NCBI RefSeq assembly: GCF_900177805.1 | Contig: NZ_FXAX01000001.1 | Location: 682,001-746,000 of the forward strand | DNA: 64,000 nt | Reading direction: 5' to 3' | From: Fibrobacter sp. UWB13 | GTDB lineage: Bacteria > Fibrobacterota > Fibrobacteria > Fibrobacterales > Fibrobacteraceae | Shown here: positions 1 through 64,000 of the stretch, in pieces | How positions within the stretch are numbered: position 1 is the first letter of the stretch | Layout of the letters: each line of letters begins with the position of its first letter | Notes under the pieces: generated by a model | What the model was told of the DNA's origin: nothing | Database searches by the model: none | Seen by the model: only the letters and a program-made list of their open reading frames with translations | Position numbers and translations under genes: made by a program

Positions 1-191
1 ACGGTGAACTCGACTTCCGCATTTCGATGGAAAGCGTTGCTGAAGAACACCACACGATTCCGTACGAAATCACTAGCCGCGTGGCTCGCCGCCTGTACCG
101 CAAGTACTACTGGAAGAACCGCCTCGTGCGCTGGGATTACCTCAAGGAAGAATTCGGCGTCAAGGAATTCAAGGAATATCCATTGCGCTAG
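1..191 (+). CDS. C-terminal end of an unrecognised protein (partial)
   Basis: A reading frame is open from the left edge (first whole codon at base 3) and closes with TAG at 189-191, giving the last 62 residues of a protein. The piece is basic and aromatic, with a run RRLYRKYYWKNR and the end KEYPLR. Its codon use (CTC, CGC, AAG, GAA) matches the other highly biased genes of the window, so it is very likely a real gene. I do not recognise the family. The stop codon runs straight into the GGAG that precedes ogt, so the two may be co-transcribed. Confidence 0.7.
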   Translation, partial: GELDFRISMESVAEEHHTIPYEITSRVARRLYRKYYWKNRLVRWDYLKEEFGVKEFKEYPLR

Positions 192-203
192 GAGAAGCAC
201 CGC

Positions 204-212
204 ATGGTATGA
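204..212 (+). other. Two-codon minigene overlapping the ogt start
   Basis: A GGAG ribosome-binding site at 191-194 lies 9 nt before an ATG at 204, which reads ATG-GTA-TGA. The TGA overlaps the ogt ATG at 209 (ATGA). The best-placed start for this ribosome-binding site is therefore the minigene, not ogt, which would sit 14 nt away. This may be chance or a re-initiation arrangement. Confidence 0.3.
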
Positions 213-769
213 AGTTTAATGACCCGAAATTCACAAAGATAAGCCACCGGAATGTCTGGGGCGAATGGACCTTTATCTTCGAAGGATCAAAGCTTTGTGG
301 TCTAAAATTTCGGGAAACTTCAGATGAAGTAAAAGCGACTCCGAGCAACGTGCAGGCTTGCGCCTATGCAAGCCCCGACATGGAAACGCAATTAAATAGT
401 CGCGTTCGCAGCGCCTACCGCAAGGCGGTGAACGAACTTAATTTGTACCTCGCAGGCAAGATCTGCGAGTTTTCTATACCCATAAAAATCTACGGCACCG
501 ACTTTCAGAAGAAAGTTCTCGAAGTCACACGCAAAATTCCATACGGTAAAACTTGTACGTACAAACAAGTTGCCGAAGCTGTCGGACATCCGCAGGCAGT
601 CCGCGCCGTTGGGAATGTTCTGCACAACAATCCGATTCAGGTCGTCATCCCCTGCCACCGCGTGATTGACAGTCGCGGTCGACTGAGCGGTTATGCGCTT
701 GGCGTCGGATTAAAAAGAAGGCTCCTCTGCATGGAGGGAGCCATTCCGAATGAATTAATGTTGGAATAA
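209..769 (+). CDS. ogt: Methylated-DNA--[protein]-cysteine S-methyltransferase
   Basis: Suicide DNA-repair protein that moves the methyl group from O6-methylguanine (and O4-methylthymine) in DNA onto its own cysteine; cytoplasmic. The 186 residues carry the family's active-site motif PCHRV at about 148-152, with acceptor Cys149. Upstream lies the helix-turn-helix segment with PYGKTCTYKQVAEAVG (about 111-126) and the arginine-finger stretch RAVGNVL. The short, divergent N-terminal domain is typical of Ogt. The first ATG is used; its nearest GGAG is 14 nt away, with a two-codon minigene between. It follows an unrecognised gene on the same strand. Confidence 0.95.
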   Translation: MKFNDPKFTKISHRNVWGEWTFIFEGSKLCGLKFRETSDEVKATPSNVQACAYASPDMETQLNSRVRSAYRKAVNELNLYLAGKICEFSIPIKIYGTDFQKKVLEVTRKIPYGKTCTYKQVAEAVGHPQAVRAVGNVLHNNPIQVVIPCHRVIDSRGRLSGYALGVGLKRRLLCMEGAIPNELMLE

Positions 770-771
770 TT

Positions 772-1185
772 TTATGCGCATTGCAGTGCACCGAGCATGT
801 CATAGACTTGAGCTTCGATACTCAAAAGTTCCATGTCGTAATTCGGGGCCCACTCAAGAATCGGCACGTTGTTGCTTTGGGCATATTCGCGGAAGAGGCT
901 CTTGTCGCCAACGGAATGGCCTAACAGCACCGGGCAAGTATTGTTATGAATGTTCAAGCCTTCGATGAGCTTGTCGGATTTAAATCCATAGGACAAATTG
1001 AACACGAAGTCGGCGTTGGCACATGCTTCATCGATAACATCCTTGTCGGAGTCTGCGTCACAGGCAAAGATTTCCCCAATTTCGATATTACCGATAGCGT
1101 TGAACACACCATCCTTAATGTCCTTGAGCATGGACAGGAGCCCATGACCCAGAATCGTATCGGATCCCCAGATCAAAACATTCAT
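772..1185 (-). CDS. Small Rossmann-like (NAD(P)-binding-like) protein of unknown function
   Basis: Encodes 137 residues starting MNVLIWGSDTILGHGLLSML. The beta-strand followed by GSDTILGHG resembles the glycine-rich nucleotide-binding turn of short epimerase/reductase proteins, and a later CDADSDKDVIDEACANADFVFNLS fits the next Rossmann strands. At under 140 residues it could only be the nucleotide-binding half and has no visible catalytic Tyr-x3-Lys. The start at 1185 is chosen because AGAAGGTGG lies just upstream; an upstream in-frame start would bypass that site. It converges on ogt, with stop codons almost touching. Function is unknown. Confidence 0.7.
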   Translation of the reverse strand: MNVLIWGSDTILGHGLLSMLKDIKDGVFNAIGNIEIGEIFACDADSDKDVIDEACANADFVFNLSYGFKSDKLIEGLNIHNNTCPVLLGHSVGDKSLFREYAQSNNVPILEWAPNYDMELLSIEAQVYDMLGALQCA

Positions 1186-1346
1186 ACATCCACCTTCTTT
1201 TTTGAGAATCAAGCAATGTTTGCCGGATGACATTCATTACTTTTTTCTTACGCGCCGCATATATAGTAAAATTTACTCTAATTTGGAATAAAAAGTTAAA
1301 AAAATCATACAAAAATTTGATTTTTATCACATTTCGTAAATAAATT

Positions 1347-1392
1347 AAAAGGCGAGTGCCGCGACCATACTTGTATGGTCATGGTCGAGCCG
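1347..1392. repeat. Dispersed GGCGARYGCCGCG element, copy A
   Basis: Begins AAAAGGCGAGTGCCGCGAC and ends CATGGTCGAGCCG, with about 14 variable bases between. A second copy with the same two conserved ends lies at 27830-27880 upstream of glyS. The middle of this copy holds the palindrome CCATACTTGTATGG. Confidence 0.55.
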
Positions 1393-1463
1393 TAAGGTTG
1401 GCGCTTGCGCCAGGATGGGTTTAAGTTTTTCCGAGCTGGGGCCCCGCCCGCATGACGTACTTT

Positions 1464-1495
1464 TTGGTTCTTGAAAAGAATAATTACTATATTTA
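1464..1495 (+). promoter_or_regulatory. Possible pfp promoter
   Basis: TTGGTT (1464-1469) and TATATTTA (1488-1495) are separated by 18 nt. The second box is a one-base variant of the TAnnTTTG pattern seen before many genes in the window. The leader to the pfp start would be about 50 nt and contains the GCGGG hairpin. Confidence 0.35.
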
Positions 1496-1551
1496 CGCCG
1501 GATTTTAACCAAAAACCCGCCTTTTTGCGGGATTAACAAAAGGAATAAACA

Positions 1552-3213
1552 ATGTCCGAAAATCTCTCTGTACTGACCAAGGCCCGTCAGGCCTATCAGC
1601 CGAAGCTCCCGGTCTCCCTCAAGAATGGTGCCCTGAGCGTGAAGATTAACAAGGGTGCAGCTACGGAATCCGTTAGCGACCAGGCAAAGATCAAGGAACT
1701 CTTCCCGAACACCTACGGTCTTCCGGTTGTTCAGTTCGAAGCTGCCGAAGCCAAGGCTGGCAAGGCTCTCCGCATGGGCGTGGTTCTCTCTGGTGGCCAG
1801 GCTCCGGGTGGACATAACGTTATCGCTGGTATCTACGACGGCATCAAGTCCGTTTCCAAGGATTCCGTCCTTTTCGGTTTCCTCGGCGGTCCGAGCGGTC
1901 TCGAAAACGGCAAGTACATTGAAATTGACGACGCCAAGATGGACGCCTACCGCAACGCCGGTGGCTTCGACATGATCCAGTCTGGTCGTACCAAGCTCGA
2001 AACTGAAGAACAGTTCAACAAGTGCATCGCTGTTGCTAACAAGCTCGACCTCGACGCTATCGTTATCATCGGTGGTGACGACTCCAACACGAACGCAGCT
2101 GTTCTCGGTGAATACTTCCAGTCCAAGGGCGTCAAGACCTGCGTTTGCGGTTGCCCGAAGACCATCGACGGTGACTTGAAGAACGAATACATCGAAACCT
2201 CTTTCGGTTTCGACACCGCTGTGAAGACCTACTCTGAACTCATCGGCAACATCATGCGCGATGCTAACTCCGCTCAGAAGTACTGGCACTTCATCAAGCT
2301 CATGGGCCGCTCTGCTTCCCATATCGCTCTCGAAGCCGCTCTCCAGACCCACCCGAACATCTGCCTTATCTCTGAAGAAGTCAAGGCTAAGCAGATGAAG
2401 CTCAAGGACGTGATCAAGCAGGTTGCTGACGTTGTCTATGCTCGTGCAGCTCAGGGCAAGAACTTCGGTGTCGCCCTCATTCCGGAAGGCCTCCTCGAAT
2501 TCATCCCGGACGTTGGCGTCCTTATCTCTGAACTTTCTGAAGCCCTCGCCCACCACGAAGCTGAAGTCGAAGGTCTCGACACGGCTGCTAAGGTCGAAAA
2601 GCTCTGCGCATGGGTCAGCGCTGAATCCGCTGAAGTCCTCAAGAGCCTCCCGGCTGGCATCCAGGCTCAGCTCATGCTCGAACGCGACAGCCATGGCAAC
2701 GTTCAGGTTTCTCTCATCGAAACTGAAAAGCTCATCATCGAAATGGTCAAGAAGGAACTCAAGAACCGTGGTGACTTCAAGGGCAAGTTCTCTGCTCTCA
2801 ACCACTTCTTCGGTTACGAAGGCCGTTGCGCAGCTCCGTCCAACTTCGACGCAGACTACTGCTACAGCCTCGGCTTTGCTGCCTCTGTTCTCGCCCTCAA
2901 TGGCATGAACGGCTACATGAGCTCAGTCCGCAACGTCACCAAGGGTATCGAAAACTGGGTCGCTGGCGGCCTTCCGATCACCATGATGATGAACATCGAA
3001 CGCCGTCACGGTGCCGACAAGCCGGTTATCCGTAAGGCTCTCGTTGAACTCGAAGGCCCGATGAGCGCTCCGTTCAAGTACTTCGCCGCTCGCCGCGACG
3101 AATGGGCAAAGACTGAATCTTACACCTACCCGGGTCCGATCCAGTACTGGGGTCCGAGCGAAGTTTGCGATATCACGAACTTCACGATCAAGCTCGAACG
3201 CGGTGCAATGTAA
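1552..3213 (+). CDS. pfp: Diphosphate--fructose-6-phosphate 1-phosphotransferase (PPi-PFK)
   Basis: Reversible glycolytic enzyme using pyrophosphate instead of ATP to phosphorylate fructose 6-phosphate; cytoplasmic. The 553-residue length matches the long PPi-dependent class rather than the ~320-residue ATP enzymes. Visible motifs: the diphosphate-binding GVVLSGGQAPGGHN (about 76-89), GGDDSNTNAA (174-183, with Asp after GGD where ATP enzymes have Gly), the catalytic PKTIDGDLKN (202-211), and MGRSASH (about 250). The start is preceded by AAAAGGA. Codon use is extremely biased (CTC, GAA, AAG, GGT), as expected for a highly expressed central-metabolism gene. A strong terminator follows directly. 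Confidence 0.97.
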   Translation: MSENLSVLTKARQAYQPKLPVSLKNGALSVKINKGAATESVSDQAKIKELFPNTYGLPVVQFEAAEAKAGKALRMGVVLSGGQAPGGHNVIAGIYDGIKSVSKDSVLFGFLGGPSGLENGKYIEIDDAKMDAYRNAGGFDMIQSGRTKLETEEQFNKCIAVANKLDLDAIVIIGGDDSNTNAAVLGEYFQSKGVKTCVCGCPKTIDGDLKNEYIETSFGFDTAVKTYSELIGNIMRDANSAQKYWHFIKLMGRSASHIALEAALQTHPNICLISEEVKAKQMKLKDVIKQVADVVYARAAQGKNFGVALIPEGLLEFIPDVGVLISELSEALAHHEAEVEGLDTAAKVEKLCAWVSAESAEVLKSLPAGIQAQLMLERDSHGNVQVSLIETEKLIIEMVKKELKNRGDFKGKFSALNHFFGYEGRCAAPSNFDADYCYSLGFAASVLALNGMNGYMSSVRNVTKGIENWVAGGLPITMMMNIERRHGADKPVIRKALVELEGPMSAPFKYFAARRDEWAKTESYTYPGPIQYWGPSEVCDITNFTIKLERGAM

Positions 3214-3231
3214 TCTTTGATTGCATAAAGC

Positions 3232-3268
3232 AAAAAAGAGAAGCTCAACAGAGCTTCTCTTTTTTTTC
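3232..3268 (+). terminator. pfp terminator
   Basis: Perfect stem AAAAAAGAGAAGCTC / GAGCTTCTCTTTTTT around an AACA loop, followed by more T residues. It lies 19 nt after the pfp stop. Confidence 0.85.
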
Positions 3269-3280
3269 GAGATGTAGATG

Positions 3281-3303
3281 CCCGCTCGGTGGCGGGCATG
3301 ACA
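3281..3303. repeat. Dispersed ATGACA-ending palindrome
   Basis: CCCGC-TCGGTG-GCGGG followed by CATGACA. It matches the copy at 31251-31273 at all but one base. A further hairpin (TGGCGGGC-AAA-GCCCGCCA, 3317-3335) and GGGGCTAAAGCCCC (3355-3368) follow. Confidence 0.7.
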
Positions 3304-3389
3304 GGCATGCAAAAAATGGCGGGCAAAGCCCGCCACATTTATTAATTTAACTGGATGGGGCTAAAGCCCCAACTCCTTGGCTCGGTTAT

Positions 3390-3411
3390 AAAAAAGAGCA
3401 CGCTCTTTTTT
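3390..3411 (-). terminator. prfB terminator (symmetrical)
   Basis: Perfect 22-bp inverted repeat AAAAAAGAGC-AC-GCTCTTTTTT between the convergent genes pfp and prfB. On the minus strand it ends in a T run and would stop prfB transcription. A (C/G)CTCAGGATGACGA repeat element lies between it and the prfB stop. Confidence 0.7.
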
Positions 3412-3476
3412 GCAACACTCGCCTTCTGAGTTGTCTTCGCTTCGCTCAGGATGACGAATCACGAAAGCAAGGCGCG

Positions 3477-4587
3477 TTACTGCTTATTCGCTTCGCTTGT
3501 GCTCAGCAGATAAGCGTCGATGAACGGCTTGATCTTTCCATCGAGCACGCCTGCCGTGTCAGACGTTTCAACGCCTGTGCGGAGGTCCTTCACGAGCTGG
3601 TACGGCTGCAACACGTAGCTGCGGATCTGGCTACCCCATTCGACCTTCTTTTTCTCGGCCATGCGGGCATCGCGCTTCGCTTCTTCTTCCAAGCGGTAGT
3701 GTTCTGCGACCATGGTCTTGAGCATCTTGTAGCAGGTTTCACGGTTTTGGATCTGGGAACGTTCCGTCTGGCAGCTCGCCATGATACCTGTCGGCAAGTG
3801 GGTCATGCGCACTGCGGAATCCGTCTTGTTGATGTACTGACCACCAGCACCACTACTGCGGTACGTGTCCACGCGCACTTCGGACATGTCGAGATCGAAT
3901 TCCACATCTTCGTGTTCGGGGTACAGATAAACGGCAGTAAAGCTCGTATGACGGCGGGCATTGGCATCAAACGGGCTGATGCGCACCAAGCGATGAACGC
4001 CGATTTCCGAACGGAGCAAGCCGTAAGCGTTTTCGCAAGTGATTTCAATCGTAGCACTCTTGAGACCCGCATCTTCTGCTTCCTGGAAGTCCACAACCTT
4101 GAAATCCATCTTTTCGCGTTCAAAGAAATGCGTGTACATGCGGAAAAGCATGAGCGCCCAGTCCTGGGACTCTGTACCACCTGCACCCGGATGGATGGAC
4201 ATGAGGCATGCACAGGCATCGTCCGGACCGTTCAGCATCTTCTTGAATTCCATAGCTTCGACTCTAGACTTTAGGTCTGCAATGTCGGATTCAAGCGTCG
4301 CCGTAAGGTCGGCAGATTCTTCGTCCTTGCTCATTTCATAAAGCTCGGCAAGGTCGTCGCATGTCTGAGAAACTTCTTTCCAGGAATCAATGAGACCCTT
4401 GAGGTTCCCAATCTTTTTCATCATTGCCTGCGCCTTTTCCTGATCGTTCCACAGGTTCGGGTCGCCGGAATCCTTTTCAAGGACGTAGAGTTCTTCGGTC
4501 TTTGCCTCTAAGTCAAAGATACCCCCAGAGTTTATCGATGCGGCTGCGCAACTCGATAAGCCCGGTATGTGTAGTGTTGAATGCCAT
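3477..4587 (-). CDS. prfB: Peptide chain release factor 2 (programmed +1 frameshift)
   Basis: Terminates translation at UGA and UAA. The gene starts at ATG 4587 (upstream AGAGG) with a 24-codon zero frame, MAFNTTHTGLIELRSRIDKL..., ending CTT at 4518-4516 followed by an in-frame TGA at 4515-4513. Slipping by one base (CTT TGAC) continues as DLEAKTEEL in the +1 frame, giving 369 residues. The slip site is preceded by CTCTGGGGGTAT, matching the Shine-Dalgarno-like stimulator of bacterial prfB. The RF2-specific SPF tripeptide (RISPFDANARR) and the catalytic GGQ (GAGGQYINKTDS) are present. A single-frame reading from a TTG at 4592 would give a nonsense N-terminus and is rejected. Confidence 0.96.
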
Positions 4588-4684
4588 ATCAAACCTCTAA
4601 TATCAGCTAGTTAAAAAAAGAAGTGCCATCCTGAGTGCAGAACCGTAGATTCAAAATCGAAGGACCCAAAAGGATCTCTGGATT

Positions 4685-4717
4685 CTTCGACTTCGCTACG
4701 CTTCGCTCAGAATGACA
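4685..4717. repeat. Dispersed CTTCG...GCTCAGAATGACA element
   Basis: CTTCGACTTCGCTACGCTTC followed by GCTCAGAATGACA, in the gap between prfB and the parvulin gene. It belongs to the same ATGACA-ending family as copies at 3430-3460 and 56771-56819. Confidence 0.6.
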
Positions 4718-4737
4718 CGTACAAACAGTTCGTGCTA

Positions 4738-5745
4738 TTACTTAGCAGAGCCGATTGCCTGAGGCGGTTCGTACTTCTTGTCGAGGTACTGGACCTTGTA
4801 GGTCTTGCCGAGGTCGTCGAGGTAAGCCTTGAGCTTAGCCTGGCGTTCCTGTTCAGCCTGCACACGCAAGATGTAATCGATCTGGTGCTTGTAGCTTTCA
4901 AACTTGCCGTCGTTCTTTTCAGTAAGCATGAAGATAGACACACCGTCATTTTCCGTAATGACTTCGGAAATTTCACCGACCTTGATCTTGCCAACAGCCT
5001 TGGCGAAAGCGGCACTCTTGGACTTGGCGAGGAACTTGTTCATGATACCGCCAGTCTTCTTAGCATCCTTGTCGTCGCTGTACATGGCAGCAAGCTGAGC
5101 AAACGTAGCCTTCTTGGAGCGAACCTGGGCTGCAAGACCCTTCAACATATCCTTAGCGTCGTTGATTTCCTGAGCGCTCTTACCCTTGGTAGAGATAAAG
5201 ATGCGGGCACCGCTAATCGTATCGTTGATAGCGACCTTAGTCTTGTTGAGTTCCCAGAAAGCCTGGAGCTGCTTTTCGGTCGGAGCTTCCGGATACGGAA
5301 CCTTCTTTTCGAGAATCTGTTCGCTCTTGAGCTGGTCTTCAATCTTGGACTTGAACTGAGCCATCGTCGTGTTAGACTTCTTGAGTTCCTTCTGGAAAGC
5401 TTCTTCGCTCGGGAACTGCTTCTTGAAGAGTGCGGTCAAGCTGTCCACCTTGGATGCGGAAACCTTGATGCCCATCTTCTTGGCTTCGAGCTTGATGAGT
5501 TCCTGACCCACGAGATTGTCAACAACGGCATAGCGAAGTTGAGTCATCATTTCTTCAGTCAACTTCTGGCCCGGAGCCTGCTGCTGACCGAGCATGGTTG
5601 CAAGGCTATCGATTTTACCAGCAGAAATACCGGTCTTTTCGACACGGATGACATCGATGCTTTTCGTATTCATCAACTGAGCAGAAGCAATACCGGCAGT
5701 AACGAGCACGGCAGCAACACCACGAGAAATGAGTTTAAGAGACAT
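4738..5745 (-). CDS. Parvulin/SurA-like periplasmic peptidylprolyl isomerase-like protein
   Basis: 335 residues with a signal peptide (MSLKLISRGVAAVLVTAGIASAQ), a helical SurA-N-like chaperone region (about 60-165: TEEMMTQLRYAVVDNLVGQELI, ... EDQLKSEQIL), and a parvulin-like domain (about 180-285) containing YSDDKDAKKTGG and VGEISEVITENDGVSIFML. The likely role is folding of outer-membrane proteins in the periplasm. Oddity: the parvulin first strand reads GARIFIST where active enzymes have H-I-L, so the catalytic histidine seems absent and the protein may act mainly as a chaperone. Transcribed toward prfB, separated by a repeat element. Confidence 0.85.
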   Translation of the reverse strand: MSLKLISRGVAAVLVTAGIASAQLMNTKSIDVIRVEKTGISAGKIDSLATMLGQQQAPGQKLTEEMMTQLRYAVVDNLVGQELIKLEAKKMGIKVSASKVDSLTALFKKQFPSEEAFQKELKKSNTTMAQFKSKIEDQLKSEQILEKKVPYPEAPTEKQLQAFWELNKTKVAINDTISGARIFISTKGKSAQEINDAKDMLKGLAAQVRSKKATFAQLAAMYSDDKDAKKTGGIMNKFLAKSKSAAFAKAVGKIKVGEISEVITENDGVSIFMLTEKNDGKFESYKHQIDYILRVQAEQERQAKLKAYLDDLGKTYKVQYLDKKYEPPQAIGSAK

Positions 5746-5905
5746 TATTTATCCTTTTATTAAAAATATCAAGGTTTTTAAAATTCAAGGGTTAATATAG
5801 AAAACTTACAACTCACACGCGTATCATAATCGTGATTTTACGCAAACAAAACAATGTTCTTACAAAAAATTGAAGTTATGACTCGTTTTTGCTAAATTAT
5901 TGCAC

Positions 5906-6769
5906 ATGAACAAGATTAAAGTATATACGTTGCAAGGCAAATGGACCGGGGATTTCGATTCCAATAACAAGTGGTACAAGGACGAAGCGCTCAAGCTCAA
6001 GGGCAAAGACATCGATTTGCTCGTCCTCCCCGAACTTTTCCACACTCCGTACTTCCCGTTCGAAGAAAACGCAGACTTTTTCGATTTAGCGATTGAAAAG
6101 GATCACCCGATTGTCGCCGAATGGCAAGAAATTGCAAAGGAACTGAACGCCGTTGTCGTGTTCCCGTTCTTTGAAAAGCGCGCTCGTGGCATCTACCACA
6201 ACTCGGCATTCGTGTTTGAACGTGACGGAAGCATCGCTGGGCTTTACCGCAAGAGCCACATTCCCGATGACCCCGCCTTCTACGAAAAGTATTACTTTAT
6301 TCCGGGTGACACCGGTTTCGAACCGATCAAGACGAGCGCAGGTACGCTTGGCGTGCTTATTTGCTGGGACCAGTGGTTCCCTGAAGCCGCCCGTATCATG
6401 AGTCTCAAGGGTGCCGACGTGCTCATCTACCCGACCGCAATTGGCTGGATGGATTCTGAACCCAAGGAAATTTACCCGCGACAGCAAGATAGCTGGATGA
6501 CAGTCATGCGCGGACATGCGATTGCAAACCGCACATTCGTGATTGCTGCTAACCGCTCGGGCGTCGAAGGACACCTCACGTTCTGGGGCACAAGCTTTGT
6601 CGCTGCACCGGACGGATACATCTTGCAAAAGTGCGATCCGGAATTCTTGGGTGCAAGCTATGTCGAGCTCGACCTTGCCGAAACCGAAGAAAATCGCCGT
6701 TGGTGGCCGCATTTCCGCGACAGACGCGTGGACTTGTACAAGGACATTTTGAAGATTTGGGCTGATTAG
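5906..6769 (+). CDS. aguB: N-carbamoylputrescine amidase
   Basis: Nitrilase-superfamily hydrolase turning N-carbamoylputrescine into putrescine, CO2 and ammonia, the last step of the agmatine route. All three catalytic residues are visible: Glu43 in LPELF, Lys116 in YRKSHIPDD, and Cys153 in ICWDQWFPE. The 287-residue length fits, and YEKYYFIPGDTGF and GWMDSEPKE are typical of AguB. ATG 5906 is chosen over an adjacent in-frame TTG at 5900. A TAAATTAT box lies 5 nt before the ATG and there is no Shine-Dalgarno. The partner enzyme aguA follows 116 bp downstream, beyond an array of 7-bp repeats. Confidence 0.95.
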   Translation: MNKIKVYTLQGKWTGDFDSNNKWYKDEALKLKGKDIDLLVLPELFHTPYFPFEENADFFDLAIEKDHPIVAEWQEIAKELNAVVVFPFFEKRARGIYHNSAFVFERDGSIAGLYRKSHIPDDPAFYEKYYFIPGDTGFEPIKTSAGTLGVLICWDQWFPEAARIMSLKGADVLIYPTAIGWMDSEPKEIYPRQQDSWMTVMRGHAIANRTFVIAANRSGVEGHLTFWGTSFVAAPDGYILQKCDPEFLGASYVELDLAETEENRRWWPHFRDRRVDLYKDILKIWAD

Positions 6770-6770
6770 T

Positions 6771-6862
6771 TGTTAGCCGTTAGTCATTAGCTATTAGTAA
6801 AAAAGGCAGCAAAGCTGCAATTATAAGACTAAGGACCATTGACTAATGACTATTGACCAAAG
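6771..6862. repeat. Two opposed 7-bp-period arrays around a small hairpin
   Basis: 6771-6799 repeats TTAGCCG/TTAGTCA/TTAGCTA/TTAGTAA; 6827-6862 repeats GACTAAG/GACCATT/GACTAAT/GACTATT/GACCAAA. The two units are reverse complements of one another and flank GCAGC-AAA-GCTGC (6807-6819), so the whole can fold as a long imperfect hairpin. It lies between aguB and aguA. Confidence 0.7.
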
Positions 6863-6885
6863 ATTTAATATAAAGGATTTTTTCC

Positions 6886-7908
6886 ATGACGAAAAATTCA
6901 ATTCGTTATCCGGCGGAATGGGAAAAGCAGAGTGCCACGTGGCTTGCATTCCCGCACAACAAGACGAACTGGTATGGTGAACGCGGCATCAACATCCGCA
7001 AGTTCTATGTAGAACTTATCCGTAATATCACGGAATTCCAGCCGGTGAATCTGTTGCTCCCCGCCAAAAACTTTTTGACCGACGAAGAAAAGGCATCTCT
7101 CGCCAATCGCCCGTTCCCGGTGAACTTTATCGTCATCAAGACAAACGACATCTGGATTCGCGACTACGGTCCGTTCTTTATGAAAAAAGGCGACAAGAAG
7201 GTCGTTACCGAAACGCAGTTTAACGCCTGGGGCGCCAAGTTCCCGCCATGGGGACTCGATAACGCCATCCCGCAGAAGATTGCCGAAAAGCAGGGGCTCC
7301 CGCTCAACGAAAGCGTCCCGTTCATCTTCGAAGGCGGCGCTATCGAAGTCAACGGAGATGGTCTCGGCATTACGACCGAAGATTGCCTCGTCGGCAAGAA
7401 CCGCAACGATGAAAAAGACTTGAAGAAAGTCGTCAAAGCTCTTTGCAAGGCTTTTGGCCTCAAGGAAATGCTCGTACTCCCGCACGGATTACACGGCGAC
7501 CACACGGACGGCCACATCGATAACGTTGCACGCTTTGTCGCTAAAGACAGAGTCGTCATGTGCATGACGGACAACAAGCGCTCCCCCAACTACGCGATTT
7601 TGACCGAAGCCCAGCAGTTCATCGAAAGCTGGCTTAAGGAACATTACGAAACCGCCAAGGTCGATACGCTCCCGCTCCCGCCGCAGCGCGTGCTAGATGA
7701 CGGACAAATTCTCCCAGCATCGTACATGAACTACATCTACGTGAACGGTGGACTCATCTTCCCGAAATACAAGTGCCCGAACGATGCGAAGGCAAAGAAG
7801 TATTTCGAGAGCGTGTACCCGGATCGCAAGGTAATTGGTATTGATTGCCGCACTGTGATTGAAGAAGGCGGCAGCCTCCACTGCATGAGCAAGCACGAAA
7901 GCGAGTAG
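6886..7908 (+). CDS. aguA: Agmatine deiminase
   Basis: Hydrolyses agmatine to N-carbamoylputrescine and ammonia, supplying AguB's substrate; cytoplasmic. It belongs to the peptidylarginine-deiminase/guanidino-modifying family: WLAFPHNKTNWYG at the N-terminus, IRDYGPFF (about 87-94), EGGAIEVNGDG, the His-Asp motif HGDHTDGHIDNVARF (about 203-217), and catalytic Cys333 in GGSLHCMSKHE near the C-terminus. At 340 residues it is slightly shorter than usual (~365) but complete. The start is preceded by AAAGGA. With aguB it provides putrescine from agmatine; no arginine decarboxylase is seen in the window. Confidence 0.95.
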   Translation: MTKNSIRYPAEWEKQSATWLAFPHNKTNWYGERGINIRKFYVELIRNITEFQPVNLLLPAKNFLTDEEKASLANRPFPVNFIVIKTNDIWIRDYGPFFMKKGDKKVVTETQFNAWGAKFPPWGLDNAIPQKIAEKQGLPLNESVPFIFEGGAIEVNGDGLGITTEDCLVGKNRNDEKDLKKVVKALCKAFGLKEMLVLPHGLHGDHTDGHIDNVARFVAKDRVVMCMTDNKRSPNYAILTEAQQFIESWLKEHYETAKVDTLPLPPQRVLDDGQILPASYMNYIYVNGGLIFPKYKCPNDAKAKKYFESVYPDRKVIGIDCRTVIEEGGSLHCMSKHESE

Positions 7909-8493
7909 TTATTTCTTTCTCGCTTTTGCGATTGCTTCTTTTGCTAGTTTATCTACAAGTTCGTTCCACTTGACGCCAGTATGGGCGGCGACCTTTTCGA
8001 ACTGCACACGGTGCAGATAAGGTTTTGCAGCCGCCACATACATCTTGGCGATATTGCTCTTGGCTTGCCATTCACCCTTAGCCCAGCGCGCAATGCCTTC
8101 GTAGTCGTGGCAAATAACGCCCTTCATATCGTGCGCATCTAGCCATCTCATCGCCTGGAACGAAGCCATCACTTCCCCATCGATATTCCTACTTTCAGCA
8201 TCGAATGCCGTAATTCCCGAACCACGGGCAAGTTCATTGTCGTCTTCAGTTACAACAAACGCCCAGCCGGCAGGGCCAAATCCAGGCGAAAACGAACCAT
8301 CGACAAATACACGGATCCCATCGGGCGCAGGAGCCTCCATTCCGTCGAGCCAAGCTTGCGCTTCATCGCGGGAACCGAAGGATTTGAACAAAACACCTTT
8401 AACCCCATGCGTGAGTTTTTGGCACTCGTCCCACGTGGTTACAATTTTCTTTTCATTTTCGCTTTTTACGGCATAGAACTTCTGTTTAGGCAT
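7909..8493 (-). CDS. rnhA: Ribonuclease H with N-terminal viroplasmin-like domain
   Basis: Cleaves the RNA strand of RNA-DNA hybrids (R-loops, replication primers). Two domains in 194 residues: a Caulimovirus viroplasmin-like hybrid-binding domain at about 4-50 (KFYAVKSENEKKIVTTWDEC...FKSFGSRDEAQAWL), as in eukaryotic RNase H1 and some bacterial enzymes, and an RNase HI fold from about 58. Catalytic carboxylates are Asp65 (FVDGSF), Glu107 (NIDGEVMA), Asp130 (CHDYEG) and Asp181 (ELVDKLAKEA), with His171 in the flexible loop. There is no Shine-Dalgarno; TAAATTTG sits 4 nt upstream of ATG. Its 3' end abuts that of aguA. Confidence 0.95.
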   Translation of the reverse strand: MPKQKFYAVKSENEKKIVTTWDECQKLTHGVKGVLFKSFGSRDEAQAWLDGMEAPAPDGIRVFVDGSFSPGFGPAGWAFVVTEDDNELARGSGITAFDAESRNIDGEVMASFQAMRWLDAHDMKGVICHDYEGIARWAKGEWQAKSNIAKMYVAAAKPYLHRVQFEKVAAHTGVKWNELVDKLAKEAIAKARKK

Positions 8494-8497
8494 GGCG

Positions 8498-8505
8498 CAA
8501 ATTTA
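8498..8505 (-). promoter_or_regulatory. TAnnTTTG box of rnhA
   Basis: TAAATTTG on the minus strand, separated from the rnhA ATG by only CGCC. No ribosome-binding site fits between, so a leaderless transcript is likely. Confidence 0.5.
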
Positions 8506-8540
8506 ATATATTTTTATCGAATTTAGAATTAGGAGACCTT

Positions 8541-9107
8541 TTGTTTTCTTCACGGTACTTTGCCGACGGCAAAAATTATTTTGCAATGCGCTTTCTTTGC
8601 AAGCCATTATTATATCGTTGGTTTGCCAAAAAAGCAGGAGACATAAAGAACTCCATGACATTTTCGTTCCCCGAATGCTTGCAGAACGGCGAAAAAGTCG
8701 TGTTCTTCATGCCCGAGGAAAAGGAAGTCGCTAAAGTCATCCTAAGCGAAATCCCCGACGAAAATCTCAAAAAAATCTTGTTTGTTGCCCACGGCGATCT
8801 AGAAATTCTCTTTTCAAAGACAAAGGCTCAAGTTTCTTACTACACCGATAAAGGCTGCCGCTATGGAGAGACCCTTTTCGATAAGCTTGAATATCAAGTA
8901 AAAACTTTTGCCCCAACAGCCTGTGTTTATCCAGGTCCGTACAAACCACAATTTTTATACCTCGCCCTCGTTAGTGGTGCCGTGTGTCGAGTCGGTTTTG
9001 ATTGCGCCAAGGAGTACCCGTTCTTAAACTTAAGTCTCCACCCGCTCAAGACGATTTCGCCCGCTAGGATGATGGCACGCTATTTTACAAAGGGTAAAAA
9101 AGGCTAG
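8541..9107 (+). CDS. Hypothetical protein, weakly like the N-terminal half of GT9 (heptosyltransferase-like) proteins
   Basis: 188 residues starting at a TTG with AGGAGA four bases upstream; no better start is visible. It contains NGEKVVFFMPEEKEVAKVILSEI, KKILFVAHGDLEILFSK, ACVYPGPYKPQFLYLALVSG and AVCRVGFDCAKEYPFLNL, reminiscent of the first Rossmann half of family 9 glycosyltransferases (strand-helix units plus 'G..RVGF'). The donor-sugar half is absent, so it may be a remnant or a specialised short protein. The stop is two bases before the ATG of the PHP phosphoesterase, so the two genes and the following barrel gene probably form an operon. The family assignment is a weak inference. Confidence 0.65.
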   Translation: MFSSRYFADGKNYFAMRFLCKPLLYRWFAKKAGDIKNSMTFSFPECLQNGEKVVFFMPEEKEVAKVILSEIPDENLKKILFVAHGDLEILFSKTKAQVSYYTDKGCRYGETLFDKLEYQVKTFAPTACVYPGPYKPQFLYLALVSGAVCRVGFDCAKEYPFLNLSLHPLKTISPARMMARYFTKGKKG

Positions 9108-9109
9108 CC

Positions 9110-9982
9110 ATGCAAAAGATGTTTTCGACAATCATCACCGAAAATGGCGGCTATGCAGACTTGCACATGCATACCAAGCTCTCTGACGGTACACTTTCCG
9201 TTGATGAATTGCTCATGCTCTGCAAGCGCAAAGGTCTTCGTTGCATTTCCATCACGGATCACGACAATCTCGACAGCTACAAGCTCGCCGAAGAACCCGC
9301 CAAGGAAATCGGTCTCGAAATCATCCCTGGAATTGAAATTTCTGCCGTGTGGCAGGGCAAGGACATCCACATTCTGGGTTACTTCTGCGACCCGACGAAC
9401 CTCGCCTTGAACATGGAACTCGAAGATTTTGCCAAGCAGCGCATCGCCCGCGTGAAAGCGATTATCAAGAAGTTGAATGCGCTCGGCATAGGCATCACAT
9501 TCGAAAAAGTGCATTCGTACTGCAAGGGGAAAATCATCGGACGCCCACACATCGCGATGTCGCTCGTCGATGAAGAATACATTTCGAACTTCTCCGAAGC
9601 GTTCACGAAATACCTCGGTGACGGTTGTATCGCTTTCGTCGAAAAGAAAGGTCTCAACCCACAAGAAACAATTCGACTGATTGAAAACGCTGGTGGCATT
9701 GCCGTACTTGCCCACCCATACAAATCCGGGCTCAGCGACAAGTTCATCGAGAACATGGTGGAATGGGGTATCCAGGGCATGGAAGTCTACAGCCCTGCGC
9801 AAAAAGGTGCTGTTGGACGCAAGTACAAGGAAATGGCTCAACGGTTTGGTCTTGTGGGCACAGGCGGTTCCGACTTCCACACCGAAAACGGGACTTACCC
9901 CCCAGGTTGCATGAAAATGCCCTACACAGTTGTCCAGGCACTTCGAGAAAGACGCGAAAAGTCTCGTGCAGAATGGTTCTAA
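9110..9982 (+). CDS. PHP-domain phosphoesterase (3',5'-nucleoside bisphosphate phosphatase / RNase AM-like)
   Basis: 290 residues of the polymerase-and-histidinol-phosphatase (PHP) fold. The metal-binding residues are in place: DLHMHTKLSDGT (about 18-29), ITDHDNLDSY (about 48-57), PGIEIS (about 69-74), GRPHIA (about 144-149), AHPY (about 203-206) and GGSDFH (about 255-260). By similarity to the YciV/RNase AM group it would remove phosphate from 3',5'-bisphosphate nucleotides or trim short 5' RNA ends; the exact substrate cannot be read from the sequence. It starts two bases after the previous stop, and its TAA overlaps the ATG of the next gene (TAATG). Confidence 0.85.
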   Translation: MQKMFSTIITENGGYADLHMHTKLSDGTLSVDELLMLCKRKGLRCISITDHDNLDSYKLAEEPAKEIGLEIIPGIEISAVWQGKDIHILGYFCDPTNLALNMELEDFAKQRIARVKAIIKKLNALGIGITFEKVHSYCKGKIIGRPHIAMSLVDEEYISNFSEAFTKYLGDGCIAFVEKKGLNPQETIRLIENAGGIAVLAHPYKSGLSDKFIENMVEWGIQGMEVYSPAQKGAVGRKYKEMAQRFGLVGTGGSDFHTENGTYPPGCMKMPYTVVQALRERREKSRAEWF

Positions 9983-12039
9983 TGAATCGTGGAATTCTTC
10001 TAATTGCTGTATTGTCGACGCTTGTATCAAGCGTTTTTGCTGATGTCATCCACGCCAAGCAGAGCAAGCGCCCCGCTCCGCAGGACTCTGTTTTTGAAAC
10101 GCCGAACTCCCCCGACCCAGCACCTCGAGAAACAGATGCTGGTCGTTGGGTCATTCCGCTGCGCGAAGTCATGCAGCGCACGTACGACCTTTCTGGGCAA
10201 AAATCAGAATGGGTGCTCGGCACGTCCATCCTCGGTAGTCCGGAACTCCCTGCCAAAGCTCTTGGCATTGGTAGCTTAAGCAAACGCTACCCGAGCAAGC
10301 TTGCGGGCATTTACACGACTCGTTTAAGCTATGACGGTTCGACGCTCGCCCTCAATGGCGAAAACGGCATTCTCTTTGAAGAGCGTCATGGAATCCCGGT
10401 CGATACGCCGATTACAGATGTGAACTGGGAACGCGGTGCATTTGAAGGCAACGCTTTGCGACTGGAATTTCGCCGCCTCATTACAGACTCGGTGACGCTC
10501 GATCTCGGTGTGGCAAGCCATTCCGACATGCTCTCAAAGCCGTATGAATACCAGCCTGTGACGCATTCGCCGTATTTTGCATTGGGTCGTGACTCTACGC
10601 AAATTCCGTTTGGCGGCCGTAACATCGCCATGAACAGCATGCACCTCCAGCCCATTGTCACTTGGCGATTTGGCTACGGCAAGGCTTTTGTGAAGATAAA
10701 CTATTTAAGTCTCGACAATGCCGACAATACAACGCACGAAGTTTTGCTCGATACACTTGACCCGACAGCTCGCAATTTTCAGACAGACCCGTACAGGATT
10801 ATCATCGAATCTCGCACGTATGGCGGAGGCGTTGAATTCTACCCCATCAAGGATTTGACGCTTGGCACAGAAATCCATTACGGCAATCACGAAATAGAAT
10901 TGCGTAAGCTCTCCAGGATTATCAAAAGTTCGGACACGACTTACAATGAAAACGGGCTACGCAGCATCAACATCAGTTATTACGACACGAGCAAAGTCCG
11001 CAATTACGAAACGATTCTCGGAAACTTCGATGTTCGCTACAACGCCTTCCTGAACCCGAAGCTCCATTTTGAATATGAATTTTTAAACACCGAAGAATCG
11101 GGCAGCGACACGAAAAAGAAAACGCATTACCAAGACCGCGAAATTGGTTATGCCGAAGTTTCCGATACGCTTTTCGGGAAGGCTCTTTTCCGTGTGCAAG
11201 CAGGCATGCAGCGCAACAGTTCGCTCCTTAACGAGGTCAAATTTGCACCCGCGTTTTCAATTGATGGAACGTACTTGCTTCCATATCATTTGATGGCAAG
11301 CGCCTCGTACCGCCACGACAACAAGTTCCCGGACGTGAATCAAATCAAGCTAATCGAAACAGGACGAATTGCATTCCCGAACGAAGACCTCAAGCACGAA
11401 GTGCGCGACCGTACGACCGCCAATCTCGTGTGGCAAAAACGCGATGTCTTTTACGGTCTTGGTCTGCGCTATGAACATGCCAACAACTTGATTAAGCCCC
11501 ACTGGGCTATTGCAGGGCGAATCGATTCAACGAGTTCATACGACGATATTAACGATGTGACGATTACCGAAGTTACCGATTCTCTGGAAAACGCCTTCCG
11601 CTACGAAAATCTCGATCATGCCCATACGCTCGACTGGTTGATGCAAATCGGCTTCCGTCTTGGAAACTGGAAATTCTACTTCGAACGTGGCGAAAAAATC
11701 ACTCGCACAAAGCTTATCGATACACCTTCGCTTTACTACAAAGGCAGTATCCATTGGCAAAATCGATTTGTGAAAGATAGACTCGGCGTGAGTGTTCGCG
11801 TGGACTTCCAGTGGTTCAACAACCGCTATGACTGCACCATTGATGAGAATGGCAAGCCCAAGCTAGTACAGCTCAACAAGTACTTAGCGATGGATTTCGA
11901 AGCGCGTATGCAGATTCTCACGTTTGAACTTTACAACCGCATCGAGAATTTCAATCACAGCATTTACGCCCCGGAATCCGGCTATACGCCTGAAGGACTC
12001 CGTTTCGCTTACGGCATCGTCTGGACCTTTGGGAATTAA
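9982..12039 (+). CDS. Putative outer-membrane beta-barrel (porin/TonB-receptor-like) protein
   Basis: 685 residues beginning with a clear signal peptide (MNRGILLIAVLSTLVSSVFA). The ATG overlaps the stop of the PHP gene (TAATG), so translation is probably coupled; an upstream in-frame extension through the PHP gene is not credible. After a short Pro/Ser-rich segment the sequence is dominated by alternating amphipathic strands rich in Tyr, Phe, Asn and Asp (for example YGKAFVKINYLSLDNADN, LHFEYEFLNTEESG, YGLGLRYEHANN) and ends in a barrel-type terminal strand, RFAYGIVWTFGN. No TonB box or clear plug domain is recognised. It most resembles a large outer-membrane barrel; the cargo is unknown. Confidence 0.75.
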   Translation: MNRGILLIAVLSTLVSSVFADVIHAKQSKRPAPQDSVFETPNSPDPAPRETDAGRWVIPLREVMQRTYDLSGQKSEWVLGTSILGSPELPAKALGIGSLSKRYPSKLAGIYTTRLSYDGSTLALNGENGILFEERHGIPVDTPITDVNWERGAFEGNALRLEFRRLITDSVTLDLGVASHSDMLSKPYEYQPVTHSPYFALGRDSTQIPFGGRNIAMNSMHLQPIVTWRFGYGKAFVKINYLSLDNADNTTHEVLLDTLDPTARNFQTDPYRIIIESRTYGGGVEFYPIKDLTLGTEIHYGNHEIELRKLSRIIKSSDTTYNENGLRSINISYYDTSKVRNYETILGNFDVRYNAFLNPKLHFEYEFLNTEESGSDTKKKTHYQDREIGYAEVSDTLFGKALFRVQAGMQRNSSLLNEVKFAPAFSIDGTYLLPYHLMASASYRHDNKFPDVNQIKLIETGRIAFPNEDLKHEVRDRTTANLVWQKRDVFYGLGLRYEHANNLIKPHWAIAGRIDSTSSYDDINDVTITEVTDSLENAFRYENLDHAHTLDWLMQIGFRLGNWKFYFERGEKITRTKLIDTPSLYYKGSIHWQNRFVKDRLGVSVRVDFQWFNNRYDCTIDENGKPKLVQLNKYLAMDFEARMQILTFELYNRIENFNHSIYAPESGYTPEGLRFAYGIVWTFGN

Positions 12040-12043
12040 TCGT

Positions 12044-13039
12044 TTAAACCGCCTGGATTCCGAGCAGTACTAAATATGCGATGTAAAGGCTCAAGAAGAG
12101 CGCTCCACCAATTCGTCCAAAACCACTCACACGCTTGCCATTCTTTTTCTTGAAAGGGATACAGATAAAGAAAAGCAAAAGCGTGAGAGCAATCATAATT
12201 GGCACGTCACGACTCATGACTTCTGGATCTGCCGCTTTTATCGGTGCAATAACAGATGCAAGCCCGACTACGACAAGCGTGTTAAAAATATTCGAACCAA
12301 TTACGTTTCCGACGGCTAAATCATTTTCGCCGCGACGAGCGGCTGCAATAGAGCTTGCAAGTTCCGGAAGAGACGTTCCAATTGCGACAATCGTAAGCCC
12401 AATCAGCAAGTCGCTCACACCAAGTGCCTGTGCCGTGTAGACAGCGCCCCAGACCAGCATTCTCGAGCTTACAATCAAAAGCACAAGCCCCACAAGCAGC
12501 CATGCGAAAGACTTGACGATTGATACTTTTTCGGCTGGCAAATTTTCATCGGCGTTGTCTGCAAGTTTTGCCTTTTTGCGCTTACGTTTCTCGTGAAGCT
12601 CCATTGAAATGTTGAATGCCGTAATCACCACAAAAGCGAGCAACAAGACAACACCATCAACAAAAGAGACATTCCCATCCATCAGCAAAACAACCGTCAA
12701 AGCGGTCATTGCCATAAGAATCGGAATATCTCGAACCATAGCCTGCTTCTTGACGACAACCGGAGCGATAAGAGCCGTTGTACCAAGAATCAGTGCTATG
12801 TTTGCAATGTTGGAACCATAAGCGTTCCCCAACGCAAGCTGTGGAGAATTGTTCATTGCAGACAAAACTGAGACGACCATTTCTGGCGCAGACGTTCCAA
12901 AACCGACAATAATCATGCCGATTAGGAATGTGCTCATGCCAAAAAATTGGGCCACGCCGACGGCCCCATCCACAAACCGGTCTGCACTCCAGACCAGAAG
13001 AACAAGGCCTACGACAATGGCCACAATAGCAAGAATCAT
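12044..13039 (-). CDS. yrbG: Calcium/sodium antiporter (CaCA family, YrbG-like)
   Basis: Inner-membrane exchanger driving Ca2+ out against Na+ (or K+). The 331 residues show about ten hydrophobic segments and the two signature alpha repeats: IVGFGTSAPEMVVSVLSA with GNAYGSNIANIALILG in the first half, and IAIGTSLPELASSIAAA...GNVIGSNIFNTLVVVG in the second. The acidic residues of GTSAPE and GTSLPE are the ion ligands. A charged cytoplasmic loop (EKRKRKKAKLADNADEN) separates the halves. It starts only 6 nt after the stop of the upstream barrel gene on the same strand, so the two are probably co-transcribed. No clear Shine-Dalgarno. Confidence 0.92.
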   Translation of the reverse strand: MILAIVAIVVGLVLLVWSADRFVDGAVGVAQFFGMSTFLIGMIIVGFGTSAPEMVVSVLSAMNNSPQLALGNAYGSNIANIALILGTTALIAPVVVKKQAMVRDIPILMAMTALTVVLLMDGNVSFVDGVVLLLAFVVITAFNISMELHEKRKRKKAKLADNADENLPAEKVSIVKSFAWLLVGLVLLIVSSRMLVWGAVYTAQALGVSDLLIGLTIVAIGTSLPELASSIAAARRGENDLAVGNVIGSNIFNTLVVVGLASVIAPIKAADPEVMSRDVPIMIALTLLLFFICIPFKKKNGKRVSGFGRIGGALFLSLYIAYLVLLGIQAV

Positions 13040-13045
13040 GTTATA

Positions 13046-14050
13046 CTATAATGCGTAGAATGTTGCACCAACAGAAACAGCCTTCGAGGACAGGTTGTTG
13101 ACACCGCCCCAAACTGATGACGGGAAGTCGTCATACTGGTTGTTGAGTCCCCAGCAGAAGCGGGCGTCGAAACCAATGTAACGATTAGCACGGATGCCAA
13201 AGCCAACGACAATCGACCAGTCAATCGCAGAACGATAATCTTTGTCCATCATATCGAACTTACTTGTTCTTTCAGAAGACTTTAACTTAAAGTTATCCGA
13301 AACGGCAAAGGACGGCTGGAGACCCACGTCGAAATGGAGATTGGACCTCGCTCCCTTCAATGAGAGGAGGAGCGGGATAGAGATGCGATACTGGTTGAAC
13401 GTGGCGCGGTATTCACCATACTTTCCATCAACGTTATAACCGAAACTGTTGGACACTTTATCGTGTTCAAACATCACACCCGTCTTGATTGCCATGTTGT
13501 ATTCATCGAGCGGGATAAGGGCGAATGCACCGACATTCCAAGTCAAGCCAGAATAGCTGTCGTATTCATAACGACCATTATCCCCCGACAGGAATTCGTT
13601 ACCAATAAAGCCCTGAAGACCAAATGTAAACTTCAGCGGGATAAGCCCACGAAGTTCATCTGTGTCGATAGTTTCTGGAGAAGGCTTTTCGGTAACGTAG
13701 ATTGTCTTTACGGGAGCTCCGCTTGTTTCAACTTCGGAAGGCGAATAGACAGGGCGGTAAACAAACTTTTTTGTCGTTTCTTTGACTACCGGCTTGGCGG
13801 CATCTTCGCCACGGACGGCAGTCGGTTCAGAGAATAGGTTCTCCGGAGCCAGTTCTTTTTCGACTTGGGAGAACTTGTCTTCGGTATGTGTAGCCTGTTC
13901 AGCGATAGGAGCTGCTGGAGCAGGGGCTGCCTGTTCTACCGGAGCCGGTGTTGCAGCCGGAGCGGCAACTTCAGCGGCAGGAGTTTCGTTTTGAGCCATC
14001 ACGGCAGAAACGGCAATAGCGGTTAAAAATCCAGTACATTTCAGATTCAT
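13046..14050 (-). CDS. Outer-membrane beta-barrel protein with Ala/Pro-rich N-terminal linker
   Basis: 334 residues: signal peptide (MNLKCTGFLTAIAVSAVMAQ), an Ala/Pro/Glu-rich low-complexity stretch (about 22-65), a short linker, then a roughly 200-residue beta-barrel of the small porin type (FTFGLQGFIGNEFLSG, YNMAIKTGVMFEHDKV, ...RYIGFDARFCWGLNNQYDD) ending in SVGATFYAL. The start at 14050 follows TGGAGG at good spacing; a start 12 nt upstream would lose it. The Ala/Pro linker may span peptidoglycan. It precedes the exchanger gene by 6 nt. The function is structural or unknown; no enzymatic motif is seen. Confidence 0.75.
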   Translation of the reverse strand: MNLKCTGFLTAIAVSAVMAQNETPAAEVAAPAATPAPVEQAAPAPAAPIAEQATHTEDKFSQVEKELAPENLFSEPTAVRGEDAAKPVVKETTKKFVYRPVYSPSEVETSGAPVKTIYVTEKPSPETIDTDELRGLIPLKFTFGLQGFIGNEFLSGDNGRYEYDSYSGLTWNVGAFALIPLDEYNMAIKTGVMFEHDKVSNSFGYNVDGKYGEYRATFNQYRISIPLLLSLKGARSNLHFDVGLQPSFAVSDNFKLKSSERTSKFDMMDKDYRSAIDWSIVVGFGIRANRYIGFDARFCWGLNNQYDDFPSSVWGGVNNLSSKAVSVGATFYAL

Positions 14051-14152
14051 ATAATCCTCCAATGATAATCATGTAATATTATAGTATTTTTATAATCGAA
14101 AAACCAATATAAAAAACAAGCGCCTCATTTATAAAATGCTAGATTACGCTAT

Positions 14153-15691
14153 ATGAAAACGAATATTGTATCAACCGCTACGGGCAAAGCTAATGTAAGT
14201 GCCCTCTTTTTTGTTAAAAAGTCCGTCCAGTTTTCCAATGTCTTATCGGAAAACGCCGAAAAACAGGTTGAATCTGTTTTGAACGGCATGGAAGACGGAC
14301 CGTTCGAAGACTTGGAACTTCTGGAAATTGATGGTCAGTCCACCCTTTTCGTGAACGCCGCCAAGGAACGCGGACTTTCGAGCCTCGACCACTTGCGCAT
14401 GGCTGCATTCCGCCTTGCCAAGAAAGCTTGCAAGCGCCAAATTCCTGTTGTTTCGATAATGCTTGCCGACGCCGCACCGGAACAGTTCAAGAGCATTTTG
14501 CTTGGGCTTCACTATGCAGACTACAAGTTCGATGCCTACAAGAGCAAACAGAAAGAGGCCTTCCAGGTCACGTTCGAACTTGTCGCAGGCGAACATACCG
14601 CAGAATTCAAGAAGATTGCCGAAGAAGTCGCTGTTGAAAACAAAGCAATTGTGCTCGCCAAGAATTTGATCAACACAAGCTCTAGCGACCTCACACCTGC
14701 TGAATTTGTTGAAAATGCAAATACTATTGCAAAGTACACGCCGGGGCTTTCGATCAAGGTGCGCAACATGAAGCAGCTCGAAAAAGAAGGCTTCATGGGA
14801 CATGTGACTGTCGGCAAGGGCAGCTCGCACGAGCCGTACATGATTACGCTCAGTTACGACGGAAGCAAGAGCTCCAAGAAAGCTGCGAAAAATGCGCGCA
14901 CTTCCGCCGATCACTTGGTATTTGTCGGCAAAGGCCTTACCTTTGACACGGGCGGTCTCTGCCTCAAGCCGCCTAAATCCATGCCTGAAATGATTAGCGA
15001 CATGAGCGGTGCCGCAACGGTACTTGCCGCCATCCAGGCAATTGCTACACTAGAACTCCCGATTAAGGTGAGCGCTGTGTGCTGCCTCGCCGAAAATGCG
15101 ATTGGCAACAAGTCCGTATTGCCGGGAGACATCTTTACCGCCAAGAACGGCAAGACGGTCATGGTCGACAATACCGATGCAGAAGGACGCCTCGTGCTCA
15201 GCGACGGTCTTGCCGAAGCAGGCCTTATCGGAGCAACGCACATTGTTGATCTCGCCACACTTACGGGAGCCATGGTTCGCGCTCTTGGTTACGCTGTTGC
15301 CGGATTCTTCAGCAATGACGACGCTCTCGCCTTGAACGTCATCAACTGCGGTGAAGCATGCTGCGAAAAGTTCTGGAGCATGCCGCTCGAAGAAGAATAC
15401 GCCGACGCCTTGAAGGATCATTTCGCCGACCTCAAGAATACAGGAAGCGATGCTGGCGCCATTGCCGCCGCCCTCTTCTTGCAGGAATTCGTGCCCGAAG
15501 ACACCGCCTGGACGCACTGGGATATCGCAGGCACGGCTTTTGTGAACAAGGCTTGGAAGTACACTGAATACGGTGCCACCGGCTTTGGTGTGCAGACGCT
15601 CATCGAGCTTGCCAGAAGGATGTCTAGTGTGGCTAGCGAAGACGCTGCAAACAAAGACGACAACGGAGAATACGCCGCTGTGGAAGTCTAG
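14153..15691 (+). CDS. pepA: Leucyl aminopeptidase (M17 family)
   Basis: Cytoplasmic two-metal exopeptidase removing N-terminal residues from peptides. The C-terminal catalytic domain is fully conserved: GKGLTFDTGGL (259-269, Lys260 and Asp265), Lys272, MSGAATVL (Asp283 just before), and the signature NTDAEGRL (340-347) with metal ligands Asp342 and Glu344 and catalytic Arg346. The N-terminal ~150 residues are the less conserved macro-like domain. The length of 512 is normal. A TAGATTAC sequence sits 5 nt before ATG with no Shine-Dalgarno, again hinting at a very short leader. A hairpin terminator follows. Confidence 0.95.
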   Translation: MKTNIVSTATGKANVSALFFVKKSVQFSNVLSENAEKQVESVLNGMEDGPFEDLELLEIDGQSTLFVNAAKERGLSSLDHLRMAAFRLAKKACKRQIPVVSIMLADAAPEQFKSILLGLHYADYKFDAYKSKQKEAFQVTFELVAGEHTAEFKKIAEEVAVENKAIVLAKNLINTSSSDLTPAEFVENANTIAKYTPGLSIKVRNMKQLEKEGFMGHVTVGKGSSHEPYMITLSYDGSKSSKKAAKNARTSADHLVFVGKGLTFDTGGLCLKPPKSMPEMISDMSGAATVLAAIQAIATLELPIKVSAVCCLAENAIGNKSVLPGDIFTAKNGKTVMVDNTDAEGRLVLSDGLAEAGLIGATHIVDLATLTGAMVRALGYAVAGFFSNDDALALNVINCGEACCEKFWSMPLEEEYADALKDHFADLKNTGSDAGAIAAALFLQEFVPEDTAWTHWDIAGTAFVNKAWKYTEYGATGFGVQTLIELARRMSSVASEDAANKDDNGEYAAVEV

Positions 15692-15741
15692 GCGAATCGT
15701 TAAATAAATTGTTAAACAAATCATTAACGTGAGTATTATAA

Positions 15742-15767
15742 AACCTTCAGATTTCTGAAGGTTTTTC
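15742..15767 (+). terminator. pepA terminator
   Basis: Stem AACCTTCAG / CTGAAGGTT around ATTT, followed by TTTC. It ends immediately before the TATCTTTG box of guaA, so it most likely ends pepA transcription rather than attenuating guaA. Confidence 0.65.
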
Positions 15768-15775
15768 TATCTTTG
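15768..15775 (+). promoter_or_regulatory. TAnnTTTG box of guaA
   Basis: TATCTTTG, six bases before the guaA ATG at 15782. There is no ribosome-binding site and the upstream space is filled by the pepA terminator, so a leaderless transcript fits best. Confidence 0.5.
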
Positions 15776-15781
15776 CGATGT

Positions 15782-17617
15782 ATGAAAAACGTTGATACTA
15801 TTGCCGTTTTGGACTTTGGTGGGCAGTACGCTCACTTGATAGCCAACCGTGTACGCCGTCTGGGCGTGTTTACCGAAATTCACTCCCCTGCCGCTCCTGT
15901 CAGCGAACTCGAAGGCGTGAAGGGCATCATTTACAGTGGCGGTCCGTCTAGCGTTTATGCGGCTGACGCTCCGGAATACAATCCTGAAATTTTGAACCTC
16001 CCGGTGCCGAAGCTCGGCATCTGCTACGGTCACCAGCTCATCGCCCAACAGTTGGGCGGTCACGTGGAACCGGGCAAGGTCAAGGAATACGGCATTGCAG
16101 ACCTTATCGTGGGCGACGAAAAGTGCCCGCTTTTGAAGGGTCTCCCGAAGGCATCCCCGATGTGGATGAGCCACGGCGACCAGGTCACCAAGCTCCCCGA
16201 AGGCTACAAGATCGTGGCCAGCACCAAGGACTGCGAAATCGCCGCCGTTGCATTCGATAGCGACAAGCCCGAACGCCAGATTTTCGGCATCCAGTTCCAC
16301 CCCGAAGTCACGCACAGCAAGTTCGGTATGAAGCTTCTCGAAAATTTCGTCGACTTTACGGGTGCCAAGAAGACTTGGAACATGAAGAGCTACTTGCCGC
16401 TCATCACGCAGCGCATCAAGGACCAGGTCAAGGACCGCAAGGTGTTCTTGCTCGTGTCTGGCGGTGTGGACTCCACCGTTGCATTCGTGCTCTTGAACCG
16501 CGTGCTCGGACCGGAAAAGGTTCTCGGCTTGCATGTGGATAACGGCATGATGCGCCTCGGCGAATCCCAGAAGATTATGGACTTCCTCACGAAGGAAGGA
16601 ATGAACAACCTCAAGATTCGCGACGCTAGCGAACACTTCCTTGCAAAACTCAAGGGTGTGACTGCACCGGAAACCAAGCGCGGCATCATCGGTAAGGAAT
16701 TCTTGACGGTCAAGGACGAGGAAATGGCTAAGCTCAACCTCGATCCGAACGAATGGATGATGGCTCAGGGCACCATCTACCCCGACACCATTGAAAGTGG
16801 CGGCACCAAGAACGCCGATAAGATCAAGACGCACCACAACCGCGTGCAAGAAGTTTTGGACCTCATGGAAAAGGGTCTCGTGCTCGAACCGCTCGCCGAC
16901 TTGTACAAGGACGAAGTCCGTGCGCTCGGCGAAGAACTCGGCATTCCGCACAACCTCGTGTGGCGTCACCCGTTCCCGGGTCCGGGTCTCGGCGTTCGCT
17001 TGCTTTGCAGCGAAGGCAAGCTCACGAACGATATGGTGAAGTTCGAAGACGTGAAGGACACCGCAGGCCAGTCCCTCGCCGACTACCTCAAAGCAAACAA
17101 CATTGCAGGCCGCATGCTCCCGATCAAGAGCGTTGGCGTCCAGGGCGACGGCCGTACTTACGCACAGCCGTTCCTCATCACGACTCCGGGCTTAAGCTGG
17201 AAGGATTGCGAAAAGTTCTCTACCGAACTTGCCAACCGCTTCAAGGCCATCAACCGCGTGATTTACCAGATCGGTAGCGTTGCTGATGAAGATCCGAAGC
17301 TTGTCGAACAGTACGCCACCCGCGAAAACTTCGATACGCTCCGCAAGTTCGACAACATCTGCACCGAATTCCTGCAGGCAAACGACCTGTACGAAAAAAT
17401 CTGGCAGATGCCAGTCGTGCTCGTTCCGCTCCGCACGGCTAACAAGCCCTGCATCGTGATGCGCCCGGTGAACTCCACCGAAGCCATGACAGCAAACTTC
17501 GCCGAAATCGACCAGGGATTGCTCGCCGGTCTCTGGCGCAAGTTCGAAGCCGAAGGCGCTGGCAGCCTGTGGTACGATGTGACGCACAAGCCGCCCGGAA
17601 CCATCGAGTGGGAGTAA
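15782..17617 (+). CDS. guaA: GMP synthase (glutamine-hydrolysing)
   Basis: Converts XMP to GMP using glutamine and ATP. An N-terminal class I glutaminase domain (about 5-192) carries Cys81 in GICYGHQL and His173/Glu175 in FHPEVTH; the ATP pyrophosphatase domain follows with the P-loop SGGVDS at 226-231 and HPFPGPGLGVRLLC; the C-terminal dimerisation domain ends PPGTIEWE. At 611 residues it is longer than the ~525 of E. coli GuaA; the extra length lies in the middle and C-terminal parts, as in some long-form enzymes. ATG 15782 (MKNVDTIAVLDFGGQ) is chosen over an in-frame TTG nine bases upstream. It has strong codon bias and no Shine-Dalgarno. Confidence 0.97.
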   Translation: MKNVDTIAVLDFGGQYAHLIANRVRRLGVFTEIHSPAAPVSELEGVKGIIYSGGPSSVYAADAPEYNPEILNLPVPKLGICYGHQLIAQQLGGHVEPGKVKEYGIADLIVGDEKCPLLKGLPKASPMWMSHGDQVTKLPEGYKIVASTKDCEIAAVAFDSDKPERQIFGIQFHPEVTHSKFGMKLLENFVDFTGAKKTWNMKSYLPLITQRIKDQVKDRKVFLLVSGGVDSTVAFVLLNRVLGPEKVLGLHVDNGMMRLGESQKIMDFLTKEGMNNLKIRDASEHFLAKLKGVTAPETKRGIIGKEFLTVKDEEMAKLNLDPNEWMMAQGTIYPDTIESGGTKNADKIKTHHNRVQEVLDLMEKGLVLEPLADLYKDEVRALGEELGIPHNLVWRHPFPGPGLGVRLLCSEGKLTNDMVKFEDVKDTAGQSLADYLKANNIAGRMLPIKSVGVQGDGRTYAQPFLITTPGLSWKDCEKFSTELANRFKAINRVIYQIGSVADEDPKLVEQYATRENFDTLRKFDNICTEFLQANDLYEKIWQMPVVLVPLRTANKPCIVMRPVNSTEAMTANFAEIDQGLLAGLWRKFEAEGAGSLWYDVTHKPPGTIEWE

Positions 17618-17630
17618 GCGGCTTCGCCGC

Positions 17631-17666
17631 AGTAGACAGTAGGAAGTAGACTGTAGGCAGTAGTCG
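17631..17666. repeat. 7-bp-period array (AGTAGAC type)
   Basis: AGTAGAC/AGTAGGA/AGTAGAC/TGTAGGC/AGTAGTC, five degenerate heptamers after guaA, next to a small GCGGC-TTC-GCCGC hairpin (17619-17631). Confidence 0.65.
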
Positions 17667-17700
17667 CAATGGGAATAAACTAAGCATTCAAAGCTTAAAA

Positions 17701-17735
17701 AAAATCCGAATGAGTTTGTCTCATTCGGATTTTTC
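17701..17735. terminator. Bidirectional terminator between guaA and hsdR
   Basis: Stem AAAATCCGAATGAG / CTCATTCGGATTTTT around TTTGT, with A and T runs on both sides. It directly abuts the hsdR stop and lies between two convergent genes. Confidence 0.85.
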
Positions 17736-20700
17736 TTACCCCGACATTCCTGCTGGATCCACCACATCGTGGAGATTTTCGAGATAACGCCTTAGCGGAA
17801 TAATTTTATCGTCGAACACATCCATCACGTGATCTTCAAATGGAGCTTCATTCACGACCGTATCTGGTGTAATATCGCCGTTCTCACAAACATAAGTAAT
17901 GATATCTTTCAAAAACTCTTCCTGGTCAGCATTCAGCACGCTACCAGACAAAAAGTCATTGAAACGTTCCATCGCCTGTTTGCGATCCACCCCAATCAAC
18001 GAACGGATTAGAACAGCCACGTTTTCGCCACACGCCATACCATTCGTATATTTGTCGTAATCTTCCTTTGAACCAAGTTCCTTCCACATGACGCGTTCCA
18101 GTTCAATGATATCGTCATTGGTCAGCTGTTCCAAATTATAAATCTTCTGCAGCACAGGATTCTTGTCTTTACGGGCGATATAGTCCAGAACCTTCTGCTT
18201 ATAAGTCACTCGCGTCTGCACACCGGTACTTTCGCCGTCATCAGAAATAACATCCTCAATATCGACGGTCCAAGTTTTGCTATCTCCCACAAGGAACTTG
18301 ATGAGGTCGCGGAGCTCGACACGGACACGTTCCAGCCAACCCAAGGACATGTTTTCCCAAGCGGTCGGATTCAGCACTTCCTTGAGAGTCCCCATCTTGG
18401 CGACCACCTGCGGAATTGAAGCCTTTGTCATTAAGCGTTCAGCGAGCCCTTGCACATTCACAATAGCTCTGCTAGCATTGTACTCGTTATTCACAAATCC
18501 AAGTTCAATCGCAAGCATCAGCACATCGAATTTCTTTGCGTTTTCGTCTTGCGTGTTGTGCGGCAACAATGGTGCAATATCCAGTTTCAAAGTTTGCACG
18601 TTGGCTGTAGTCAGGCAAACCCAAGCTTCGTCACTCTTGAAATGGCTCACAGCTTCCCAGCGGTTTCGCACGGAGATATGGGCATCCGAAAGCGTTGCGA
18701 CTTGACCCTTCAATTCCGCCTTGATATCGTCATGCAAACTCTTGGCAAACGCATCTTCCTGATAAGTCTGATGTTGCAAATAGAATGATATTTCTGCTCG
18801 CAAACTGAAAAGCCGTTCCGTCAGCGACAAGCTCTGCTGAACCACCTTGCCATCTGGATTTTGTTCAAAATACTCAAAATTGCGGCACCAGTCGAAGATG
18901 TAAAAACATTCCTTGTCCTTGCCCACGCCATAGATATTTTCGGACAAACGCGTTCCACGGCCAATCATCTGCATGAACTTGATTTTCGACTTCACAATCT
19001 TGAAGAACACCAAATTCAGCACATCCGGCACGTCAATACCCGTATCCAGCATATCGACCGACACAGCGATTTGCGGATCCTTGTCGCGGATTTCAAGCTT
19101 GTCAATCAAGTTTTGAGCGTACGTCACGTAGTTATCAATCAAAACACAGAAATTCGGGCCATACTCCGGATAAAGTACATTAAACCGTTGAACAATAAGC
19201 TCGGCATGTTTGTGGTTATAAGCAAATATAATCGTCTTGCCGATACGTTCACCGCTTTGGACTTTCAGGCCATTTTTCATCAAATCCTGAAGAACGTTAT
19301 CTATAGTATTCTCGTTATAAATGTACTTGAAGATTTCGTCGTTGCGGATATTTCGTCCGCGTGCGTTTCCACCATTCTCAGGCGAGACCAAACCCGAACC
19401 AAGCTCTTGCAAAGTTTCTTCGTAATCCCAAACCTGTTCAAGCTGAGCCTTTTCTTCGTCAGAAAGAGCACTGTACTTGATTCCTTCCTTGAGAATCATG
19501 GAGCCACGCTTGAACCCCCGATAATTCACGAGGAAACCATCAGCCACAGCATCTTCCAATTCATACGCATAGTTCGGACAACCGTTTTCCATCTCAAACG
19601 TATCGTACGTGCTCTTGTCCACCTCGTCGCGAGGCGTCGCCGTCAATCCTAACAACAAACTATCGAAGTAGTTGAAAATCGCACTGAACTTGCCGAAGAT
19701 GCTTCGATGCGCTTCATCAATGATAATCAAGTCAAATCGACCGACCGAGAACTTCTTGTCGTCCGTGTCGATGTAATTAATCATCGTCTGGTACGTGCTA
19801 AAAACAATTCGGGCATTGTAGTCAATATCTTCCTTGTTGTCCTTATCGCTCAAAACCGTAATGGACGTATTCGGCAACAGCTTCGCAAAATTTTTCTTTG
19901 CCTGATCCACGAGCGATGTACGGTCTGCGAGGAACAGCACGTTCTTTACCCAATCATTACGCATGAGCACATCGACAGTCGATATCGAAACGCGCGTTTT
20001 GCCAGTTCCCGTCGCCATCACCAACAGACCACGGCGATGCTTGGCATTGTACCACTCGCACACAGCCTTGATAGCCATCTTCTGATACGGACGGTCCGTA
20101 ATATTCGCCTTCACGCTAAAATCGCTAATGTCTTTGCGACCACGTTTTTGAATCAGTCGTTCTAGATCGGCTTCAGTATGGAATGCATAAAGGCGACGTG
20201 GCGGGTAGCCCAAGCCATCAATGATGTTGGTCTCGAAACCATTGGTATAGTAAATAACTGGGCGGCGGCCATAGCGTTTTTCCAGACAATCCGCATAAAG
20301 TTCCGCCTGATGTTTGCCCTTGATAGGAGAAACGGAAGCCTTCTTCGCCTCGATTACAGCGAGCGGCAATCCGTCGGCTCCGAACAAAACATAGTCCGCA
20401 TAACCGACCCCATGGCCGTTCGGCATTCCCTCCACTTCAACTTCGATACAGGCCGCAGAACGCTTCACCATTCCTTCGGTGTCCAGCACATCCCAGTGAG
20501 CTTCGCGGAGCATCAAGTCGATGAACGCCTTACGCGTTTCGGCTTCGGACATTCCGCTAGGCATTTCCTTGGCTGGCTCCTTGCTCTCCAGCGCTTCCTT
20601 GTCCGCCTTGGAGACGATTTCGTCCGATTCCTGAACTTCAATTTTCGTTTCAGCAACAACAGGAGCAAACTTGCTTTCGGGAATAAGGGTCTTGTCGAAG

Positions 20701-21092
20701 GGTGCTACAGTTTCGACAACTTTGAGCTTCACGAGAACCGCAGCAACAACGTTGTATAAATCCAACAGCCCAAAGAACGATTCTTTTTTACCTACATGAT
20801 CGTTATGAGCACCAGCGTTACCCACCTTGCGGATGTAATGAACCGCCATCATGATGCGATTGTCACCAATAAATTCACGGAACGGTTCGCCATCAATCAG
20901 CTCGAACAAAGAAGCTTTTTCCGACACCATGATGTGCTTCATGGCATAGATGGACTTTACAATGTACTCCAACGCCCTACGTGCACTGATAACACTCAAG
21001 TCAGGGTGACTGACCTGGTTATCTTCGGCGGCGGCACACAGGCTGTGCAACCGAAGCATGCCACATTGCTGTAAGTAGTCAAAGTTCTTCAT
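17736..21092 (-). CDS. hsdR: Type I restriction enzyme, R (endonuclease/translocase) subunit
   Basis: Motor and nuclease subunit of the type I restriction-modification complex encoded here. 1118 residues: an N-terminal helical DUF4145-like region (about 1-125), a linker, the PD-(D/E)xK nuclease part (GYADYVLFGADGLPLAVIEAKK, about 230-251), a superfamily 2 helicase core with Walker A ATGTGKT (360-366), DEAH (459-462) and the motif VI stretch MIGRGTRLSENI, then the C-terminal assembly domain. TATATTTG lies 10 nt upstream of ATG; no Shine-Dalgarno. Transcribed after hsdM, hsdS and an Rpn-like gene, but with its own apparent promoter box. It looks intact. Confidence 0.95.
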   Translation of the reverse strand: MKNFDYLQQCGMLRLHSLCAAAEDNQVSHPDLSVISARRALEYIVKSIYAMKHIMVSEKASLFELIDGEPFREFIGDNRIMMAVHYIRKVGNAGAHNDHVGKKESFFGLLDLYNVVAAVLVKLKVVETVAPFDKTLIPESKFAPVVAETKIEVQESDEIVSKADKEALESKEPAKEMPSGMSEAETRKAFIDLMLREAHWDVLDTEGMVKRSAACIEVEVEGMPNGHGVGYADYVLFGADGLPLAVIEAKKASVSPIKGKHQAELYADCLEKRYGRRPVIYYTNGFETNIIDGLGYPPRRLYAFHTEADLERLIQKRGRKDISDFSVKANITDRPYQKMAIKAVCEWYNAKHRRGLLVMATGTGKTRVSISTVDVLMRNDWVKNVLFLADRTSLVDQAKKNFAKLLPNTSITVLSDKDNKEDIDYNARIVFSTYQTMINYIDTDDKKFSVGRFDLIIIDEAHRSIFGKFSAIFNYFDSLLLGLTATPRDEVDKSTYDTFEMENGCPNYAYELEDAVADGFLVNYRGFKRGSMILKEGIKYSALSDEEKAQLEQVWDYEETLQELGSGLVSPENGGNARGRNIRNDEIFKYIYNENTIDNVLQDLMKNGLKVQSGERIGKTIIFAYNHKHAELIVQRFNVLYPEYGPNFCVLIDNYVTYAQNLIDKLEIRDKDPQIAVSVDMLDTGIDVPDVLNLVFFKIVKSKIKFMQMIGRGTRLSENIYGVGKDKECFYIFDWCRNFEYFEQNPDGKVVQQSLSLTERLFSLRAEISFYLQHQTYQEDAFAKSLHDDIKAELKGQVATLSDAHISVRNRWEAVSHFKSDEAWVCLTTANVQTLKLDIAPLLPHNTQDENAKKFDVLMLAIELGFVNNEYNASRAIVNVQGLAERLMTKASIPQVVAKMGTLKEVLNPTAWENMSLGWLERVRVELRDLIKFLVGDSKTWTVDIEDVISDDGESTGVQTRVTYKQKVLDYIARKDKNPVLQKIYNLEQLTNDDIIELERVMWKELGSKEDYDKYTNGMACGENVAVLIRSLIGVDRKQAMERFNDFLSGSVLNADQEEFLKDIITYVCENGDITPDTVVNEAPFEDHVMDVFDDKIIPLRRYLENLHDVVDPAGMSG

Positions 21093-21102
21093 AGGCTCAG
21101 AT

Positions 21103-21110
21103 CAAATATA
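21103..21110 (-). promoter_or_regulatory. TAnnTTTG box of hsdR
   Basis: TATATTTG ten bases before the hsdR ATG, in the 84-bp gap to the Rpn-like gene. It suggests hsdR can be transcribed separately from hsdM and hsdS. Confidence 0.45.
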
Positions 21111-21176
21111 GACCTTATTTACCTGTAAAGATAAATTCTTTTACCCCTAACAGCAACTAAATGTACTTGAAAAAGA

Positions 21177-22205
21177 CTACTTAGTAGCAAGAGCCGTAGC
21201 AATATGCGCGGAAGATACCCCAATAGAACGGAGGTATTTTGCAATCTTTTTATCGCGAGCGGCCATTTTCTTTTTCATTTTCGCAACTCCACGAGCCTCG
21301 CCAAGAGCCACACCGCGGGCTTCACCGCGAGCAATGCCAAGAGCCTCACCTTTAGCGAAGCCCTTTTCGTGACCTACACGACTAGCGAAACTCATACAAG
21401 CATTGTATTCATCTCTATCAATCATACTTTTAGCCACCTTTGTGATAAATAGGTCCGTCGAGTTGCTAATCCTCATACATTCATAGACTTCTGCAATGAT
21501 TTCGTCCTTGCACTTGGGAGCGCGTTTCGCGAACCGCATCGTCTTGAAAAGCTTAATCCACTCATTTTCGGGCGAATCATCGTTTTTCGGAACGTATTTG
21601 GTTAGGTCAATTATAATATACCTTTTCTTCGGGTAAACTGGCAAGGCCCCCGACTTTCCGACATCCGAAGCCCTATAAAGGGCAAAATCTTCGCGGTAAT
21701 TGTCGCAAAATTCAACATCGAAACAGCAAATCCAAATGGAATATACCTTTGGCATGAGGTACGGATGGCTTTTTAGCTGATTCTTGGTTGCGTTGTTAAT
21801 CTGAGCAATTTTTGCATTGACCGAAAGCATCGCGGAATACAACTCGATGCGGTCAAGAAAATCCTCTTGGGCAGCCCTTTGCATCTCCACATCTATATAT
21901 TCACCGTTCGCAGTCCGAGCATGTATATCGAAGCGGACTATTTTAGGTTTCTTGGCCGAAGTAGCCAAACGCACCGTCGGCTTGAGCCGTTCTACATGAA
22001 CAATTTTTTGGTCGCCGTATAGACGCAAAATAGCGTTCAAGAAATGGATGAGATTTGCAATCTTCTTGAAGATTCTCTTAAAGGTCGGATCCATTGTCGG
22101 GTCGAAGAATACCTGATTCTTCAACTCAGCCTTCTTTTCTTGAATCGCCCGCAAACGAGCTTTTTTGCGGCTTAGCTTATTTAAATTTTCGCGGTTCATC
22201 TCCAT
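21177..22205 (-). CDS. Rpn-family (PD-(D/E)XK) recombination-promoting nuclease / putative transposase-like protein
   Basis: 342 residues. The N-terminal two thirds match the Rpn/PDDEXK-transposase-type family: FFDPTMDPTFKRIFKK, a nuclease core FDIHARTANGEYIDVEMQ (Asp...Glu-x-Gln), DRIELYSAMLS, and YIIIDLTKYVP. The C-terminus is a set of imperfect repeats GEALGIARGEARGVALGEARGVAK followed by a basic tail. Family members cut DNA and promote recombination in E. coli. The start at 22205 is preceded by GGAG at 8 nt; 22211 and 22199 are alternatives. It sits inside the hsd locus, between hsdS and hsdR, on the same strand, which suggests insertion or recruitment into the locus. Confidence 0.85.
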   Translation of the reverse strand: MEMNRENLNKLSRKKARLRAIQEKKAELKNQVFFDPTMDPTFKRIFKKIANLIHFLNAILRLYGDQKIVHVERLKPTVRLATSAKKPKIVRFDIHARTANGEYIDVEMQRAAQEDFLDRIELYSAMLSVNAKIAQINNATKNQLKSHPYLMPKVYSIWICCFDVEFCDNYREDFALYRASDVGKSGALPVYPKKRYIIIDLTKYVPKNDDSPENEWIKLFKTMRFAKRAPKCKDEIIAEVYECMRISNSTDLFITKVAKSMIDRDEYNACMSFASRVGHEKGFAKGEALGIARGEARGVALGEARGVAKMKKKMAARDKKIAKYLRSIGVSSAHIATALATK

Positions 22206-22338
22206 GCACATTTCTCCAGAAAAAGAAAAAACATCCAAATTCTTGGATGTCTCGGTACACTTTTCTGAACCGCAAGAGGAAATGTAGAATAAGCCCCTAT
22301 TTTGGCAAGGTTGAGTTTGTTAAAGTTGTGTAAATTCG

Positions 22339-23448
22339 TTATCCGAAATATTTGTCCATGGTGTAGTCAAGCAACTTTTGCGTGTCGGCGATGGAAGCGC
22401 GGATGGTTTCTTTTTGCTTTTCGATGGACTGGATTTTTTCGGCAAAGGATTGCTGGAGAGTGAGTGGCGGGAGAATGACATCAAATTTTCTAATAGAACC
22501 CAAGCCAACCGTTTTTTGCGCAATACCAGTCGCAACACCATCAGCCATCAACTTTACACTCTTACACAAAGCCCAATAGCACAAGAAATACGTATTCAAA
22601 AATTCCTTCTTAGGTCTCAAAAGTGCAATATGTCTTTGAAAACAAAAATCTCTTTTTTCCGTCACAACAACAGGTATTCCATATGATCCCGTAACCGTAT
22701 ATAATAAATCTCCAACTTGAGCCTTTCTATCATTTTTAAGAGAATTGAAATACTCCTGAGGAACATAAAATGTATCTTCAAAATTCAACATTCTTGTTTC
22801 TTTATCTATATCAGAAATAGTCAAAAATGGAATACCTCGATTAACCTTAGGAGGAGGCATATGATCCCCATCTGTTATAGAAAGGCAGACATCCCCCAAC
22901 TTATTGACTTCCCAACCTTTGGGGTTTTCGATGGGGTCGCCGAACATGTCGTAAAAGATTGCCTGAGCGAGGTTATTGAGTTCCTTGAGCTGCGCGTTCT
23001 GCTTGTCGATGATACCCGTCAGTAAATCCAGCTCCGCAATAATACGAGATTGCTCCTCAAGCGGCGGGACGGGAACATCTTTTTCTCTTAGGAGCTTATA
23101 ATGGCGCGAGTAACCTAAAGACGGAATATCAGCACTTTTCACGAAATAATACAGAAATTTTGGATTAAGAAAATCCTTGGGAGATAGAATTTTAACGCCG
23201 TCGGCACCAACAACAAAATCAAAGTCGATATACTTAACAACTCTTGAATGATCTCCAAACACAACTACTGGATGTAACAAACGAACTACATCAGAATCAT
23301 TATTCCAATAGCCACTTATATAATCCACTTCTTGCGATACAATTGGAAATTTACCTTTCGACAAAAAGTCTTTCGTCTGTAATTTTGATACTACAGTGAC
23401 CTTTTCTAGACATTCTTCGATATTCTTGTATTCCCAATTACGCTTCAT
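22339..23448 (-). CDS. hsdS: Type I restriction enzyme, S (specificity) subunit
   Basis: Chooses the DNA target for both methylation and cleavage. The 369 residues have the usual duplicated plan: target-recognition domain 1 (about 1-125), conserved coiled-coil spacer 1 (VPPLEEQSRIIAELDLLTGI...), target-recognition domain 2 (about 175-320), and spacer 2 (LPPLTLQQSFAEKIQSIEKQ) ending MDKYFG. Base composition drops to clearly AT-rich in the recognition domains, unlike hsdM and hsdR, as expected for exchanged specificity modules. There is no second hsdS copy or recombinase beside it, so no sign of phase variation. It lies 154 bp after hsdM, behind two repeat elements. Confidence 0.93.
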   Translation of the reverse strand: MKRNWEYKNIEECLEKVTVVSKLQTKDFLSKGKFPIVSQEVDYISGYWNNDSDVVRLLHPVVVFGDHSRVVKYIDFDFVVGADGVKILSPKDFLNPKFLYYFVKSADIPSLGYSRHYKLLREKDVPVPPLEEQSRIIAELDLLTGIIDKQNAQLKELNNLAQAIFYDMFGDPIENPKGWEVNKLGDVCLSITDGDHMPPPKVNRGIPFLTISDIDKETRMLNFEDTFYVPQEYFNSLKNDRKAQVGDLLYTVTGSYGIPVVVTEKRDFCFQRHIALLRPKKEFLNTYFLCYWALCKSVKLMADGVATGIAQKTVGLGSIRKFDVILPPLTLQQSFAEKIQSIEKQKETIRASIADTQKLLDYTMDKYFG

Positions 23449-23476
23449 TTCTTTTTCTCGCTTTATGGATTCTATC

Positions 23477-23501
23477 GGCCCTTCGGCAGGCTCAGGGACC
23501 T
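23477..23501. repeat. 25-bp exact repeat, copy 1
   Basis: GGCCCTTCGGCAGGCTCAGG followed by GACCT. The same 25 bases recur at 52396-52420 next to the purL stop. A related inverted sequence (GTGCTGAGCCTTGTCGAAGC, 23525-23544) lies just downstream. Confidence 0.75.
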
Positions 23502-23567
23502 ATTAGGTTGGTGAGCTTAAGCCTGTGCTGAGCCTTGTCGAAGCAAACCACGCTCCAGAATGCCACT

Positions 23568-23602
23568 TCCTAATCACTAACCACTGTTTACTAACCACTT
23601 TC
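23568..23602. repeat. 7-bp-period array (CTAACCA type)
   Basis: Degenerate heptamers TCCTAAT/CACTAAC/CACTGTT/TACTAAC/CACTTTC, ending directly at the stop codon of hsdM. Confidence 0.6.
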
Positions 23603-25096
23603 CTACAGATACTTTTCCTTAAACTCACTCATTGCCGCATTGATTTCGTCTTGGAGTTTCGCGATGCGCTTGAAGACAGTCTTGGGATTTTCGTACTCGA
23701 CTTTGACTTTTTCGATTTCCTTGTACTTGTTGATGCTGAGGTCGTAATCGTTCGCGATGATTTCATCTACCGGCACAAAGAACGACTGTTCCTTGCGGGT
23801 GCGATTTTCTTCGGCAGCGAGGTTCTTCCAACGCGCAATAATATCGGGAATGTCGTTTTCCTTACATTCGGAGCGTTTCTGGTCGAGTGTGTAGCCGTCA
23901 GCCTTCATGTCGTAGAACCATACTTTGTCCGTACCGCCCGCATTCGTCTTGATAAAAATCACGATAGCCGTCGAAACACCACTGTAGGGCTGAAACACGC
24001 CACTCGGCATGCTGATGACTGCCTGCAAACGTTGGTGTTCTATGAGTTCCTTGCGGATAGCCTTGTGGCCCGTACTGTTGCCAAACAACACACCATCCGG
24101 CACAATCGACGCACAGCGACCGCCCAACTTGAGCATTCGCACAAACAGAGCGAGGAACAAAAGTTCCGTCTTCTTGGTCTTGGTAATCGCAAGCACAGTC
24201 TTGTTGACCGCCTCGTAATCCAGGCTTCCCGCAAACGGCGGATTCGCCAAGCAAAGCGAATATTTGTTTTCGTCGGTGTTGTCCGTGCTGAGGCTGTCGC
24301 GGTAAGCAATGTCCGGATTGTCCGCACCATGCAACATCAAGTTCATTGCACCGATACGCAACATCGTCTGGTCGGTATCGAAGCCATGGAACATGTGATT
24401 GCGGTAATGGTCGGACTTGTCCTTCTTTAAAAGTTCTTTCTTGTGGTGGTCCTGAACAAACTTCGCCGCCTCCACGATAAAGCCTGCCGACCCCATTGCC
24501 GGGTCGCACACGGTATCTTCGAGCGTAGGCTCCATCATATCGACCATCATGCGGATGATGTGACGCGGTGTACGGAACTGACCGTTGGTGCCGCTCGCGG
24601 CCATCTTGCCCAAGATGTACTCGTAAACATCGCCCATCGTATCGCGGTTGTTCATGTCGAGACCGTCGATACCTTCCACAATCTTGGTCAGCGTCCTCGC
24701 ATTCGGAATGAGGAACGTCGCATTGTCCATAAAGCGGCTGTAAGCCGATTCCTTGCCCTCGTTCATCGTCTTGATGAACACGAACACGTCCTTCGATATC
24801 GTCGAGAACATCACCTCGGCTTCTTTGTTTTTGAACAAGTGCCAACGCAAATTTTCGTAAGGAACATCCTTGTCCGTATCCGGGTTATGCCACTTGCCCG
24901 CCTTGAAAACCGGGTCCTTGACATTCACGCCCATGGCATTCGCTGTCGCTTCCTTTTTCATCTGGGCATCGTCCAGCATTTTCATAAAGAACAGATACGT
25001 CATCTGTTCCAGAATGGTGATGGAATTCGTGATGCCGCCCGTCCAGAAAGTGTCCCAAATCGAGTCAATACGGTTCTTGATATCGCCAGTAATCAT
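23603..25096 (-). CDS. hsdM: Type I restriction enzyme, M (adenine methyltransferase) subunit
   Basis: N6-adenine DNA methyltransferase that with HsdS modifies the host's recognition sites. 497 residues: an N-terminal HsdM helical domain (IWDTFWTGGITNSITILEQMTYLFFMKMLD, about 13-42), SAM-binding motif I (VCDPAMGSAGF, about 196-206), and catalytic motif IV NPPF (285-288) in the gamma/N6-adenine arrangement. Start supported by AGGAC seven bases upstream. First gene of the hsd locus in the direction of transcription. It looks intact. Confidence 0.95.
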   Translation of the reverse strand: MITGDIKNRIDSIWDTFWTGGITNSITILEQMTYLFFMKMLDDAQMKKEATANAMGVNVKDPVFKAGKWHNPDTDKDVPYENLRWHLFKNKEAEVMFSTISKDVFVFIKTMNEGKESAYSRFMDNATFLIPNARTLTKIVEGIDGLDMNNRDTMGDVYEYILGKMAASGTNGQFRTPRHIIRMMVDMMEPTLEDTVCDPAMGSAGFIVEAAKFVQDHHKKELLKKDKSDHYRNHMFHGFDTDQTMLRIGAMNLMLHGADNPDIAYRDSLSTDNTDENKYSLCLANPPFAGSLDYEAVNKTVLAITKTKKTELLFLALFVRMLKLGGRCASIVPDGVLFGNSTGHKAIRKELIEHQRLQAVISMPSGVFQPYSGVSTAIVIFIKTNAGGTDKVWFYDMKADGYTLDQKRSECKENDIPDIIARWKNLAAEENRTRKEQSFFVPVDEIIANDYDLSINKYKEIEKVKVEYENPKTVFKRIAKLQDEINAAMSEFKEKYL

Positions 25097-25193
25097 GCAA
25101 AGTCCTAAAATTCTGTTTTAAACGGAATATAAAAAAATGCCCCGATTTAATCAATCGAGAACATTGTAATAGAGAATTTTGCAAAGGATTAAA

Positions 25194-25784
25194 CTATTCA
25201 CAATCCAAGCAGGTCCACTCCACAACACCGTCGCCATTACCGTCAAAACGTTCGCGTGTGTATTTTTCAATATCGATGAGGAATCCGATTTCGCCGGCAT
25301 TTTCGGTGCAGCAACCATCACAATCGCTGTCGGAACACATGTCGTAAACCACGGCATCAATCGTCGAACCATTCATACGGAGCCTGAAGGTTTTAAGCTT
25401 GTATTTTTTCCAGTCCTTTTCGTGGACGGCAATGATGTTGTGCTGGCTCACCCATTCTTCGGTCATTTGCCCTTCAACACCAGCAAAGTAGCCAGCCCAC
25501 GTACAGCCGTTGTACTCAATGCATTCTTCGCTGTCGGGTTCCGGCCAGGAGGTGTACCACGTGAGATATGCCTGATGCCAAACGGTATCCGCGACTGTTT
25601 CACTTGATGAAGACTGTGCGACATTTTCCGTGCTACTGCTAGATGGCGTTCCCGGAACGGAGTCCGGGATGACAGTGCTGGATGACAATTCCGCGGAGTT
25701 CCACACTACAGGAGCATTTTCATCACTACAGGCGACAAATCCGCACGCAAAAGCAACTATCGCAAACAACTTCAAAAATTTCAT
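25194..25784 (-). CDS. Cys-rich lipoprotein of unknown function (possible double-psi barrel-like domain)
   Basis: 196 residues with a lipoprotein signal (MKFLKLFAIVAFACGFVAC, lipobox Cys19), a Ser/Thr/Pro linker (about 30-65), then a roughly 130-residue domain with many cysteines: EECIEYNGCTWAGYFAGV, RLRMNGSTIDAVVYDMCSD, SDCDGCCTENAG, ERFDGNGDGVVEWTC. The VVYDMCSDSDCDGCC stretch recalls barwin/expansin-like double-psi barrels, a weak resemblance only. The linker residues VIPDSVPGTP are encoded by a copy of a dispersed intergenic palindrome. The ATG overlaps the stop of the SMR gene (TGATG), so it is probably translated by coupling. Confidence 0.7.
   Translation of the reverse strand: MKFLKLFAIVAFACGFVACSDENAPVVWNSAELSSSTVIPDSVPGTPSSSSTENVAQSSSSETVADTVWHQAYLTWYTSWPEPDSEECIEYNGCTWAGYFAGVEGQMTEEWVSQHNIIAVHEKDWKKYKLKTFRLRMNGSTIDAVVYDMCSDSDCDGCCTENAGEIGFLIDIEKYTRERFDGNGDGVVEWTCLDCE
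25648..25674. repeat. Dispersed palindrome inside a lipoprotein gene
   Basis: CCCGGAACGGAGTCCGGG followed by ATGACA. Identical over about 26 bases to the intergenic copy at 52351-52376 and inverted relative to 47236-47260. Here it is translated as part of the Ser-rich linker. Confidence 0.75.
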
Positions 25785-26113
25785 CAGTGCACATCCATTT
25801 TAGAGAAGAGGTTCAACACAACGACACCCGAAACAATCAGGAGCAAGCCAATATAAGCACCAATATCTGGCACCTGCTTAAAGGCTACAATTCCGATTAT
25901 AGTAATAAACGCGACCCCAAGCGCGGACCAAATTGCATAAGCAACCGCAATCGGGATTGCTTTTAGGCAAACGCTCAAGAAATACAGCGCAGCCACGTAG
26001 CAAATGAGTGATGCAACTGTCGGCACAACACGCGTAAACTGTTCAGAGAATTTCAAAAGCGTTGTCCCCGCTGTTTCACAGACAATCGCAAGCAAAAGCA
26101 TTAAGTAATACAA
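25784..26113 (-). CDS. Small multidrug resistance (SMR/EmrE-type) efflux protein
   Basis: Four-helix inner-membrane antiporter of the DMT superfamily, exporting cationic compounds or guanidinium in exchange for protons. 109 residues, the normal SMR length. The essential membrane Glu is in AIVCETAGTTLLKFSEQF, matching the family's ILAEVIGTTLMKFSEGF pattern; YAIWSALGVAFITIIG and IGLLLIVSGVVVLN correspond to helices 3 and 4. A TTG start at 26113 is chosen because GGAGGTG lies 6 nt upstream and the resulting N-terminus fits EmrE; longer in-frame starts add non-family residues. The stop overlaps the following lipoprotein start. Whether it exports quaternary ammonium or guanidinium cannot be told. 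Confidence 0.88.
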   Translation of the reverse strand: MYYLMLLLAIVCETAGTTLLKFSEQFTRVVPTVASLICYVAALYFLSVCLKAIPIAVAYAIWSALGVAFITIIGIVAFKQVPDIGAYIGLLLIVSGVVVLNLFSKMDVH

Positions 26114-26153
26114 TTTTGCACCTCCATCTATTACAAAATAATAAAAATTTGTA

Positions 26154-26180
26154 CAAAAAAAGAACCCGTTTCCGAGTTCT
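26154..26180 (-). terminator. glyS terminator
   Basis: On the minus strand AGAACTCG-GAAA-CGGGTTCT followed by seven T: an 8-bp stem with a GNRA tetraloop. It lies between glyS and the SMR gene, both on the minus strand. Confidence 0.75.
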
Positions 26181-26211
26181 CTTTTTACAAATGGACTTTC
26201 AGCGGGAATGA

Positions 26212-26238
26212 CAATTGTGGAGCAAAGCTCCACAATTG
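26212..26238. repeat. Perfect 27-bp palindrome
   Basis: CAATTGTGGAGC-AAA-GCTCCACAATTG, adjoining an AGCGGGAATGACA end (26200-26212) of the dispersed palindrome family. A further stem ACTCCTTT/AAAGGAGT (26261-26290) follows, before the glyS stop. Confidence 0.7.
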
Positions 26239-26324
26239 CCTACAGCCTTCAGTCTAAAGCAAACTCCTTTGCGAAAAGGGAAAGGAGTCCTGAGGAAAGG
26301 GAATGCCCATTCCTCTGCGTCTGA

Positions 26325-27737
26325 CTAGCAGCCGAGCTTTTCGAAGAGGTAAGCTTCGAGCTTGTCGATTGCGACGAGTTCCTGCTTCATGGAGTCGCGT
26401 TCGCGGACAGTCACGAAGCCGAGCTTTGCCGGATCGGATTCACCCTCGCCAACAGTGTCGAAGTCAACGGTCACGCAGAACGGCGTGCCGAGTTCGTCCT
26501 GACGGCGGTAGCGCTTACCGATGGACTGCGTTTCGTCGTATTCGACGTTCCAGCGGTTGAGGAGCTTCTGATAAAGTTCTTCGGCCTTTTCCTTGACCTT
26601 GCCCTTCTTCACGAGCGGAAGCACTGCAACCTTGACCGGAGCGACCTTCGGATCGAAGTGGAGCACGGTACGTTCGTCGTTTTCAAGCTTTTCGACTTCG
26701 TAAGCGTTGCAGAGAAGCACGAGGAGCAAACGTTCCACACCAAGAGACGGTTCAACAACGTACGGGATGTAACGCTTGTTCTGTACTGGGTCGATGTATT
26801 CCTGCTTGACCTTGGATTCGTTCTGGTGCTGCGTGAGGTCGTAGTTTGTACGAGATGCGATACCCCAGAGTTCGCCCCAGCCGAACGGGAATTCGTATTC
26901 GACGTCGGTGGTGCCGTTACTGTAGTGAGAAAGTTCTTCCTTGGCATGTTCGCGGAGGCGGAGCTTTTCACGCTTCACGCCGAGATCGTTCACGAGCCAT
27001 TCGAAGCAGTACTTACGCCAGAAGTTGTACCAGTCGAGTTCAGTACCCGGTTCGCAGAAGAATTCAAGTTCCATCTGTTCGAATTCGCGAGTACGGAAGA
27101 TGAAGTTACCCGGAGTAATTTCGTTACGGAAAGACTTACCGATCTGGCCGACACCGAACGGGATGCGCGGGCGGACGTTGTCAACGATGTTGCGGAAGTC
27201 CACGAAGATACCCTGAGCGGTTTCCGGACGGAGATAAACCTTGTTGCCTTCGCCTTCAATCACGCCGATTTCAGTCTGGAACATGAGGTTGAAAGCACGC
27301 GGCTTTGTCCAATCGGTCTTGCCGCAAGTCGGGCATTCGATCTTGTTGTCCACCATCATCTGGTGAACTTCGTCAAAATTCTTGCCAGCGCAGCAGCCTT
27401 CACCGAGCTTTTCTTCGAGGAGCTGGTCAGCGCGGAAACGTTCATGGCAAGCGAGGCAATCCACGAGCGGGTCAGAGAAGTTACCCACGTGGCCAGAAGC
27501 CTTCCAAACGCGGGGATTCAAAAGAATAGAGCTATCGAGACCAAGCACATCGTGGCGGGAAGTCACGAACTTCTTCCACCAGAGATTCTTGATGTTGCGC
27601 TTGAGTTCCACGCCATACGGACCGTAGTCCCAAGTATTGGCGAGGCCATCGTAAATTTCGGAGCCGGGGAAAATGAAGCCGCGGCGTTTGCAGAGGGAGA
27701 TAATGTCCTTGAGGGCATCCTGAACTTTCTTTGCCAT
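26325..27737 (-). CDS. glyS: Glycyl-tRNA synthetase, single-chain (alpha2) type
   Basis: Charges tRNA-Gly with glycine. The 470-residue single polypeptide belongs to the eukaryote-like homodimeric class II GlyRS, not the alpha/beta bacterial type. Class II motifs: motif 1 region in GSEIYDGLANTWDYGPYGVELK, motif 2 in FRNEITPGNFIFRTREFEQMELE, motif 3 in VEPSLGVERLLLVLL, followed by an anticodon-binding domain (VKVAVLPLVKKGKV...). The start at 27737 (MAKKVQDAL) has AAAGGA at good spacing; a longer frame upstream is rejected. Unusually long structured upstream region with two promoter-like boxes. Confidence 0.96.
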   Translation of the reverse strand: MAKKVQDALKDIISLCKRRGFIFPGSEIYDGLANTWDYGPYGVELKRNIKNLWWKKFVTSRHDVLGLDSSILLNPRVWKASGHVGNFSDPLVDCLACHERFRADQLLEEKLGEGCCAGKNFDEVHQMMVDNKIECPTCGKTDWTKPRAFNLMFQTEIGVIEGEGNKVYLRPETAQGIFVDFRNIVDNVRPRIPFGVGQIGKSFRNEITPGNFIFRTREFEQMELEFFCEPGTELDWYNFWRKYCFEWLVNDLGVKREKLRLREHAKEELSHYSNGTTDVEYEFPFGWGELWGIASRTNYDLTQHQNESKVKQEYIDPVQNKRYIPYVVEPSLGVERLLLVLLCNAYEVEKLENDERTVLHFDPKVAPVKVAVLPLVKKGKVKEKAEELYQKLLNRWNVEYDETQSIGKRYRRQDELGTPFCVTVDFDTVGEGESDPAKLGFVTVRERDSMKQELVAIDKLEAYLFEKLGC

Positions 27738-27819
27738 TATATATCCTTTATCGGCCGTGCCCATGAGGCATGTATTGGCCGGACTAGGAACCTACCTGGA
27801 TGATAGGCCCTGACGGGTG

Positions 27820-27827
27820 CAAATTTA
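27820..27827 (-). promoter_or_regulatory. TAnnTTTG box of glyS (proximal)
   Basis: TAAATTTG on the minus strand, giving a leader of about 80 nt ending in a good ribosome-binding site. Confidence 0.4.
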
Positions 27828-27829
27828 GT

Positions 27830-27880
27830 AAAAGGCGAACGCCGCGGCAAAGCAATTTTTACTTTGACATGGCTGAGCCG
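27830..27880. repeat. Dispersed GGCGARYGCCGCG element, copy B
   Basis: Begins AAAAGGCGAACGCCGCGGC and ends CATGGCTGAGCCG; matches copy A at 1347-1392 at both ends but not in the middle. Confidence 0.55.
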
Positions 27881-27903
27881 AACTAAATGCGCTCCGAAGG
27901 AGC

Positions 27904-27911
27904 GCAAATTT
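27904..27911 (-). promoter_or_regulatory. TAnnTTTG box of glyS (distal)
   Basis: A second TAAATTTG on the minus strand, within a 10-bp direct repeat GCAAATTTAG of the proximal box region. Confidence 0.3.
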
Positions 27912-27918
27912 AGAAAAA

Positions 27919-27939
27919 AGACGAGAGACGAGAGACGAG
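27919..27939. repeat. Three exact AGACGAG heptamers
   Basis: AGACGAG repeated three times without interruption, another 7-bp-period array in the glyS upstream region. Confidence 0.7.
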
Positions 27940-27960
27940 AAATAGAAAAAATTAAATGCA

Positions 27961-27987
27961 AAAAAGGCCCCGCTAGTGCAGGGTCTC
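27961..27987 (-). terminator. Terminator of the poly-Ser surface protein gene
   Basis: On the minus strand GAGACCCTGC-ACTA-GCGGGGCC followed by TTTTTTT, 37 nt after the stop codon. Confidence 0.75.
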
Positions 27988-28023
27988 GTTTAGATTGGGT
28001 TGATCTATATTTTCTGTTTTACA

Positions 28024-29703
28024 CTATCGGACATTCACAACCTTCTGCTGTGTTCCAATGCGGAGGAGGTAAGAACCGCTGCCCGGAGCTTGCATCGAGA
28101 AGTTTGTTGTACCAACACGACCATTGTAAATCACGCGGCCCTGCATATCGAGCAAATTAATATCACTTCCGACTTTAGCGCCCGAAATCTGGAGATTGCG
28201 ACCGTTCACAAGTGCGGAGAATTTCGCGACATTTGCAACCAGAGCGAGTTTTGTACCCGGATTAAACTTTTCCCAAACTCTATTCTTGCAAACAAATACA
28301 GTTTTGAGTTCAGTTACGTAGTATGTCATGTTTTCGCGTTTGACGGTGCAGCTCGGCATATCTTCTTCTGTTCCCACGGCTTCGACAACGATATCCGGGA
28401 TAACACTGGAGCTAGACACAGCCTTCGAACTTGACGAAGCAGATTTCTTGCTACTCGAAGAAGCGGGTTTAGCACTAGAACTCGAGGCTTTTTTGCTGCT
28501 AGACGAAGAAGATGCCTTGGCAGAAGAACTTGAAGATTGCTTTGTGCTACTAGACGACACTGATTTTGCAGAAGAGCTAGATGTAGACTTTGTACTGCTC
28601 GAAGACTGTTTTACGCTGCTAGAAGAGGTTTGCTTTGCGCTAGAGCTAGAAGACTTCACGCTAGAAGAAGATTTTGTACTAGAGCTGGATTCCTGCTTAG
28701 AACTAGACGAAACATTCTTACTGCTCGAAGATTTAACGCTAGAGCTAGATTCCGTTTTAGAACTGCTAGAAGATTGAGTCTTGACGCTTGAACTCGAAAC
28801 TTCCTTAGAACTGCTGCTAGAAGAATTCTGGCTAGAGCTAGACTTTGCACTAGAACTCGACGAAGTTACAGAGTTGCTTGATTCCTGAGCTGAGGAACTC
28901 GAGAGATCTGCGCTAGAGCTCGAGGATTCAACACTACTCGAAGAAACGATTTCACTAGAACTGGACTGTTCGACGCTGGAACTCGATTCTACAGAACTAC
29001 TGCTTGATTCAGCAACAGAGCTTGAACTCGAAACTTCTTCTGAACTAGAAGAAGACAAATCAACAGATTGGTCCACAAATAATGCGGTCACTTCGACATC
29101 AAATTCCGGCATGTCAAAAGAACAGCTTCCTTCAACAGCGCCAATGCCCCACACGCCCGAGCCAATCGCGCCATTTTCATTCTTTACGCAAGGCACTGTC
29201 GTGCTAGCATCAAGATAACGACTCACGGTAATCGAAGCAACCTTGTAGCCGTTTGCAGCATTCGGATTTACGGTAACCTTGTTTCCCGGCTTTGTACGAT
29301 CCCTATAGCGGTCATTGAATACAAGCGTTATCGTTCCGTTATCTGTATTTTTTACATTAAGGAAATATCTTAAGGATTCAAACGAAGCCGATACAAAAAC
29401 ATCATGATACGGCATTAAAAAAGACGAGTCTTTTTTTTCTGTAGTAGAAACTCTACGCTGTTCACGGGTATTACCATATTCATCGTAAACAGTAAAGCCC
29501 ATAAAGACTTTTCCATCGGGAACAATGGGATCAATATTCAGCCAAGACCCTGCTGATGCTTCACCAACAACAGTTTCGTTTAGCAAGACGTTAAACGATT
29601 TTTCTTCATCGGTTCCGACTTTGTTGATTTTATAATTTTGAGCATAAACGCTCATGGCAAACGCAAGCGTTGCACCCATTCCAAGGCAGATTTTATTCCT
29701 CAT
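28024..29703 (-). CDS. Secreted surface protein with long poly-Ser linker and sorting-tail-like C-terminus
   Basis: 559 residues: signal peptide (MRNKICLGMGATLAFAMSVYAQ), an N-terminal beta-rich region (about 25-215) with a repeat-domain look (DGKVFMGFTVYDEYGN, FLNVKNTDNGTITLVFNDRYRD), a linker of about 200 residues made of Ser tracts broken by single Lys, Glu, Thr and Ala (SSSSVESSSS, SSSSAKSSSS), a short Cys-containing domain (MPSCTVKRENMTYYVTELKTVFVC), and a final ~70-residue tail (LLDMQGRVIYNGRV...GSYLLRIGTQQKVVNVR) resembling type IX-type sorting domains. Poly-Ser linkers of this type are characteristic of Fibrobacter extracellular proteins. The start at 29703 follows TAGGGAT. The ligand or enzyme activity of the N-terminal part is unknown. 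Confidence 0.85.
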   Translation of the reverse strand: MRNKICLGMGATLAFAMSVYAQNYKINKVGTDEEKSFNVLLNETVVGEASAGSWLNIDPIVPDGKVFMGFTVYDEYGNTREQRRVSTTEKKDSSFLMPYHDVFVSASFESLRYFLNVKNTDNGTITLVFNDRYRDRTKPGNKVTVNPNAANGYKVASITVSRYLDASTTVPCVKNENGAIGSGVWGIGAVEGSCSFDMPEFDVEVTALFVDQSVDLSSSSSEEVSSSSSVAESSSSSVESSSSVEQSSSSEIVSSSSVESSSSSADLSSSSAQESSNSVTSSSSSAKSSSSQNSSSSSSKEVSSSSVKTQSSSSSKTESSSSVKSSSSKNVSSSSKQESSSSTKSSSSVKSSSSSAKQTSSSSVKQSSSSTKSTSSSSAKSVSSSSTKQSSSSSAKASSSSSSKKASSSSAKPASSSSKKSASSSSKAVSSSSVIPDIVVEAVGTEEDMPSCTVKRENMTYYVTELKTVFVCKNRVWEKFNPGTKLALVANVAKFSALVNGRNLQISGAKVGSDINLLDMQGRVIYNGRVGTTNFSMQAPGSGSYLLRIGTQQKVVNVR

Positions 29704-29727
29704 ACAAATCCCTAACTTTTGTATTCT

Positions 29728-29735
29728 CAAATTTA
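29728..29735 (-). promoter_or_regulatory. TAnnTTTG box of the poly-Ser protein gene
   Basis: TAAATTTG on the minus strand, 24 nt before the ATG, leaving room for a short leader with its ribosome-binding site. Confidence 0.45.
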
Positions 29736-29983
29736 GTATATGTTTTTTCATGTGCAATATATCACAATTAACGAAATATTACAAATAAGGAATTTATATG
29801 CAAATAAACGTTGAAAAAAATTAAAAAATCACATTTTTAGTTATTGTGAAATTTACAACGCCTCAAATTGAGTAAACAAACCATTACAGATTTTCACAAC
29901 AGATTCATCATATTCCATTTTCGTATCTAAAATCGCTTTTATTTTTTTGATATATTTCCAAAGCAATTCAGTAAATAGAGATT

Positions 29984-31183
29984 ATGGAAGAACCAAAGAA
30001 AAAAGGTGTCAAGCCAGTCGAACACAAAAAAGAACAGGAACGATGCATTTTGGTGGGCTTCGCCACGCCCAAAATTCGCCCATGGCTTGCAGGCGAACAA
30101 CTTGCCGAACTCGGCCGCCTCGCCGAAACAGCGGGTGCATACGTTACACGTAGTTTCTTGCAGCGCGTACAGAACTTCAGCCCAGCAACGCTCATTGGCG
30201 AAGGCAAGGTGGGCGAAGTCAAACGCGCCCTCGAAGAAGATAACGCCAAAATGGTCGTCTTTGACGATGACCTCTCGGGTTCTCAAGTCCGCAATCTCGA
30301 AGAACGCATGCCGGGAATCAAGGTTCTCGACCGCACGGGGCTTATCCTCGATATTTTTGCAAAACATGCAGTTACTGCCGAAAGCCGTTTGATGGTCGAA
30401 GTGGCGCAATTGCAGTACATGATGCCGCGTCTCACCGGTGCGTGGACGCACCTTTGCCGCCAGCACAATGGCGGCATCGGCACCAAGGGGCCGGGCGAGA
30501 CGCAGCTCGAAACAGACCGCCGTATGATCCGCAAGCGCATCCAGGAACTCAAGAAAAAGCTGGAGAAAATCGAAGACGCCCGCGAACAACAGGCAGACAA
30601 GCGAAACGACATTTTTCAGGTCGGCATCGTCGGCTACACGAACGCCGGAAAATCGACACTCACGAACCGCTTGACCGGCGCCGACGTGTATGTTGAAGAC
30701 AAACTTTTTGCGACGCTCGACAGCACCACGCGAAAGCTTTACCTCGACGGCGAAAATATCATCTTGAGCGACACGGTCGGGTTCATTCGCAAGCTCCCCC
30801 ACAACTTGATTGAAACGTTCAAGAGCACGCTCGGCGTGGCCGCCCACGCGGACTGCATCTTAGAAGTCGTTGACGGAAGCGCCCCGGATTACCGCGACCA
30901 TCTTGAAGTCACGCACAAGACGCTCGAAAGCATTATCGACAAGGATACGCCGCGCCTCCGCGTTTTCAACAAGGTCGAAGTCGCAAGCGAAGCGCGCCGA
31001 ACCGAGCTTTTGCAGAACTACCCAGACGCCATCCAAATCAGCGCCAAAGAGAACATCGGCATGGAACGCCTCCGGGCTGCCTTCAAGGAACAGCTCGAAC
31101 GCTGGCACGAGAAACGCGCCGCCGCCGAAGCCAAAGAAAAAGAAATTGCAGAAGCCCCATGGCCGCCGGAAGACAATTCGTAA
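29984..31183 (+). CDS. hflX: Ribosome-associated GTPase HflX
   Basis: GTPase that binds the 50S subunit and splits or rescues stalled 70S ribosomes, notably under heat stress. 399 residues: an N-terminal HflX domain (FSPATLIGEGKVGEVKRAL, IKVLDRTGLILDIFAKHA), the basic linker with GPGETQLETDRR and a coiled coil, and the G domain with G1 GYTNAGKST (about 213-221), G3 DTVGF, G4-like FNKVE and a C-terminal extension. G4 reads NKVE instead of NKxD, an oddity worth noting. The Lys-rich first 15 residues precede the family core. TAAATAGA lies 4 nt before ATG; no clear Shine-Dalgarno. Confidence 0.95.
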   Translation: MEEPKKKGVKPVEHKKEQERCILVGFATPKIRPWLAGEQLAELGRLAETAGAYVTRSFLQRVQNFSPATLIGEGKVGEVKRALEEDNAKMVVFDDDLSGSQVRNLEERMPGIKVLDRTGLILDIFAKHAVTAESRLMVEVAQLQYMMPRLTGAWTHLCRQHNGGIGTKGPGETQLETDRRMIRKRIQELKKKLEKIEDAREQQADKRNDIFQVGIVGYTNAGKSTLTNRLTGADVYVEDKLFATLDSTTRKLYLDGENIILSDTVGFIRKLPHNLIETFKSTLGVAAHADCILEVVDGSAPDYRDHLEVTHKTLESIIDKDTPRLRVFNKVEVASEARRTELLQNYPDAIQISAKENIGMERLRAAFKEQLERWHEKRAAAEAKEKEIAEAPWPPEDNS

Positions 31184-31195
31184 TCAAAAAAAAAT

Positions 31196-31273
31196 TGTCA
31201 TGCCCGATTTAATCGGGCAACTCCCTTCTCAAAAAAATCGAAAGGAGATTCCCGCTCGGTGGCGGGAATGACA
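31196..31273. repeat. Pair of dispersed palindromes in opposite orientation
   Basis: TGTCATGCCCGATTTAATCGGGCA is split here as TGTCA + TGCCCGAT-TTA-ATCGGGCA (31196-31219), and CCCGC-TCGGTG-GCGGGAATGACA lies at 31251-31273. The ATGACA ends face outward. They lie between hflX and pgpA. Confidence 0.7.
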
Positions 31274-31345
31274 AATAAACAAAAAAAACTTAACTGGATG
31301 CTTCGTTACATTCAGCATGACGTTAAAAAAGGAATGGATTTTTGA

Positions 31346-31975
31346 ATGAACAAACAAGAACTTAAAGAAAAATACGGCAAGAAGCGCGTTCCGCACGAAT
31401 GGCGCAAGACAGACAAAATTTCTACGCTGATTACGACTTTTTTCGGCTCGGGAATGAGCCCGAAGGCGCCCGGCACCATGGGAAGCCTTGCCGCGGCAAT
31501 CGTTGCCTACCCCTTGGCCATGTTAAGTTACGCCTACCCCATCGTCATCAACGACAACGCGTTCAACACGAAAGATGCAAATGCACTTGAATCATTTGCC
31601 GCCATTTTCCTCGCGGTTCCCAAAAACTTTATGATTGCAGCGCTGCTCGTTTTTTTTGCAGCCATCCCGTTTGTGAAAAAAGCGATGAAGGATACCGGCA
31701 CTGAAGACCCCGGCTGGATTGTGATTGACGAAGTCTGCGGGATTTTCATGACATTCGCCTTCATCCGCCCCGAATGGATTCTGAACGCCCCCTGGATCTT
31801 AATCATCGGCTTTGCGCTTTTCCGCTTTTTTGACATTCTCAAACCGCTCGGCATCCATAAAACGGAAAAACTCCCCGGCGCTTGGGGAGTCATGGCCGAT
31901 GACTTGCTCGGCGGAATCTACGCCGGGTTAGTACTCACCATTGGCCTTGTTTTACCCGCCGTATTTTTGATGTAA
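31346..31975 (+). CDS. pgpA: Phosphatidylglycerophosphatase A
   Basis: Inner-membrane phosphatase that makes phosphatidylglycerol from its phosphate. The 209 residues contain the PgpA signature: FGSGMSPKAPGTMGSLAA near the start, and TEDPGWIVIDEVCGIFMTFAF in the middle (the acidic metal-binding pair), then DILKPLGIHKTEKLPGAWGVMADDLLGGIYAGL near the end. Four hydrophobic segments are visible. It is longer than the ~165-residue E. coli protein because of an insert (about 55-100) between the first two membrane segments. GGAATGG lies upstream of ATG. Its stop is 7 bases from the convergent NSS transporter stop. Confidence 0.93.
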   Translation: MNKQELKEKYGKKRVPHEWRKTDKISTLITTFFGSGMSPKAPGTMGSLAAAIVAYPLAMLSYAYPIVINDNAFNTKDANALESFAAIFLAVPKNFMIAALLVFFAAIPFVKKAMKDTGTEDPGWIVIDEVCGIFMTFAFIRPEWILNAPWILIIGFALFRFFDILKPLGIHKTEKLPGAWGVMADDLLGGIYAGLVLTIGLVLPAVFLM

Positions 31976-31981
31976 GACTAT

Positions 31982-33391
31982 TTATTCAAATATCTTGTTG
32001 TACAAGCTCGGGGCAAACTTTTGCATGTAGCCGAGTACGAAAATTACGGAAATGATAATAGGCAAGCCCCACTTAAAGTAGAGGTGCAAAATCTTCAACT
32101 TCGGGAACTTCATGCCCGAGCCCAAATTCGCCTCGGCAATGAACTTGAACTGTCCCCAGCCATAGCGGGAATTACAGAACAACACGAACACAAGCGAACC
32201 CAGCGGCAAAAGTGTATTCGAAACGAGGAAGTCTTCCAAGTCCAAAACACAGCTGCCCGGACCAAAAGGTTCAAAGCCCGAAAGCACATTAAAGCCAAGC
32301 GCGCACGGGAGAGACAAAATCACAATCGCGACAAAATTCCACTTCACCGCTTTTTTACGTTCTACATTGCGCACGTCCATCCAGTAAGCAACAATGTTTT
32401 CGAACACGGCAACAAGCGTCGAAAGAGCCGCAAAAGACATAAAGAGGAAGAACGCCGCACCGCAAATACGGCCTGCTGGCATCTGCGCAAACACGTTCGG
32501 TAGCGTTGCAAAAATAAGCCCCGGACCAGCATCCGGCTTGAGTCCAAAAGCAAAGCAAGCAGGAATAATGATAAGACCAGCAATCAAGGCAACGCCCGTA
32601 TCGAGCACGCAAATGTGGGCGGCTTCCGTCAAGAGAGAATGTTTCTTCTTGATGTAGCTTCCGAAAATGCTCATGGAGCCAATGCCGATACTCAGCGTAA
32701 AGAACGACTGACCAAGCGCCGCAAACACGACCTCGCCAATACCGGCTTCCTTGAGCTTTGCAAAGTCCGGTAACAAGTAGAACTTGAGGCCTTCGCCTGC
32801 ACCCGGGAGCGTGAGCACGCGAATCATCAAGATAAGCATAATGACAAGGAGCGCAGACATCATCGTCTTCGTAATGCGTTCCACACCGCGCTGGAGCCCA
32901 AGCGCCACAATCGAAAGACCCGCAAAAGTCGCAACCACCATCCAGAACGAGAGCAAGGGGCCATTGCCGAGCATATTCGTAAATTCGGCACCGACTTCGG
33001 CTGGAGACAAGTTCATAAGGTCGCCCATCGTCACCATGCGATAGAAGTAATAGAGCATCCACCCCGTCACCGTTGTGTAGAACATCATCAAGATGTAGTT
33101 ACCCGCAATCATCGGGACACCTGCATAATGCCACTTTTGCCCAGGCTTTTCAAGAATGGCAAACGAACGGCCCACGCCACGCTTAGACGAGCGGCCAACC
33201 GCAAATTCCATCACGAGAATCGGGAAACCGAATATCAGAAGGAAGAAGAGGTAAATCAGCACAAAGGCGGCACCGCCATACTGCCCCGTGATAAACGGGA
33301 AACGCCAAACGTTGCCAAGACCGATGGCGCAACCAGCGGCAATCAAAATAAATCCTAAACGGGACTTAAAGTTTTCTCTTTCTGTCATCAT
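31982..33391 (-). CDS. Sodium-dependent transporter, SNF/NSS family
   Basis: LeuT-fold symporter importing an amino acid or amine with Na+ across the inner membrane. 469 residues with about twelve hydrophobic segments. The first helix carries the family's unwound Na+/substrate site: IAAGCAIGLGNVWRFPFITGQYGGAAF (about 17-43, quoted as GLGNVWRFPF). Also ILVMEFAVGRSSKRG, and in helix 6-8 the stretches FFTLSIGIGSM and FAALSTLVAVFEN. Two consecutive ATGs (33391, 33388) follow GAGG; the second has the better spacing. The substrate cannot be assigned; bacterial members move tryptophan, tyrosine, leucine or others. Confidence 0.93.
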   Translation of the reverse strand: MMTERENFKSRLGFILIAAGCAIGLGNVWRFPFITGQYGGAAFVLIYLFFLLIFGFPILVMEFAVGRSSKRGVGRSFAILEKPGQKWHYAGVPMIAGNYILMMFYTTVTGWMLYYFYRMVTMGDLMNLSPAEVGAEFTNMLGNGPLLSFWMVVATFAGLSIVALGLQRGVERITKTMMSALLVIMLILMIRVLTLPGAGEGLKFYLLPDFAKLKEAGIGEVVFAALGQSFFTLSIGIGSMSIFGSYIKKKHSLLTEAAHICVLDTGVALIAGLIIIPACFAFGLKPDAGPGLIFATLPNVFAQMPAGRICGAAFFLFMSFAALSTLVAVFENIVAYWMDVRNVERKKAVKWNFVAIVILSLPCALGFNVLSGFEPFGPGSCVLDLEDFLVSNTLLPLGSLVFVLFCNSRYGWGQFKFIAEANLGSGMKFPKLKILHLYFKWGLPIIISVIFVLGYMQKFAPSLYNKIFE

Positions 33392-33408
33392 TTACCTCAT
33401 ACACAAAT

Positions 33409-34395
33409 CTAGAACTTGATCGGGTACAACAAGTACCAGTGGAACTCCGGATACACCTGAATCGTAGGCGCCGGGAGCTTAAAGTAGTTCAGCATCTTAA
33501 CGGCAAAACGTGCAAAACGGCTTTGCGGGCGGAATGCTTCCAGGTCATAATCCAAAGCGACATAAACTTCACGACGCGGGTGCGGTTCCTTGGTAAACAC
33601 CTTTTCATCAATGCTGAGACCCACAGCAATGGCAAGCCAGCTTGGGTAATACTTACGAGCCGCTTCCGGCAACATCCTGTAAGGCTTCAGCGAAAGCCAG
33701 AAAGTCTGGTTCACGTAGTCATCCGTAAACACGCCTCCAGACGCATTATGTTCACTATCGTAATACGCATTGGAATTAATCCAGTAGCTCCACTTGAGGT
33801 CTATGTACTTGAACAACGGCACATAACGTTCCGCCATCGGCAAGAAGCCACCAATACCTCCCGAGAGCACGTCAAAAATGCTAAAGCCCCACTTGGGAGC
33901 AAAGCCATCCTTGATATCAATCGCAATGTGTGTTGCAAGCGCTGTTAACCCAGCAAACAAATAGGACTGGAATTCACTAGCCCCAGCCCAACGATAGCCT
34001 TCGTAGAAAGCCTCGCCAATGACGACACCCGAAGCAAAATGCCCAAGCTTATCCAAGTTCAAAGCATAGTCGAAATCATTTTCAAAATGGAAGCCTCGGC
34101 CACCATTGTCGTCCCACCAGCCCTTTTCAAAGACAAACCCGTAAGCAGCCCCATAGGCAATCAACGTCAATGACGCCACCCCAGCAAGTCGCAAAGGCTT
34201 AATTTCGGGATCGATATCAGTCGGATCTTCACTCCGGTAATCCCAGGTGGAATCACGCCACGTGAGCGGATCCCCTGGAGACGACAAAGCTGCCGCCGGG
34301 AACACCAGCGACAGCATAAGCAAAAACGCACAAATTTTAGCGTTTAATTTACGAGAAGCGGAAGAGCCAATAGCAGAACTGTTGGCCTTACGCAT
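33409..34395 (-). CDS. DUF2279-family protein with signal peptide
   Basis: 328 residues: a signal peptide (n-region to about 22, hydrophobic ICAFLLMLSLVFPAAA), then a region with the DUF2279 hallmarks LNLDKLGHFASGVVIGEAFYEGYRWAG and a second helical pair ALATHIAIDIKDGFAPKWGFSIFDVLSGGIGGFLP, resembling small membrane proteins such as YfiM. The C-terminal 130 residues look beta-rich (VNQTFWLSLKPYRM, EVYVALDYDLEAFRP). It is predicted periplasmic or envelope-associated; the role is unknown. The ATG overlaps the fabF stop (TAATG), so it is translated by coupling behind a fatty-acid synthesis gene, which may point to a lipid or envelope function. Confidence 0.8.
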   Translation of the reverse strand: MRKANSSAIGSSASRKLNAKICAFLLMLSLVFPAAALSSPGDPLTWRDSTWDYRSEDPTDIDPEIKPLRLAGVASLTLIAYGAAYGFVFEKGWWDDNGGRGFHFENDFDYALNLDKLGHFASGVVIGEAFYEGYRWAGASEFQSYLFAGLTALATHIAIDIKDGFAPKWGFSIFDVLSGGIGGFLPMAERYVPLFKYIDLKWSYWINSNAYYDSEHNASGGVFTDDYVNQTFWLSLKPYRMLPEAARKYYPSWLAIAVGLSIDEKVFTKEPHPRREVYVALDYDLEAFRPQSRFARFAVKMLNYFKLPAPTIQVYPEFHWYLLYPIKF

Positions 34396-35639
34396 TAATT
34401 CCTCGCAAAAATGATAACTCCATTTTGGCCTCCGAAGCCAAAGCCGTTGCTCATAGCGTAGTCAATCTTCTGGTTGACGGCACCATTTGCGCAGACATCA
34501 AGGTGAATTGCAGGATCCTGCTCGAACACATTGAGAGTACCATGAATCTTCTGTTCCATAACAGACATGATAGTCACGACGGATTCGAGTGCACCAGCGG
34601 CACCCAGGCAGTGACCGAGCATGGACTTCGACGAATTGACCTTGAGGTTGTCGAGAGCAGATGCAGAGGACTGCTTGAAGAGCGTTTCGATGGCAGAGCA
34701 TTCTGCAATGTCACCGAGCGGTGTGGATGTTCCGTGCGTGTTAATATAGCTAATATCCTTAGCTTCGATGCCAGCTTCCTTGATTGCATTAGCCATTGCG
34801 AGCATCACGCCCTTGCCATCCGGACGCGGAGCGGAGATGTGGTGAGCGTCAGAGCTAGCACCGACACCGGCGATACGGGCAAGAATCTTTGCACCGCGAG
34901 CCTTAGCGTGAGATTCGCTTTCGAGCACGAGGACTGCAGCGCCTTCACCGATCACGAAACCATCGCGATCCTTATCGAACGGGCGGGAAGCCTGTTCCGG
35001 AGCGTCATTGCGCTTGCTGACAGCCTTCATGCTGGTAAAGCCAGCGAGGCTGAGCGGGTTCACCGTTTCGTCGGCACCACCAGCGAGCATCACATCGCAG
35101 CGGCCGAGACGAATCATGTCATAGGCATTGGCGATGGAGTGGTTGGAAGTTGCGCAAGCGGAAGTGACCGTGTAGGACGGACCCATCCAGCCAGTCTTGT
35201 TGCAAACTTCACCGGCCGGCATATTCACGATAGCCATCGGAATATAGAACGGAGAAACGCGGGACGGACCACGATTGCTGAGAGCCACAGCGGCGTCATA
35301 GCAATACTGCAAACCACCGATACTGCTACCAATGATAGCGCCGCAACGTTCCGGATTTTCGTTTTCCGGAGCGATTCCAGCCATCTTCAATGCCTGGAAA
35401 GCCGAGTAAACAGCATACTGGATGCAGCGGGAGAACCTGGACTGGTCTCTGGTGCTGTAAATTTCCGAAGCGTCGAACTCACGGATTTCGCTAGCCATGC
35501 GAGAAGTGTAAGCGGAAGCGTCGAAACGCTGAATGGGAGCAATGCCAGATTTGCCCTGGAGCAAGTTCTGCCACAATAATTCGGGGGAGTTTCCGAGAGA
35601 GGAAACGCAGCCCATACCTGTAATAACAACATTTTCCAT
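34395..35639 (-). CDS. fabF: 3-oxoacyl-[acyl-carrier-protein] synthase II
   Basis: Condensing enzyme of type II fatty-acid synthesis, extending acyl-ACP with malonyl-ACP. 414 residues with the complete Cys-His-His triad: Cys162 in TSACATSNHS, His302 in NTHGTSTPLGD, and His343 in LGHCLGAAGALES; the lysine of KSMLG and the GFGGQN end loop are also present. The start at 35639 (MENVVITGMG) is chosen by family alignment; the frame continues upstream with unrelated residues. There is no Shine-Dalgarno; TATATTTG lies 7 nt upstream. Its stop overlaps the DUF2279 start. No other fab genes are next to it. Confidence 0.95.
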   Translation of the reverse strand: MENVVITGMGCVSSLGNSPELLWQNLLQGKSGIAPIQRFDASAYTSRMASEIREFDASEIYSTRDQSRFSRCIQYAVYSAFQALKMAGIAPENENPERCGAIIGSSIGGLQYCYDAAVALSNRGPSRVSPFYIPMAIVNMPAGEVCNKTGWMGPSYTVTSACATSNHSIANAYDMIRLGRCDVMLAGGADETVNPLSLAGFTSMKAVSKRNDAPEQASRPFDKDRDGFVIGEGAAVLVLESESHAKARGAKILARIAGVGASSDAHHISAPRPDGKGVMLAMANAIKEAGIEAKDISYINTHGTSTPLGDIAECSAIETLFKQSSASALDNLKVNSSKSMLGHCLGAAGALESVVTIMSVMEQKIHGTLNVFEQDPAIHLDVCANGAVNQKIDYAMSNGFGFGGQNGVIIFARN

Positions 35640-35646
35640 AATGCGC

Positions 35647-35654
35647 CAAATATA
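35647..35654 (-). promoter_or_regulatory. TAnnTTTG box of fabF
   Basis: TATATTTG on the minus strand, seven bases before ATG and preceded by a long T run. No ribosome-binding site between. Confidence 0.5.
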
Positions 35655-35802
35655 ATAAAAAAAAAGGTAACATTTTCGTAAGTGTTGTAAGAAAAAGACA
35701 ATTTGTAACAAAAAATTACATTTTGGAAAATATTTTTATAACTTTGCAAGAATTTATCCATATATATAGCATTTTCTTTCATTTCTATTACGCAATACTT
35801 AC

Positions 35803-35840
35803 GGTCAGTTATTAGTCATTAGTCAATAGTCATAGGTCGG
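35803..35840. repeat. 7-bp-period array (TTAGTCA type)
   Basis: Degenerate units GTTATTA/GTCATTA/GTCAATA/GTCATAG/GTCGGGA, the same unit type as the array between aguB and aguA. It runs into a GGCGGGAACGACGAATC end of a dispersed palindrome, upstream of orn. Confidence 0.65.
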
Positions 35841-35892
35841 GACAGGTTCCGGCGGGAACGACGAATCAAAAAAAATGCTATTATTCGCGCGT

Positions 35893-36432
35893 ATGCCAAA
35901 GAGTTCTCGAAATTTAGTTTGGATGGACCTGGAAATGTCCGGTCTCTATCCTGAAAAAGATGTCATTCTCGAAATTGCGACCATTGTTACTGACGCCAAC
36001 TTGAACATCCTCGCCGAAGGCCCTGTTATCGCTATCCACCAGCCCGAAAACGTTTTCGAAAGCATGGACGAATGGAACACGCGACACCACAACCAAAGCG
36101 GTCTCGTGGACCGTTGCCGCCGTTCGCAGTACTCCCTCAAGGATGCCGAACAAGAAACGCTCAAGTTCATCAAGCCGTTTACCGAAAAAACAAAGAACCT
36201 CCTCTGTGGAAACTCCATCACGCAGGACAGGCGCTTTTTGTACAAGTACATGCCCGAAATTTCGGAATGGCTCTGCTACAGGAATATTGACGTGAGCTCC
36301 ATCAAGGAACTCAGCTATCGTTGGTACCCGAACCTCGAAGATTTCCAAAAAGAAAAACGCCACGAAGCCTTAAACGACATCCGCGAAAGCATCGCCGAAC
36401 TCGCCTACTACCGAAAGACAATCTTCAAGTAA
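35893..36432 (+). CDS. orn: Oligoribonuclease
   Basis: 3'-5' exonuclease that finishes RNA decay by degrading two- to five-nucleotide RNAs, including the dinucleotides pGpG and pApA made when cyclic dinucleotides are broken down. 179 residues of the DEDDh family: Asp and Glu in WMDLEMSGLYPE, LEIATIVTD, the GNSITQDRRFL stretch (Asp), and KRHEALNDIRESI (His and Asp). The start at 35893 (MPKSSRNLVWMD) matches the family; a TTATTCGCG sequence just before suggests a short leader. The next gene begins 4 nt after the stop. Confidence 0.95.
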   Translation: MPKSSRNLVWMDLEMSGLYPEKDVILEIATIVTDANLNILAEGPVIAIHQPENVFESMDEWNTRHHNQSGLVDRCRRSQYSLKDAEQETLKFIKPFTEKTKNLLCGNSITQDRRFLYKYMPEISEWLCYRNIDVSSIKELSYRWYPNLEDFQKEKRHEALNDIRESIAELAYYRKTIFK

Positions 36433-36436
36433 TTTT

Positions 36437-37804
36437 ATGGAAAGACTCCCCTACGCCCAGAGAATGCGCAACCGCTGCATTGCGATTACCGTCCTCGTTA
36501 CGATTATTGTTGCCATTGTTCACTGTTCCACAAAAGACGACCCGGCGGAATCCGCAAAAGCAACCACCGAGCAGCTAGCTGCAGATACGGTCGCGCAAGC
36601 AATTGCCACGAACGACACAAATCCTTTTGATGAATCATTCACTGCAGAAACTGCGGCAAAAGAAAACTCGAACGGACTAGCCGCCCTGAAAGGCATCGAA
36701 GACGAAGACTTCGAAAAATCGGGCAACACAGCCGCAGGGAATGACGCAAGCGCTTCCAACGCAACAAGCGAAAGCACGGATAACGTCCGCGACACCGTTC
36801 ACATCAAGTCGCAAAAAGACCCCGTACTCGCTGACAGAATCGACATTCTTTTACGCCGTTATCACCCAGACCTGGGCGTCATCCTTGTCGTGGACACCAA
36901 GACAAACGAAATCATAGCCTGGGGCGAACGCCGCGATGGTAAGGTACAAAACAAGCCGGACTGGATTGGTCGCCCCACCTTCCCTGCCGCATCGCTTGCA
37001 AAGCTCGTGACAATAGCCGCCGCCATGGAAAGCAACCGCTACTCGCTCAATACACCGATCCCAATGATTGGGCGCCACCACACGCTTTACCTGAACCAGC
37101 TCCGCGTCCCCGAAAAGTACAACGGTCCCACGATGGAACTTTCCGAAGCTTTTGCCCGCTCTGCAAATCCGCCGATGGCAATCGTCGGTAAAAATGTCGG
37201 AGGAAAGCGCCTCAACGCTGCCGCCGCAAAACTCGGATACAACAAGAATTTCCCCGGGAACGCCCCCAACGCATCGCACTATACAGCCCCGGACACTGGT
37301 TACGGCCTTGCCGAAGTTTCCTGCGGTTTTACAACCTCCACAACCCTTACACCGCTCCTCGCTGCAGCGCAAGTCCGTGCTATCCTTACCAAGAAGCCTC
37401 TTGAAATTCCATGGGCTCGCGACATGGCTCCATTCGCCCCGCAAAAGCCACTCGCCCTCAACCTTGGCAAATTCACAGAAAACACATACTACGGTCTCCG
37501 CGAATCGATGCTCCGCTCCGTAACACAGGGCACCGCACGCAAGCACATGTCCACAAAAAACATGGCTCGCAAGAATTTCGAAGCGCTCCGCCTCGGCGGA
37601 AAAACCGGTTCTCTTGATGGTACAGATCCCGCCGGCCGTTACGATTGGTTCATGGGATTTGCCGAAGCGAAAAACGATCCGAGCAAATCAATTGTCGTGA
37701 TTGTGATGCAGATGCACAAAGAAATTCGTTCGCAACCAGCAACGCAGGTGGCAGCAACCGTCATCAATTATTGGGCACACCAAAACCTGGACTTGAAAAA
37801 ATAA
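36437..37804 (+). CDS. Membrane-anchored penicillin-binding transpeptidase-domain protein
   Basis: 455 residues: a cytoplasmic basic start, one membrane anchor (CIAITVLVTIIVAIVHC, about 14-30), an Ala/Thr/Asp-rich linker (about 35-125), then a penicillin-binding transpeptidase domain with the three catalytic motifs SxxK (Ser186 and Lys189 in AASLAKL), SxN (SAN, 242-244) and KTG (389-391 in GGKTGSL). There is no transglycosylase or PBP dimerisation domain, so it is smaller than class A/B PBPs. Likely a cell-wall cross-linking or modifying enzyme in the periplasm. It lies between orn and lgt, 4 nt after orn, probably co-transcribed. Confidence 0.88.
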   Translation: MERLPYAQRMRNRCIAITVLVTIIVAIVHCSTKDDPAESAKATTEQLAADTVAQAIATNDTNPFDESFTAETAAKENSNGLAALKGIEDEDFEKSGNTAAGNDASASNATSESTDNVRDTVHIKSQKDPVLADRIDILLRRYHPDLGVILVVDTKTNEIIAWGERRDGKVQNKPDWIGRPTFPAASLAKLVTIAAAMESNRYSLNTPIPMIGRHHTLYLNQLRVPEKYNGPTMELSEAFARSANPPMAIVGKNVGGKRLNAAAAKLGYNKNFPGNAPNASHYTAPDTGYGLAEVSCGFTTSTTLTPLLAAAQVRAILTKKPLEIPWARDMAPFAPQKPLALNLGKFTENTYYGLRESMLRSVTQGTARKHMSTKNMARKNFEALRLGGKTGSLDGTDPAGRYDWFMGFAEAKNDPSKSIVVIVMQMHKEIRSQPATQVAATVINYWAHQNLDLKK

Positions 37805-37837
37805 TTTAGATTTAAACACAAAAGAAGAAGGCTTATC

Positions 37838-38704
37838 ATGGAATTATCTTGGTGGAACTTAATACCGACTTATTTTGATGGAACGGCATTCCAACTCGGA
37901 AGTTTTCCGGTGCGCTGGTATGGCATCATGTACATTTTTGCATTCGTGACCGCCTATATCACCATGTGGAAAATCAGCCAGAAAGAAAAACTCGGCTACA
38001 CCAAAGATCAGCTCGACAACTTCTTCACATGGATTATCGCAGGCATTCTGCTCGGCGCCCGCCTTGGTTACGTTTTCTTCTACAAGGCAAGCTATTACCT
38101 TTCCAATCCGTCCGAAATTTTATTCCCGATGGTTCACGATGACCTCGGTTACCACTTTGTCGGAATTTCTGGAATGTCATACCATGGCGGTCTCGTGGTT
38201 GGTCTTCTGTTCATGTATATCGGTGCAAAGCGCAACAAGCTCGACATTTGGAAGACTTTCAACCTAGCCTTCTTGGTAACGCCTCTTGCCTATACTTGGG
38301 GACGTTGGGGCAACTTCATCAACGGTGAACTTTTTGGAGAAGCTACTACAAGCGCCATCGGCATGTGGTTCCCGCTTGCCCATGACAGCACGCTTGCAAA
38401 CCCGATTCTCCACCACCCGAGCCAGCTTTATGAAATGGTCTTCGAAGGCATCGTGCTCTTTATCGTCTTGTACAACCTGCGCAAGATTCCAAAGCTCCAC
38501 GACAAGGTTCCTTGCCTCTATTTGATGGGTTACGGTCTGTTCCGCTTCTTCATTGAATTTTTCCGCAAACCGGATGCACACCTTGGACGCGTGGACCTCT
38601 TTGGCATGAGCCGAGGTCAGACGCTCTGCTCGGCAATGATTATTGCCGGTCTCGTGTGGATGATTTACCTCTTCTACAAAGAGAAGAAAGCTAATAACCC
38701 TTAA
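37838..38704 (+). CDS. lgt: Prolipoprotein diacylglyceryl transferase
   Basis: First enzyme of lipoprotein maturation: attaches diacylglycerol from phosphatidylglycerol to the lipobox cysteine. The 288-residue inner-membrane protein has the Lgt hallmarks VRWYGIMYI (about 24-32), GARLGYVFFY, MSYHGGLVVGLL, and the signature RWGNFINGELFGE (about 151-163), then HPSQLYE and GLFRFFIEFFRKPD. GAAGAAGG precedes ATG. It serves the many lipoproteins seen in this window. Its last 14 bases overlap the 3' end of the convergent DAC-like gene. Confidence 0.96.
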   Translation: MELSWWNLIPTYFDGTAFQLGSFPVRWYGIMYIFAFVTAYITMWKISQKEKLGYTKDQLDNFFTWIIAGILLGARLGYVFFYKASYYLSNPSEILFPMVHDDLGYHFVGISGMSYHGGLVVGLLFMYIGAKRNKLDIWKTFNLAFLVTPLAYTWGRWGNFINGELFGEATTSAIGMWFPLAHDSTLANPILHHPSQLYEMVFEGIVLFIVLYNLRKIPKLHDKVPCLYLMGYGLFRFFIEFFRKPDAHLGRVDLFGMSRGQTLCSAMIIAGLVWMIYLFYKEKKANNP

Positions 38705-40385
38705 ACAAGTTTTCCCAAAGGTTACGTTCTTCTTCGAACTTTTGAGCAAAAAGTTTGCTCACTTGTTTGTAGACAGCCTTGATATGTACCGCCAATTCAT
38801 CGGTAACATATTTCTCTGCCTTACCATCATCAGCACCAGCTTCATTCATAAGCTTCATCCACTGGCTTTCCTGATTTTTGCTACCAAGCGTCGAAGATAG
38901 CGACGTATCTTCGTAGCACTTGTTTTTCATATATTTTTCCCAAACGGACTGAGGAATCTTCTCCAGGAAATTCTTGAGGAACGGTTCTGCATTTGTAGAA
39001 TAACCGTAAGAGTTACCAATCAGGCATATAAGAGGCACATTGATCACACGTTCCTCGTTCACACCACTCCAGGATTCTTCCGTCAGTTCAAAAGCGGCAT
39101 TGCTTAAATCTTCGGCAGGCTTCGGTTCGTTGTAGAAGTTGTCAATTCCCAAATGGGCGTCGCGCAAGCGGTTCAAGAAATCAGACAACGGAGAATTGCT
39201 ATCGGCAATCGAGTTTTCAACCATTCCCGCATTGACTGCAGAAGCAAGAGAGGCAGCCTTGCCATCAACATGTTCTGCATTCTTGGCCTTTGTATTTTCG
39301 ACTTCAGCAGAACCATCACAACGATCCATGACTGTAGAATCGAACGATGAAGATACGCGGAACTTATGGTAAAACCTGATGTTTCCTTCTTGCGATTGGA
39401 AGTAAAGCGCCTTGTACTTTTCGTTATCTTTAAACAAATTCGCAAGAGCTCTATAGGCGCGGTGTCTTGCACCGCCAGACGTAAACTTACCACGGTGGAT
39501 GGACACAAAGCAATGGAATGCACGCACGCAACCGTTCGTATCGATAACCGTAATGCCGTCGTAGTTCAACATCGAGATGAACATCTTACGAATAAAATTC
39601 TGCTCGTACAAATCGCGGTACGACTGCGAGTCCAGCATGGAGTCCGGCTTGATCTGCATTTCCTTGTAGTCGTCAAAGACAATCTTGCCGCTATCGAAAT
39701 TGTCATCCGCATTGCCATTCCAGGACGGATCGACAAACAGACAGATGGTGCCATGAACTTCCCTTTTGATTTGCGAGAAAAGCCCAGCCCAGAAGCCCTT
39801 CGGGTATGACTCCAGATTATTGTCTTCCAGATTATCAGAGAATTCATTTTCATCCAAATCAAAGCGGATGAGCAAGTGGTCACTGACACCAGAAGAGGTA
39901 TGAGAATTTATGCAAATTTTAGAACGGTTCACGCATTCAATCAGCAAAAATCCCTTTTCGAGAAGCGCACGTTCCGTCTCGCCCGCATTCCCGATATCCG
40001 ACTGGAACACCCCCACCTGGATAGAGGGTTCGGTCTTTTCTCGTGCCGGCATCTGCAGAATAATCAAATCGCATCCGCTTTTGCAGAAGTGGATGACATC
40101 CTTCAAACAAGCTTTTACACGTTCCTTGAACAGGTTCTCGAGTGCATCTCCCGCAAACTCATAGATACGACGGTTCCAGCCCATCGGCGGGTTCCCGTTT
40201 CCCATGATGATTCGGAACGTAAAGTGGTCGTTTTCTTCTTGATAGTGCGGAACACTCGGCAAAATTTCGATAATAGCATCAATAACCGCTTCCTTCATCT
40301 CAGGAAGCTTGCGCAGAAAGAAATCCTTGATCTTCTTCCGGTCGAGCCCAATGACGCTCGAAGAATTGTCAGTTTCAGCACTCAT
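38691..40385 (-). CDS. Uncharacterised protein with divergent diadenylate-cyclase (DisA_N/DAC-like) core
   Basis: 564 residues with no signal peptide. Residues about 276-340 match the DAC fold's signature order: DGITVIDTNGCVRAFHCF (DAC: DGA..I....), GGARHRAYRAL at 304-314 (DAC: GTRHRAA), and LYFQSQEGNIRFY at 327-339 (DAC: VSEETG.I). A preceding HGTICLFVD (211-219) recalls the strand before the DAC core in 'DACN' sensor-type proteins. The usual Thr of GTRHR is Ala and DGA is DGI, so it may sense rather than make cyclic di-AMP. The N-terminal 200 residues and the helical C-terminal 200 residues match nothing I know. Start from ATG 40385; no good Shine-Dalgarno. The family assignment is inference from motifs. 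Confidence 0.6.
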   Translation of the reverse strand: MSAETDNSSSVIGLDRKKIKDFFLRKLPEMKEAVIDAIIEILPSVPHYQEENDHFTFRIIMGNGNPPMGWNRRIYEFAGDALENLFKERVKACLKDVIHFCKSGCDLIILQMPAREKTEPSIQVGVFQSDIGNAGETERALLEKGFLLIECVNRSKICINSHTSSGVSDHLLIRFDLDENEFSDNLEDNNLESYPKGFWAGLFSQIKREVHGTICLFVDPSWNGNADDNFDSGKIVFDDYKEMQIKPDSMLDSQSYRDLYEQNFIRKMFISMLNYDGITVIDTNGCVRAFHCFVSIHRGKFTSGGARHRAYRALANLFKDNEKYKALYFQSQEGNIRFYHKFRVSSSFDSTVMDRCDGSAEVENTKAKNAEHVDGKAASLASAVNAGMVENSIADSNSPLSDFLNRLRDAHLGIDNFYNEPKPAEDLSNAAFELTEESWSGVNEERVINVPLICLIGNSYGYSTNAEPFLKNFLEKIPQSVWEKYMKNKCYEDTSLSSTLGSKNQESQWMKLMNEAGADDGKAEKYVTDELAVHIKAVYKQVSKLFAQKFEEERNLWENLFKGY

Positions 40386-40534
40386 AAAAACCCAATATAT
40401 TTCTTACTATTAATATACATTGCTGTAAGAGGATTTTGGCAAAGCAATCTCCAAAATAATACTCCAAATTGCCTTTTTTTGCCTAAATCCACAAAAAAGA
40501 CTATCTTTTACATGCTTTTAGCAGGAGTTTTAAA

Positions 40535-41134
40535 ATGGCAGGAATTACTTACGAAATTGACGACAAGAACATTGTTGAACAAATCAAGTCTGATGCCATA
40601 AGCGTCGCAGCAGAACTCGTCGAAGTGGCAAAGCTCAAAAAGGGCGATATCGTTGTCGTCGGTTGCAGCACTAGCGAAACTTTGGGTAACCAGGTCGGGA
40701 GCCACTCCGTCCCGGAAGTCGGCAAAGCTATTTACAACGGGCTTCAAAGCGTTTTTGGCGCTAAGGGCATCTACATTGCCGCCCAGTGCTGCGAGCACCT
40801 GAACCGAGCCATTATCATCGAACACGAGGCAGTCCCGAATGCCGAAATCGTGAACGTCGTGCCACAGCCAAAGGCTGGGGGCTCCTTCGCTACTGCTTGT
40901 TACGAAAGCTTCAAGGCTCCTGTGGCTCTCGAGCATATCAAGGCAAATGCAGGGATCGACATCGGCGGGACCCTTATCGGCATGCACCTCCGTGAAGTCG
41001 CCGTTCCCGTCCGCTTAAAGCAGAACCATATCGGTAAAGCCATCATCATTGCCGCACGTACCCGCCCCAAGTTCATCGGTGGTGAACGTGCACACTACAA
41101 CGAAGCTCTAAAAGACGGCTACCCGGAATTTTAG
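40535..41134 (+). CDS. TIGR01440 / UPF0340 family protein (YwlG-like)
   Basis: 199 residues matching the conserved but uncharacterised UPF0340 family: AAELVEVAKLKKGDIVVVGCSTSETLG, GIYIAAQCCEHLNRAI, NVVPQPKAGGSFATACYE, and ANAGIDIGGTLIGMHLREVAVPVR. The double cysteine in QCCEHLNRA is a family feature. Cytoplasmic; role unknown (an older suggestion is a thiol- or sugar-phosphate-related enzyme). GCAGGAG lies before ATG and a TATCTTTT sequence about 25 nt upstream may be its promoter. It is divergent from the DAC-like gene, sharing a 149-bp promoter region. Confidence 0.9.
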   Translation: MAGITYEIDDKNIVEQIKSDAISVAAELVEVAKLKKGDIVVVGCSTSETLGNQVGSHSVPEVGKAIYNGLQSVFGAKGIYIAAQCCEHLNRAIIIEHEAVPNAEIVNVVPQPKAGGSFATACYESFKAPVALEHIKANAGIDIGGTLIGMHLREVAVPVRLKQNHIGKAIIIAARTRPKFIGGERAHYNEALKDGYPEF

Positions 41135-41166
41135 CACTTTCCTGTTGCTTTTTCATTTTATTTTCT

Positions 41167-41174
41167 TACATTTA
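41167..41174 (+). promoter_or_regulatory. TAnnTTTA box of the solute-binding lipoprotein gene
   Basis: TACATTTA, six bases before ATG 41181; same position as the TAnnTTTG boxes elsewhere, with one base changed. Confidence 0.35.
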
Positions 41175-41180
41175 GCATAT

Positions 41181-42812
41181 ATGAGAAAACGAGTTGCTTT
41201 ACTTTTCGTTGTTTTCGGTGTATTTTTCGCTATTAGCACCGGTTGTAATGGATTTTCCGAAGAGCCTCCCTCCAAAGTCTCCAATGCTAATTCGTCCAAG
41301 TATAAAATCGGTGTCGAAGAAAAATCAAGCATATCCGAAGGGGTTGCCGGTCAGCTTCCTAAAACACAAATCAAGCAATACCCCGACTTAATAACGGCTT
41401 ATTTTGCGCTCCAGGTTGGCGATATCGACATATTGGCTTATGACGAGAACGTCCTTACGCACACATTCAACGATAGCATGAGCGGCATTACGTTCATCGA
41501 AAACGATGTTGGCGTTCCGAACGAATTCGTCATCGCCATGAACAAGCACAGTTCCATTCCTGACTTAAAAGGAATCATCAACCGCCTTATCGACAGCTTA
41601 AACGCGGCTGGCACGCTCACCGAGCTCAACGAGCACTGGAACAAGAACTCAAAAACAAATCCGCTAATCAGCACCAAGGAAAGCGAATCCGAGCAAGTCC
41701 TGAGAATCGCCACATCAGCCGACGTTCCCCCGTTTTCATTTACCAGCGGGAACCAGATTGTCGGGTTTGATATCGATTTAGCGAAGCTCCTCGAAGAAAA
41801 ACTGAACGTCAAGACCAAGATTATCAAGACGGACCGCAACAAGCTCGTCTCTGCACTCAAGAATCACGAAGCTGACCTCGTCATTTCGGCATTCACCGTC
41901 TGCGAATGCTTACAGCACGAAATTGACAATTCAAAGCCCTACTACATCGGGAAAACCGCTTTCGCCATTCGCAATGACTTTGGCAAAGAAGCGACACTCA
42001 GCAAAGTTCCCAAGATGACTTACCTCGAACCCAAGAAGCCCGACGAGATTTACAAGCTCGCCGACTTGTCCGGGAAATTCGTCGGAGTCCAGACAGGAAC
42101 AACGCTCGATGAACAAGTACAGCAGCTAATCAAGCTCCCCCGTATCCAGTACTTTGCAAACATTCCCGAAATGACCAAGGCTTTGGAAGAGAGGAGCCTG
42201 GACGGAATTGCAGTAGATTATTCTGTTGCAGAATCCATTCTCAAGCATCATTCTGAATTTTCCATTTTAAAGGATAGGCTGAACAAGGACGAATTTGGCA
42301 TTGCCATGAGCAAAAATAGTCCTCTGAAAGCTAGCATCGATTCGTGCATCAGCGTGCTCCAGAAAAAAGGCGAAATCCAGAAAATCAAGGACAAATGGTC
42401 TAGGAACAAGTCCGCAGTCAGATCCATCAAGCAAGACTGGATTGGTAGCGATACGCTTATCGTTGGCACCGAAGCTCTTTACGCTCCTTACGAATTCTAC
42501 CAGTGGGGCGAAATCTCCGGCATAGATATCGATATCATGTACACCATCGGCAAAATGCTGAACAAGAACATCAAGTTTGCGGACATGAACTTCGATGTGC
42601 TGATTCCATCCCTAGTAAACGAAAAAACGGACCTCTGCATCGCCGCCATGAGCATTACCGAAGAACGCAGCAGTCTAATCGACTTTTCGATTCCTTACGA
42701 CAAGAACGAATCTGTTATTGTGGTACACACTCCTAAACACTCTCTCGAAGTTGTCGGAGACTCTACCGGCGTTTTAAGCCACATATTCCAGAAGATACAG
42801 GAATGGTTTTAA
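41181..42812 (+). CDS. Lipoprotein with one complete and one split (circularly permuted) solute-binding domain
   Basis: 543 residues with a lipobox (FAISTGC, Cys22). Residues 173-407 are a full extracellular solute-binding domain of the amino-acid type (LRIATSADVPPFSF...GFDIDLAKLLEE...DLSGKFVGVQTGTT...LDGIAVDYSVAE...). Residues 40-155 look like only the second part of such a domain (YKIGVEEKSS...GDIDILAYDENV...NEFVIAMNKHSS...LTELNEHWNK), and 424-520 only the first part (LIVGTEALYAPYEFYQWG...GIDIDIMYTIGKML...SITEERSSLIDFSIPY). The two pieces together make one domain. The outer domain keeps the substrate carboxylate-binding Arg (EERSS); the inner has CECLQHE there. No transporter genes are adjacent, so it may sense ligands. 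Confidence 0.8.
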   Translation: MRKRVALLFVVFGVFFAISTGCNGFSEEPPSKVSNANSSKYKIGVEEKSSISEGVAGQLPKTQIKQYPDLITAYFALQVGDIDILAYDENVLTHTFNDSMSGITFIENDVGVPNEFVIAMNKHSSIPDLKGIINRLIDSLNAAGTLTELNEHWNKNSKTNPLISTKESESEQVLRIATSADVPPFSFTSGNQIVGFDIDLAKLLEEKLNVKTKIIKTDRNKLVSALKNHEADLVISAFTVCECLQHEIDNSKPYYIGKTAFAIRNDFGKEATLSKVPKMTYLEPKKPDEIYKLADLSGKFVGVQTGTTLDEQVQQLIKLPRIQYFANIPEMTKALEERSLDGIAVDYSVAESILKHHSEFSILKDRLNKDEFGIAMSKNSPLKASIDSCISVLQKKGEIQKIKDKWSRNKSAVRSIKQDWIGSDTLIVGTEALYAPYEFYQWGEISGIDIDIMYTIGKMLNKNIKFADMNFDVLIPSLVNEKTDLCIAAMSITEERSSLIDFSIPYDKNESVIVVHTPKHSLEVVGDSTGVLSHIFQKIQEWF

Positions 42813-43601
42813 TTAAAGCGCTTTGTGGTGTCTCATGGCGCGGATATTTCGCGGCAAGACTTCCTTGTGCCACTTGATCCATTCATCGTAATAGATGTAG
42901 CGTTTTTCGCGCTGGCGGAATTCTCGCCCATGCACAACACGACGCCCGCCACGTTCTTCGACAGGAATCACGATATGCAGGCACTCGTGATAGACAACAC
43001 CAGCAATTGCATACAAAGGACAATTAGCGGCATCGTACCCACGGCTAATGCTGATGAGATGGAAACTCTCGCCCGTCACCGGATCCTTGCGCACGGAATG
43101 GAAACTAAGCCCACCCACGCGATTGCTCCACGTGATTCGGCATGTCAGCGTTCCATCGAAATACGTATCGTTAATAGCGGCAAGCACATCCGTTAAGTTG
43201 TGATGAACGCCCTGCGGACGTATGGGCGGCAAGCGACCTTTACTCGCCAGCGGAGCTTCACCTTTATCAGAAAAAATCTGGTCGACAGTCTGCCAAAAGC
43301 GATTGACCAAGTCCTTGATAATTGCTTTGTTCTTTTGCGTTTTGCGACGCACCGCATGCTCTGCCCATTCTGCGGCTAGTTCACGCGCATCGGCAAATTC
43401 TGGAGCTTTCATGTATGCGGGCAAAAGCACTTCCGGGTGTCCGAACAAGAACCCGCCCTTGCAGCGGATGCTCTTTTTCATCAGCGGACTGTACTTGAAA
43501 TGCACAAGACCATTAGCGGAGCATTCTGGCGAAGGATCCCTGGCTACAGGTGCATTGTCACTGGCGACAAAGCCAAACAAGTCCAGCTGCCCGTCGTTCA
43601 C
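42813..43601 (-). CDS. SprT-like zinc metallopeptidase-domain protein
   Basis: 262 residues; the C-terminal half (about 135-250) is SprT-like: VLAAINDTYFDGTLTCRITWSN, SFHLISISRGYD, and the zinc motif YHECLHIVIP (His205, Glu206, His209) with a third His in HGREFRQREKRY (His224). Such proteins bind DNA-protein crosslinks or act as small cytoplasmic peptidases; no zinc ribbon is visible here. The N-terminal 110 residues include a basic KKSIRCKGGFLFGHPEVLLPAYM segment of unknown role. It starts at GTG 43601, overlapping the stop of the CxxCxxCC gene by four bases (GTGA), so translation is probably coupled. Confidence 0.8.
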   Translation of the reverse strand: MNDGQLDLFGFVASDNAPVARDPSPECSANGLVHFKYSPLMKKSIRCKGGFLFGHPEVLLPAYMKAPEFADARELAAEWAEHAVRRKTQKNKAIIKDLVNRFWQTVDQIFSDKGEAPLASKGRLPPIRPQGVHHNLTDVLAAINDTYFDGTLTCRITWSNRVGGLSFHSVRKDPVTGESFHLISISRGYDAANCPLYAIAGVVYHECLHIVIPVEERGGRRVVHGREFRQREKRYIYYDEWIKWHKEVLPRNIRAMRHHKAL

Positions 43602-44353
43602 GCGCCCAACACTCCTTCATAGCCGTTCAGAGCAAGGAGTCCACCAAAAAAACTTTCTGGCAAATCCAGTTCTGCATAATGTTCCGAGATTCCATACACA
43701 GCATCTTCGACAACATCTGGCATATAAACTATATAGCTATCGTTCTTTTCGGTCTGAAGCATGTCAGGCGTGCAGTATTTCGGGTCCGTCTCGCTAAAGT
43801 ACATGCGACAAGAGACCGTCCTGAGCGGGTAGACCGTGCAGTCCCCCACGCCATTCGAAAACGGGCACGAACGCCACCATGCAAAGTAATCGTGAAGCGC
43901 CTTGTCCTCAGCATCGTCTTCAGAAAGTCCTTCACCTTTACGGGTTTCGAATAACGTTTCAAACTTATCCGAGCGCATTTGGCAGGCTTCCATCAGCATC
44001 AAGAGGTCATCCCTCTTACGGAGTTCATTGTACATGAAAATCAGCTCGAACGGCTCCACCGACATTGGGTAGTGGTGGCAGCAGTTTCCGCATGCCGGCC
44101 TGCATTGGATAGGGCGTGGCTGTTGCACGAGCACTGCTTTCAAATACTGGTCATAAGCGGCATGGTAAGCTTCGGTGAACTTGAGTATCTCGGGCAACTG
44201 CTCCCGCAAATTGTCGGGACCAATGGCACATTCTCGCCCCAAGGCGGCAGCAATACCGTCTAGGCGATCTCTCTCGACCCTGAGCAGAGTGGAAAGCCGC
44301 ATCTCGGCAATGCGGTAAGCCTTCGTCGGAAAATACTCTTTATAAGCATTCAT
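43598..44353 (-). CDS. YkgJ-like CxxCxxCC zinc/iron-chelating domain protein
   Basis: 251 residues. The central motif CRPACGNCCHHYPMSV (about 90-105) is the CxxCxxCC metal-binding signature of the YkgJ/UPF0153 family, completed by later cysteines in SCPFSNGVGDCTVYPLRTVSCRMYF, which fit a Zn- or Fe-S-type cluster. The N-terminal 85 residues are helical and the C-terminus (TEKNDSYIVYMPDVVEDAVYGISEHYAEL) has no motif. Cytoplasmic; no demonstrated reaction in the family. The start at 44353 lies 6 nt after TATATTTG with no Shine-Dalgarno. Coupled to the SprT-like gene downstream. Confidence 0.85.
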   Translation of the reverse strand: MNAYKEYFPTKAYRIAEMRLSTLLRVERDRLDGIAAALGRECAIGPDNLREQLPEILKFTEAYHAAYDQYLKAVLVQQPRPIQCRPACGNCCHHYPMSVEPFELIFMYNELRKRDDLLMLMEACQMRSDKFETLFETRKGEGLSEDDAEDKALHDYFAWWRSCPFSNGVGDCTVYPLRTVSCRMYFSETDPKYCTPDMLQTEKNDSYIVYMPDVVEDAVYGISEHYAELDLPESFFGGLLALNGYEGVLGA

Positions 44354-44359
44354 TGAGCG

Positions 44360-44367
44360 CAAATATA
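44360..44367 (-). promoter_or_regulatory. TAnnTTTG box of the YkgJ-like gene
   Basis: TATATTTG on the minus strand, six bases before ATG; no ribosome-binding site between, so a leaderless transcript is likely. Confidence 0.5.
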
Positions 44368-44484
44368 TTTTTTTACGAGAATACCGTAAAAACGGGCTTT
44401 AAAAAAAAGCAAAGATTTCATTTTAGTTAGAATGAAGTTATTTTATTATACGAAGTAATGAAATACTTTTTCAGGACTGGCTAT

Positions 44485-45861
44485 ATGAGAAAAAATACGC
44501 ACAGCAAATGGATGTGGTCTCTTGCAACCGCATTGTTCTTAGGCTTCGCAGGCTGCAACCTGTTCCACCCAACAGACAGTCGCGACGCCGATAACGATGA
44601 CGCAGCAGCCCTTACCCTAGAAGGCTACTTGGAATACCAAAATTCGAACTACGATGCTGCGCGCAAATTTTTCAACAAAGCCATCCGAGCCGACTCTTCG
44701 TACTCCGAAGCGTGGATTGGTCTCTGCAAGACAGTTATCAAAGCCCAGGAAGGCATAAATGTCTTTGAGCTCGCCTCCTTAGCACAACGATACGAAGGTC
44801 CTGACGGAAAGATGACCAGCGGTTTCCTCGTCATGAGCGACGAAAAGGCAGACACAATTTCAAGAGGAATCGATTCCGTCATGTTCTACCTGAACCAGTT
44901 TGTCGCTCGCGATACAACCGACAGGACCGACAAGAAGGTTCGGTTCAGTACTATCGCCGATAGCTACACCATTCTCCAGTTAACCAAGGCAGCTCTCCGC
45001 ATCAGAGCTGTGAACTCCCAGATTTCATCAGTGGTGTCCGCAGGCAGCTCAGGTATGATGATGGACCTCAACGCACTCAACGACATGGGCGATAGCCTCA
45101 AGCCATTCCTGAGCGACATGGCAGCCGCAGCAGAAGCCATCAAGGCATCTCCTGACGCCGCCGCAGAAATCGTGAAGGCTTACCTCCCGGACTCCACTCG
45201 CCAGTACTTTGACGATGAAGATTACGCAGATGTATCCGTTGGCCTTGCCAATACAATTATCCAGATAAACGACAGAGCACAAACCGTCGAAGAAGACCGT
45301 AACGACGTGTTCTTCAAGTTTGGAAACGGTCGTGACGACGACGGCGATGGTTGCGTAGACGAAGAAGCTCTTGATAATTACGACAACGACGGTGACGGAG
45401 AAATTGACGAAGACGTTCGCGACAGCCGTTCTATTGTCCTGGTAAAGAAAAGACCTCAAAATGTCGAAGACGTTGCTAAATTGAGCCAGGACACGGAAAC
45501 ATACGATTTGACCAAGTCTCAAATTGATTCGCTTAGCGTCCTTGAAAAGTACAACATCATTGATATTGACATGGACGGGAAGACTACTCAGGAAGACCTG
45601 GATGAATGGCAGTTTGTCTACCGCAACCCGAACGAACGAGACGAAAAGGACAACCACCTCCTCAAGTTCGCTATTGATTTGAGCTTCCCAGGAAAAGATC
45701 TCGACGAGAAGATTAAGAACAAAGAACTCATCCGCCATGACACGGACGTAAACAACATAAAGTACTCGCTTGAAAAGAGAAAGAAAATGGTCGGAGGTTG
45801 CTGGGTCAACTACGATGAAGAAGAATTCCTCAAGTGGTTTGAAGGGAGGAATGAAAAATGA
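44485..45861 (+). CDS. TPR lipoprotein with Asp-rich calcium-binding-like repeats
   Basis: 458 residues with a lipobox (LGFAGC, Cys about 24). Residues about 45-100 form TPR-like helices (AALTLEGYLEYQNSNYDAARKFFNKAIRADSSYSEAW, read in pieces). Around 285-310 the motif GNGRDDDGDGCVDEEALDNY / DNDGDGEIDEDVRDS is a thrombospondin-3/EF-like DxDxDG calcium site, and another (DIDMDGKTTQEDLDEW) follows at about 360. The start at 44485 has AGGA at 8 nt; an in-frame ATG at 44458 is possible. The last four bases overlap the start of the barrel gene (ATGA), so the two products are probably made together at the outer membrane. Confidence 0.8.
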   Translation: MRKNTHSKWMWSLATALFLGFAGCNLFHPTDSRDADNDDAAALTLEGYLEYQNSNYDAARKFFNKAIRADSSYSEAWIGLCKTVIKAQEGINVFELASLAQRYEGPDGKMTSGFLVMSDEKADTISRGIDSVMFYLNQFVARDTTDRTDKKVRFSTIADSYTILQLTKAALRIRAVNSQISSVVSAGSSGMMMDLNALNDMGDSLKPFLSDMAAAAEAIKASPDAAAEIVKAYLPDSTRQYFDDEDYADVSVGLANTIIQINDRAQTVEEDRNDVFFKFGNGRDDDGDGCVDEEALDNYDNDGDGEIDEDVRDSRSIVLVKKRPQNVEDVAKLSQDTETYDLTKSQIDSLSVLEKYNIIDIDMDGKTTQEDLDEWQFVYRNPNERDEKDNHLLKFAIDLSFPGKDLDEKIKNKELIRHDTDVNNIKYSLEKRKKMVGGCWVNYDEEEFLKWFEGRNEK

Positions 45862-47129
45862 ATAAATTAACAATACTCGCAGCACTCGCTTGCGCATTTG
45901 GCATAGCCTCGGCAAAAGCTCCTACACATTTTTCACTCCGTGCAGAATCCATGGGTGGCGCCCACGTCGCTGTCGTTGACGATAAAGAAGCTATCCATTA
46001 CAACTATGCAGGCTTGACCCAGATCAACAGACTTGGCAATTACGAACATCGCCCAGAACAAGGTTACTACCCACGTAACTGGATTGGCGACATGCGCATT
46101 ACCTTTGGTGGCGCTGGCGACATTTTCAAGTTCCTTTCGACATATAGCGATGTGAAAGATGTTCAAGATTTGTTCCGAGCCGCACAAAAAGACGCGAACA
46201 GTATCACAAAAGACCATCCGCAAGTCACGAGCCAGACAGGAGCCATCCTCGATTCACTCCTTCTGAATCCGAAATACGGCAAGATCGTCAACTCTTACGA
46301 CCACAAGGCAATGGAAGCAAGAGTCAAGTTTGATGCGGAAATGGCTTTCCACAACTTTGGTGCAGCCTTCTGGATGAACGGAAGCGTTGCCCCTTACGTT
46401 GATGCAGGTCTTGTTCTCCCCTATGTCGTTGTCGACACATTCATCATCGACGCCGTCGCTCAGATGGGTGGTGCCTACGAAATCATCCCCAATCAGCTTT
46501 CTGTGGGCTTGGGCGGTAAAATCGCTAAACGTCACAAGACCAACATGGTGACAGTAGGTCTTGCCAATTACAGTTCGATTGTCGACACCCTCAAAGATCA
46601 AGCAGGCGATGCGACAGACAACTTCTTTGATTCCAAGACATTCTCTATCGGCATTGATATGGGCGTGCTTTACCAGTTCAACCGTGAAGTGCGTTTCGGT
46701 GCATCATTGCGCGATATTTACTTCAAGCAGCTCGCTGGTGAAACTCTAGTCCCGAACTTTACCATTGGCGCAAACTACAGCCCAAGATTTATGAACAGCA
46801 ATACGGGATTCGGGCGCAAATTTAATTTCGCAATGGACTTTGCCGATATGTTCAATGCAGAAAGGAACTACAAGTTCTTTACGCACTTGAACTTCGGTTT
46901 TGAACTGGAGCAGACGTTGGTGGCAATTCCAGGCCTAAACAACGAGTTCCGCTTCCTTGTTCTGCGACTTGCAGGCGGTTTCAGAGGCGGTTACCCGTCA
47001 GCGGGTATCGGGCTTGAAGTGCTGAGATTCTTCTCGATCGAAGCCGCCACCTGGGGCGAAGAACGCGGCTACTACACCGGTCAGGACGAGAACCGAATCT
47101 ACATGGTCCAGGCAAGCATAGGATTCTAA
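45858..47129 (+). CDS. Outer-membrane barrel protein (PorV/TraF-like appearance)
   Basis: 423 residues: signal peptide (MNKLTILAALACAFGIASA), then RAESMGGAHVAVVDDKEAIHYNYAGLTQ, a pattern seen in outer-membrane proteins of the PorV/FadL-like type, where a glycine-rich turn is followed by 'D....YNPAGL'. The rest is alternating beta strands (ARVKFDAEMAFHNFGAAFWMNG, LSVGLGGKIAKRHKT, REVRFGASLRDIYFK) ending RIYMVQASIGF. AAGGGAGG precedes ATG and the gene overlaps the TPR lipoprotein gene by four bases. Likely forms an outer-membrane complex with that lipoprotein; cargo unknown. Confidence 0.78.
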   Translation: MNKLTILAALACAFGIASAKAPTHFSLRAESMGGAHVAVVDDKEAIHYNYAGLTQINRLGNYEHRPEQGYYPRNWIGDMRITFGGAGDIFKFLSTYSDVKDVQDLFRAAQKDANSITKDHPQVTSQTGAILDSLLLNPKYGKIVNSYDHKAMEARVKFDAEMAFHNFGAAFWMNGSVAPYVDAGLVLPYVVVDTFIIDAVAQMGGAYEIIPNQLSVGLGGKIAKRHKTNMVTVGLANYSSIVDTLKDQAGDATDNFFDSKTFSIGIDMGVLYQFNREVRFGASLRDIYFKQLAGETLVPNFTIGANYSPRFMNSNTGFGRKFNFAMDFADMFNAERNYKFFTHLNFGFELEQTLVAIPGLNNEFRFLVLRLAGGFRGGYPSAGIGLEVLRFFSIEAATWGEERGYYTGQDENRIYMVQASIGF

Positions 47130-47150
47130 GTTAGACAAAGGTCGCGCATT

Positions 47151-47170
47151 TGAAAAGCGCGGCTTTTTTT
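47151..47170 (+). terminator. Terminator of the TPR lipoprotein/barrel operon
   Basis: GTCGCGC-ATTTGAAAA-GCGCGGC (arms share one G at the edge) followed by TTTTTTT, about 20 nt after the barrel gene stop. A second perfect hairpin (AAAGGCGAAG-TTCAG-CTTCGCCTTT, 47180-47204) follows. Confidence 0.7.
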
Positions 47171-47235
47171 ATGACGAGAAAAGGCGAAGTTCAGCTTCGC
47201 CTTTGATGTATGAGGTTAGGGATGACTTATACACT

Positions 47236-47260
47236 TGTCACCCCGGACGCCGTTCCGGGG
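47236..47260. repeat. Dispersed palindrome, inverted copy
   Basis: TGTCACCCCGGACGCCGTTC followed by CGGGG; its reverse complement matches copies at 25648-25674 and 52351-52376 apart from two or three bases. It lies 4 nt from the GH5 stop. Confidence 0.7.
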
Positions 47261-47264
47261 TCTA

Positions 47265-48692
47265 TTATTTCTTCACTTTCACGACTCTCGCCTGCGGGTT
47301 CTGCTTGCCAAGCAAGTCGTAAGTGCGGGATGTGCGCAAGCTGCGGGACTGCGCCGGGCGATTGCGCTTAAAGATGGAAATCGTTCCGTCATCGGTCTTA
47401 AAGTTTTCAATGTGCGTAATGCCGTTGTTCACGTAATCCGCAAGGCCATAAGCGTGACGCATGATGTTCAGAACGTCCTTGTCAAACACGGAACCGTCCG
47501 GTTCTGTCTGGCGACGGATAATCGTCATGTTGTTTTCGCCTTCGTGGCCCGTATCCCAGGCGATAGGCACCACCTTGTTTTCCTTCGCTAGTTTCATCAC
47601 GGCTTCGTAATAAGCGAGGCGGCCCTTGCGGTGTTTCGCATAATTGTCGCCGGTCAACACCCCCACGCGGTCATTCGCACCGAACTCGCCGATAATCACA
47701 GGCACGCCCTTATCGACAAAGTTCGTTTTCATCTTGCCGAACTGGTCCTGAATCTGAGCACTCGTGCACTTGTCGCCCATGGCACCTGCCCAAGCGTTGT
47801 AGCCGCAGTTATGCACAATATCCGCACCAGTCGCGAGGTCATCGCCCCAGTAGTACTGCGGATAGACTTGAGCGCCCCAATCAACAACGTCATTCAACAG
47901 CGTGTAGGTATAAGGGTCATAGAAATGCACTTCGACCATCAGGCGGTTTGCAATCACATCCTTCGGGAGCTTGCTCACAGGCATCACTTCGCAACTGCGA
48001 TCCACACTTGTCGACGGCCCCTGAATCACGAGCGTACGGCTAGCATTGTTGCCACCCGTCGCACGCACGGCATCCACAAACGACTGGTGATACGTCATCA
48101 AGATTTCGGTTTCGTGCTTGTAATTGTCATCCGTTGTCGCAGGCTCGTTAGCGCTTGCAAAAAGCAAATTTTCGTTATAGTTCTTGAAGCGGTTTGCAAT
48201 CTGCGTCCAGAAATCCTTCTGGCGGGCGTTCACCTTGTCTTTTTCCTTGTCGTTTAGGTTGCCTTCGAGCCAGCCATTATCCCAATGGATGTTCAAAATC
48301 GTCACGAGGCCTGCGCGCATGCAGTAATCCACGACCGTCTGCACGGAATCCATCCAGCTAGAAGCAATTTCGTTCGGGCCACCGCCCGGAACAATGTCTG
48401 CCCTGCTAGAATCGCGCGACAAGGCATTCGAATGGCTGTACCACGCGCACGGAATACGGATCGTGCTGAAGCCCGCCGCCTTGACCGAATCAATGTACGC
48501 CTCGGTCGGGAACTTATTGCCCCACCACGTTGGATTCTGGGGAACTTCCATCGTGTTCCCGATGTTTATGCCAAAGCCCATCTTGGCAAACATTTCGTTT
48601 GCCGTCGGCAAATCAGCCGCGAAGGAATTTGACGCCAATGCAAAAGAGAACGCGCTGCAAAGAGCAGCAACGCGAATGTGCTGTTTCAACAT
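47265..48692 (-). CDS. Secreted glycoside hydrolase family 5 endoglucanase (cellulase)
   Basis: Cleaves internal beta-1,4-glucan links in cellulose or related glucans outside the cell. 475 residues: signal peptide (MLKQHIRVAALCSAFSFALASNSFA), then a GH5 catalytic domain (about 28-430) with MGFGINIGNTMEVP, FSTIRIPCAWYSH, LNIHWDNGWLE, the acid/base Glu183 in FASANEPA, HFYDPYTYT and the nucleophile Glu336 in IIGEFGAND. A basic tail (about 445-475: SRTYDLLGKQNPQARVVKVKK) resembles Fibrobacter C-terminal extensions and may serve sorting. The start at 48692 has AAAGGA well placed; the longer frame upstream is rejected. There is no carbohydrate-binding module. Confidence 0.93.
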   Translation of the reverse strand: MLKQHIRVAALCSAFSFALASNSFAADLPTANEMFAKMGFGINIGNTMEVPQNPTWWGNKFPTEAYIDSVKAAGFSTIRIPCAWYSHSNALSRDSSRADIVPGGGPNEIASSWMDSVQTVVDYCMRAGLVTILNIHWDNGWLEGNLNDKEKDKVNARQKDFWTQIANRFKNYNENLLFASANEPATTDDNYKHETEILMTYHQSFVDAVRATGGNNASRTLVIQGPSTSVDRSCEVMPVSKLPKDVIANRLMVEVHFYDPYTYTLLNDVVDWGAQVYPQYYWGDDLATGADIVHNCGYNAWAGAMGDKCTSAQIQDQFGKMKTNFVDKGVPVIIGEFGANDRVGVLTGDNYAKHRKGRLAYYEAVMKLAKENKVVPIAWDTGHEGENNMTIIRRQTEPDGSVFDKDVLNIMRHAYGLADYVNNGITHIENFKTDDGTISIFKRNRPAQSRSLRTSRTYDLLGKQNPQARVVKVKK

Positions 48693-48827
48693 AGTTAATC
48701 CTTTGGTTCTATGCCATTCGCGTTTTATCCCCAAACAACGAAAGACCATAACACCGAATTTAAATATACGCTCAAAGCACGGCAAAAGCCCAAGTTTTGC
48801 CGTTAAAAGTGTTGACGATTTGTCAAA

Positions 48828-50021
48828 TCAAAACTTAAAGCTTTCGAAAAGAGCGTATCCTCGGGCCGCTTTCAACATATTCGTGGTGGTATCAACTTGA
48901 ATACCAATAAAACCAGTATAAAGCTTCAAAGGATTCACTTCACCTAAATAATTCCATTCAACACGTATCGAGGTCACACCTCTAGGAACATTCTGAGCAT
49001 CCAGTTGTTCATTCCAATCCGGAGAATGTCTTCTATAAACATCAAGACTCTCACCTATTCCCGTATAGGGGAAAAATCTAGAAATCCAACCGTTAAAGGT
49101 CACATTGCCGCACCCTTCCGGTTCGAAATACTTGTATATTCCCCTCCAATGTTCCATATTAATTTTGCCATCAAAAACATTGATAAATTCATCAAGAACT
49201 GGATTAAGCCCAACAGCCCACCAGTCCATATCCAGACGCGAAGCAAGCTTGTTAAAGGAATCCTTGAGCAAAATCCAGTCTTCTTTTTTACCATTTATCT
49301 TGATCTTGGGGATTCCGCAAAGAGTAGTAACCGAATAAACGTAATATTCCGAAGCCACAGCCATGACCATCGCACTAGAAATGTTATAATCCACCGGGCT
49401 TGTCGTCGAAAACTTTGTTTTTAGCGGCAAACCAGTCTCTTCAGGCAACTTAGACTGTAAGACTTCAAATAAATTCGCAAGCGTCCAGAACCATTCACGA
49501 TGCGTTGATTCGGTAGTCAGCGAATTGTCCTCAAAAACAACTACAGTATCCGTGCCTGGAGCGACAAATTTATCTTTCAAAGCTTCGCGATTGCTTTTGA
49601 CATGAAGGCGGAAACCATCCAAAATCATAAGCCAAATATCATCCGGATTTATTTCCAAGGAATAATGATTGGCAAACGCAAGTGTAACGACATCAAAGAA
49701 AGATGATTTATCAGACGTACCTCTGACAAAAGGACTTATCGAATCGGAATACGCATAAAAAATCTTGCGTCCCTCTATTTCACGTTTATTTTTAGAAAAA
49801 TGTTCTGCAAAACCACCCTTTTCAACAGGAACAAGCTTTTCTTTAAAAGGTTTGCTTTGAATGCTAGAATCAACGATCATGACATACGCACTCGTATCGC
49901 GAACAAAGCCTTCGAAACTTTGCTTCACGTTCGAAGACAATTTGATGACTTTTTCGTCTTCACAAGAAAGCAGAACGCATGCGGCAAGGAGGAGGAGAAG
50001 GAATTTGTAAACAGAAGCCAT
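48828..50021 (-). CDS. DUF4419-family lipoprotein
   Basis: 397 residues with a lipobox (LLAACVLLSC, Cys20). The body matches DUF4419: FFDVVTLAFANHYSLEINPDDIWLMILDGFRLHVKSNREALKDKF (conserved 'N..L.i.PDd.WL.i...f..hv'), then ASEYYVYSVTTLCGIPKIKINGKKEDWILLKDSF ('GiP.i...G...DW..L'), and HWRGIYKYFEPEGCGNVTFNGWISRFFPY. The function of this family is unknown; it occurs in eukaryotes and bacteria. The gene is AT-richer than its neighbours, with rarer codons (ATA, TTA, AGA), a possible sign of acquisition. It is separated from the GH5 gene by 135 bp. Confidence 0.82.
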   Translation of the reverse strand: MASVYKFLLLLLAACVLLSCEDEKVIKLSSNVKQSFEGFVRDTSAYVMIVDSSIQSKPFKEKLVPVEKGGFAEHFSKNKREIEGRKIFYAYSDSISPFVRGTSDKSSFFDVVTLAFANHYSLEINPDDIWLMILDGFRLHVKSNREALKDKFVAPGTDTVVVFEDNSLTTESTHREWFWTLANLFEVLQSKLPEETGLPLKTKFSTTSPVDYNISSAMVMAVASEYYVYSVTTLCGIPKIKINGKKEDWILLKDSFNKLASRLDMDWWAVGLNPVLDEFINVFDGKINMEHWRGIYKYFEPEGCGNVTFNGWISRFFPYTGIGESLDVYRRHSPDWNEQLDAQNVPRGVTSIRVEWNYLGEVNPLKLYTGFIGIQVDTTTNMLKAARGYALFESFKF

Positions 50022-50093
50022 GTTTATAATATAACAACATGACCGTCCATAGATTTAATATGGTATAGTAAAATAAAGTAGATACAAAATGGC

Positions 50094-50119
50094 GATCCCG
50101 GAATAAATCCGGGATGACA
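50094..50119. repeat. Dispersed ATGACA-ending palindrome
   Basis: GATCCCGGAT-type stem: ATCCCGGA-ATAAA-TCCGGGAT followed by GACA. Together with the preceding AAATGGC it matches the copy at 59821-59852. Confidence 0.7.
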
Positions 50120-50133
50120 TGGTCGAAAAGGGA

Positions 50134-50625
50134 TTATTTGCCGCTCATAATGGCGGCGAGATCAGCACCACTCAAATTCGTCTTTTCGCTTAAGGCGGCA
50201 ACGATTGCTGTGAGCGACTTTTGGCAAGCCATCATGAGATTGTAAACTTGTTCGACAACGTTTGTTTCGGCAAGCTGGTAATAATAGCAAGCAGCCTGGA
50301 AACTCTGGTAATCAGGGTCACTCCTGTAAAGTTCCATCGGGAGTTCTTTCATAACAGTGTCGAGATCGCAAGCAAAATTTTTGCGGATTAAAAAGTCCGA
50401 CATGTGGCCCGCAATAGCAATGTGGGCGGCACCATCGAGCGAGCTCCCGGGCATGCGCGTGGTACTCGGTTTTTCCTTGGAATTGTTGATTCTGACGTAA
50501 TCAATCTGGCGCTTGAACAGGAATGCGATTAGAGCGTGGCCCGCCTCGTGGCGGCAAAGTTTTTCAAATTCTTGTTCACCGAAAAATTCAATTAAGGTTT
50601 CGCGAGTTAATGTTTGTTCTGACAT
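50134..50625 (-). CDS. Stand-alone M41-like HEAGH metallopeptidase-domain protein
   Basis: 163 residues. Near the N-terminus KLCRHEAGHALIAFLF (His26, Glu27, His30) is the zinc motif of FtsH-type M41 peptidases, followed by HIAIAGHMSDFLI and a helical part with SDPDYQSFQAACYYY, whose Asp could be the third zinc ligand as in FtsH. There is no AAA ATPase domain or membrane segment, so it cannot be an ordinary FtsH. It may be a free peptidase or a degenerate binding domain. Its first 19 bases overlap the end of the alpha/beta hydrolase gene on the same strand, so the two are a transcriptional and probably functional pair. Confidence 0.72.
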   Translation of the reverse strand: MSEQTLTRETLIEFFGEQEFEKLCRHEAGHALIAFLFKRQIDYVRINNSKEKPSTTRMPGSSLDGAAHIAIAGHMSDFLIRKNFACDLDTVMKELPMELYRSDPDYQSFQAACYYYQLAETNVVEQVYNLMMACQKSLTAIVAALSEKTNLSGADLAAIMSGK

Positions 50626-51215
50626 TTTTCAATCCACCTGTCTAAAAATTGCATCTGTTCATCGGTATGGAACCAATGTTCGCCGCCTTGCATAACCGTG
50701 AGCGACGCGCCCACTTTTTGAGCAAAGTCTTGCATCGTTTCGAGGTCGGTCAAATTGTCATTGGAGCCGTACAAAATGTGCGTCGGGATGTTCCACTTGA
50801 TGGGATTTTCTCGCACGTAGCAAAGGTATTTCCAAGAAAGCGTCTCGCCGAAATTCGTCGCGATTTCACCTTTTTCGCGGAGTTCATCTTCGGAGACGTT
50901 AGCCCATTGCATCATATTGCAAATGAGCTTTTCCAAGTTCACCATCGGCGAAATGAAAAGCGCCTGCTTGATACGTTTTTCAGCCAATGCGTTCATCGAG
51001 AAGAACGCGCCGATGCTATTTGCGATAAGCACGACTTCGTCGTAGTTTGCGGCAACCGAGTCAAAATACGCCGAGAATTCCTGTTTGGCATCCCACGGGG
51101 TTTCAGCCTTGTAATCAAAACCGATGACATCATAATCCGGGAAAAGAGGCTTGTAATGATAGGCCTCGTCGGCGTTGCCGCCTTTCCCATGAATGTAAAT
51201 AACGAGCTTTTTCAT
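50607..51215 (-). CDS. Alpha/beta hydrolase
   Basis: 202 residues with a compact alpha/beta-hydrolase fold: MKKLVIYIHGKGGNADEAYHY (oxyanion HGKGG loop), IGFDYKAETPWD, the nucleophile elbow LIANSIGAF with Ser67, the acid in LYGSNDNLTD, and the catalytic His in GGEHWFH. The elbow has Ala-Asn-Ser-Ile-Gly in place of the usual Gly-x-Ser-x-Gly, a tolerated variant. Cytoplasmic, likely an esterase of unknown substrate. The start at 51215 is from alignment; no strong Shine-Dalgarno. Its 3' end overlaps the M41-like gene. Confidence 0.85.
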   Translation of the reverse strand: MKKLVIYIHGKGGNADEAYHYKPLFPDYDVIGFDYKAETPWDAKQEFSAYFDSVAANYDEVVLIANSIGAFFSMNALAEKRIKQALFISPMVNLEKLICNMMQWANVSEDELREKGEIATNFGETLSWKYLCYVRENPIKWNIPTHILYGSNDNLTDLETMQDFAQKVGASLTVMQGGEHWFHTDEQMQFLDRWIEKCQNKH

Positions 51216-51279
51216 TGTATTTTCGCTTTTTTCGCCTAGAAAATACAAAAATCTACACCAATCGGCTAGAGATTGGGCT

Positions 51280-52188
51280 TCACTTTACCAAAGCAAGCAA
51301 CTGTTCCTTGGTTACAAGGTTCAGTACCGAAAACGCCGTCATTTTACAGCCTAAATCCATAATCGACGCCCCAACATGATATATAGTTTCGTCAACGATG
51401 ATAAATCTATCGTGAACATCACGCATCGTCTGCAATTCAACAGTTGGAAACTGGCGATTTATACGGTCAACTTCATCCTTCATCATACGCGTAATTCGAG
51501 CGGAGTAAATGATAGCATTGACCCCAACGGCACGTTTTGCAACAAGCGAAAGAGATGTGTCATTTGCAAACGGATCGATAATTATGATTTCTTTTTTCGC
51601 GGAGCGAACTAATTGCACCGCAAATTCATAACCGCTCCAACGTGCATTAGCAGGTATAACGCCTTCACTAGGAGGTAGATTTGCTTTGACAAAGAAGTCT
51701 ACCTGCTTTTCAAGGTTAACGACACGAGAGTCTAAATTCTCAATTTTATTTTCTTGAGAAATCAATCGTTGATTAACACTATATCCCTTAAGCAAATGCT
51801 CCTTAAGAACTTGGTTCGCCCATCGACGAAATTCAATTCCTTTTTGAGTGTTTACACGAAATCCAACAGATATAATGAGATCCAAATTATAAAGCGCTAC
51901 GGAACGTTTTACAACTCTATTACCTTCCTTTTGAACTAGTTCCAAAATGGAACTAGTTGACATTTCATCCAATTCATGAGATTCATAGATATTTTTCACA
52001 TGTTTGGTGATTGCTTGGCGATGAACATCAAACAACTCCGCCATCTGCGCTTGTGTCAACCATACAGTTTCATTTTCTACGCGAACTTCAATGTGAAATT
52101 CACCGCCCTCCGGCTGATAAACAATAATTTCGTTTTTCTCACCATTATTGTTTTTGTTATTGATTAACGAAAAATTCTTCTTATTCAT
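51280..52188 (-). CDS. RhuM-family protein with C-terminal PLD-like region
   Basis: 302 residues. Residues 20-135 match the virulence RhuM family: NEIIVYQPEGGEFHIEVRVENETVWLTQAQMAELFDVHRQAITKHVKNIYE (a winged-helix-like DNA-binding look), GNRVVKRSVALYNLDLIISVGFRVNTQKGIEFRRWANQVLKEHLLKGY. A coiled coil follows (about 140-165), then KKEIIIIDPFANDTSL and DVHDRFIIVDETIYHVGASIMDLG (HDRF...D...YHVGAS), which resembles half of a phospholipase D-like nuclease fold. It has AT-rich composition and codon use unlike its neighbours, consistent with transfer. GGAGGTAT precedes ATG. The function is not established. Confidence 0.85.
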   Translation of the reverse strand: MNKKNFSLINNKNNNGEKNEIIVYQPEGGEFHIEVRVENETVWLTQAQMAELFDVHRQAITKHVKNIYESHELDEMSTSSILELVQKEGNRVVKRSVALYNLDLIISVGFRVNTQKGIEFRRWANQVLKEHLLKGYSVNQRLISQENKIENLDSRVVNLEKQVDFFVKANLPPSEGVIPANARWSGYEFAVQLVRSAKKEIIIIDPFANDTSLSLVAKRAVGVNAIIYSARITRMMKDEVDRINRQFPTVELQTMRDVHDRFIIVDETIYHVGASIMDLGCKMTAFSVLNLVTKEQLLALVK

Positions 52189-52291
52189 AATACCTCCAAT
52201 CGCCTACAAGCTAAAAAGGCAACATAAAATTGTTCATGAATTAATATAGTCTTTTACGATGTCATATTGTGACATTATAGATTTTCACAAA

Positions 52292-52330
52292 AAAAATCCG
52301 CCCCTGCGGTCAAGCAGGAAGCGGATTTTT
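52292..52330 (-). terminator. purL terminator
   Basis: On the minus strand AAAAATCCGC-TT-CCTGC-TTGACC-GCAGG-GGCGGATTTTTTTT: a two-part stem with a long T run, downstream of purL. Confidence 0.85.
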
Positions 52331-52350
52331 CAAGCGTCTAAGGCGACCCC

Positions 52351-52376
52351 GTCCCGGAACGGAGTCCGGGATGACA
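52351..52376. repeat. Dispersed ATGACA-ending palindrome
   Basis: TCCCGGAACGGAGTCCGGGA followed by TGACA; identical to the copy inside the lipoprotein gene at 25648-25674. A further GCTGGGATGACA end follows at 52377-52388. Confidence 0.75.
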
Positions 52377-52395
52377 GCTGGGATGACATAACGCA

Positions 52396-52420
52396 GGCCC
52401 TTCGGCAGGCTCAGGGACCT
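52396..52420. repeat. 25-bp exact repeat, copy 2
   Basis: Same 25 bases as 23477-23501 (GGCCCTTCGGCAGGCTCAGG + GACCT). Its last base is the first base of the purL stop codon complement. Confidence 0.75.
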
Positions 52421-55400
52421 TACCCTACGAAGATACGGCCGTTGCGGAACAGCTGCATCCACGGGCCATCTTCACCCCATTCTGCCGGGTGCCAAGAGTA
52501 TTGGCAAGTGCGGAATACGCGTTCCGGGTGCGGCATCATCACGAGAGCGCGGCCATCTTCAGAGCAGAGGCCGTTGATGCCAAACGGAGAACCGTTCGGG
52601 TTGAGCGGATAGCGTTCGGTGTATTCGTGCTTGCCGTCGACATAGCGGAGAGCCACGAGACCCGTCTTGAGGCAGGCTTCGGCAGCTTCGCGGCTTGCGA
52701 ATTCGGCACGACCTTCGCCGTGAGCAACAGCGATCGGGAGGACAGAACCTGCCATGCCCTTGAGAAGCACAGCCGGCGTATCTTCGACCTTCAAAGAGCA
52801 GTAGCGAGCTTCGAAGCGTTCGGAGATGTTCTGCACAAAGCGCGGCCAGTGCTTAGCGCCCGGAATCAAATCCTTGAGGTTCGAGACCATCTGGCAGCCG
52901 TTGCAAACGCCGAGCGTGAAGGTATCCTTGCGGTTGAAGTAAGCTTCGAATTCAGCGCGAGCCTTCGGGTTGAACAAGATGCTCTTGGCCCAGCCTTCGC
53001 CTGCACCGAGAACGTCACCGTAGCTAAAGCCACCGCAAGCGACGAGACCGTTGAAGTCCTTGAGGCTTACGCGACCGGAGAGAATGTCCGTCATGTGAAC
53101 GTCGATGGATTCGAAGCCGGCCTTTGCAAATGCAGCAGCCATTTCGAGTTCGCCGTTGACGCCCTGTTCACGGAGAATAGCCATCTTCGGGCGGCTTGCG
53201 TAATCCTTGATGACCTTGGCGCTAGCAGCGAGATCGAAGGTGACCTTCGGCGTGATACCCGGATCGTCCTGTTCGAGCTTGAGTTTGTATTCACTTTCGG
53301 CACATTCCGGATTGTCGCGGAGGGCGGCAATGCGGCGAGTCGTATCGCTCCAGATTGCGCGGAGGTCAGAGAGGCCTTCGGCGTAGTCGCCAATCACAAT
53401 GTTGTACGTATCGTTGAGCTTACCGATTTCAGAAACGGTATCGCCGAGACCGACAGCTTCGAAAGCAGCCTTCACAGCAGCGAGGTCTGCGTTTGCGACC
53501 TGGAGAACGGCACCGAGTTCTTCGTTAAACAAAGCGTCAATCACATTGCCCTTGAGAGCAGTAGCATCGAGCGTTACACCCACATGACCGGCAAATGCCA
53601 TTTCGACAACAGTCGTGAAGAGGCCGCCATCGCTCTTGTCGTGGTAAGCCATAATCTTGCCATCGGCGTTGAGCTTCTGGATCGTTTCGAAGAAGGCGCG
53701 GAGTTCCTTAGCGGAATCGACATCCGGAGCCTTGTCGCCGAGGAGGTTGTAAACCTGAGCGGCAATGGATGCGCCCATGCGGTTCTTGCCACGAGCGAGG
53801 TCCACGAGCACAAGCGTCGTGTCCTTCTTCTGCAAGAGCTGCGGCGTGAGCGTCTTGCGAACGTCAGCGCACGGAGCAAAGGCACTAATCACAAGAGAAA
53901 TCGGAGCAGTCACGCGGTGGCTACCCTTTTCATCCTGCCACACGGTGCTCATGCTCATGGAGTCCTTACCGACCGGAATCGTAATGCCAAGTTCCGGGCA
54001 GAGTTCCATACCGATGGACTTCACGGCTTCGTAAAGGTCTGCGCCATCGCCTTCGTAGTTCGGCGTAGCCATCCAGTTTGCGGACAAGTTTACGCGGCCC
54101 ATATCCGGGACGCAAGCGGCAGCCATATTCGTGAGAGATTCTGCAACCGTCATGCGAGCTGCAGCTGCCGGAGAAATGAGAGCAATCGGAGCGCGTTCGC
54201 CCATACTCATGACTTCGCCTTCGTACGTGTCGAGCGTTGCACTGGTCACGGCGCAGTCAGCAACCGGCACCTGCCACGGACCAACCATCTGGTCACGGCA
54301 AATCATACCCGTCACGGAACGGTCACCAATGGAAATCAAGAACGTCTTATCTGCAACGGTCGGGTTAGCAAGCACGCGATGTGCAAGGTCCTTCACCGTC
54401 ACACCAGCCGGCACAACCTGAGAAGAGAGCGGACGCTTCTGGGACTTTTCATTGCGAATCATGCGCGGCGGCTTACCGAGGAGCACGCCAAGCGGCATGT
54501 CAATCGGAGTCGTACCGAAGTGCTTGTCCGTAAGGGTCAAGTGCTTTTCAGGGATAGCCTCGCCCACAACTGCGTACGGGCAGCGTTCACGCTTACAGAT
54601 AGCGTCGAACACATCGAGCTTGTCACCAGCAATCGCGATAACATAACGTTCCTGGGATTCGTTACTCCAGATTTCGAACGGGCTCATGCCCGGTTCGTCG
54701 TTCGGCACGTTGCGGAGTTCAAACTTACCGCCGAGGCCGCCATCGTTCACGAGTTCCGGGAAGGCGTTTGAAAGTCCACCTGCACCCACATCATGAATAA
54801 ACGTAATCGGGTTTTCTTCGTTCATCGCCCAGCAGCGGTCGATGACTTCCTGGCAGCGGCGTTCCATTTCCGGGTTTTCACGCTGCACAGAAGCAAAGTC
54901 GAGAGATTCATTACCGGCACCGTTAGCAACAGAGCTAGCTGCACCGCCACCAAGACCGATCAACATGGCCGGACCACCAAGAACGATCAGGTGGTCACCC
55001 GGGTCAATGTGGCCCTTTTCAATGTGCTGGTGCTTGATGTTGCCCAAGCCCCCAGCAAGCATAATCGGCTTGTGGTAACCGCGAACTTCGGTACCCTTTT
55101 CAGAAGAAACTTCCTGTTCGAACGTACGGAAGTAACCGAGGATGTTCGGACGACCGTATTCGTTGTTGAACGCGGCACCGCCGAGCGGGCCTTCAATCAT
55201 AATGTCAAGAGCAGATGCAATGCGGGACGGGCTTCCGAAGTCCTTTTCCCACGGCTGAACTGCACCCGGAAGCTTAAGGTTCGAAACGCTGAAGCCCGTA
55301 AGGCCAGCCTTCGGCTTGGAACCCTTACCCGTTGCACCTTCGTCACGGATTTCACCACCACTACCCGTAGCGGCACCCGGGAACGGAGAAATAGCCGTCG

Positions 55401-56295
55401 GATGGTTGTGGGTTTCGACCTTCATGAGGATGTAGACTTCTTCGTTGTGGAAGTCATACTTGTTGTTGCGCGGGTCAGCGTAGAAGCGGCCAGCCGTTGC
55501 ACCCTTCATCACAGCGGCGTTATCCTTGTAAGCGCTGAAGATGTTGGAATTGTGGAGCTGGTAAGTGTTCTTGATCATCTGGAACAAGGACTTGTCCTGC
55601 TTCACGCCGTCGATGGTCCATTCGGCACCGAACACCTTGTGGCGGCAGTGTTCCGAGTTGGCCTGAGCGAACATGTAAAGTTCCACGTCGGTCGGGTTGC
55701 GCTTGAGTTCAGTGAAATTCTTGACGAGATAATCGATTTCGTCGGCGGAGAGGGCAAGACCCATTTCCTTGTCAGCCTTCACGAGAGCGTTGCGGCCTTC
55801 GGTAAGCACCGGAATCACATTGAGCGGACGCGGTTCTTCCTTGCTGAAGAGCACTTCGAGAGCGGCAGTATCAGCAAACACGGCCTGAGTCATGCGGTCG
55901 TGAATCTTGGCCGTAATCTTTTCACGGGCACCGGCGGGAGCGGCACCTTCGAACTTCACGTAGTAAGCAATGGCGCGTTCGATGCGCTTGATTGCCGGGA
56001 GGCCGCAAATGTGAGCGATATCGGTAGCCTTCGAGCTCCACGGGCTAATCGTACCCGGACGCGGGCAGACCACAAAGAGTTCACCTTCGAGCGCCTTGAC
56101 TTCGCGCATCGGGCCGTAATGAAGGACCTTTTCGAGCGTTTCCTTTTCGGAAGCGGTCAGGTCGGCGGACAGATCCACCACATGGAGGAATTCGGCATAC
56201 ACAGATGCAACCGGAATCCCAGCGGCCTTAAAATCAGATGAAAGCTTTTGCAGACGGAAATCCGACAGAGCCGGAGTACCACGAAGAATGAGCAT
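52420..56295 (-). CDS. purL: Phosphoribosylformylglycinamidine synthase, single-chain
   Basis: Fourth step of purine synthesis: FGAR + glutamine + ATP to FGAM. The 1291-residue enzyme is the large single-chain PurL (not PurQLS): an N-terminal domain with the LHYGPM region, two AIR-synthase-like ATP domains ([55 protein letters not shown], then [14 protein letters not shown] and the second copy), and a C-terminal class I glutaminase domain with Cys in [13 protein letters not shown] and the His/Glu in [17 protein letters not shown] lies 33 nt upstream and AAGAGG just before ATG. The purine partner guaA is at 15.8 kb. Confidence 0.97.
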
Positions 56296-56328
56296 TTTGA
56301 CCTCTTTTAGCCTAAATATTTACCGCCC

Positions 56329-56336
56329 CAAATATA
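56329..56336 (-). promoter_or_regulatory. TAnnTTTG box of purL
   Basis: TATATTTG on the minus strand, 33 nt before the purL ATG, with AAGAGG between as ribosome-binding site. Confidence 0.5.
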
Positions 56337-56444
56337 GCAATTTAGGGGAAAGATTAAAGACTAGAAAGACGAAGACAAGAATGCAATGAAGGTGGCTAAA
56401 AAAGAGGTTTGAGGCAATCGAACAGACTTTTTTTTGCGTTTTTA

Positions 56445-56480
56445 TGCTACTAAACATTCATTTTCAGCAATTTAGTAGCA
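56445..56480. repeat. 36-bp inverted repeat, copy 1
   Basis: TGCTACTAAA, 16 variable bases, TTTAGTAGCA. Perfect 10-bp arms. Followed by CGTTTTTTAC, similar to the flank of copy 3. Confidence 0.8.
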
Positions 56481-56528
56481 CGTTTTTTACTTTGTTCAAT
56501 AGATTTTTGATAATGAAAGAGTGTCATA

Positions 56529-56564
56529 TGCTATTAAATCAGCATTTCAACAATTTTAGTAGCA
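56529..56564. repeat. 36-bp inverted repeat, copy 2
   Basis: TGCTATTAAA, 16 variable bases, TTTAGTAGCA, with one base changed in the left arm. Begins 84 bp after copy 1. Confidence 0.8.
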
Positions 56565-56623
56565 TAATTACAGCGTTAATTCTGAAAAAAAGCGCCCAGA
56601 TTGGTTAATTTATTCAAAAATTA

Positions 56624-56659
56624 TGCTACTAAATTCGGATTTTTAAGCATTTAGTAGCA
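56624..56659. repeat. 36-bp inverted repeat, copy 3
   Basis: TGCTACTAAA, 16 variable bases, TTTAGTAGCA; perfect arms. Begins 95 bp after copy 2. The bases after it (CATTTTCGC) resemble those after copy 1. Confidence 0.8.
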
Positions 56660-56708
56660 CATTTTCGCATTTTGTCCACTTTCAGCGAGCGAAAAACGCT
56701 TTTTCAGC

Positions 56709-56734
56709 AAAAAAAGCTCCGCAAAATGCGGAGC
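56709..56734 (-). terminator. hisD terminator
   Basis: On the minus strand GCTCCGC-ATTTT-GCGGAGC followed by TTTTTTT, about 90 nt after the hisD stop. Confidence 0.8.
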
Positions 56735-56770
56735 CGTTTCATAAAATGAAAATAGAACTGTGTAAGGCGA

Positions 56771-56819
56771 TTCCGGCATACTTCGACTGCGCTCAGCACA
56801 AGCTCCGGCCGGAATGACA
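56771..56819. repeat. Dispersed CTTCG...GGAATGACA element
   Basis: TTCCGGC, then CTTCGACTGCGCTCAGCAC, then CCGGCCGGAATGACA. It combines the GCTCAG core and the palindromic ATGACA end of the dispersed family, directly after hisD. Confidence 0.6.
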
Positions 56820-56827
56820 ATTCACAA

Positions 56828-58117
56828 TTACAGTCTCTTGAGGACTGCGGCGGCGTGGTGGATGAAGCCTTCTTCATTAGCCACGACAGCGATTGCCTTT
56901 GCGTTCTTCTTGATAGCCTTTTCAGAGTACTTGATGATGCTCATGCGCTTGAGGAAGTCATAGACGCCGAGCGGGCTGAAGAAGCGACCCGTGCCGTTCG
57001 TGGGGAGCACGTGGTTCGGGCCTGCAAAGTAGTCGCCCACCGGTTCAGAAGACCACGGACCGATAAACACGGCACCCGCATTTTCGATCTGGGCTGCCAT
57101 AGATTCAGCTTCGTCCGTCATGATTTCCATGTGTTCCGGAGCAATGGCGTTCGCAATCGCCACACCGTCGAACCAGTCCTTCACCACAAGGATGCGGCCG
57201 AAGTTATCGAGCACCTTCGTCAAAAGTTCCTTCTTCGGGGAGCTTTCAACCTGGATGTCCACACATTCGCTAATCATCTGTGCGGTTTCCATGTTGTCCG
57301 TAATGCAGATAGCGGCTTCAAAGCCAGAACCGTGTTCTGCCTGGCTCAAGAGGTCAGCAGCGACAAAGTCCGGATCGCAGGTGTTGTCTGCAAGCACGAG
57401 CACTTCGGACGGGCCTGCCACCATGTCGATATCGACAATGCCAAAAACTTCCTTCTTGGCGACTGCGGCAAAGACGTTACCCGGGCCCACAATCTTGTCG
57501 ACACGTTCCACGACGACCTTGCCCTTGCCATCCTTCGCACCGTAAGCGAGCATACCGATAGCCTGAGCGCCACCGATGTGGTAAACTTCAGTAATGCCGA
57601 GTTCGCAAAGCACAAAAGCCACAGCGCGGTTGATTTCGCCCTTGATCGGAGTCACGACAACGATGTCCTTGACGCCAGCGACAATGGCCGGAACCGCATT
57701 CATAATGACGGTACTCGGATAAATGCCAGCACCACCCGGAACATAGAGACCCACGCGCTTCATCGGACGAATACGCTGACCGAGAACCACGCCGTCCTTG
57801 CCTTCCATGAGCCAAGAATCTTCCATCTGGTTCACGTGGAAATCACGAACATTCTTGATAGCCTGCTTCAATGCACGCTGCATTTCGGGCGGGCACTTGG
57901 CGGCAGACTTCTTGATTTCGGCTTCGGACACGCGGAGGTTCTTGCCTTTGAGACCATCGAACTTCTGAGCGTATTCAACAGCCTTGGCATAACCGCCGTT
58001 CTTGATGTCGGCGAGAATGTCCATGACCTTGTCGTGAATTTCCTTGCTCGGAGCAACTTCACGACCACAAATTCTGTCAATCTCTTGAGACTTCGGAGTG
58101 ACTTTTACGATTTTCAT
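56828..58117 (-). CDS. hisD: Histidinol dehydrogenase
   Basis: Last step of histidine synthesis: oxidises L-histidinol to L-histidine with two NAD+, zinc-dependent. 429 residues with family motifs MKRVGLYVPGGAGIYPSTVIMNAVPA (NAD-binding region), KVVVERVDKIVGPGNVFAAVAK, VDIDMVAGPSEVLVLAD (zinc/catalytic region), LLSQAEHGSG and IAPEHMEIMTD (His/Glu catalytic pair), and PTNGTGRFFSPLGVYDFLKR. The start at 58117 has AAGG 9 nt upstream. It lies 71 bp behind cimA on the same strand, so the two amino-acid genes may be co-transcribed. No other his genes are in the window. Confidence 0.96.
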   Translation of the reverse strand: MKIVKVTPKSQEIDRICGREVAPSKEIHDKVMDILADIKNGGYAKAVEYAQKFDGLKGKNLRVSEAEIKKSAAKCPPEMQRALKQAIKNVRDFHVNQMEDSWLMEGKDGVVLGQRIRPMKRVGLYVPGGAGIYPSTVIMNAVPAIVAGVKDIVVVTPIKGEINRAVAFVLCELGITEVYHIGGAQAIGMLAYGAKDGKGKVVVERVDKIVGPGNVFAAVAKKEVFGIVDIDMVAGPSEVLVLADNTCDPDFVAADLLSQAEHGSGFEAAICITDNMETAQMISECVDIQVESSPKKELLTKVLDNFGRILVVKDWFDGVAIANAIAPEHMEIMTDEAESMAAQIENAGAVFIGPWSSEPVGDYFAGPNHVLPTNGTGRFFSPLGVYDFLKRMSIIKYSEKAIKKNAKAIAVVANEEGFIHHAAAVLKRL

Positions 58118-58155
58118 TTTAACAGACCTTCTATTTTTAAAACTCTTAAACCCGG

Positions 58156-58191
58156 CGCGGTTCGGCAAATTGTCGCGGTTCAGCAAATTTA
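58156..58191. repeat. 18-bp tandem duplication at the cimA stop
   Basis: CGCGGTTCGGCAAATTGT followed by CGCGGTTCAGCAAATTTA. The second unit includes the complement of the cimA stop codon (58189-58191). Confidence 0.6.
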
Positions 58192-59796
58192 CACGGACGC
58201 CACATCCAAATGCTTGTATGCATTCGGGATAACGTTGTCTTCAAGCAAAATCTTGTACGTAAGACCATCGACAAAAGCCGTCCAGCAGGCTTCAATGATG
58301 TTGCTCGAAACGCCGACCATGTTCCAGTAGCCGTGTTCATCACCAAACGTCGTCCACACGCGAACCGTCGCATCGGATGCCACATTGGAACCGAGCACGC
58401 GCACCTTGAAGTCGTCCAAGCGCACACTTTCCATGCACGGGAAGAACGGCAAAAGCGCCTTACGGAGAGCGGCATCAAGAGCGTTCACCGGACCGTCACC
58501 TTCGCTCACCTGATGACTAATCTTGTCGCCCACCTGGAGTTTGACCGTCGCCTGCGACACAGAAACACCCTGCGGCGTCTTGTCTTCAATCACGCGGTAG
58601 TTGAGCACTTTGAACGGTTCCTTGACCATTCCCAAGTGGCGATAGACCAAGAGCTTGAAGCTTGCTTCTGCACTGTCAAAATGCCAGCCAGCGTTTTCAC
58701 GTTCCTTGATTTCCTTGAGGAGGCTTGCCACCACCGGATCCTTCTTATCGATGCCCGGCTTAATCGCCTTGAGCTTTTCGACAACGAGAGAACCACCGGC
58801 CTGGTCGCTTGTCACGAATACGCGGTCGTTGCCCACAGTATGCGGGTCGATATGTTCAAAGCTGCGGCTAACCTTCATGACGCCATCGATATGAGCGCCA
58901 CCCTTATGGGCAAAGGCAGCATCACCCACATACGGAGCATGCACGTCGCTCGGCAAGTTCACAATCTGGTCGATGTTGCTGCTCAACTGGCGCAAGTGAG
59001 AGAGCTTCTTGGCAGCCGTAAAATCGCAGTCCATCTTGAACTTCAAATCGGCGGCAATCGTCGTGAGGTTTGCGTTACCACAGCGTTCACCGTAGCCATT
59101 CACCACGCCCTGCACCATCACGCAGCCCGCCTTCACAGCGTAAATCGAGTTTGCCACGGCAAGTCCACTGTCATTATGCACGTGGATGCCAAGCGGCGTC
59201 GAAATTCTAGCCTGAACCTTCTTTACGATTTCTTCGATTTCCCACGGCATCGTTCCGCCGTTCGTATCGCAAAGCACGATGCAATCGGCATGGCCAAGTT
59301 CGGCTGCCTTGAGCGTTTCGAGCGCGTATTCCGGATTAGCCTTATAGCCATCGAAGAAATGTTCCGCATCGTAAATCACCTCTTCGGAATGTTCCTTGAG
59401 GTATGCGACCGAAGACTCGATCATGTCGAGGTTTTCTTCGAGAGTCGTGCGGATAACGTCCGTTACATGCAAATCCCAGCTCTTGCCGAAAATCGTCTTG
59501 ACCGGAGCTTCGGACTTGATGAGCGCCTGCAAAAGCGGGTCGTTCTCGGGCAAAATACCCGGACGGCGCGTGCTGCCAAATGCGGCAATCTTTGCATGTT
59601 TGAGCTTTACGTCCTTGATGAGCTTGAAAAATTCCTCATCGGTCGGATTGCTGGGATTCGGCCAACCGCCTTCAATATAGTCAAATCCAAAGTGGTCCAA
59701 AATTCGAGCGATCTGGACTTTATCAGCTAGGGAGAGACTTATTTTACGGTCTTGGTTACCGTCACGGAGCGTTGTATCGTATAAAAGGACTTTCAT
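58189..59796 (-). CDS. cimA: Citramalate synthase
   Basis: Condenses pyruvate and acetyl-CoA to (R)-citramalate, the first step of a threonine-independent isoleucine route. 535 residues: an HMGL-type TIM barrel starting VLLYDTTLRDGNQDRKISLSL (metal/substrate motif RDGNQ), IEGGWPNPSNPTDEEFF (the family's EGGWPGSNPKD-type motif), CDTNGGTMPWEIEEIV, GIHVHNDSGLAVANS (HxH metal ligands) and GYGERCGNANL, then a linker and a C-terminal regulatory (LeuA dimer) domain, usually the isoleucine feedback site. The EGGWP motif and length separate it from LeuA and homocitrate synthase. Confidence 0.93.
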   Translation of the reverse strand: MKVLLYDTTLRDGNQDRKISLSLADKVQIARILDHFGFDYIEGGWPNPSNPTDEEFFKLIKDVKLKHAKIAAFGSTRRPGILPENDPLLQALIKSEAPVKTIFGKSWDLHVTDVIRTTLEENLDMIESSVAYLKEHSEEVIYDAEHFFDGYKANPEYALETLKAAELGHADCIVLCDTNGGTMPWEIEEIVKKVQARISTPLGIHVHNDSGLAVANSIYAVKAGCVMVQGVVNGYGERCGNANLTTIAADLKFKMDCDFTAAKKLSHLRQLSSNIDQIVNLPSDVHAPYVGDAAFAHKGGAHIDGVMKVSRSFEHIDPHTVGNDRVFVTSDQAGGSLVVEKLKAIKPGIDKKDPVVASLLKEIKERENAGWHFDSAEASFKLLVYRHLGMVKEPFKVLNYRVIEDKTPQGVSVSQATVKLQVGDKISHQVSEGDGPVNALDAALRKALLPFFPCMESVRLDDFKVRVLGSNVASDATVRVWTTFGDEHGYWNMVGVSSNIIEACWTAFVDGLTYKILLEDNVIPNAYKHLDVASV

Positions 59797-59824
59797 GTGA
59801 GTAAAAATAGAAATTTATAAAAAT

Positions 59825-59890
59825 GGCGATGCCGGAATAAATCCGGCATGACAGCATAATGAGCTATGTCAGAACAGATCTGGCATGACA
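59825..59890. repeat. Two dispersed ATGACA-ending palindromes
   Basis: GATGCCGGA-ATAAA-TCCGGCATGACA (59828-59852) is a near copy of 50094-50119 with compensating G/C changes in both arms; a decayed GATCTGGCATGACA end follows at 59877-59890. Confidence 0.7.
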
Positions 59891-59920
59891 GCTTAATACG
59901 CGAAAAGCGACAAGTAGTCG

Positions 59921-61036
59921 TTACTCGCGATCGTCGAGGGGTTCGGCGTCTTCGGGTTCTTCAACAGTCCATTCGCGGATGTGCTTAGCAAGTTCAGTTG
60001 CTCCAGCGCGTTCCACCTCATCCGAAATCGCATTCAGCTCGGATGCATCGAGGCCCGGCAAATCGCGTTCGTAATGATTAACGTAGCTTTCGAGCAATTC
60101 GAACTTCTTGAGATTTGCAAGGAGCATCATCAAGCTCGTATCGCACTTGCCGCTATCGCGGTACTTGATGTGATCGAACAAAAGCTTATCGACGCTAGCG
60201 TCGTCCTTAAGCATGCAGAGTCTTGAAAGATTCATGACCTTCGGGTAGCATTCGTACAAACGCGTGGCGTACTTGAGGCAATCCGTCTTGCGGCCTTCGC
60301 GGTCAGCAATGGCAGCCTGCAAATCGAGGAACGCTTCTTCGTCTTCGGCACCCGGATCTTTCACATCACCGAGCCACTGCTTTGCCATGGAAATGTTGCC
60401 AGCGACAAAGTAAGAGTTTGCAATATCGATGAGCGTTGCATTGCTCTTGTCCGGATCCTTGTAAAGCGAAGCCTTCGCAAAGTTTTCGGTATCCTTGATG
60501 GCATCCGCCATGTCGCAAATCGCATCGAGAACGTCTTCGCGATTTTCAAGTTCCGTCGCATCAATCACGCTCAGGAGCTCTTCAATCAAAGCCTTTGCAC
60601 GTTCCACCGGCATTACATCTTCAATCGAGAGGAACACGACTTCGCGACCTTCCCCACCCACGTGACGCACCGCCAAATCGTGGATCAGGTCCGCAATGTA
60701 ATCCTTGTCGTCATAAGTCTTGGCGACTTCAATAAAGAACGTTCCGGCATCGTAGAACAAGTCGTTCCACGTATCCATTTCTTCGTCGTCTGCCTTGAAA
60801 GCCAAGAAATCGCAGCGAAGCGTCCAAGCCAAAAGTTCAAGCTGGAGCTTCACATCCTTGATTTTTTCAATATCATCAAGACCGTTCGCAATAGCCTCGT
60901 ACAGTTCGTCCGGGCGGTGCAACAAACGGCTTTGTCCGTTCACAATTTCGCAAAGAGTCTTGCGAAGACGGTCTTCTTTACCACGAAAAGCCGCCTCAGC
61001 AGAAGGCGACTTCCAAAATTTTTTCTTTTTAGCCAT
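59921..61036 (-). CDS. Helical-repeat protein of unknown function
   Basis: 371 residues, acidic and almost entirely alpha-helical, starting with a basic MAKKKKFWKSPSAEAAFRGKEDRL and ending in an acidic tail (VEEPEDAEPLDDRE). Repeated helix pairs resembling TPR/SEL1-type units can be seen around 185-310 (NATLIDIANSYFVAGNISMAKQWLGDV, EAFLDLQAAIADREGRKTDCLKYATRLYECYPKVMNLSRLC). No catalytic motif, signal peptide or membrane segment. I do not recognise the family. TACATTTA lies 4 nt before ATG with no Shine-Dalgarno. Strong codon bias shows it is a real, well-expressed cytoplasmic protein. Confidence 0.75.
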   Translation of the reverse strand: MAKKKKFWKSPSAEAAFRGKEDRLRKTLCEIVNGQSRLLHRPDELYEAIANGLDDIEKIKDVKLQLELLAWTLRCDFLAFKADDEEMDTWNDLFYDAGTFFIEVAKTYDDKDYIADLIHDLAVRHVGGEGREVVFLSIEDVMPVERAKALIEELLSVIDATELENREDVLDAICDMADAIKDTENFAKASLYKDPDKSNATLIDIANSYFVAGNISMAKQWLGDVKDPGAEDEEAFLDLQAAIADREGRKTDCLKYATRLYECYPKVMNLSRLCMLKDDASVDKLLFDHIKYRDSGKCDTSLMMLLANLKKFELLESYVNHYERDLPGLDASELNAISDEVERAGATELAKHIREWTVEEPEDAEPLDDRE

Positions 61037-61040
61037 GTTC

Positions 61041-61048
61041 TAAATGTA
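61041..61048 (-). promoter_or_regulatory. TAnnTTTA box of the helical-repeat gene
   Basis: TACATTTA on the minus strand, four bases before ATG; variant of the TAnnTTTG box at the leaderless spacing. Confidence 0.35.
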
Positions 61049-61052
61049 GAAA

Positions 61053-62549
61053 TTACTCAGTCCAAGTAAAAGCCGGATAGCCACCAAACGTAGCCGAACC
61101 CGCCTTCCAAGCGCTGCCGGTTCCGTTCAAAGTGGCGATGAACGTTGCCGCCTTCATTTCATCAGTCGTAAAGCCTGTCGGGAGTTCCATGTTCATCTGG
61201 CTTGCTACAACGAGGCACGTTCCACCGACAGTCTTGTCATAATAGACATTAGACACGGTTACCGTCGAAGAAGCCTTACCTGCAACAGTACCCGAGACGT
61301 TGTTATCAGGGACCTTACCGGCATTGTAACCAATATCGACCTTAGATTCTCCATCGACAATACCCATAATTCCACCCATATTCGTGGCGGTACCTGAGAC
61401 TTCAGCGATGTTGAAAACATTCGTGACCGTAGCGCCTTTCACGCTACCAAAGACACCACCTGCAGACAAAACTTTCTTCACGGTAACAACACCAGCATTA
61501 AAGACTTCGCTTAACACAGACTTGCTCGATGCTACAGCAATGACACCACCGACATTGCTCATGGCACTTTCATCAGCATTCACAGAACCATAGTTGCCAG
61601 CATGGTCCAGCTTTGTAGCAGAAAGCGTTGCCATTACACCGCCGACATCCTTTGTTCCCGAAACCTTGCCATAGTTAAACAAATCACGGACAAAGCCTTC
61701 ACCTTCCGTCACGGAACCATCACTATTGACAGTCGTTGCAAAAGCGCCAGCAACACCACCGACCGTGGACTTACCAAAGACTTCGGCCTTATTCGTCAAA
61801 TGGTCAAAAGCACCATCTTGCAAACGACCGACGACACCACCAACGGAATTTTCACCTTTCACGACACCCGAGACCACGACGTTAGCCACCGAAACATGAG
61901 AAGCTTCGCCAATCAAACCGCCAACGCGGTCCATACCGCTAACATCGATATCTTCGAGAACGCAATTATCGACAACAGAAGAATCCATCTTGCCAGCAAG
62001 GGCTCCTGCATAAGTACCCACCACCATTTTAGCACTCTTCAGAACAACATTCTTAACCACGGCACCGCGTGCAAGACCAAACAAGCCCTTATAACTAGCC
62101 GTATCGTTAATCGTCATCCCCGAGATGGTCTTGGAATCGCCATCAAAGGTTCCGCTAAAGGGGCGGTTGCCTAAACCATAAGCATTCTTTCCAAAAAGAC
62201 CGATCGGCTCCCACGCTTCCGTAAGAGCAATATCAGCCGTTTGCTTGAAATACTTATCCTTGAAAGTCATTGAGGAATCGTTCACATAAAAAGCAAGCGC
62301 TTTCAGTTCCTGTTCATTCGAAATCTGATACGGGTTTTCAGCAGATCCATCACCTTGTGGCCAAATCAGGGAATAATCCCTTTCAATCGGTTTCAAATCA
62401 TCATCGAGAATATTAGGAGGGGGTTCTGTTTTAGAGGTATCCTGCGGAGTCTCACTATGTGAAGAAGGTCTTACCGATGCAGCATCATCGCTGCAAGCAA
62501 ACAGAAACATGGGCAAAGTAGCCACTGACAAAATTTTTGCAAAACGCAT
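61053..62549 (-). CDS. Lipoprotein with GLUG-type repeats
   Basis: 498 residues with a lipobox (LPMFLFAC, Cys about 19), a Ser/Pro/Thr linker (about 22-50), then DYSLIWPQGDGSAENPYQISNEQELKALAFYV, the typical entry of GLUG-repeat proteins, and a right-handed beta-helix-like series of repeats: YKGLFGLARGAVVKNVVLKS, VGGLIGEASHVSVANVVVSG, VGGVVGRLQDGAFDHL, VGGVAGAFATTV, VGGVMATLSATKL and so on (repeating 'vGG..G......v.n......G'). It ends GGYPAFTWTE. Probably an outer-surface adhesion or glycan-contact protein; no enzymatic residues seen. ATG 62549 has AGAGG at 6 nt; an in-frame TTG lies six bases upstream. Confidence 0.85.
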   Translation of the reverse strand: MRFAKILSVATLPMFLFACSDDAASVRPSSHSETPQDTSKTEPPPNILDDDLKPIERDYSLIWPQGDGSAENPYQISNEQELKALAFYVNDSSMTFKDKYFKQTADIALTEAWEPIGLFGKNAYGLGNRPFSGTFDGDSKTISGMTINDTASYKGLFGLARGAVVKNVVLKSAKMVVGTYAGALAGKMDSSVVDNCVLEDIDVSGMDRVGGLIGEASHVSVANVVVSGVVKGENSVGGVVGRLQDGAFDHLTNKAEVFGKSTVGGVAGAFATTVNSDGSVTEGEGFVRDLFNYGKVSGTKDVGGVMATLSATKLDHAGNYGSVNADESAMSNVGGVIAVASSKSVLSEVFNAGVVTVKKVLSAGGVFGSVKGATVTNVFNIAEVSGTATNMGGIMGIVDGESKVDIGYNAGKVPDNNVSGTVAGKASSTVTVSNVYYDKTVGGTCLVVASQMNMELPTGFTTDEMKAATFIATLNGTGSAWKAGSATFGGYPAFTWTE

Positions 62550-62602
62550 ATTCAACCTCTTGTGAAGATTCCACGACTCCTCAGCTTAAATTAAATAAAA
62601 AA

Positions 62603-62626
62603 AGACCAGAACGTACGTCCTGGTCT
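62603..62626 (-). terminator. slyD terminator
   Basis: On the minus strand AGACCAG-GACGTACGTT-CTGGTCT followed by TTTTTTTATTT, about 50 nt after the slyD stop. Confidence 0.8.
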
Positions 62627-62675
62627 AGTCTTTTTTTCATATTTCGCGAGATTTTCGAAATCTCAGCAATAAGCC

Positions 62676-63257
62676 TTACTTGCCGTGATGTTCAGCGTGG
62701 TGTTCGCAACCGCAGCCGCCATTGCCATCGCAGTTTTCCTTATTGCCATGACCACCGCATTCGCATTCGTGATCACCATCGTGACCACCGCAGCAGCAGT
62801 GGTGTTCAAACGGCTTGAGGTCTTCTTCGGTAGCTTCGCGAACAGAGACAACTTCAATAGCAAAGTTGAGGTTCTTGCCAGCAAGTTCGTGGTTCGCATC
62901 GATAATAGCCGTCTTTTCGCCAACAGACTTGATGCGAATCTGCATCGGACCACCCGGAGTCTGGGCATAGAAAGCCATGCCTGCTTCGACCTTATCGACT
63001 CCCTGGAACACGTTCAGCGGAACTTCCTGAGTCATGCGTTCGTCGTATTCGCCGTAGCCTTCTGCCGGAATGACGACAACGTCAAACTTGTCGCCCACAT
63101 CGTGACCGACCATAGCCTTTTCGAGACCCGGGACGATCATGCGCATGCCCTGGATGTACTGGAGCGGTTCGCGACCTTCAGAGGAATCGATAACCGCACC
63201 TTCATCGGACTTCAGGGTGTAGTGCATCTGGACGACTGTTTTTTCTGCAATTTTCAT
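62676..63257 (-). CDS. slyD: FKBP-type peptidylprolyl isomerase SlyD
   Basis: Prolyl isomerase, chaperone and nickel/zinc-binding protein. 193 residues: FKBP domain at 1-70 and 120-145 (VVQMHYTLKSDEGAVIDSSEG, GMRMIVPGLEKAMVGHDVGDKFDVVVIPAEGYGEYDE), the insert-in-flap chaperone domain (about 72-120: VPLNVFQGVDKVEAGMAFYAQTPGG), and a His/Cys/Gly-rich tail from about 150 (HHCCCGGHDGDHECECGGHG, CGCEHHAEHHGK) that binds divalent metals. In E. coli SlyD this tail supplies Ni for hydrogenase. The start has AAAGGATATTT upstream and TACATTTG lies 48 nt before ATG. Confidence 0.95.
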   Translation of the reverse strand: MKIAEKTVVQMHYTLKSDEGAVIDSSEGREPLQYIQGMRMIVPGLEKAMVGHDVGDKFDVVVIPAEGYGEYDERMTQEVPLNVFQGVDKVEAGMAFYAQTPGGPMQIRIKSVGEKTAIIDANHELAGKNLNFAIEVVSVREATEEDLKPFEHHCCCGGHDGDHECECGGHGNKENCDGNGGCGCEHHAEHHGK

Positions 63258-63305
63258 AAATATCCTTTAGAATCGCGAGCGAACCCGCGGTTGAATCTTG
63301 ATGCC

Positions 63306-63313
63306 CAAATGTA
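63306..63313 (-). promoter_or_regulatory. TAnnTTTG box of slyD
   Basis: TACATTTG on the minus strand, 48 nt before the slyD ATG, in the gap after the nadE stop. Confidence 0.45.
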
Positions 63314-63324
63314 GAAAAAAGAGG

Positions 63325-64000
63325 CTAAGCACTCAGCTGGCTTTCGCGGTATTCGCCACCGAAAGCATGACCGCTCACAGAGAGGATCGGCGGGAACTGG
63401 ATGCGCTTTGCCAAAGCAAGTCCCTTGAACCTGCGATACCAAAGACGCATGTCTTCAATAACCGCTTCGACTGTCGGCAAATGAGCCTTGAAGTAAGCTG
63501 CATCCACACCGAGCGATTCGCAAATCATTCCTTCCATCGCAAGCTTTTCGGTAAATTCAAGGCTCACACCCTTTTCCACCCACATCGCAAAGAGCTTGTC
63601 GTGGTACGGGTAAAGAATCGGGTCACCCTTGCCTTCGTCGACGTTCATCGCTTCGGAAAGTTCAGCACTCGCCGGAATATCGATCGATGCAGTCGGGATA
63701 ATTTCCTTGTCACGGTTGATGTAGCGAGCCAAAGCATAGACCTGAGTTTTCCACAAGTCACCAAGAGCGCACATTACACCGCAAGTATCGCCATACAGCG
63801 TGCAGTAGCCGACCATCGCTTCACTCTTGTTGCCATTGCAAGTCACGCCTGCGCCGACCACAGATGCAACCGTTGAAAGGATCGATGCGGAACGCGTCCT
63901 CGCCTGCAAGTTCTCGTGGTTGATTCCAGCGACTTTCATCACAGTATCGTTACGCACAAAAGAGCAACGTTCCAGCGTATGGCAAACAGATTCGATAATG
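63325..64000 (-). CDS. nadE: NAD+ synthase, C-terminal part (runs off the window)
   Basis: Final step of NAD synthesis: amidates nicotinic acid adenine dinucleotide using ATP. The frame is open to the right edge (residues reading IIESVCHTLERCSFVRNDTV... at the edge), so the start and the P-loop are outside the window. What is visible is the conserved synthetase domain: NHENLQARTRSASILSTVAS, TCNGNKSEAMVGYCTLYGDT, LGDLWKTQVYALARYIN, then PASAELSEAM, DPILYPYHDKLF and a C-terminal helical end. NKSE and YGDTCG match the substrate-binding loops. The full enzyme is probably the glutamine-dependent form, judging from the sequence type; that cannot be confirmed here. Confidence 0.92.
   Translation of the reverse strand, partial: IIESVCHTLERCSFVRNDTVMKVAGINHENLQARTRSASILSTVASVVGAGVTCNGNKSEAMVGYCTLYGDTCGVMCALGDLWKTQVYALARYINRDKEIIPTASIDIPASAELSEAMNVDEGKGDPILYPYHDKLFAMWVEKGVSLEFTEKLAMEGMICESLGVDAAYFKAHLPTVEAVIEDMRLWYRRFKGLALAKRIQFPPILSVSGHAFGGEYRESQLSA

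Follow-up and report, generated by a model that had tools for sequence, protein, structure and literature searches.

A protein of 564 residues (P0001), encoded in a window of 64,000 nucleotides of contiguous DNA from Fibrobacter sp. UWB13, is read here as a nucleotide-responsive switch in which a tandem of domains with the diadenylate cyclase (DAC) fold is joined to a helical domain serving for output or as a scaffold. We assign to this reading, which builds on sequence comparisons and structural models, a probability of about one half. The family to which P0001 belongs is real and uncatalogued, and for P0001 binding or sensing is narrowly favoured over cyclisation. The features discussed below are as follows, with positions counted along the window.

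38691..40385, minus strand: P0001 gene, 564 aa, one open frame with an ATG start
39852..40358, minus strand: N-terminal domain (domain 1), residues 10-178, probably a degenerate domain of the DAC type with the order b-b-a-b-b-a-b-b-b (AF2 and VIA-align)
40233..40244, minus strand: YxEE motif, residues 48-51, conserved in 34/34 members having the N-domain
39345..39818, minus strand: DAC-like domain (domain 2), residues 190-347 (Foldseek, VIA-align, hhalign)
39729..39755, minus strand: HGTICLFVD, residues 211-219, equivalent to the GALI strand of DACs (alignment; motif roles from PMC7288161)
39549..39560, minus strand: DGIT, residues 276-279, DGA counterpart with the ribose Asp kept and the Ala replaced (alignment)
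39456..39476, minus strand: GGARHRA, residues 304-310, counterpart of GxRHRxA, the phosphate-binding loop (alignment)
39384..39395, minus strand: SQEG, residues 331-334, equivalent to (V/I)SEE with its ligands of phosphate and metal (alignment)
39192..39338, minus strand: variable linker, residues 350-398, pLDDT 28-56 over most of its length and the highest dN of the protein
38703..39191, minus strand: C-terminal helical domain (domain 3), residues 399-561, homologue of the second half of protein B (hhalign, hmmsearch)

The DAC-like domain and its pocket

DAC domains are known mainly as makers of c-di-AMP in homodimers, and the canonical dimer is face to face. The initial annotation had recognised in this 564-residue open reading frame the order and spacing of the DAC motifs, and both are confirmed: HGTICLFVD (211-219), DGITVID (276-282), GGARHRA (304-310), and SQEG (331-334) follow each other as in DACs. 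PF02457 (DAC) is the sole Pfam match of P0001 at E<=10 (E 0.0052, residues 235-314); its 16.8 bits lie below the gathering score of 27. The same model is matched at E<=0.1 by 16 of 35 homologues, the best reaching 4.6e-4. The profile of the domain, compared by hhalign with ten canonical DACs from the same genome set, gives an E of 1.9e-4 in the register proposed by the initial annotation. NCBIfam, PADLOC, and PDB sequence searches with P0001 or its profiles returned no useful match.

The AlphaFold2 model of P0001 has a mean pLDDT of 74.5; at a pTM of 0.41, it does not predict how the domains are placed relative to one another. The best 50 PDB rows listed by Foldseek for this model are all DACs, with CdaA at the top (E 3.8e-5). 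VIA-align gives a Z of 11.4 to M. tuberculosis DisA, with 120 residues aligned at an rmsd of 2.9 A, and the best non-DAC row (7.8) lies on the C-domain. Judged from the profiles and the model, residues about 190-347 have the DAC fold, as the initial annotation had supposed. Neither of the outcomes that it had named as refuting, a model of this region devoid of the fold or the lack of a significant profile match, has come about. The two options that it had offered, divergent cyclase or nucleotide sensor, remain the right ones.

The residues of the putative pocket are highly conserved. D276, G277, T279, G304, G305, R307, A310, and G334 are identical in 35/35 sequences of an alignment that spans 18-91% overall identity to P0001, S331 is kept in 34/35, and position 333 is acidic throughout (E in 19, D in 16). 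In CdaA, the ligands are an Asp for the ribose, an Arg, a Ser, and the His position for the phosphates, and a Glu for the metal (PMC7288161). According to our own mapping through alignments and the model, D276 would be equivalent to the ribose ligand, R307 and S331 to phosphate ligands, and E333 to the metal ligand. Such a pocket could belong to an active, divergent cyclase: two molecules would associate through their C-terminal DAC-like domains, face to face, and produce c-di-AMP or another dinucleotide, to be read or relayed by the partner domain. The essentially invariant D276, R307, S331, E/D333, and glycines argue for this possibility, the metal ligand in particular being one that a pure sensor might lose.

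Other positions of the pocket point away from a cyclase. The published DAC motif is GxRHRxA (PMC7288161). P0001 retains GARHRAY, i.e. GxRHR, and this full RHR again fits an active enzyme, but across the family the H and the second R vary: the position of H308 is H or K in 32/35 sequences, and that of R309 is R, K, or I. At the third position of DGA, the family exhibits I in 28, M in 4, and V in 3 of 35 sequences and Ala in none, whereas all ten canonical DACs compared have the Ala; in an active cyclase, this bulky replacement would alter the choice of base. SEE is replaced, always or nearly so, by S[QH][ED], with the Ser and the acidic metal ligand retained. At the level of sequence, DGA to DG[IVM] and SEE to S[QH][ED] are the consistent departures of the family from DACs. 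The initial annotation had singled out DGI for DGA, which extends to all 35 sequences, and also the Ala in place of the Thr of GTRHR, which carries less meaning: the CdaA of the window genome itself reads GMRHRA, and as the Thr position varies in real DACs and is dispensable there, its absence in P0001 says little. Taking also into account the evidence on c-di-AMP described below, we regard an active cyclase as somewhat unlikely.

Flanking domains and partner B

The regions on both sides of the DAC-like domain, which had initially been described as matching nothing known, have recognisable relatives. From their secondary structure, residues 32-178 were noted, before testing, as a possible second DAC-like domain. 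The AF2 model of residues 1-186 alone reaches a pLDDT of 81 and a pTM of 0.78. When the N-domain was compared by VIA-align with 997 chains, the listed rows at Z>=5 were all DACs, namely 7dfx (DacM) with 6.5 and DisA 9y4s and 9y9y with 5.8 and 5.7, the next row being at 2.4; 111-120 residues were aligned to DAC structures at 3.4-3.6 A. Foldseek with the N-domain folded alone gave no significant match, and the sequence profiles of the N-domain and of domain 2 do not support a duplication (E 0.43). As the Z values are modest (about 6), we call the N-domain only probably DAC-like. P0001 would then exhibit a tandem, in which the modelled N-domain is probably a second, degenerate DAC-like domain.

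The C-domain up to residue 517 matches, in hhalign, the C-terminal half of protein B, the partner of the family members outside Fibrobacter (98.4%, E 7.3e-15), and hmmsearch with the profile of B gives E values of 1e-16 to 1e-21 in close homologues of P0001. By these profile comparisons, domain 3 corresponds to the C-terminal half of this HEPN-motif-derived partner. The structural matches of the C-domain, CNOT9 and CLASP2, were set aside, their Z of <8 being in the range expected of helical proteins.

The motif of HEPN RNases is Rx4-6H (PMC3710099). Solo relatives of B on plasmids and L021, a B-like gene of Fibrobacter, bear RN..SAAH, which is consistent with this motif. The motif is intact in L021 and in four solo plasmid B proteins and lost in every A-linked B protein (A being the free form of domains 1 and 2), and the HEPN-like half of B is missing from the P0001 fusion. 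Partner B thus appears, from the motif in its solo relatives, to be derived from a HEPN-motif protein.

The solo B-like genes (L133-L137) are located on plasmids of Acinetobacter, Rhodococcus, Streptomyces, Bacillus, and Embleya, and the four aligned proteins, L133-L136, are those with the intact HEPN-type motif; these genes are candidate single-gene RNase effectors. The B-like gene L021:1345-2688, from Fibrobacter genome G031, exhibits an intact RNNFSAAH, is devoid of a DAC-like partner, and adjoins a P-loop ATPase-like gene, with which it may form a separate HEPN plus ATPase pair.

Distribution and genomic context

The neighbours of the P0001 gene are lgt and a UPF0340 gene, as initially annotated. 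As the gene is convergent with lgt, with an overlap of 14 bp at the P0001 stop, and divergent from the UPF0340 gene, located 149 bp upstream, it forms a single-gene unit. The neighbourhoods listed for the Fibrobacter succinogenes group (L024-L034) likewise have the gene between lgt and the UPF0340 gene, and the Fibrobacter copy occupies a fixed housekeeping site. A second Fibrobacter subgroup, 30% identical, occupies another chromosomal site, and UPF0340 has different neighbours in members of the genus without a P0001 homologue. The gene, or part of it, is present in 27 of the 168 genomes of the phylum, all of one genus. An oligoribonuclease gene close by had been mentioned as a possible, weak link to P0001. 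It was rejected as a functional partner: its proximity is clade synteny alone within the Fibrobacter neighbourhoods listed and is not seen in the other lineages whose neighbourhoods were listed.

Two further observations concern Fibrobacter loci. Genome G011 (L020/L023) carries a disrupted copy, in which unrelated sequence separates the N-terminal part of the fusion from the C-terminal one, so a P0001-type gene can be lost. Adjoining the P0001 region, window positions 41145-42812 (plus strand) encode a 555-aa lipoprotein-like protein with apparently repeated periplasmic solute-binding domains, which seems to evolve faster than its neighbours (60-89% identity among the relatives listed).

Outside Fibrobacter, domains 1 and 2 constitute a free protein A of about 345 aa. 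Unfused A was found in Clostridia, Geobacter, Desulfosporosinus, Pontibacter, a phage-like contig, and plasmids of Vibrio and Agrobacterium. Gene B (408-443 aa) directly follows unfused A in 18/23 loci, usually with an overlap of a few bases, and 18 loci carry a fusion of A with the C-terminal part of B; this order and this fusion indicate that the two parts probably work together. No relatives were found in phage records or, by a DNA-level search, in E. coli genomes, and a wide search of the phylum of Desulfosporosinus returned solely the query genome (1/398).

Some of these loci exhibit peculiarities. In Prevotellaceae L060, the readable A frame covers the DAC-like part alone and is probably truncated, and a transposase-like gene directly precedes this reduced A gene (L060:8925-9719 and 9761-10264). 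The Vibrio plasmid carries an HTH regulator upstream of A and, directly downstream of A/B, a third gene of 204 aa (L112:3225-3839) without a Pfam or PADLOC match.

The initial annotation had remarked that no defence gene is adjacent, which is correct for the window gene but does not extend to its mobile relatives, which are located in defence islands. Mobile copies of A or A/B adjoin a pair of CBASS cyclase and patatin genes on the Agrobacterium plasmid, a BsuBI/PstI restriction system on the Vibrio plasmid, PARIS AriA/AriB in Butyrivibrio, and PD-Lambda-5 in Geobacter; on the phage-like contig, the neighbours are a TdeIII restriction system and, not far off, a caspase-like gene. A HEC-06/GmrSD gene and Druantia/DISARM-like genes are also among the neighbours of mobile copies. 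Among proteins within 6 kb of a locus, PADLOC families matched at E<=1e-15 number 163 near 11 mobile loci versus 3 near nine core loci; as the loci were divided into mobile and core by hand and several families per protein are possible, this is a contrast and not a calibrated test. Proteins A and B themselves have no match among the PADLOC 2.0.0 models, and A/B pairs are uncatalogued in PADLOC. For the mobile copies the defence context is an association, and the window gene, which lacks this context, evolves slowly, unlike typical defence genes.

Nucleotide signalling is common in defence islands, which is a further argument for an active cyclase. A bolder reading, with the odds somewhat against it, is that A and B are an anti-phage system not yet catalogued: the tandem DAC-fold protein would make or read a nucleotide signal upon infection and control the HEPN-derived partner, and the Fibrobacter copy would be a fused version, domesticated as a core regulator.

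Possible role and relation to known systems

In the nucleotide-responsive switch proposed here, domain 2 would bind ATP or another phosphorylated nucleotide, and domain 1 would provide a sensing or capping half-site, in the place taken by the second active DAC in the canonical dimer. The ligand state would then be passed on to the helical, B-derived partner domain. Mobile A/B may serve in anti-phage defence or stress surveillance, whereas the protein may be a fixed chromosomal regulator, with a housekeeping or stress role, in the clade of Fibrobacter and in some Clostridia.

The window genome holds a canonical CdaA besides P0001, which argues against P0001 being a cyclase as well. Among 15 genomes searched, seven that bear the gene lack a DAC over the Pfam cut-off, some assemblies being possibly incomplete. 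Six of the seven are small, Clostridia-type genomes of 0.9-1.3 Mb, in which neither CdAMP_rec nor 7TMR-HDED was found over the cut-off, nor a c-di-AMP riboswitch. The presence of A/B in these reduced Clostridia, without PF02457 and the markers, suggests that the A/B unit can exist apart from the canonical c-di-AMP system, and the score of 0/3 markers also counts against an active cyclase. However, the same three markers are mostly absent from the comparison genomes having DACs, which makes them a weak argument against a role in c-di-AMP signalling.

P0001 might instead be a receptor or modulator of the c-di-AMP system of the cell, which would bind c-di-AMP or pair with CdaA and tune it, with the partner domain as output. 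The DAC fold, the intact appearance of the pocket, and the canonical CdaA in the same genome are compatible with this, but the seven gene-bearing genomes without a DAC and the restriction of the gene or its parts to just 27/168 genomes of the phylum make it improbable.

Selection acts strongly on the gene. Nucleotide comparisons indicate purifying selection (omega about 0.04-0.08, dS being saturated), and among relatives dN is lowest in the N and DAC-like domains and highest in the linker. The low dN of the DAC-like domain (0.01-0.07, at saturated synonymous sites), together with a pocket that is among the most conserved parts of P0001, points to a function under strong selection. This leaves very little room for a vestigial protein, i.e. 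a one-time defence module that was domesticated in Fibrobacter and whose nucleotide pocket is purely structural, even though the HEPN-like half of B is missing, Rx4-6H was already lost in A-linked B, and the synteny is fixed in Fibrobacter.

A conserved family that combines a DAC-like tandem in a single chain, a systematic change of DGA, and a HEPN-derived partner, fused or adjacent, would represent a route from the DAC fold to a sensor or to a different cyclase. If the anti-phage reading of A/B is true, the DAC fold would join the known nucleotide-signalling chemistries of defence. With its sparse mobile copies beside CBASS, PARIS, and restriction genes, the A/B pair is a two-gene candidate for phage defence that can be tested directly; the fusion in Fibrobacter, which degrades fibre in the rumen, would offer a domesticated counterpart for comparison.

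With regard to known systems, P0001 shares with CdaA/DacA and DisA (PF02457) the fold (Z 9-11), the order and spacing of the motifs, and most residues of the ATP pocket. It differs from them by its sub-threshold Pfam score, the altered DGA and SEE, the His of RHR, kept in P0001 but not across the family, the tandem N-domain, and the fused partner domain. The relation to the HEPN superfamily is through the solo plasmid relatives of B, which exhibit Rx4-6H; A-linked B is without the motif, and P0001 carries the C-terminal half of B alone. CBASS, PARIS, PD-Lambda-5, and type II restriction-modification systems are found within a few kb of mobile A/B, but as separate genes.

The DACNV-DAC proteins were compared through the sequences of ten Bacteroidota proteins (L123-L132). 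The PF21751 (DACNV) model covers their N-terminal part (e.g. residues 70-158 of 415 in L123) and is followed by a DAC-like domain with mostly DGA, GG[TS]RH, and SQDG. Both groups exhibit an N-domain with an EEG-type motif and then a DAC-like domain with a GG[TSA]R loop, which ends in SQDG (SQEG in P0001). The N-domains of the two groups align at the EEG motif with an E of 0.11-0.35, which is not significant. In terms of profile E values, domain 2 resembles the DAC-like domain of the DACNV proteins (hhalign 95.5%, E 1.4e-8) more than it does canonical DACs. In a tree of domain 2, the family stands apart from both DACNV and canonical DACs (bootstrap 99), the order of the groups not being resolved. 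Most of the sampled DACNV proteins keep DGA, whereas the P0001 family has DG[IVM], and a B-like domain, fused in P0001, is present in none of the ten proteins read. As regards the DACN proteins mentioned in the initial annotation, the DACNV model describes a domain N-terminal to a DAC-like domain, and P0001 does not match it at E<=10. Based on the match of domain 2 and the lack of one to PF21751, the family is best described as an uncatalogued relative of the DACNV-DAC proteins and not as a member of PF21751.
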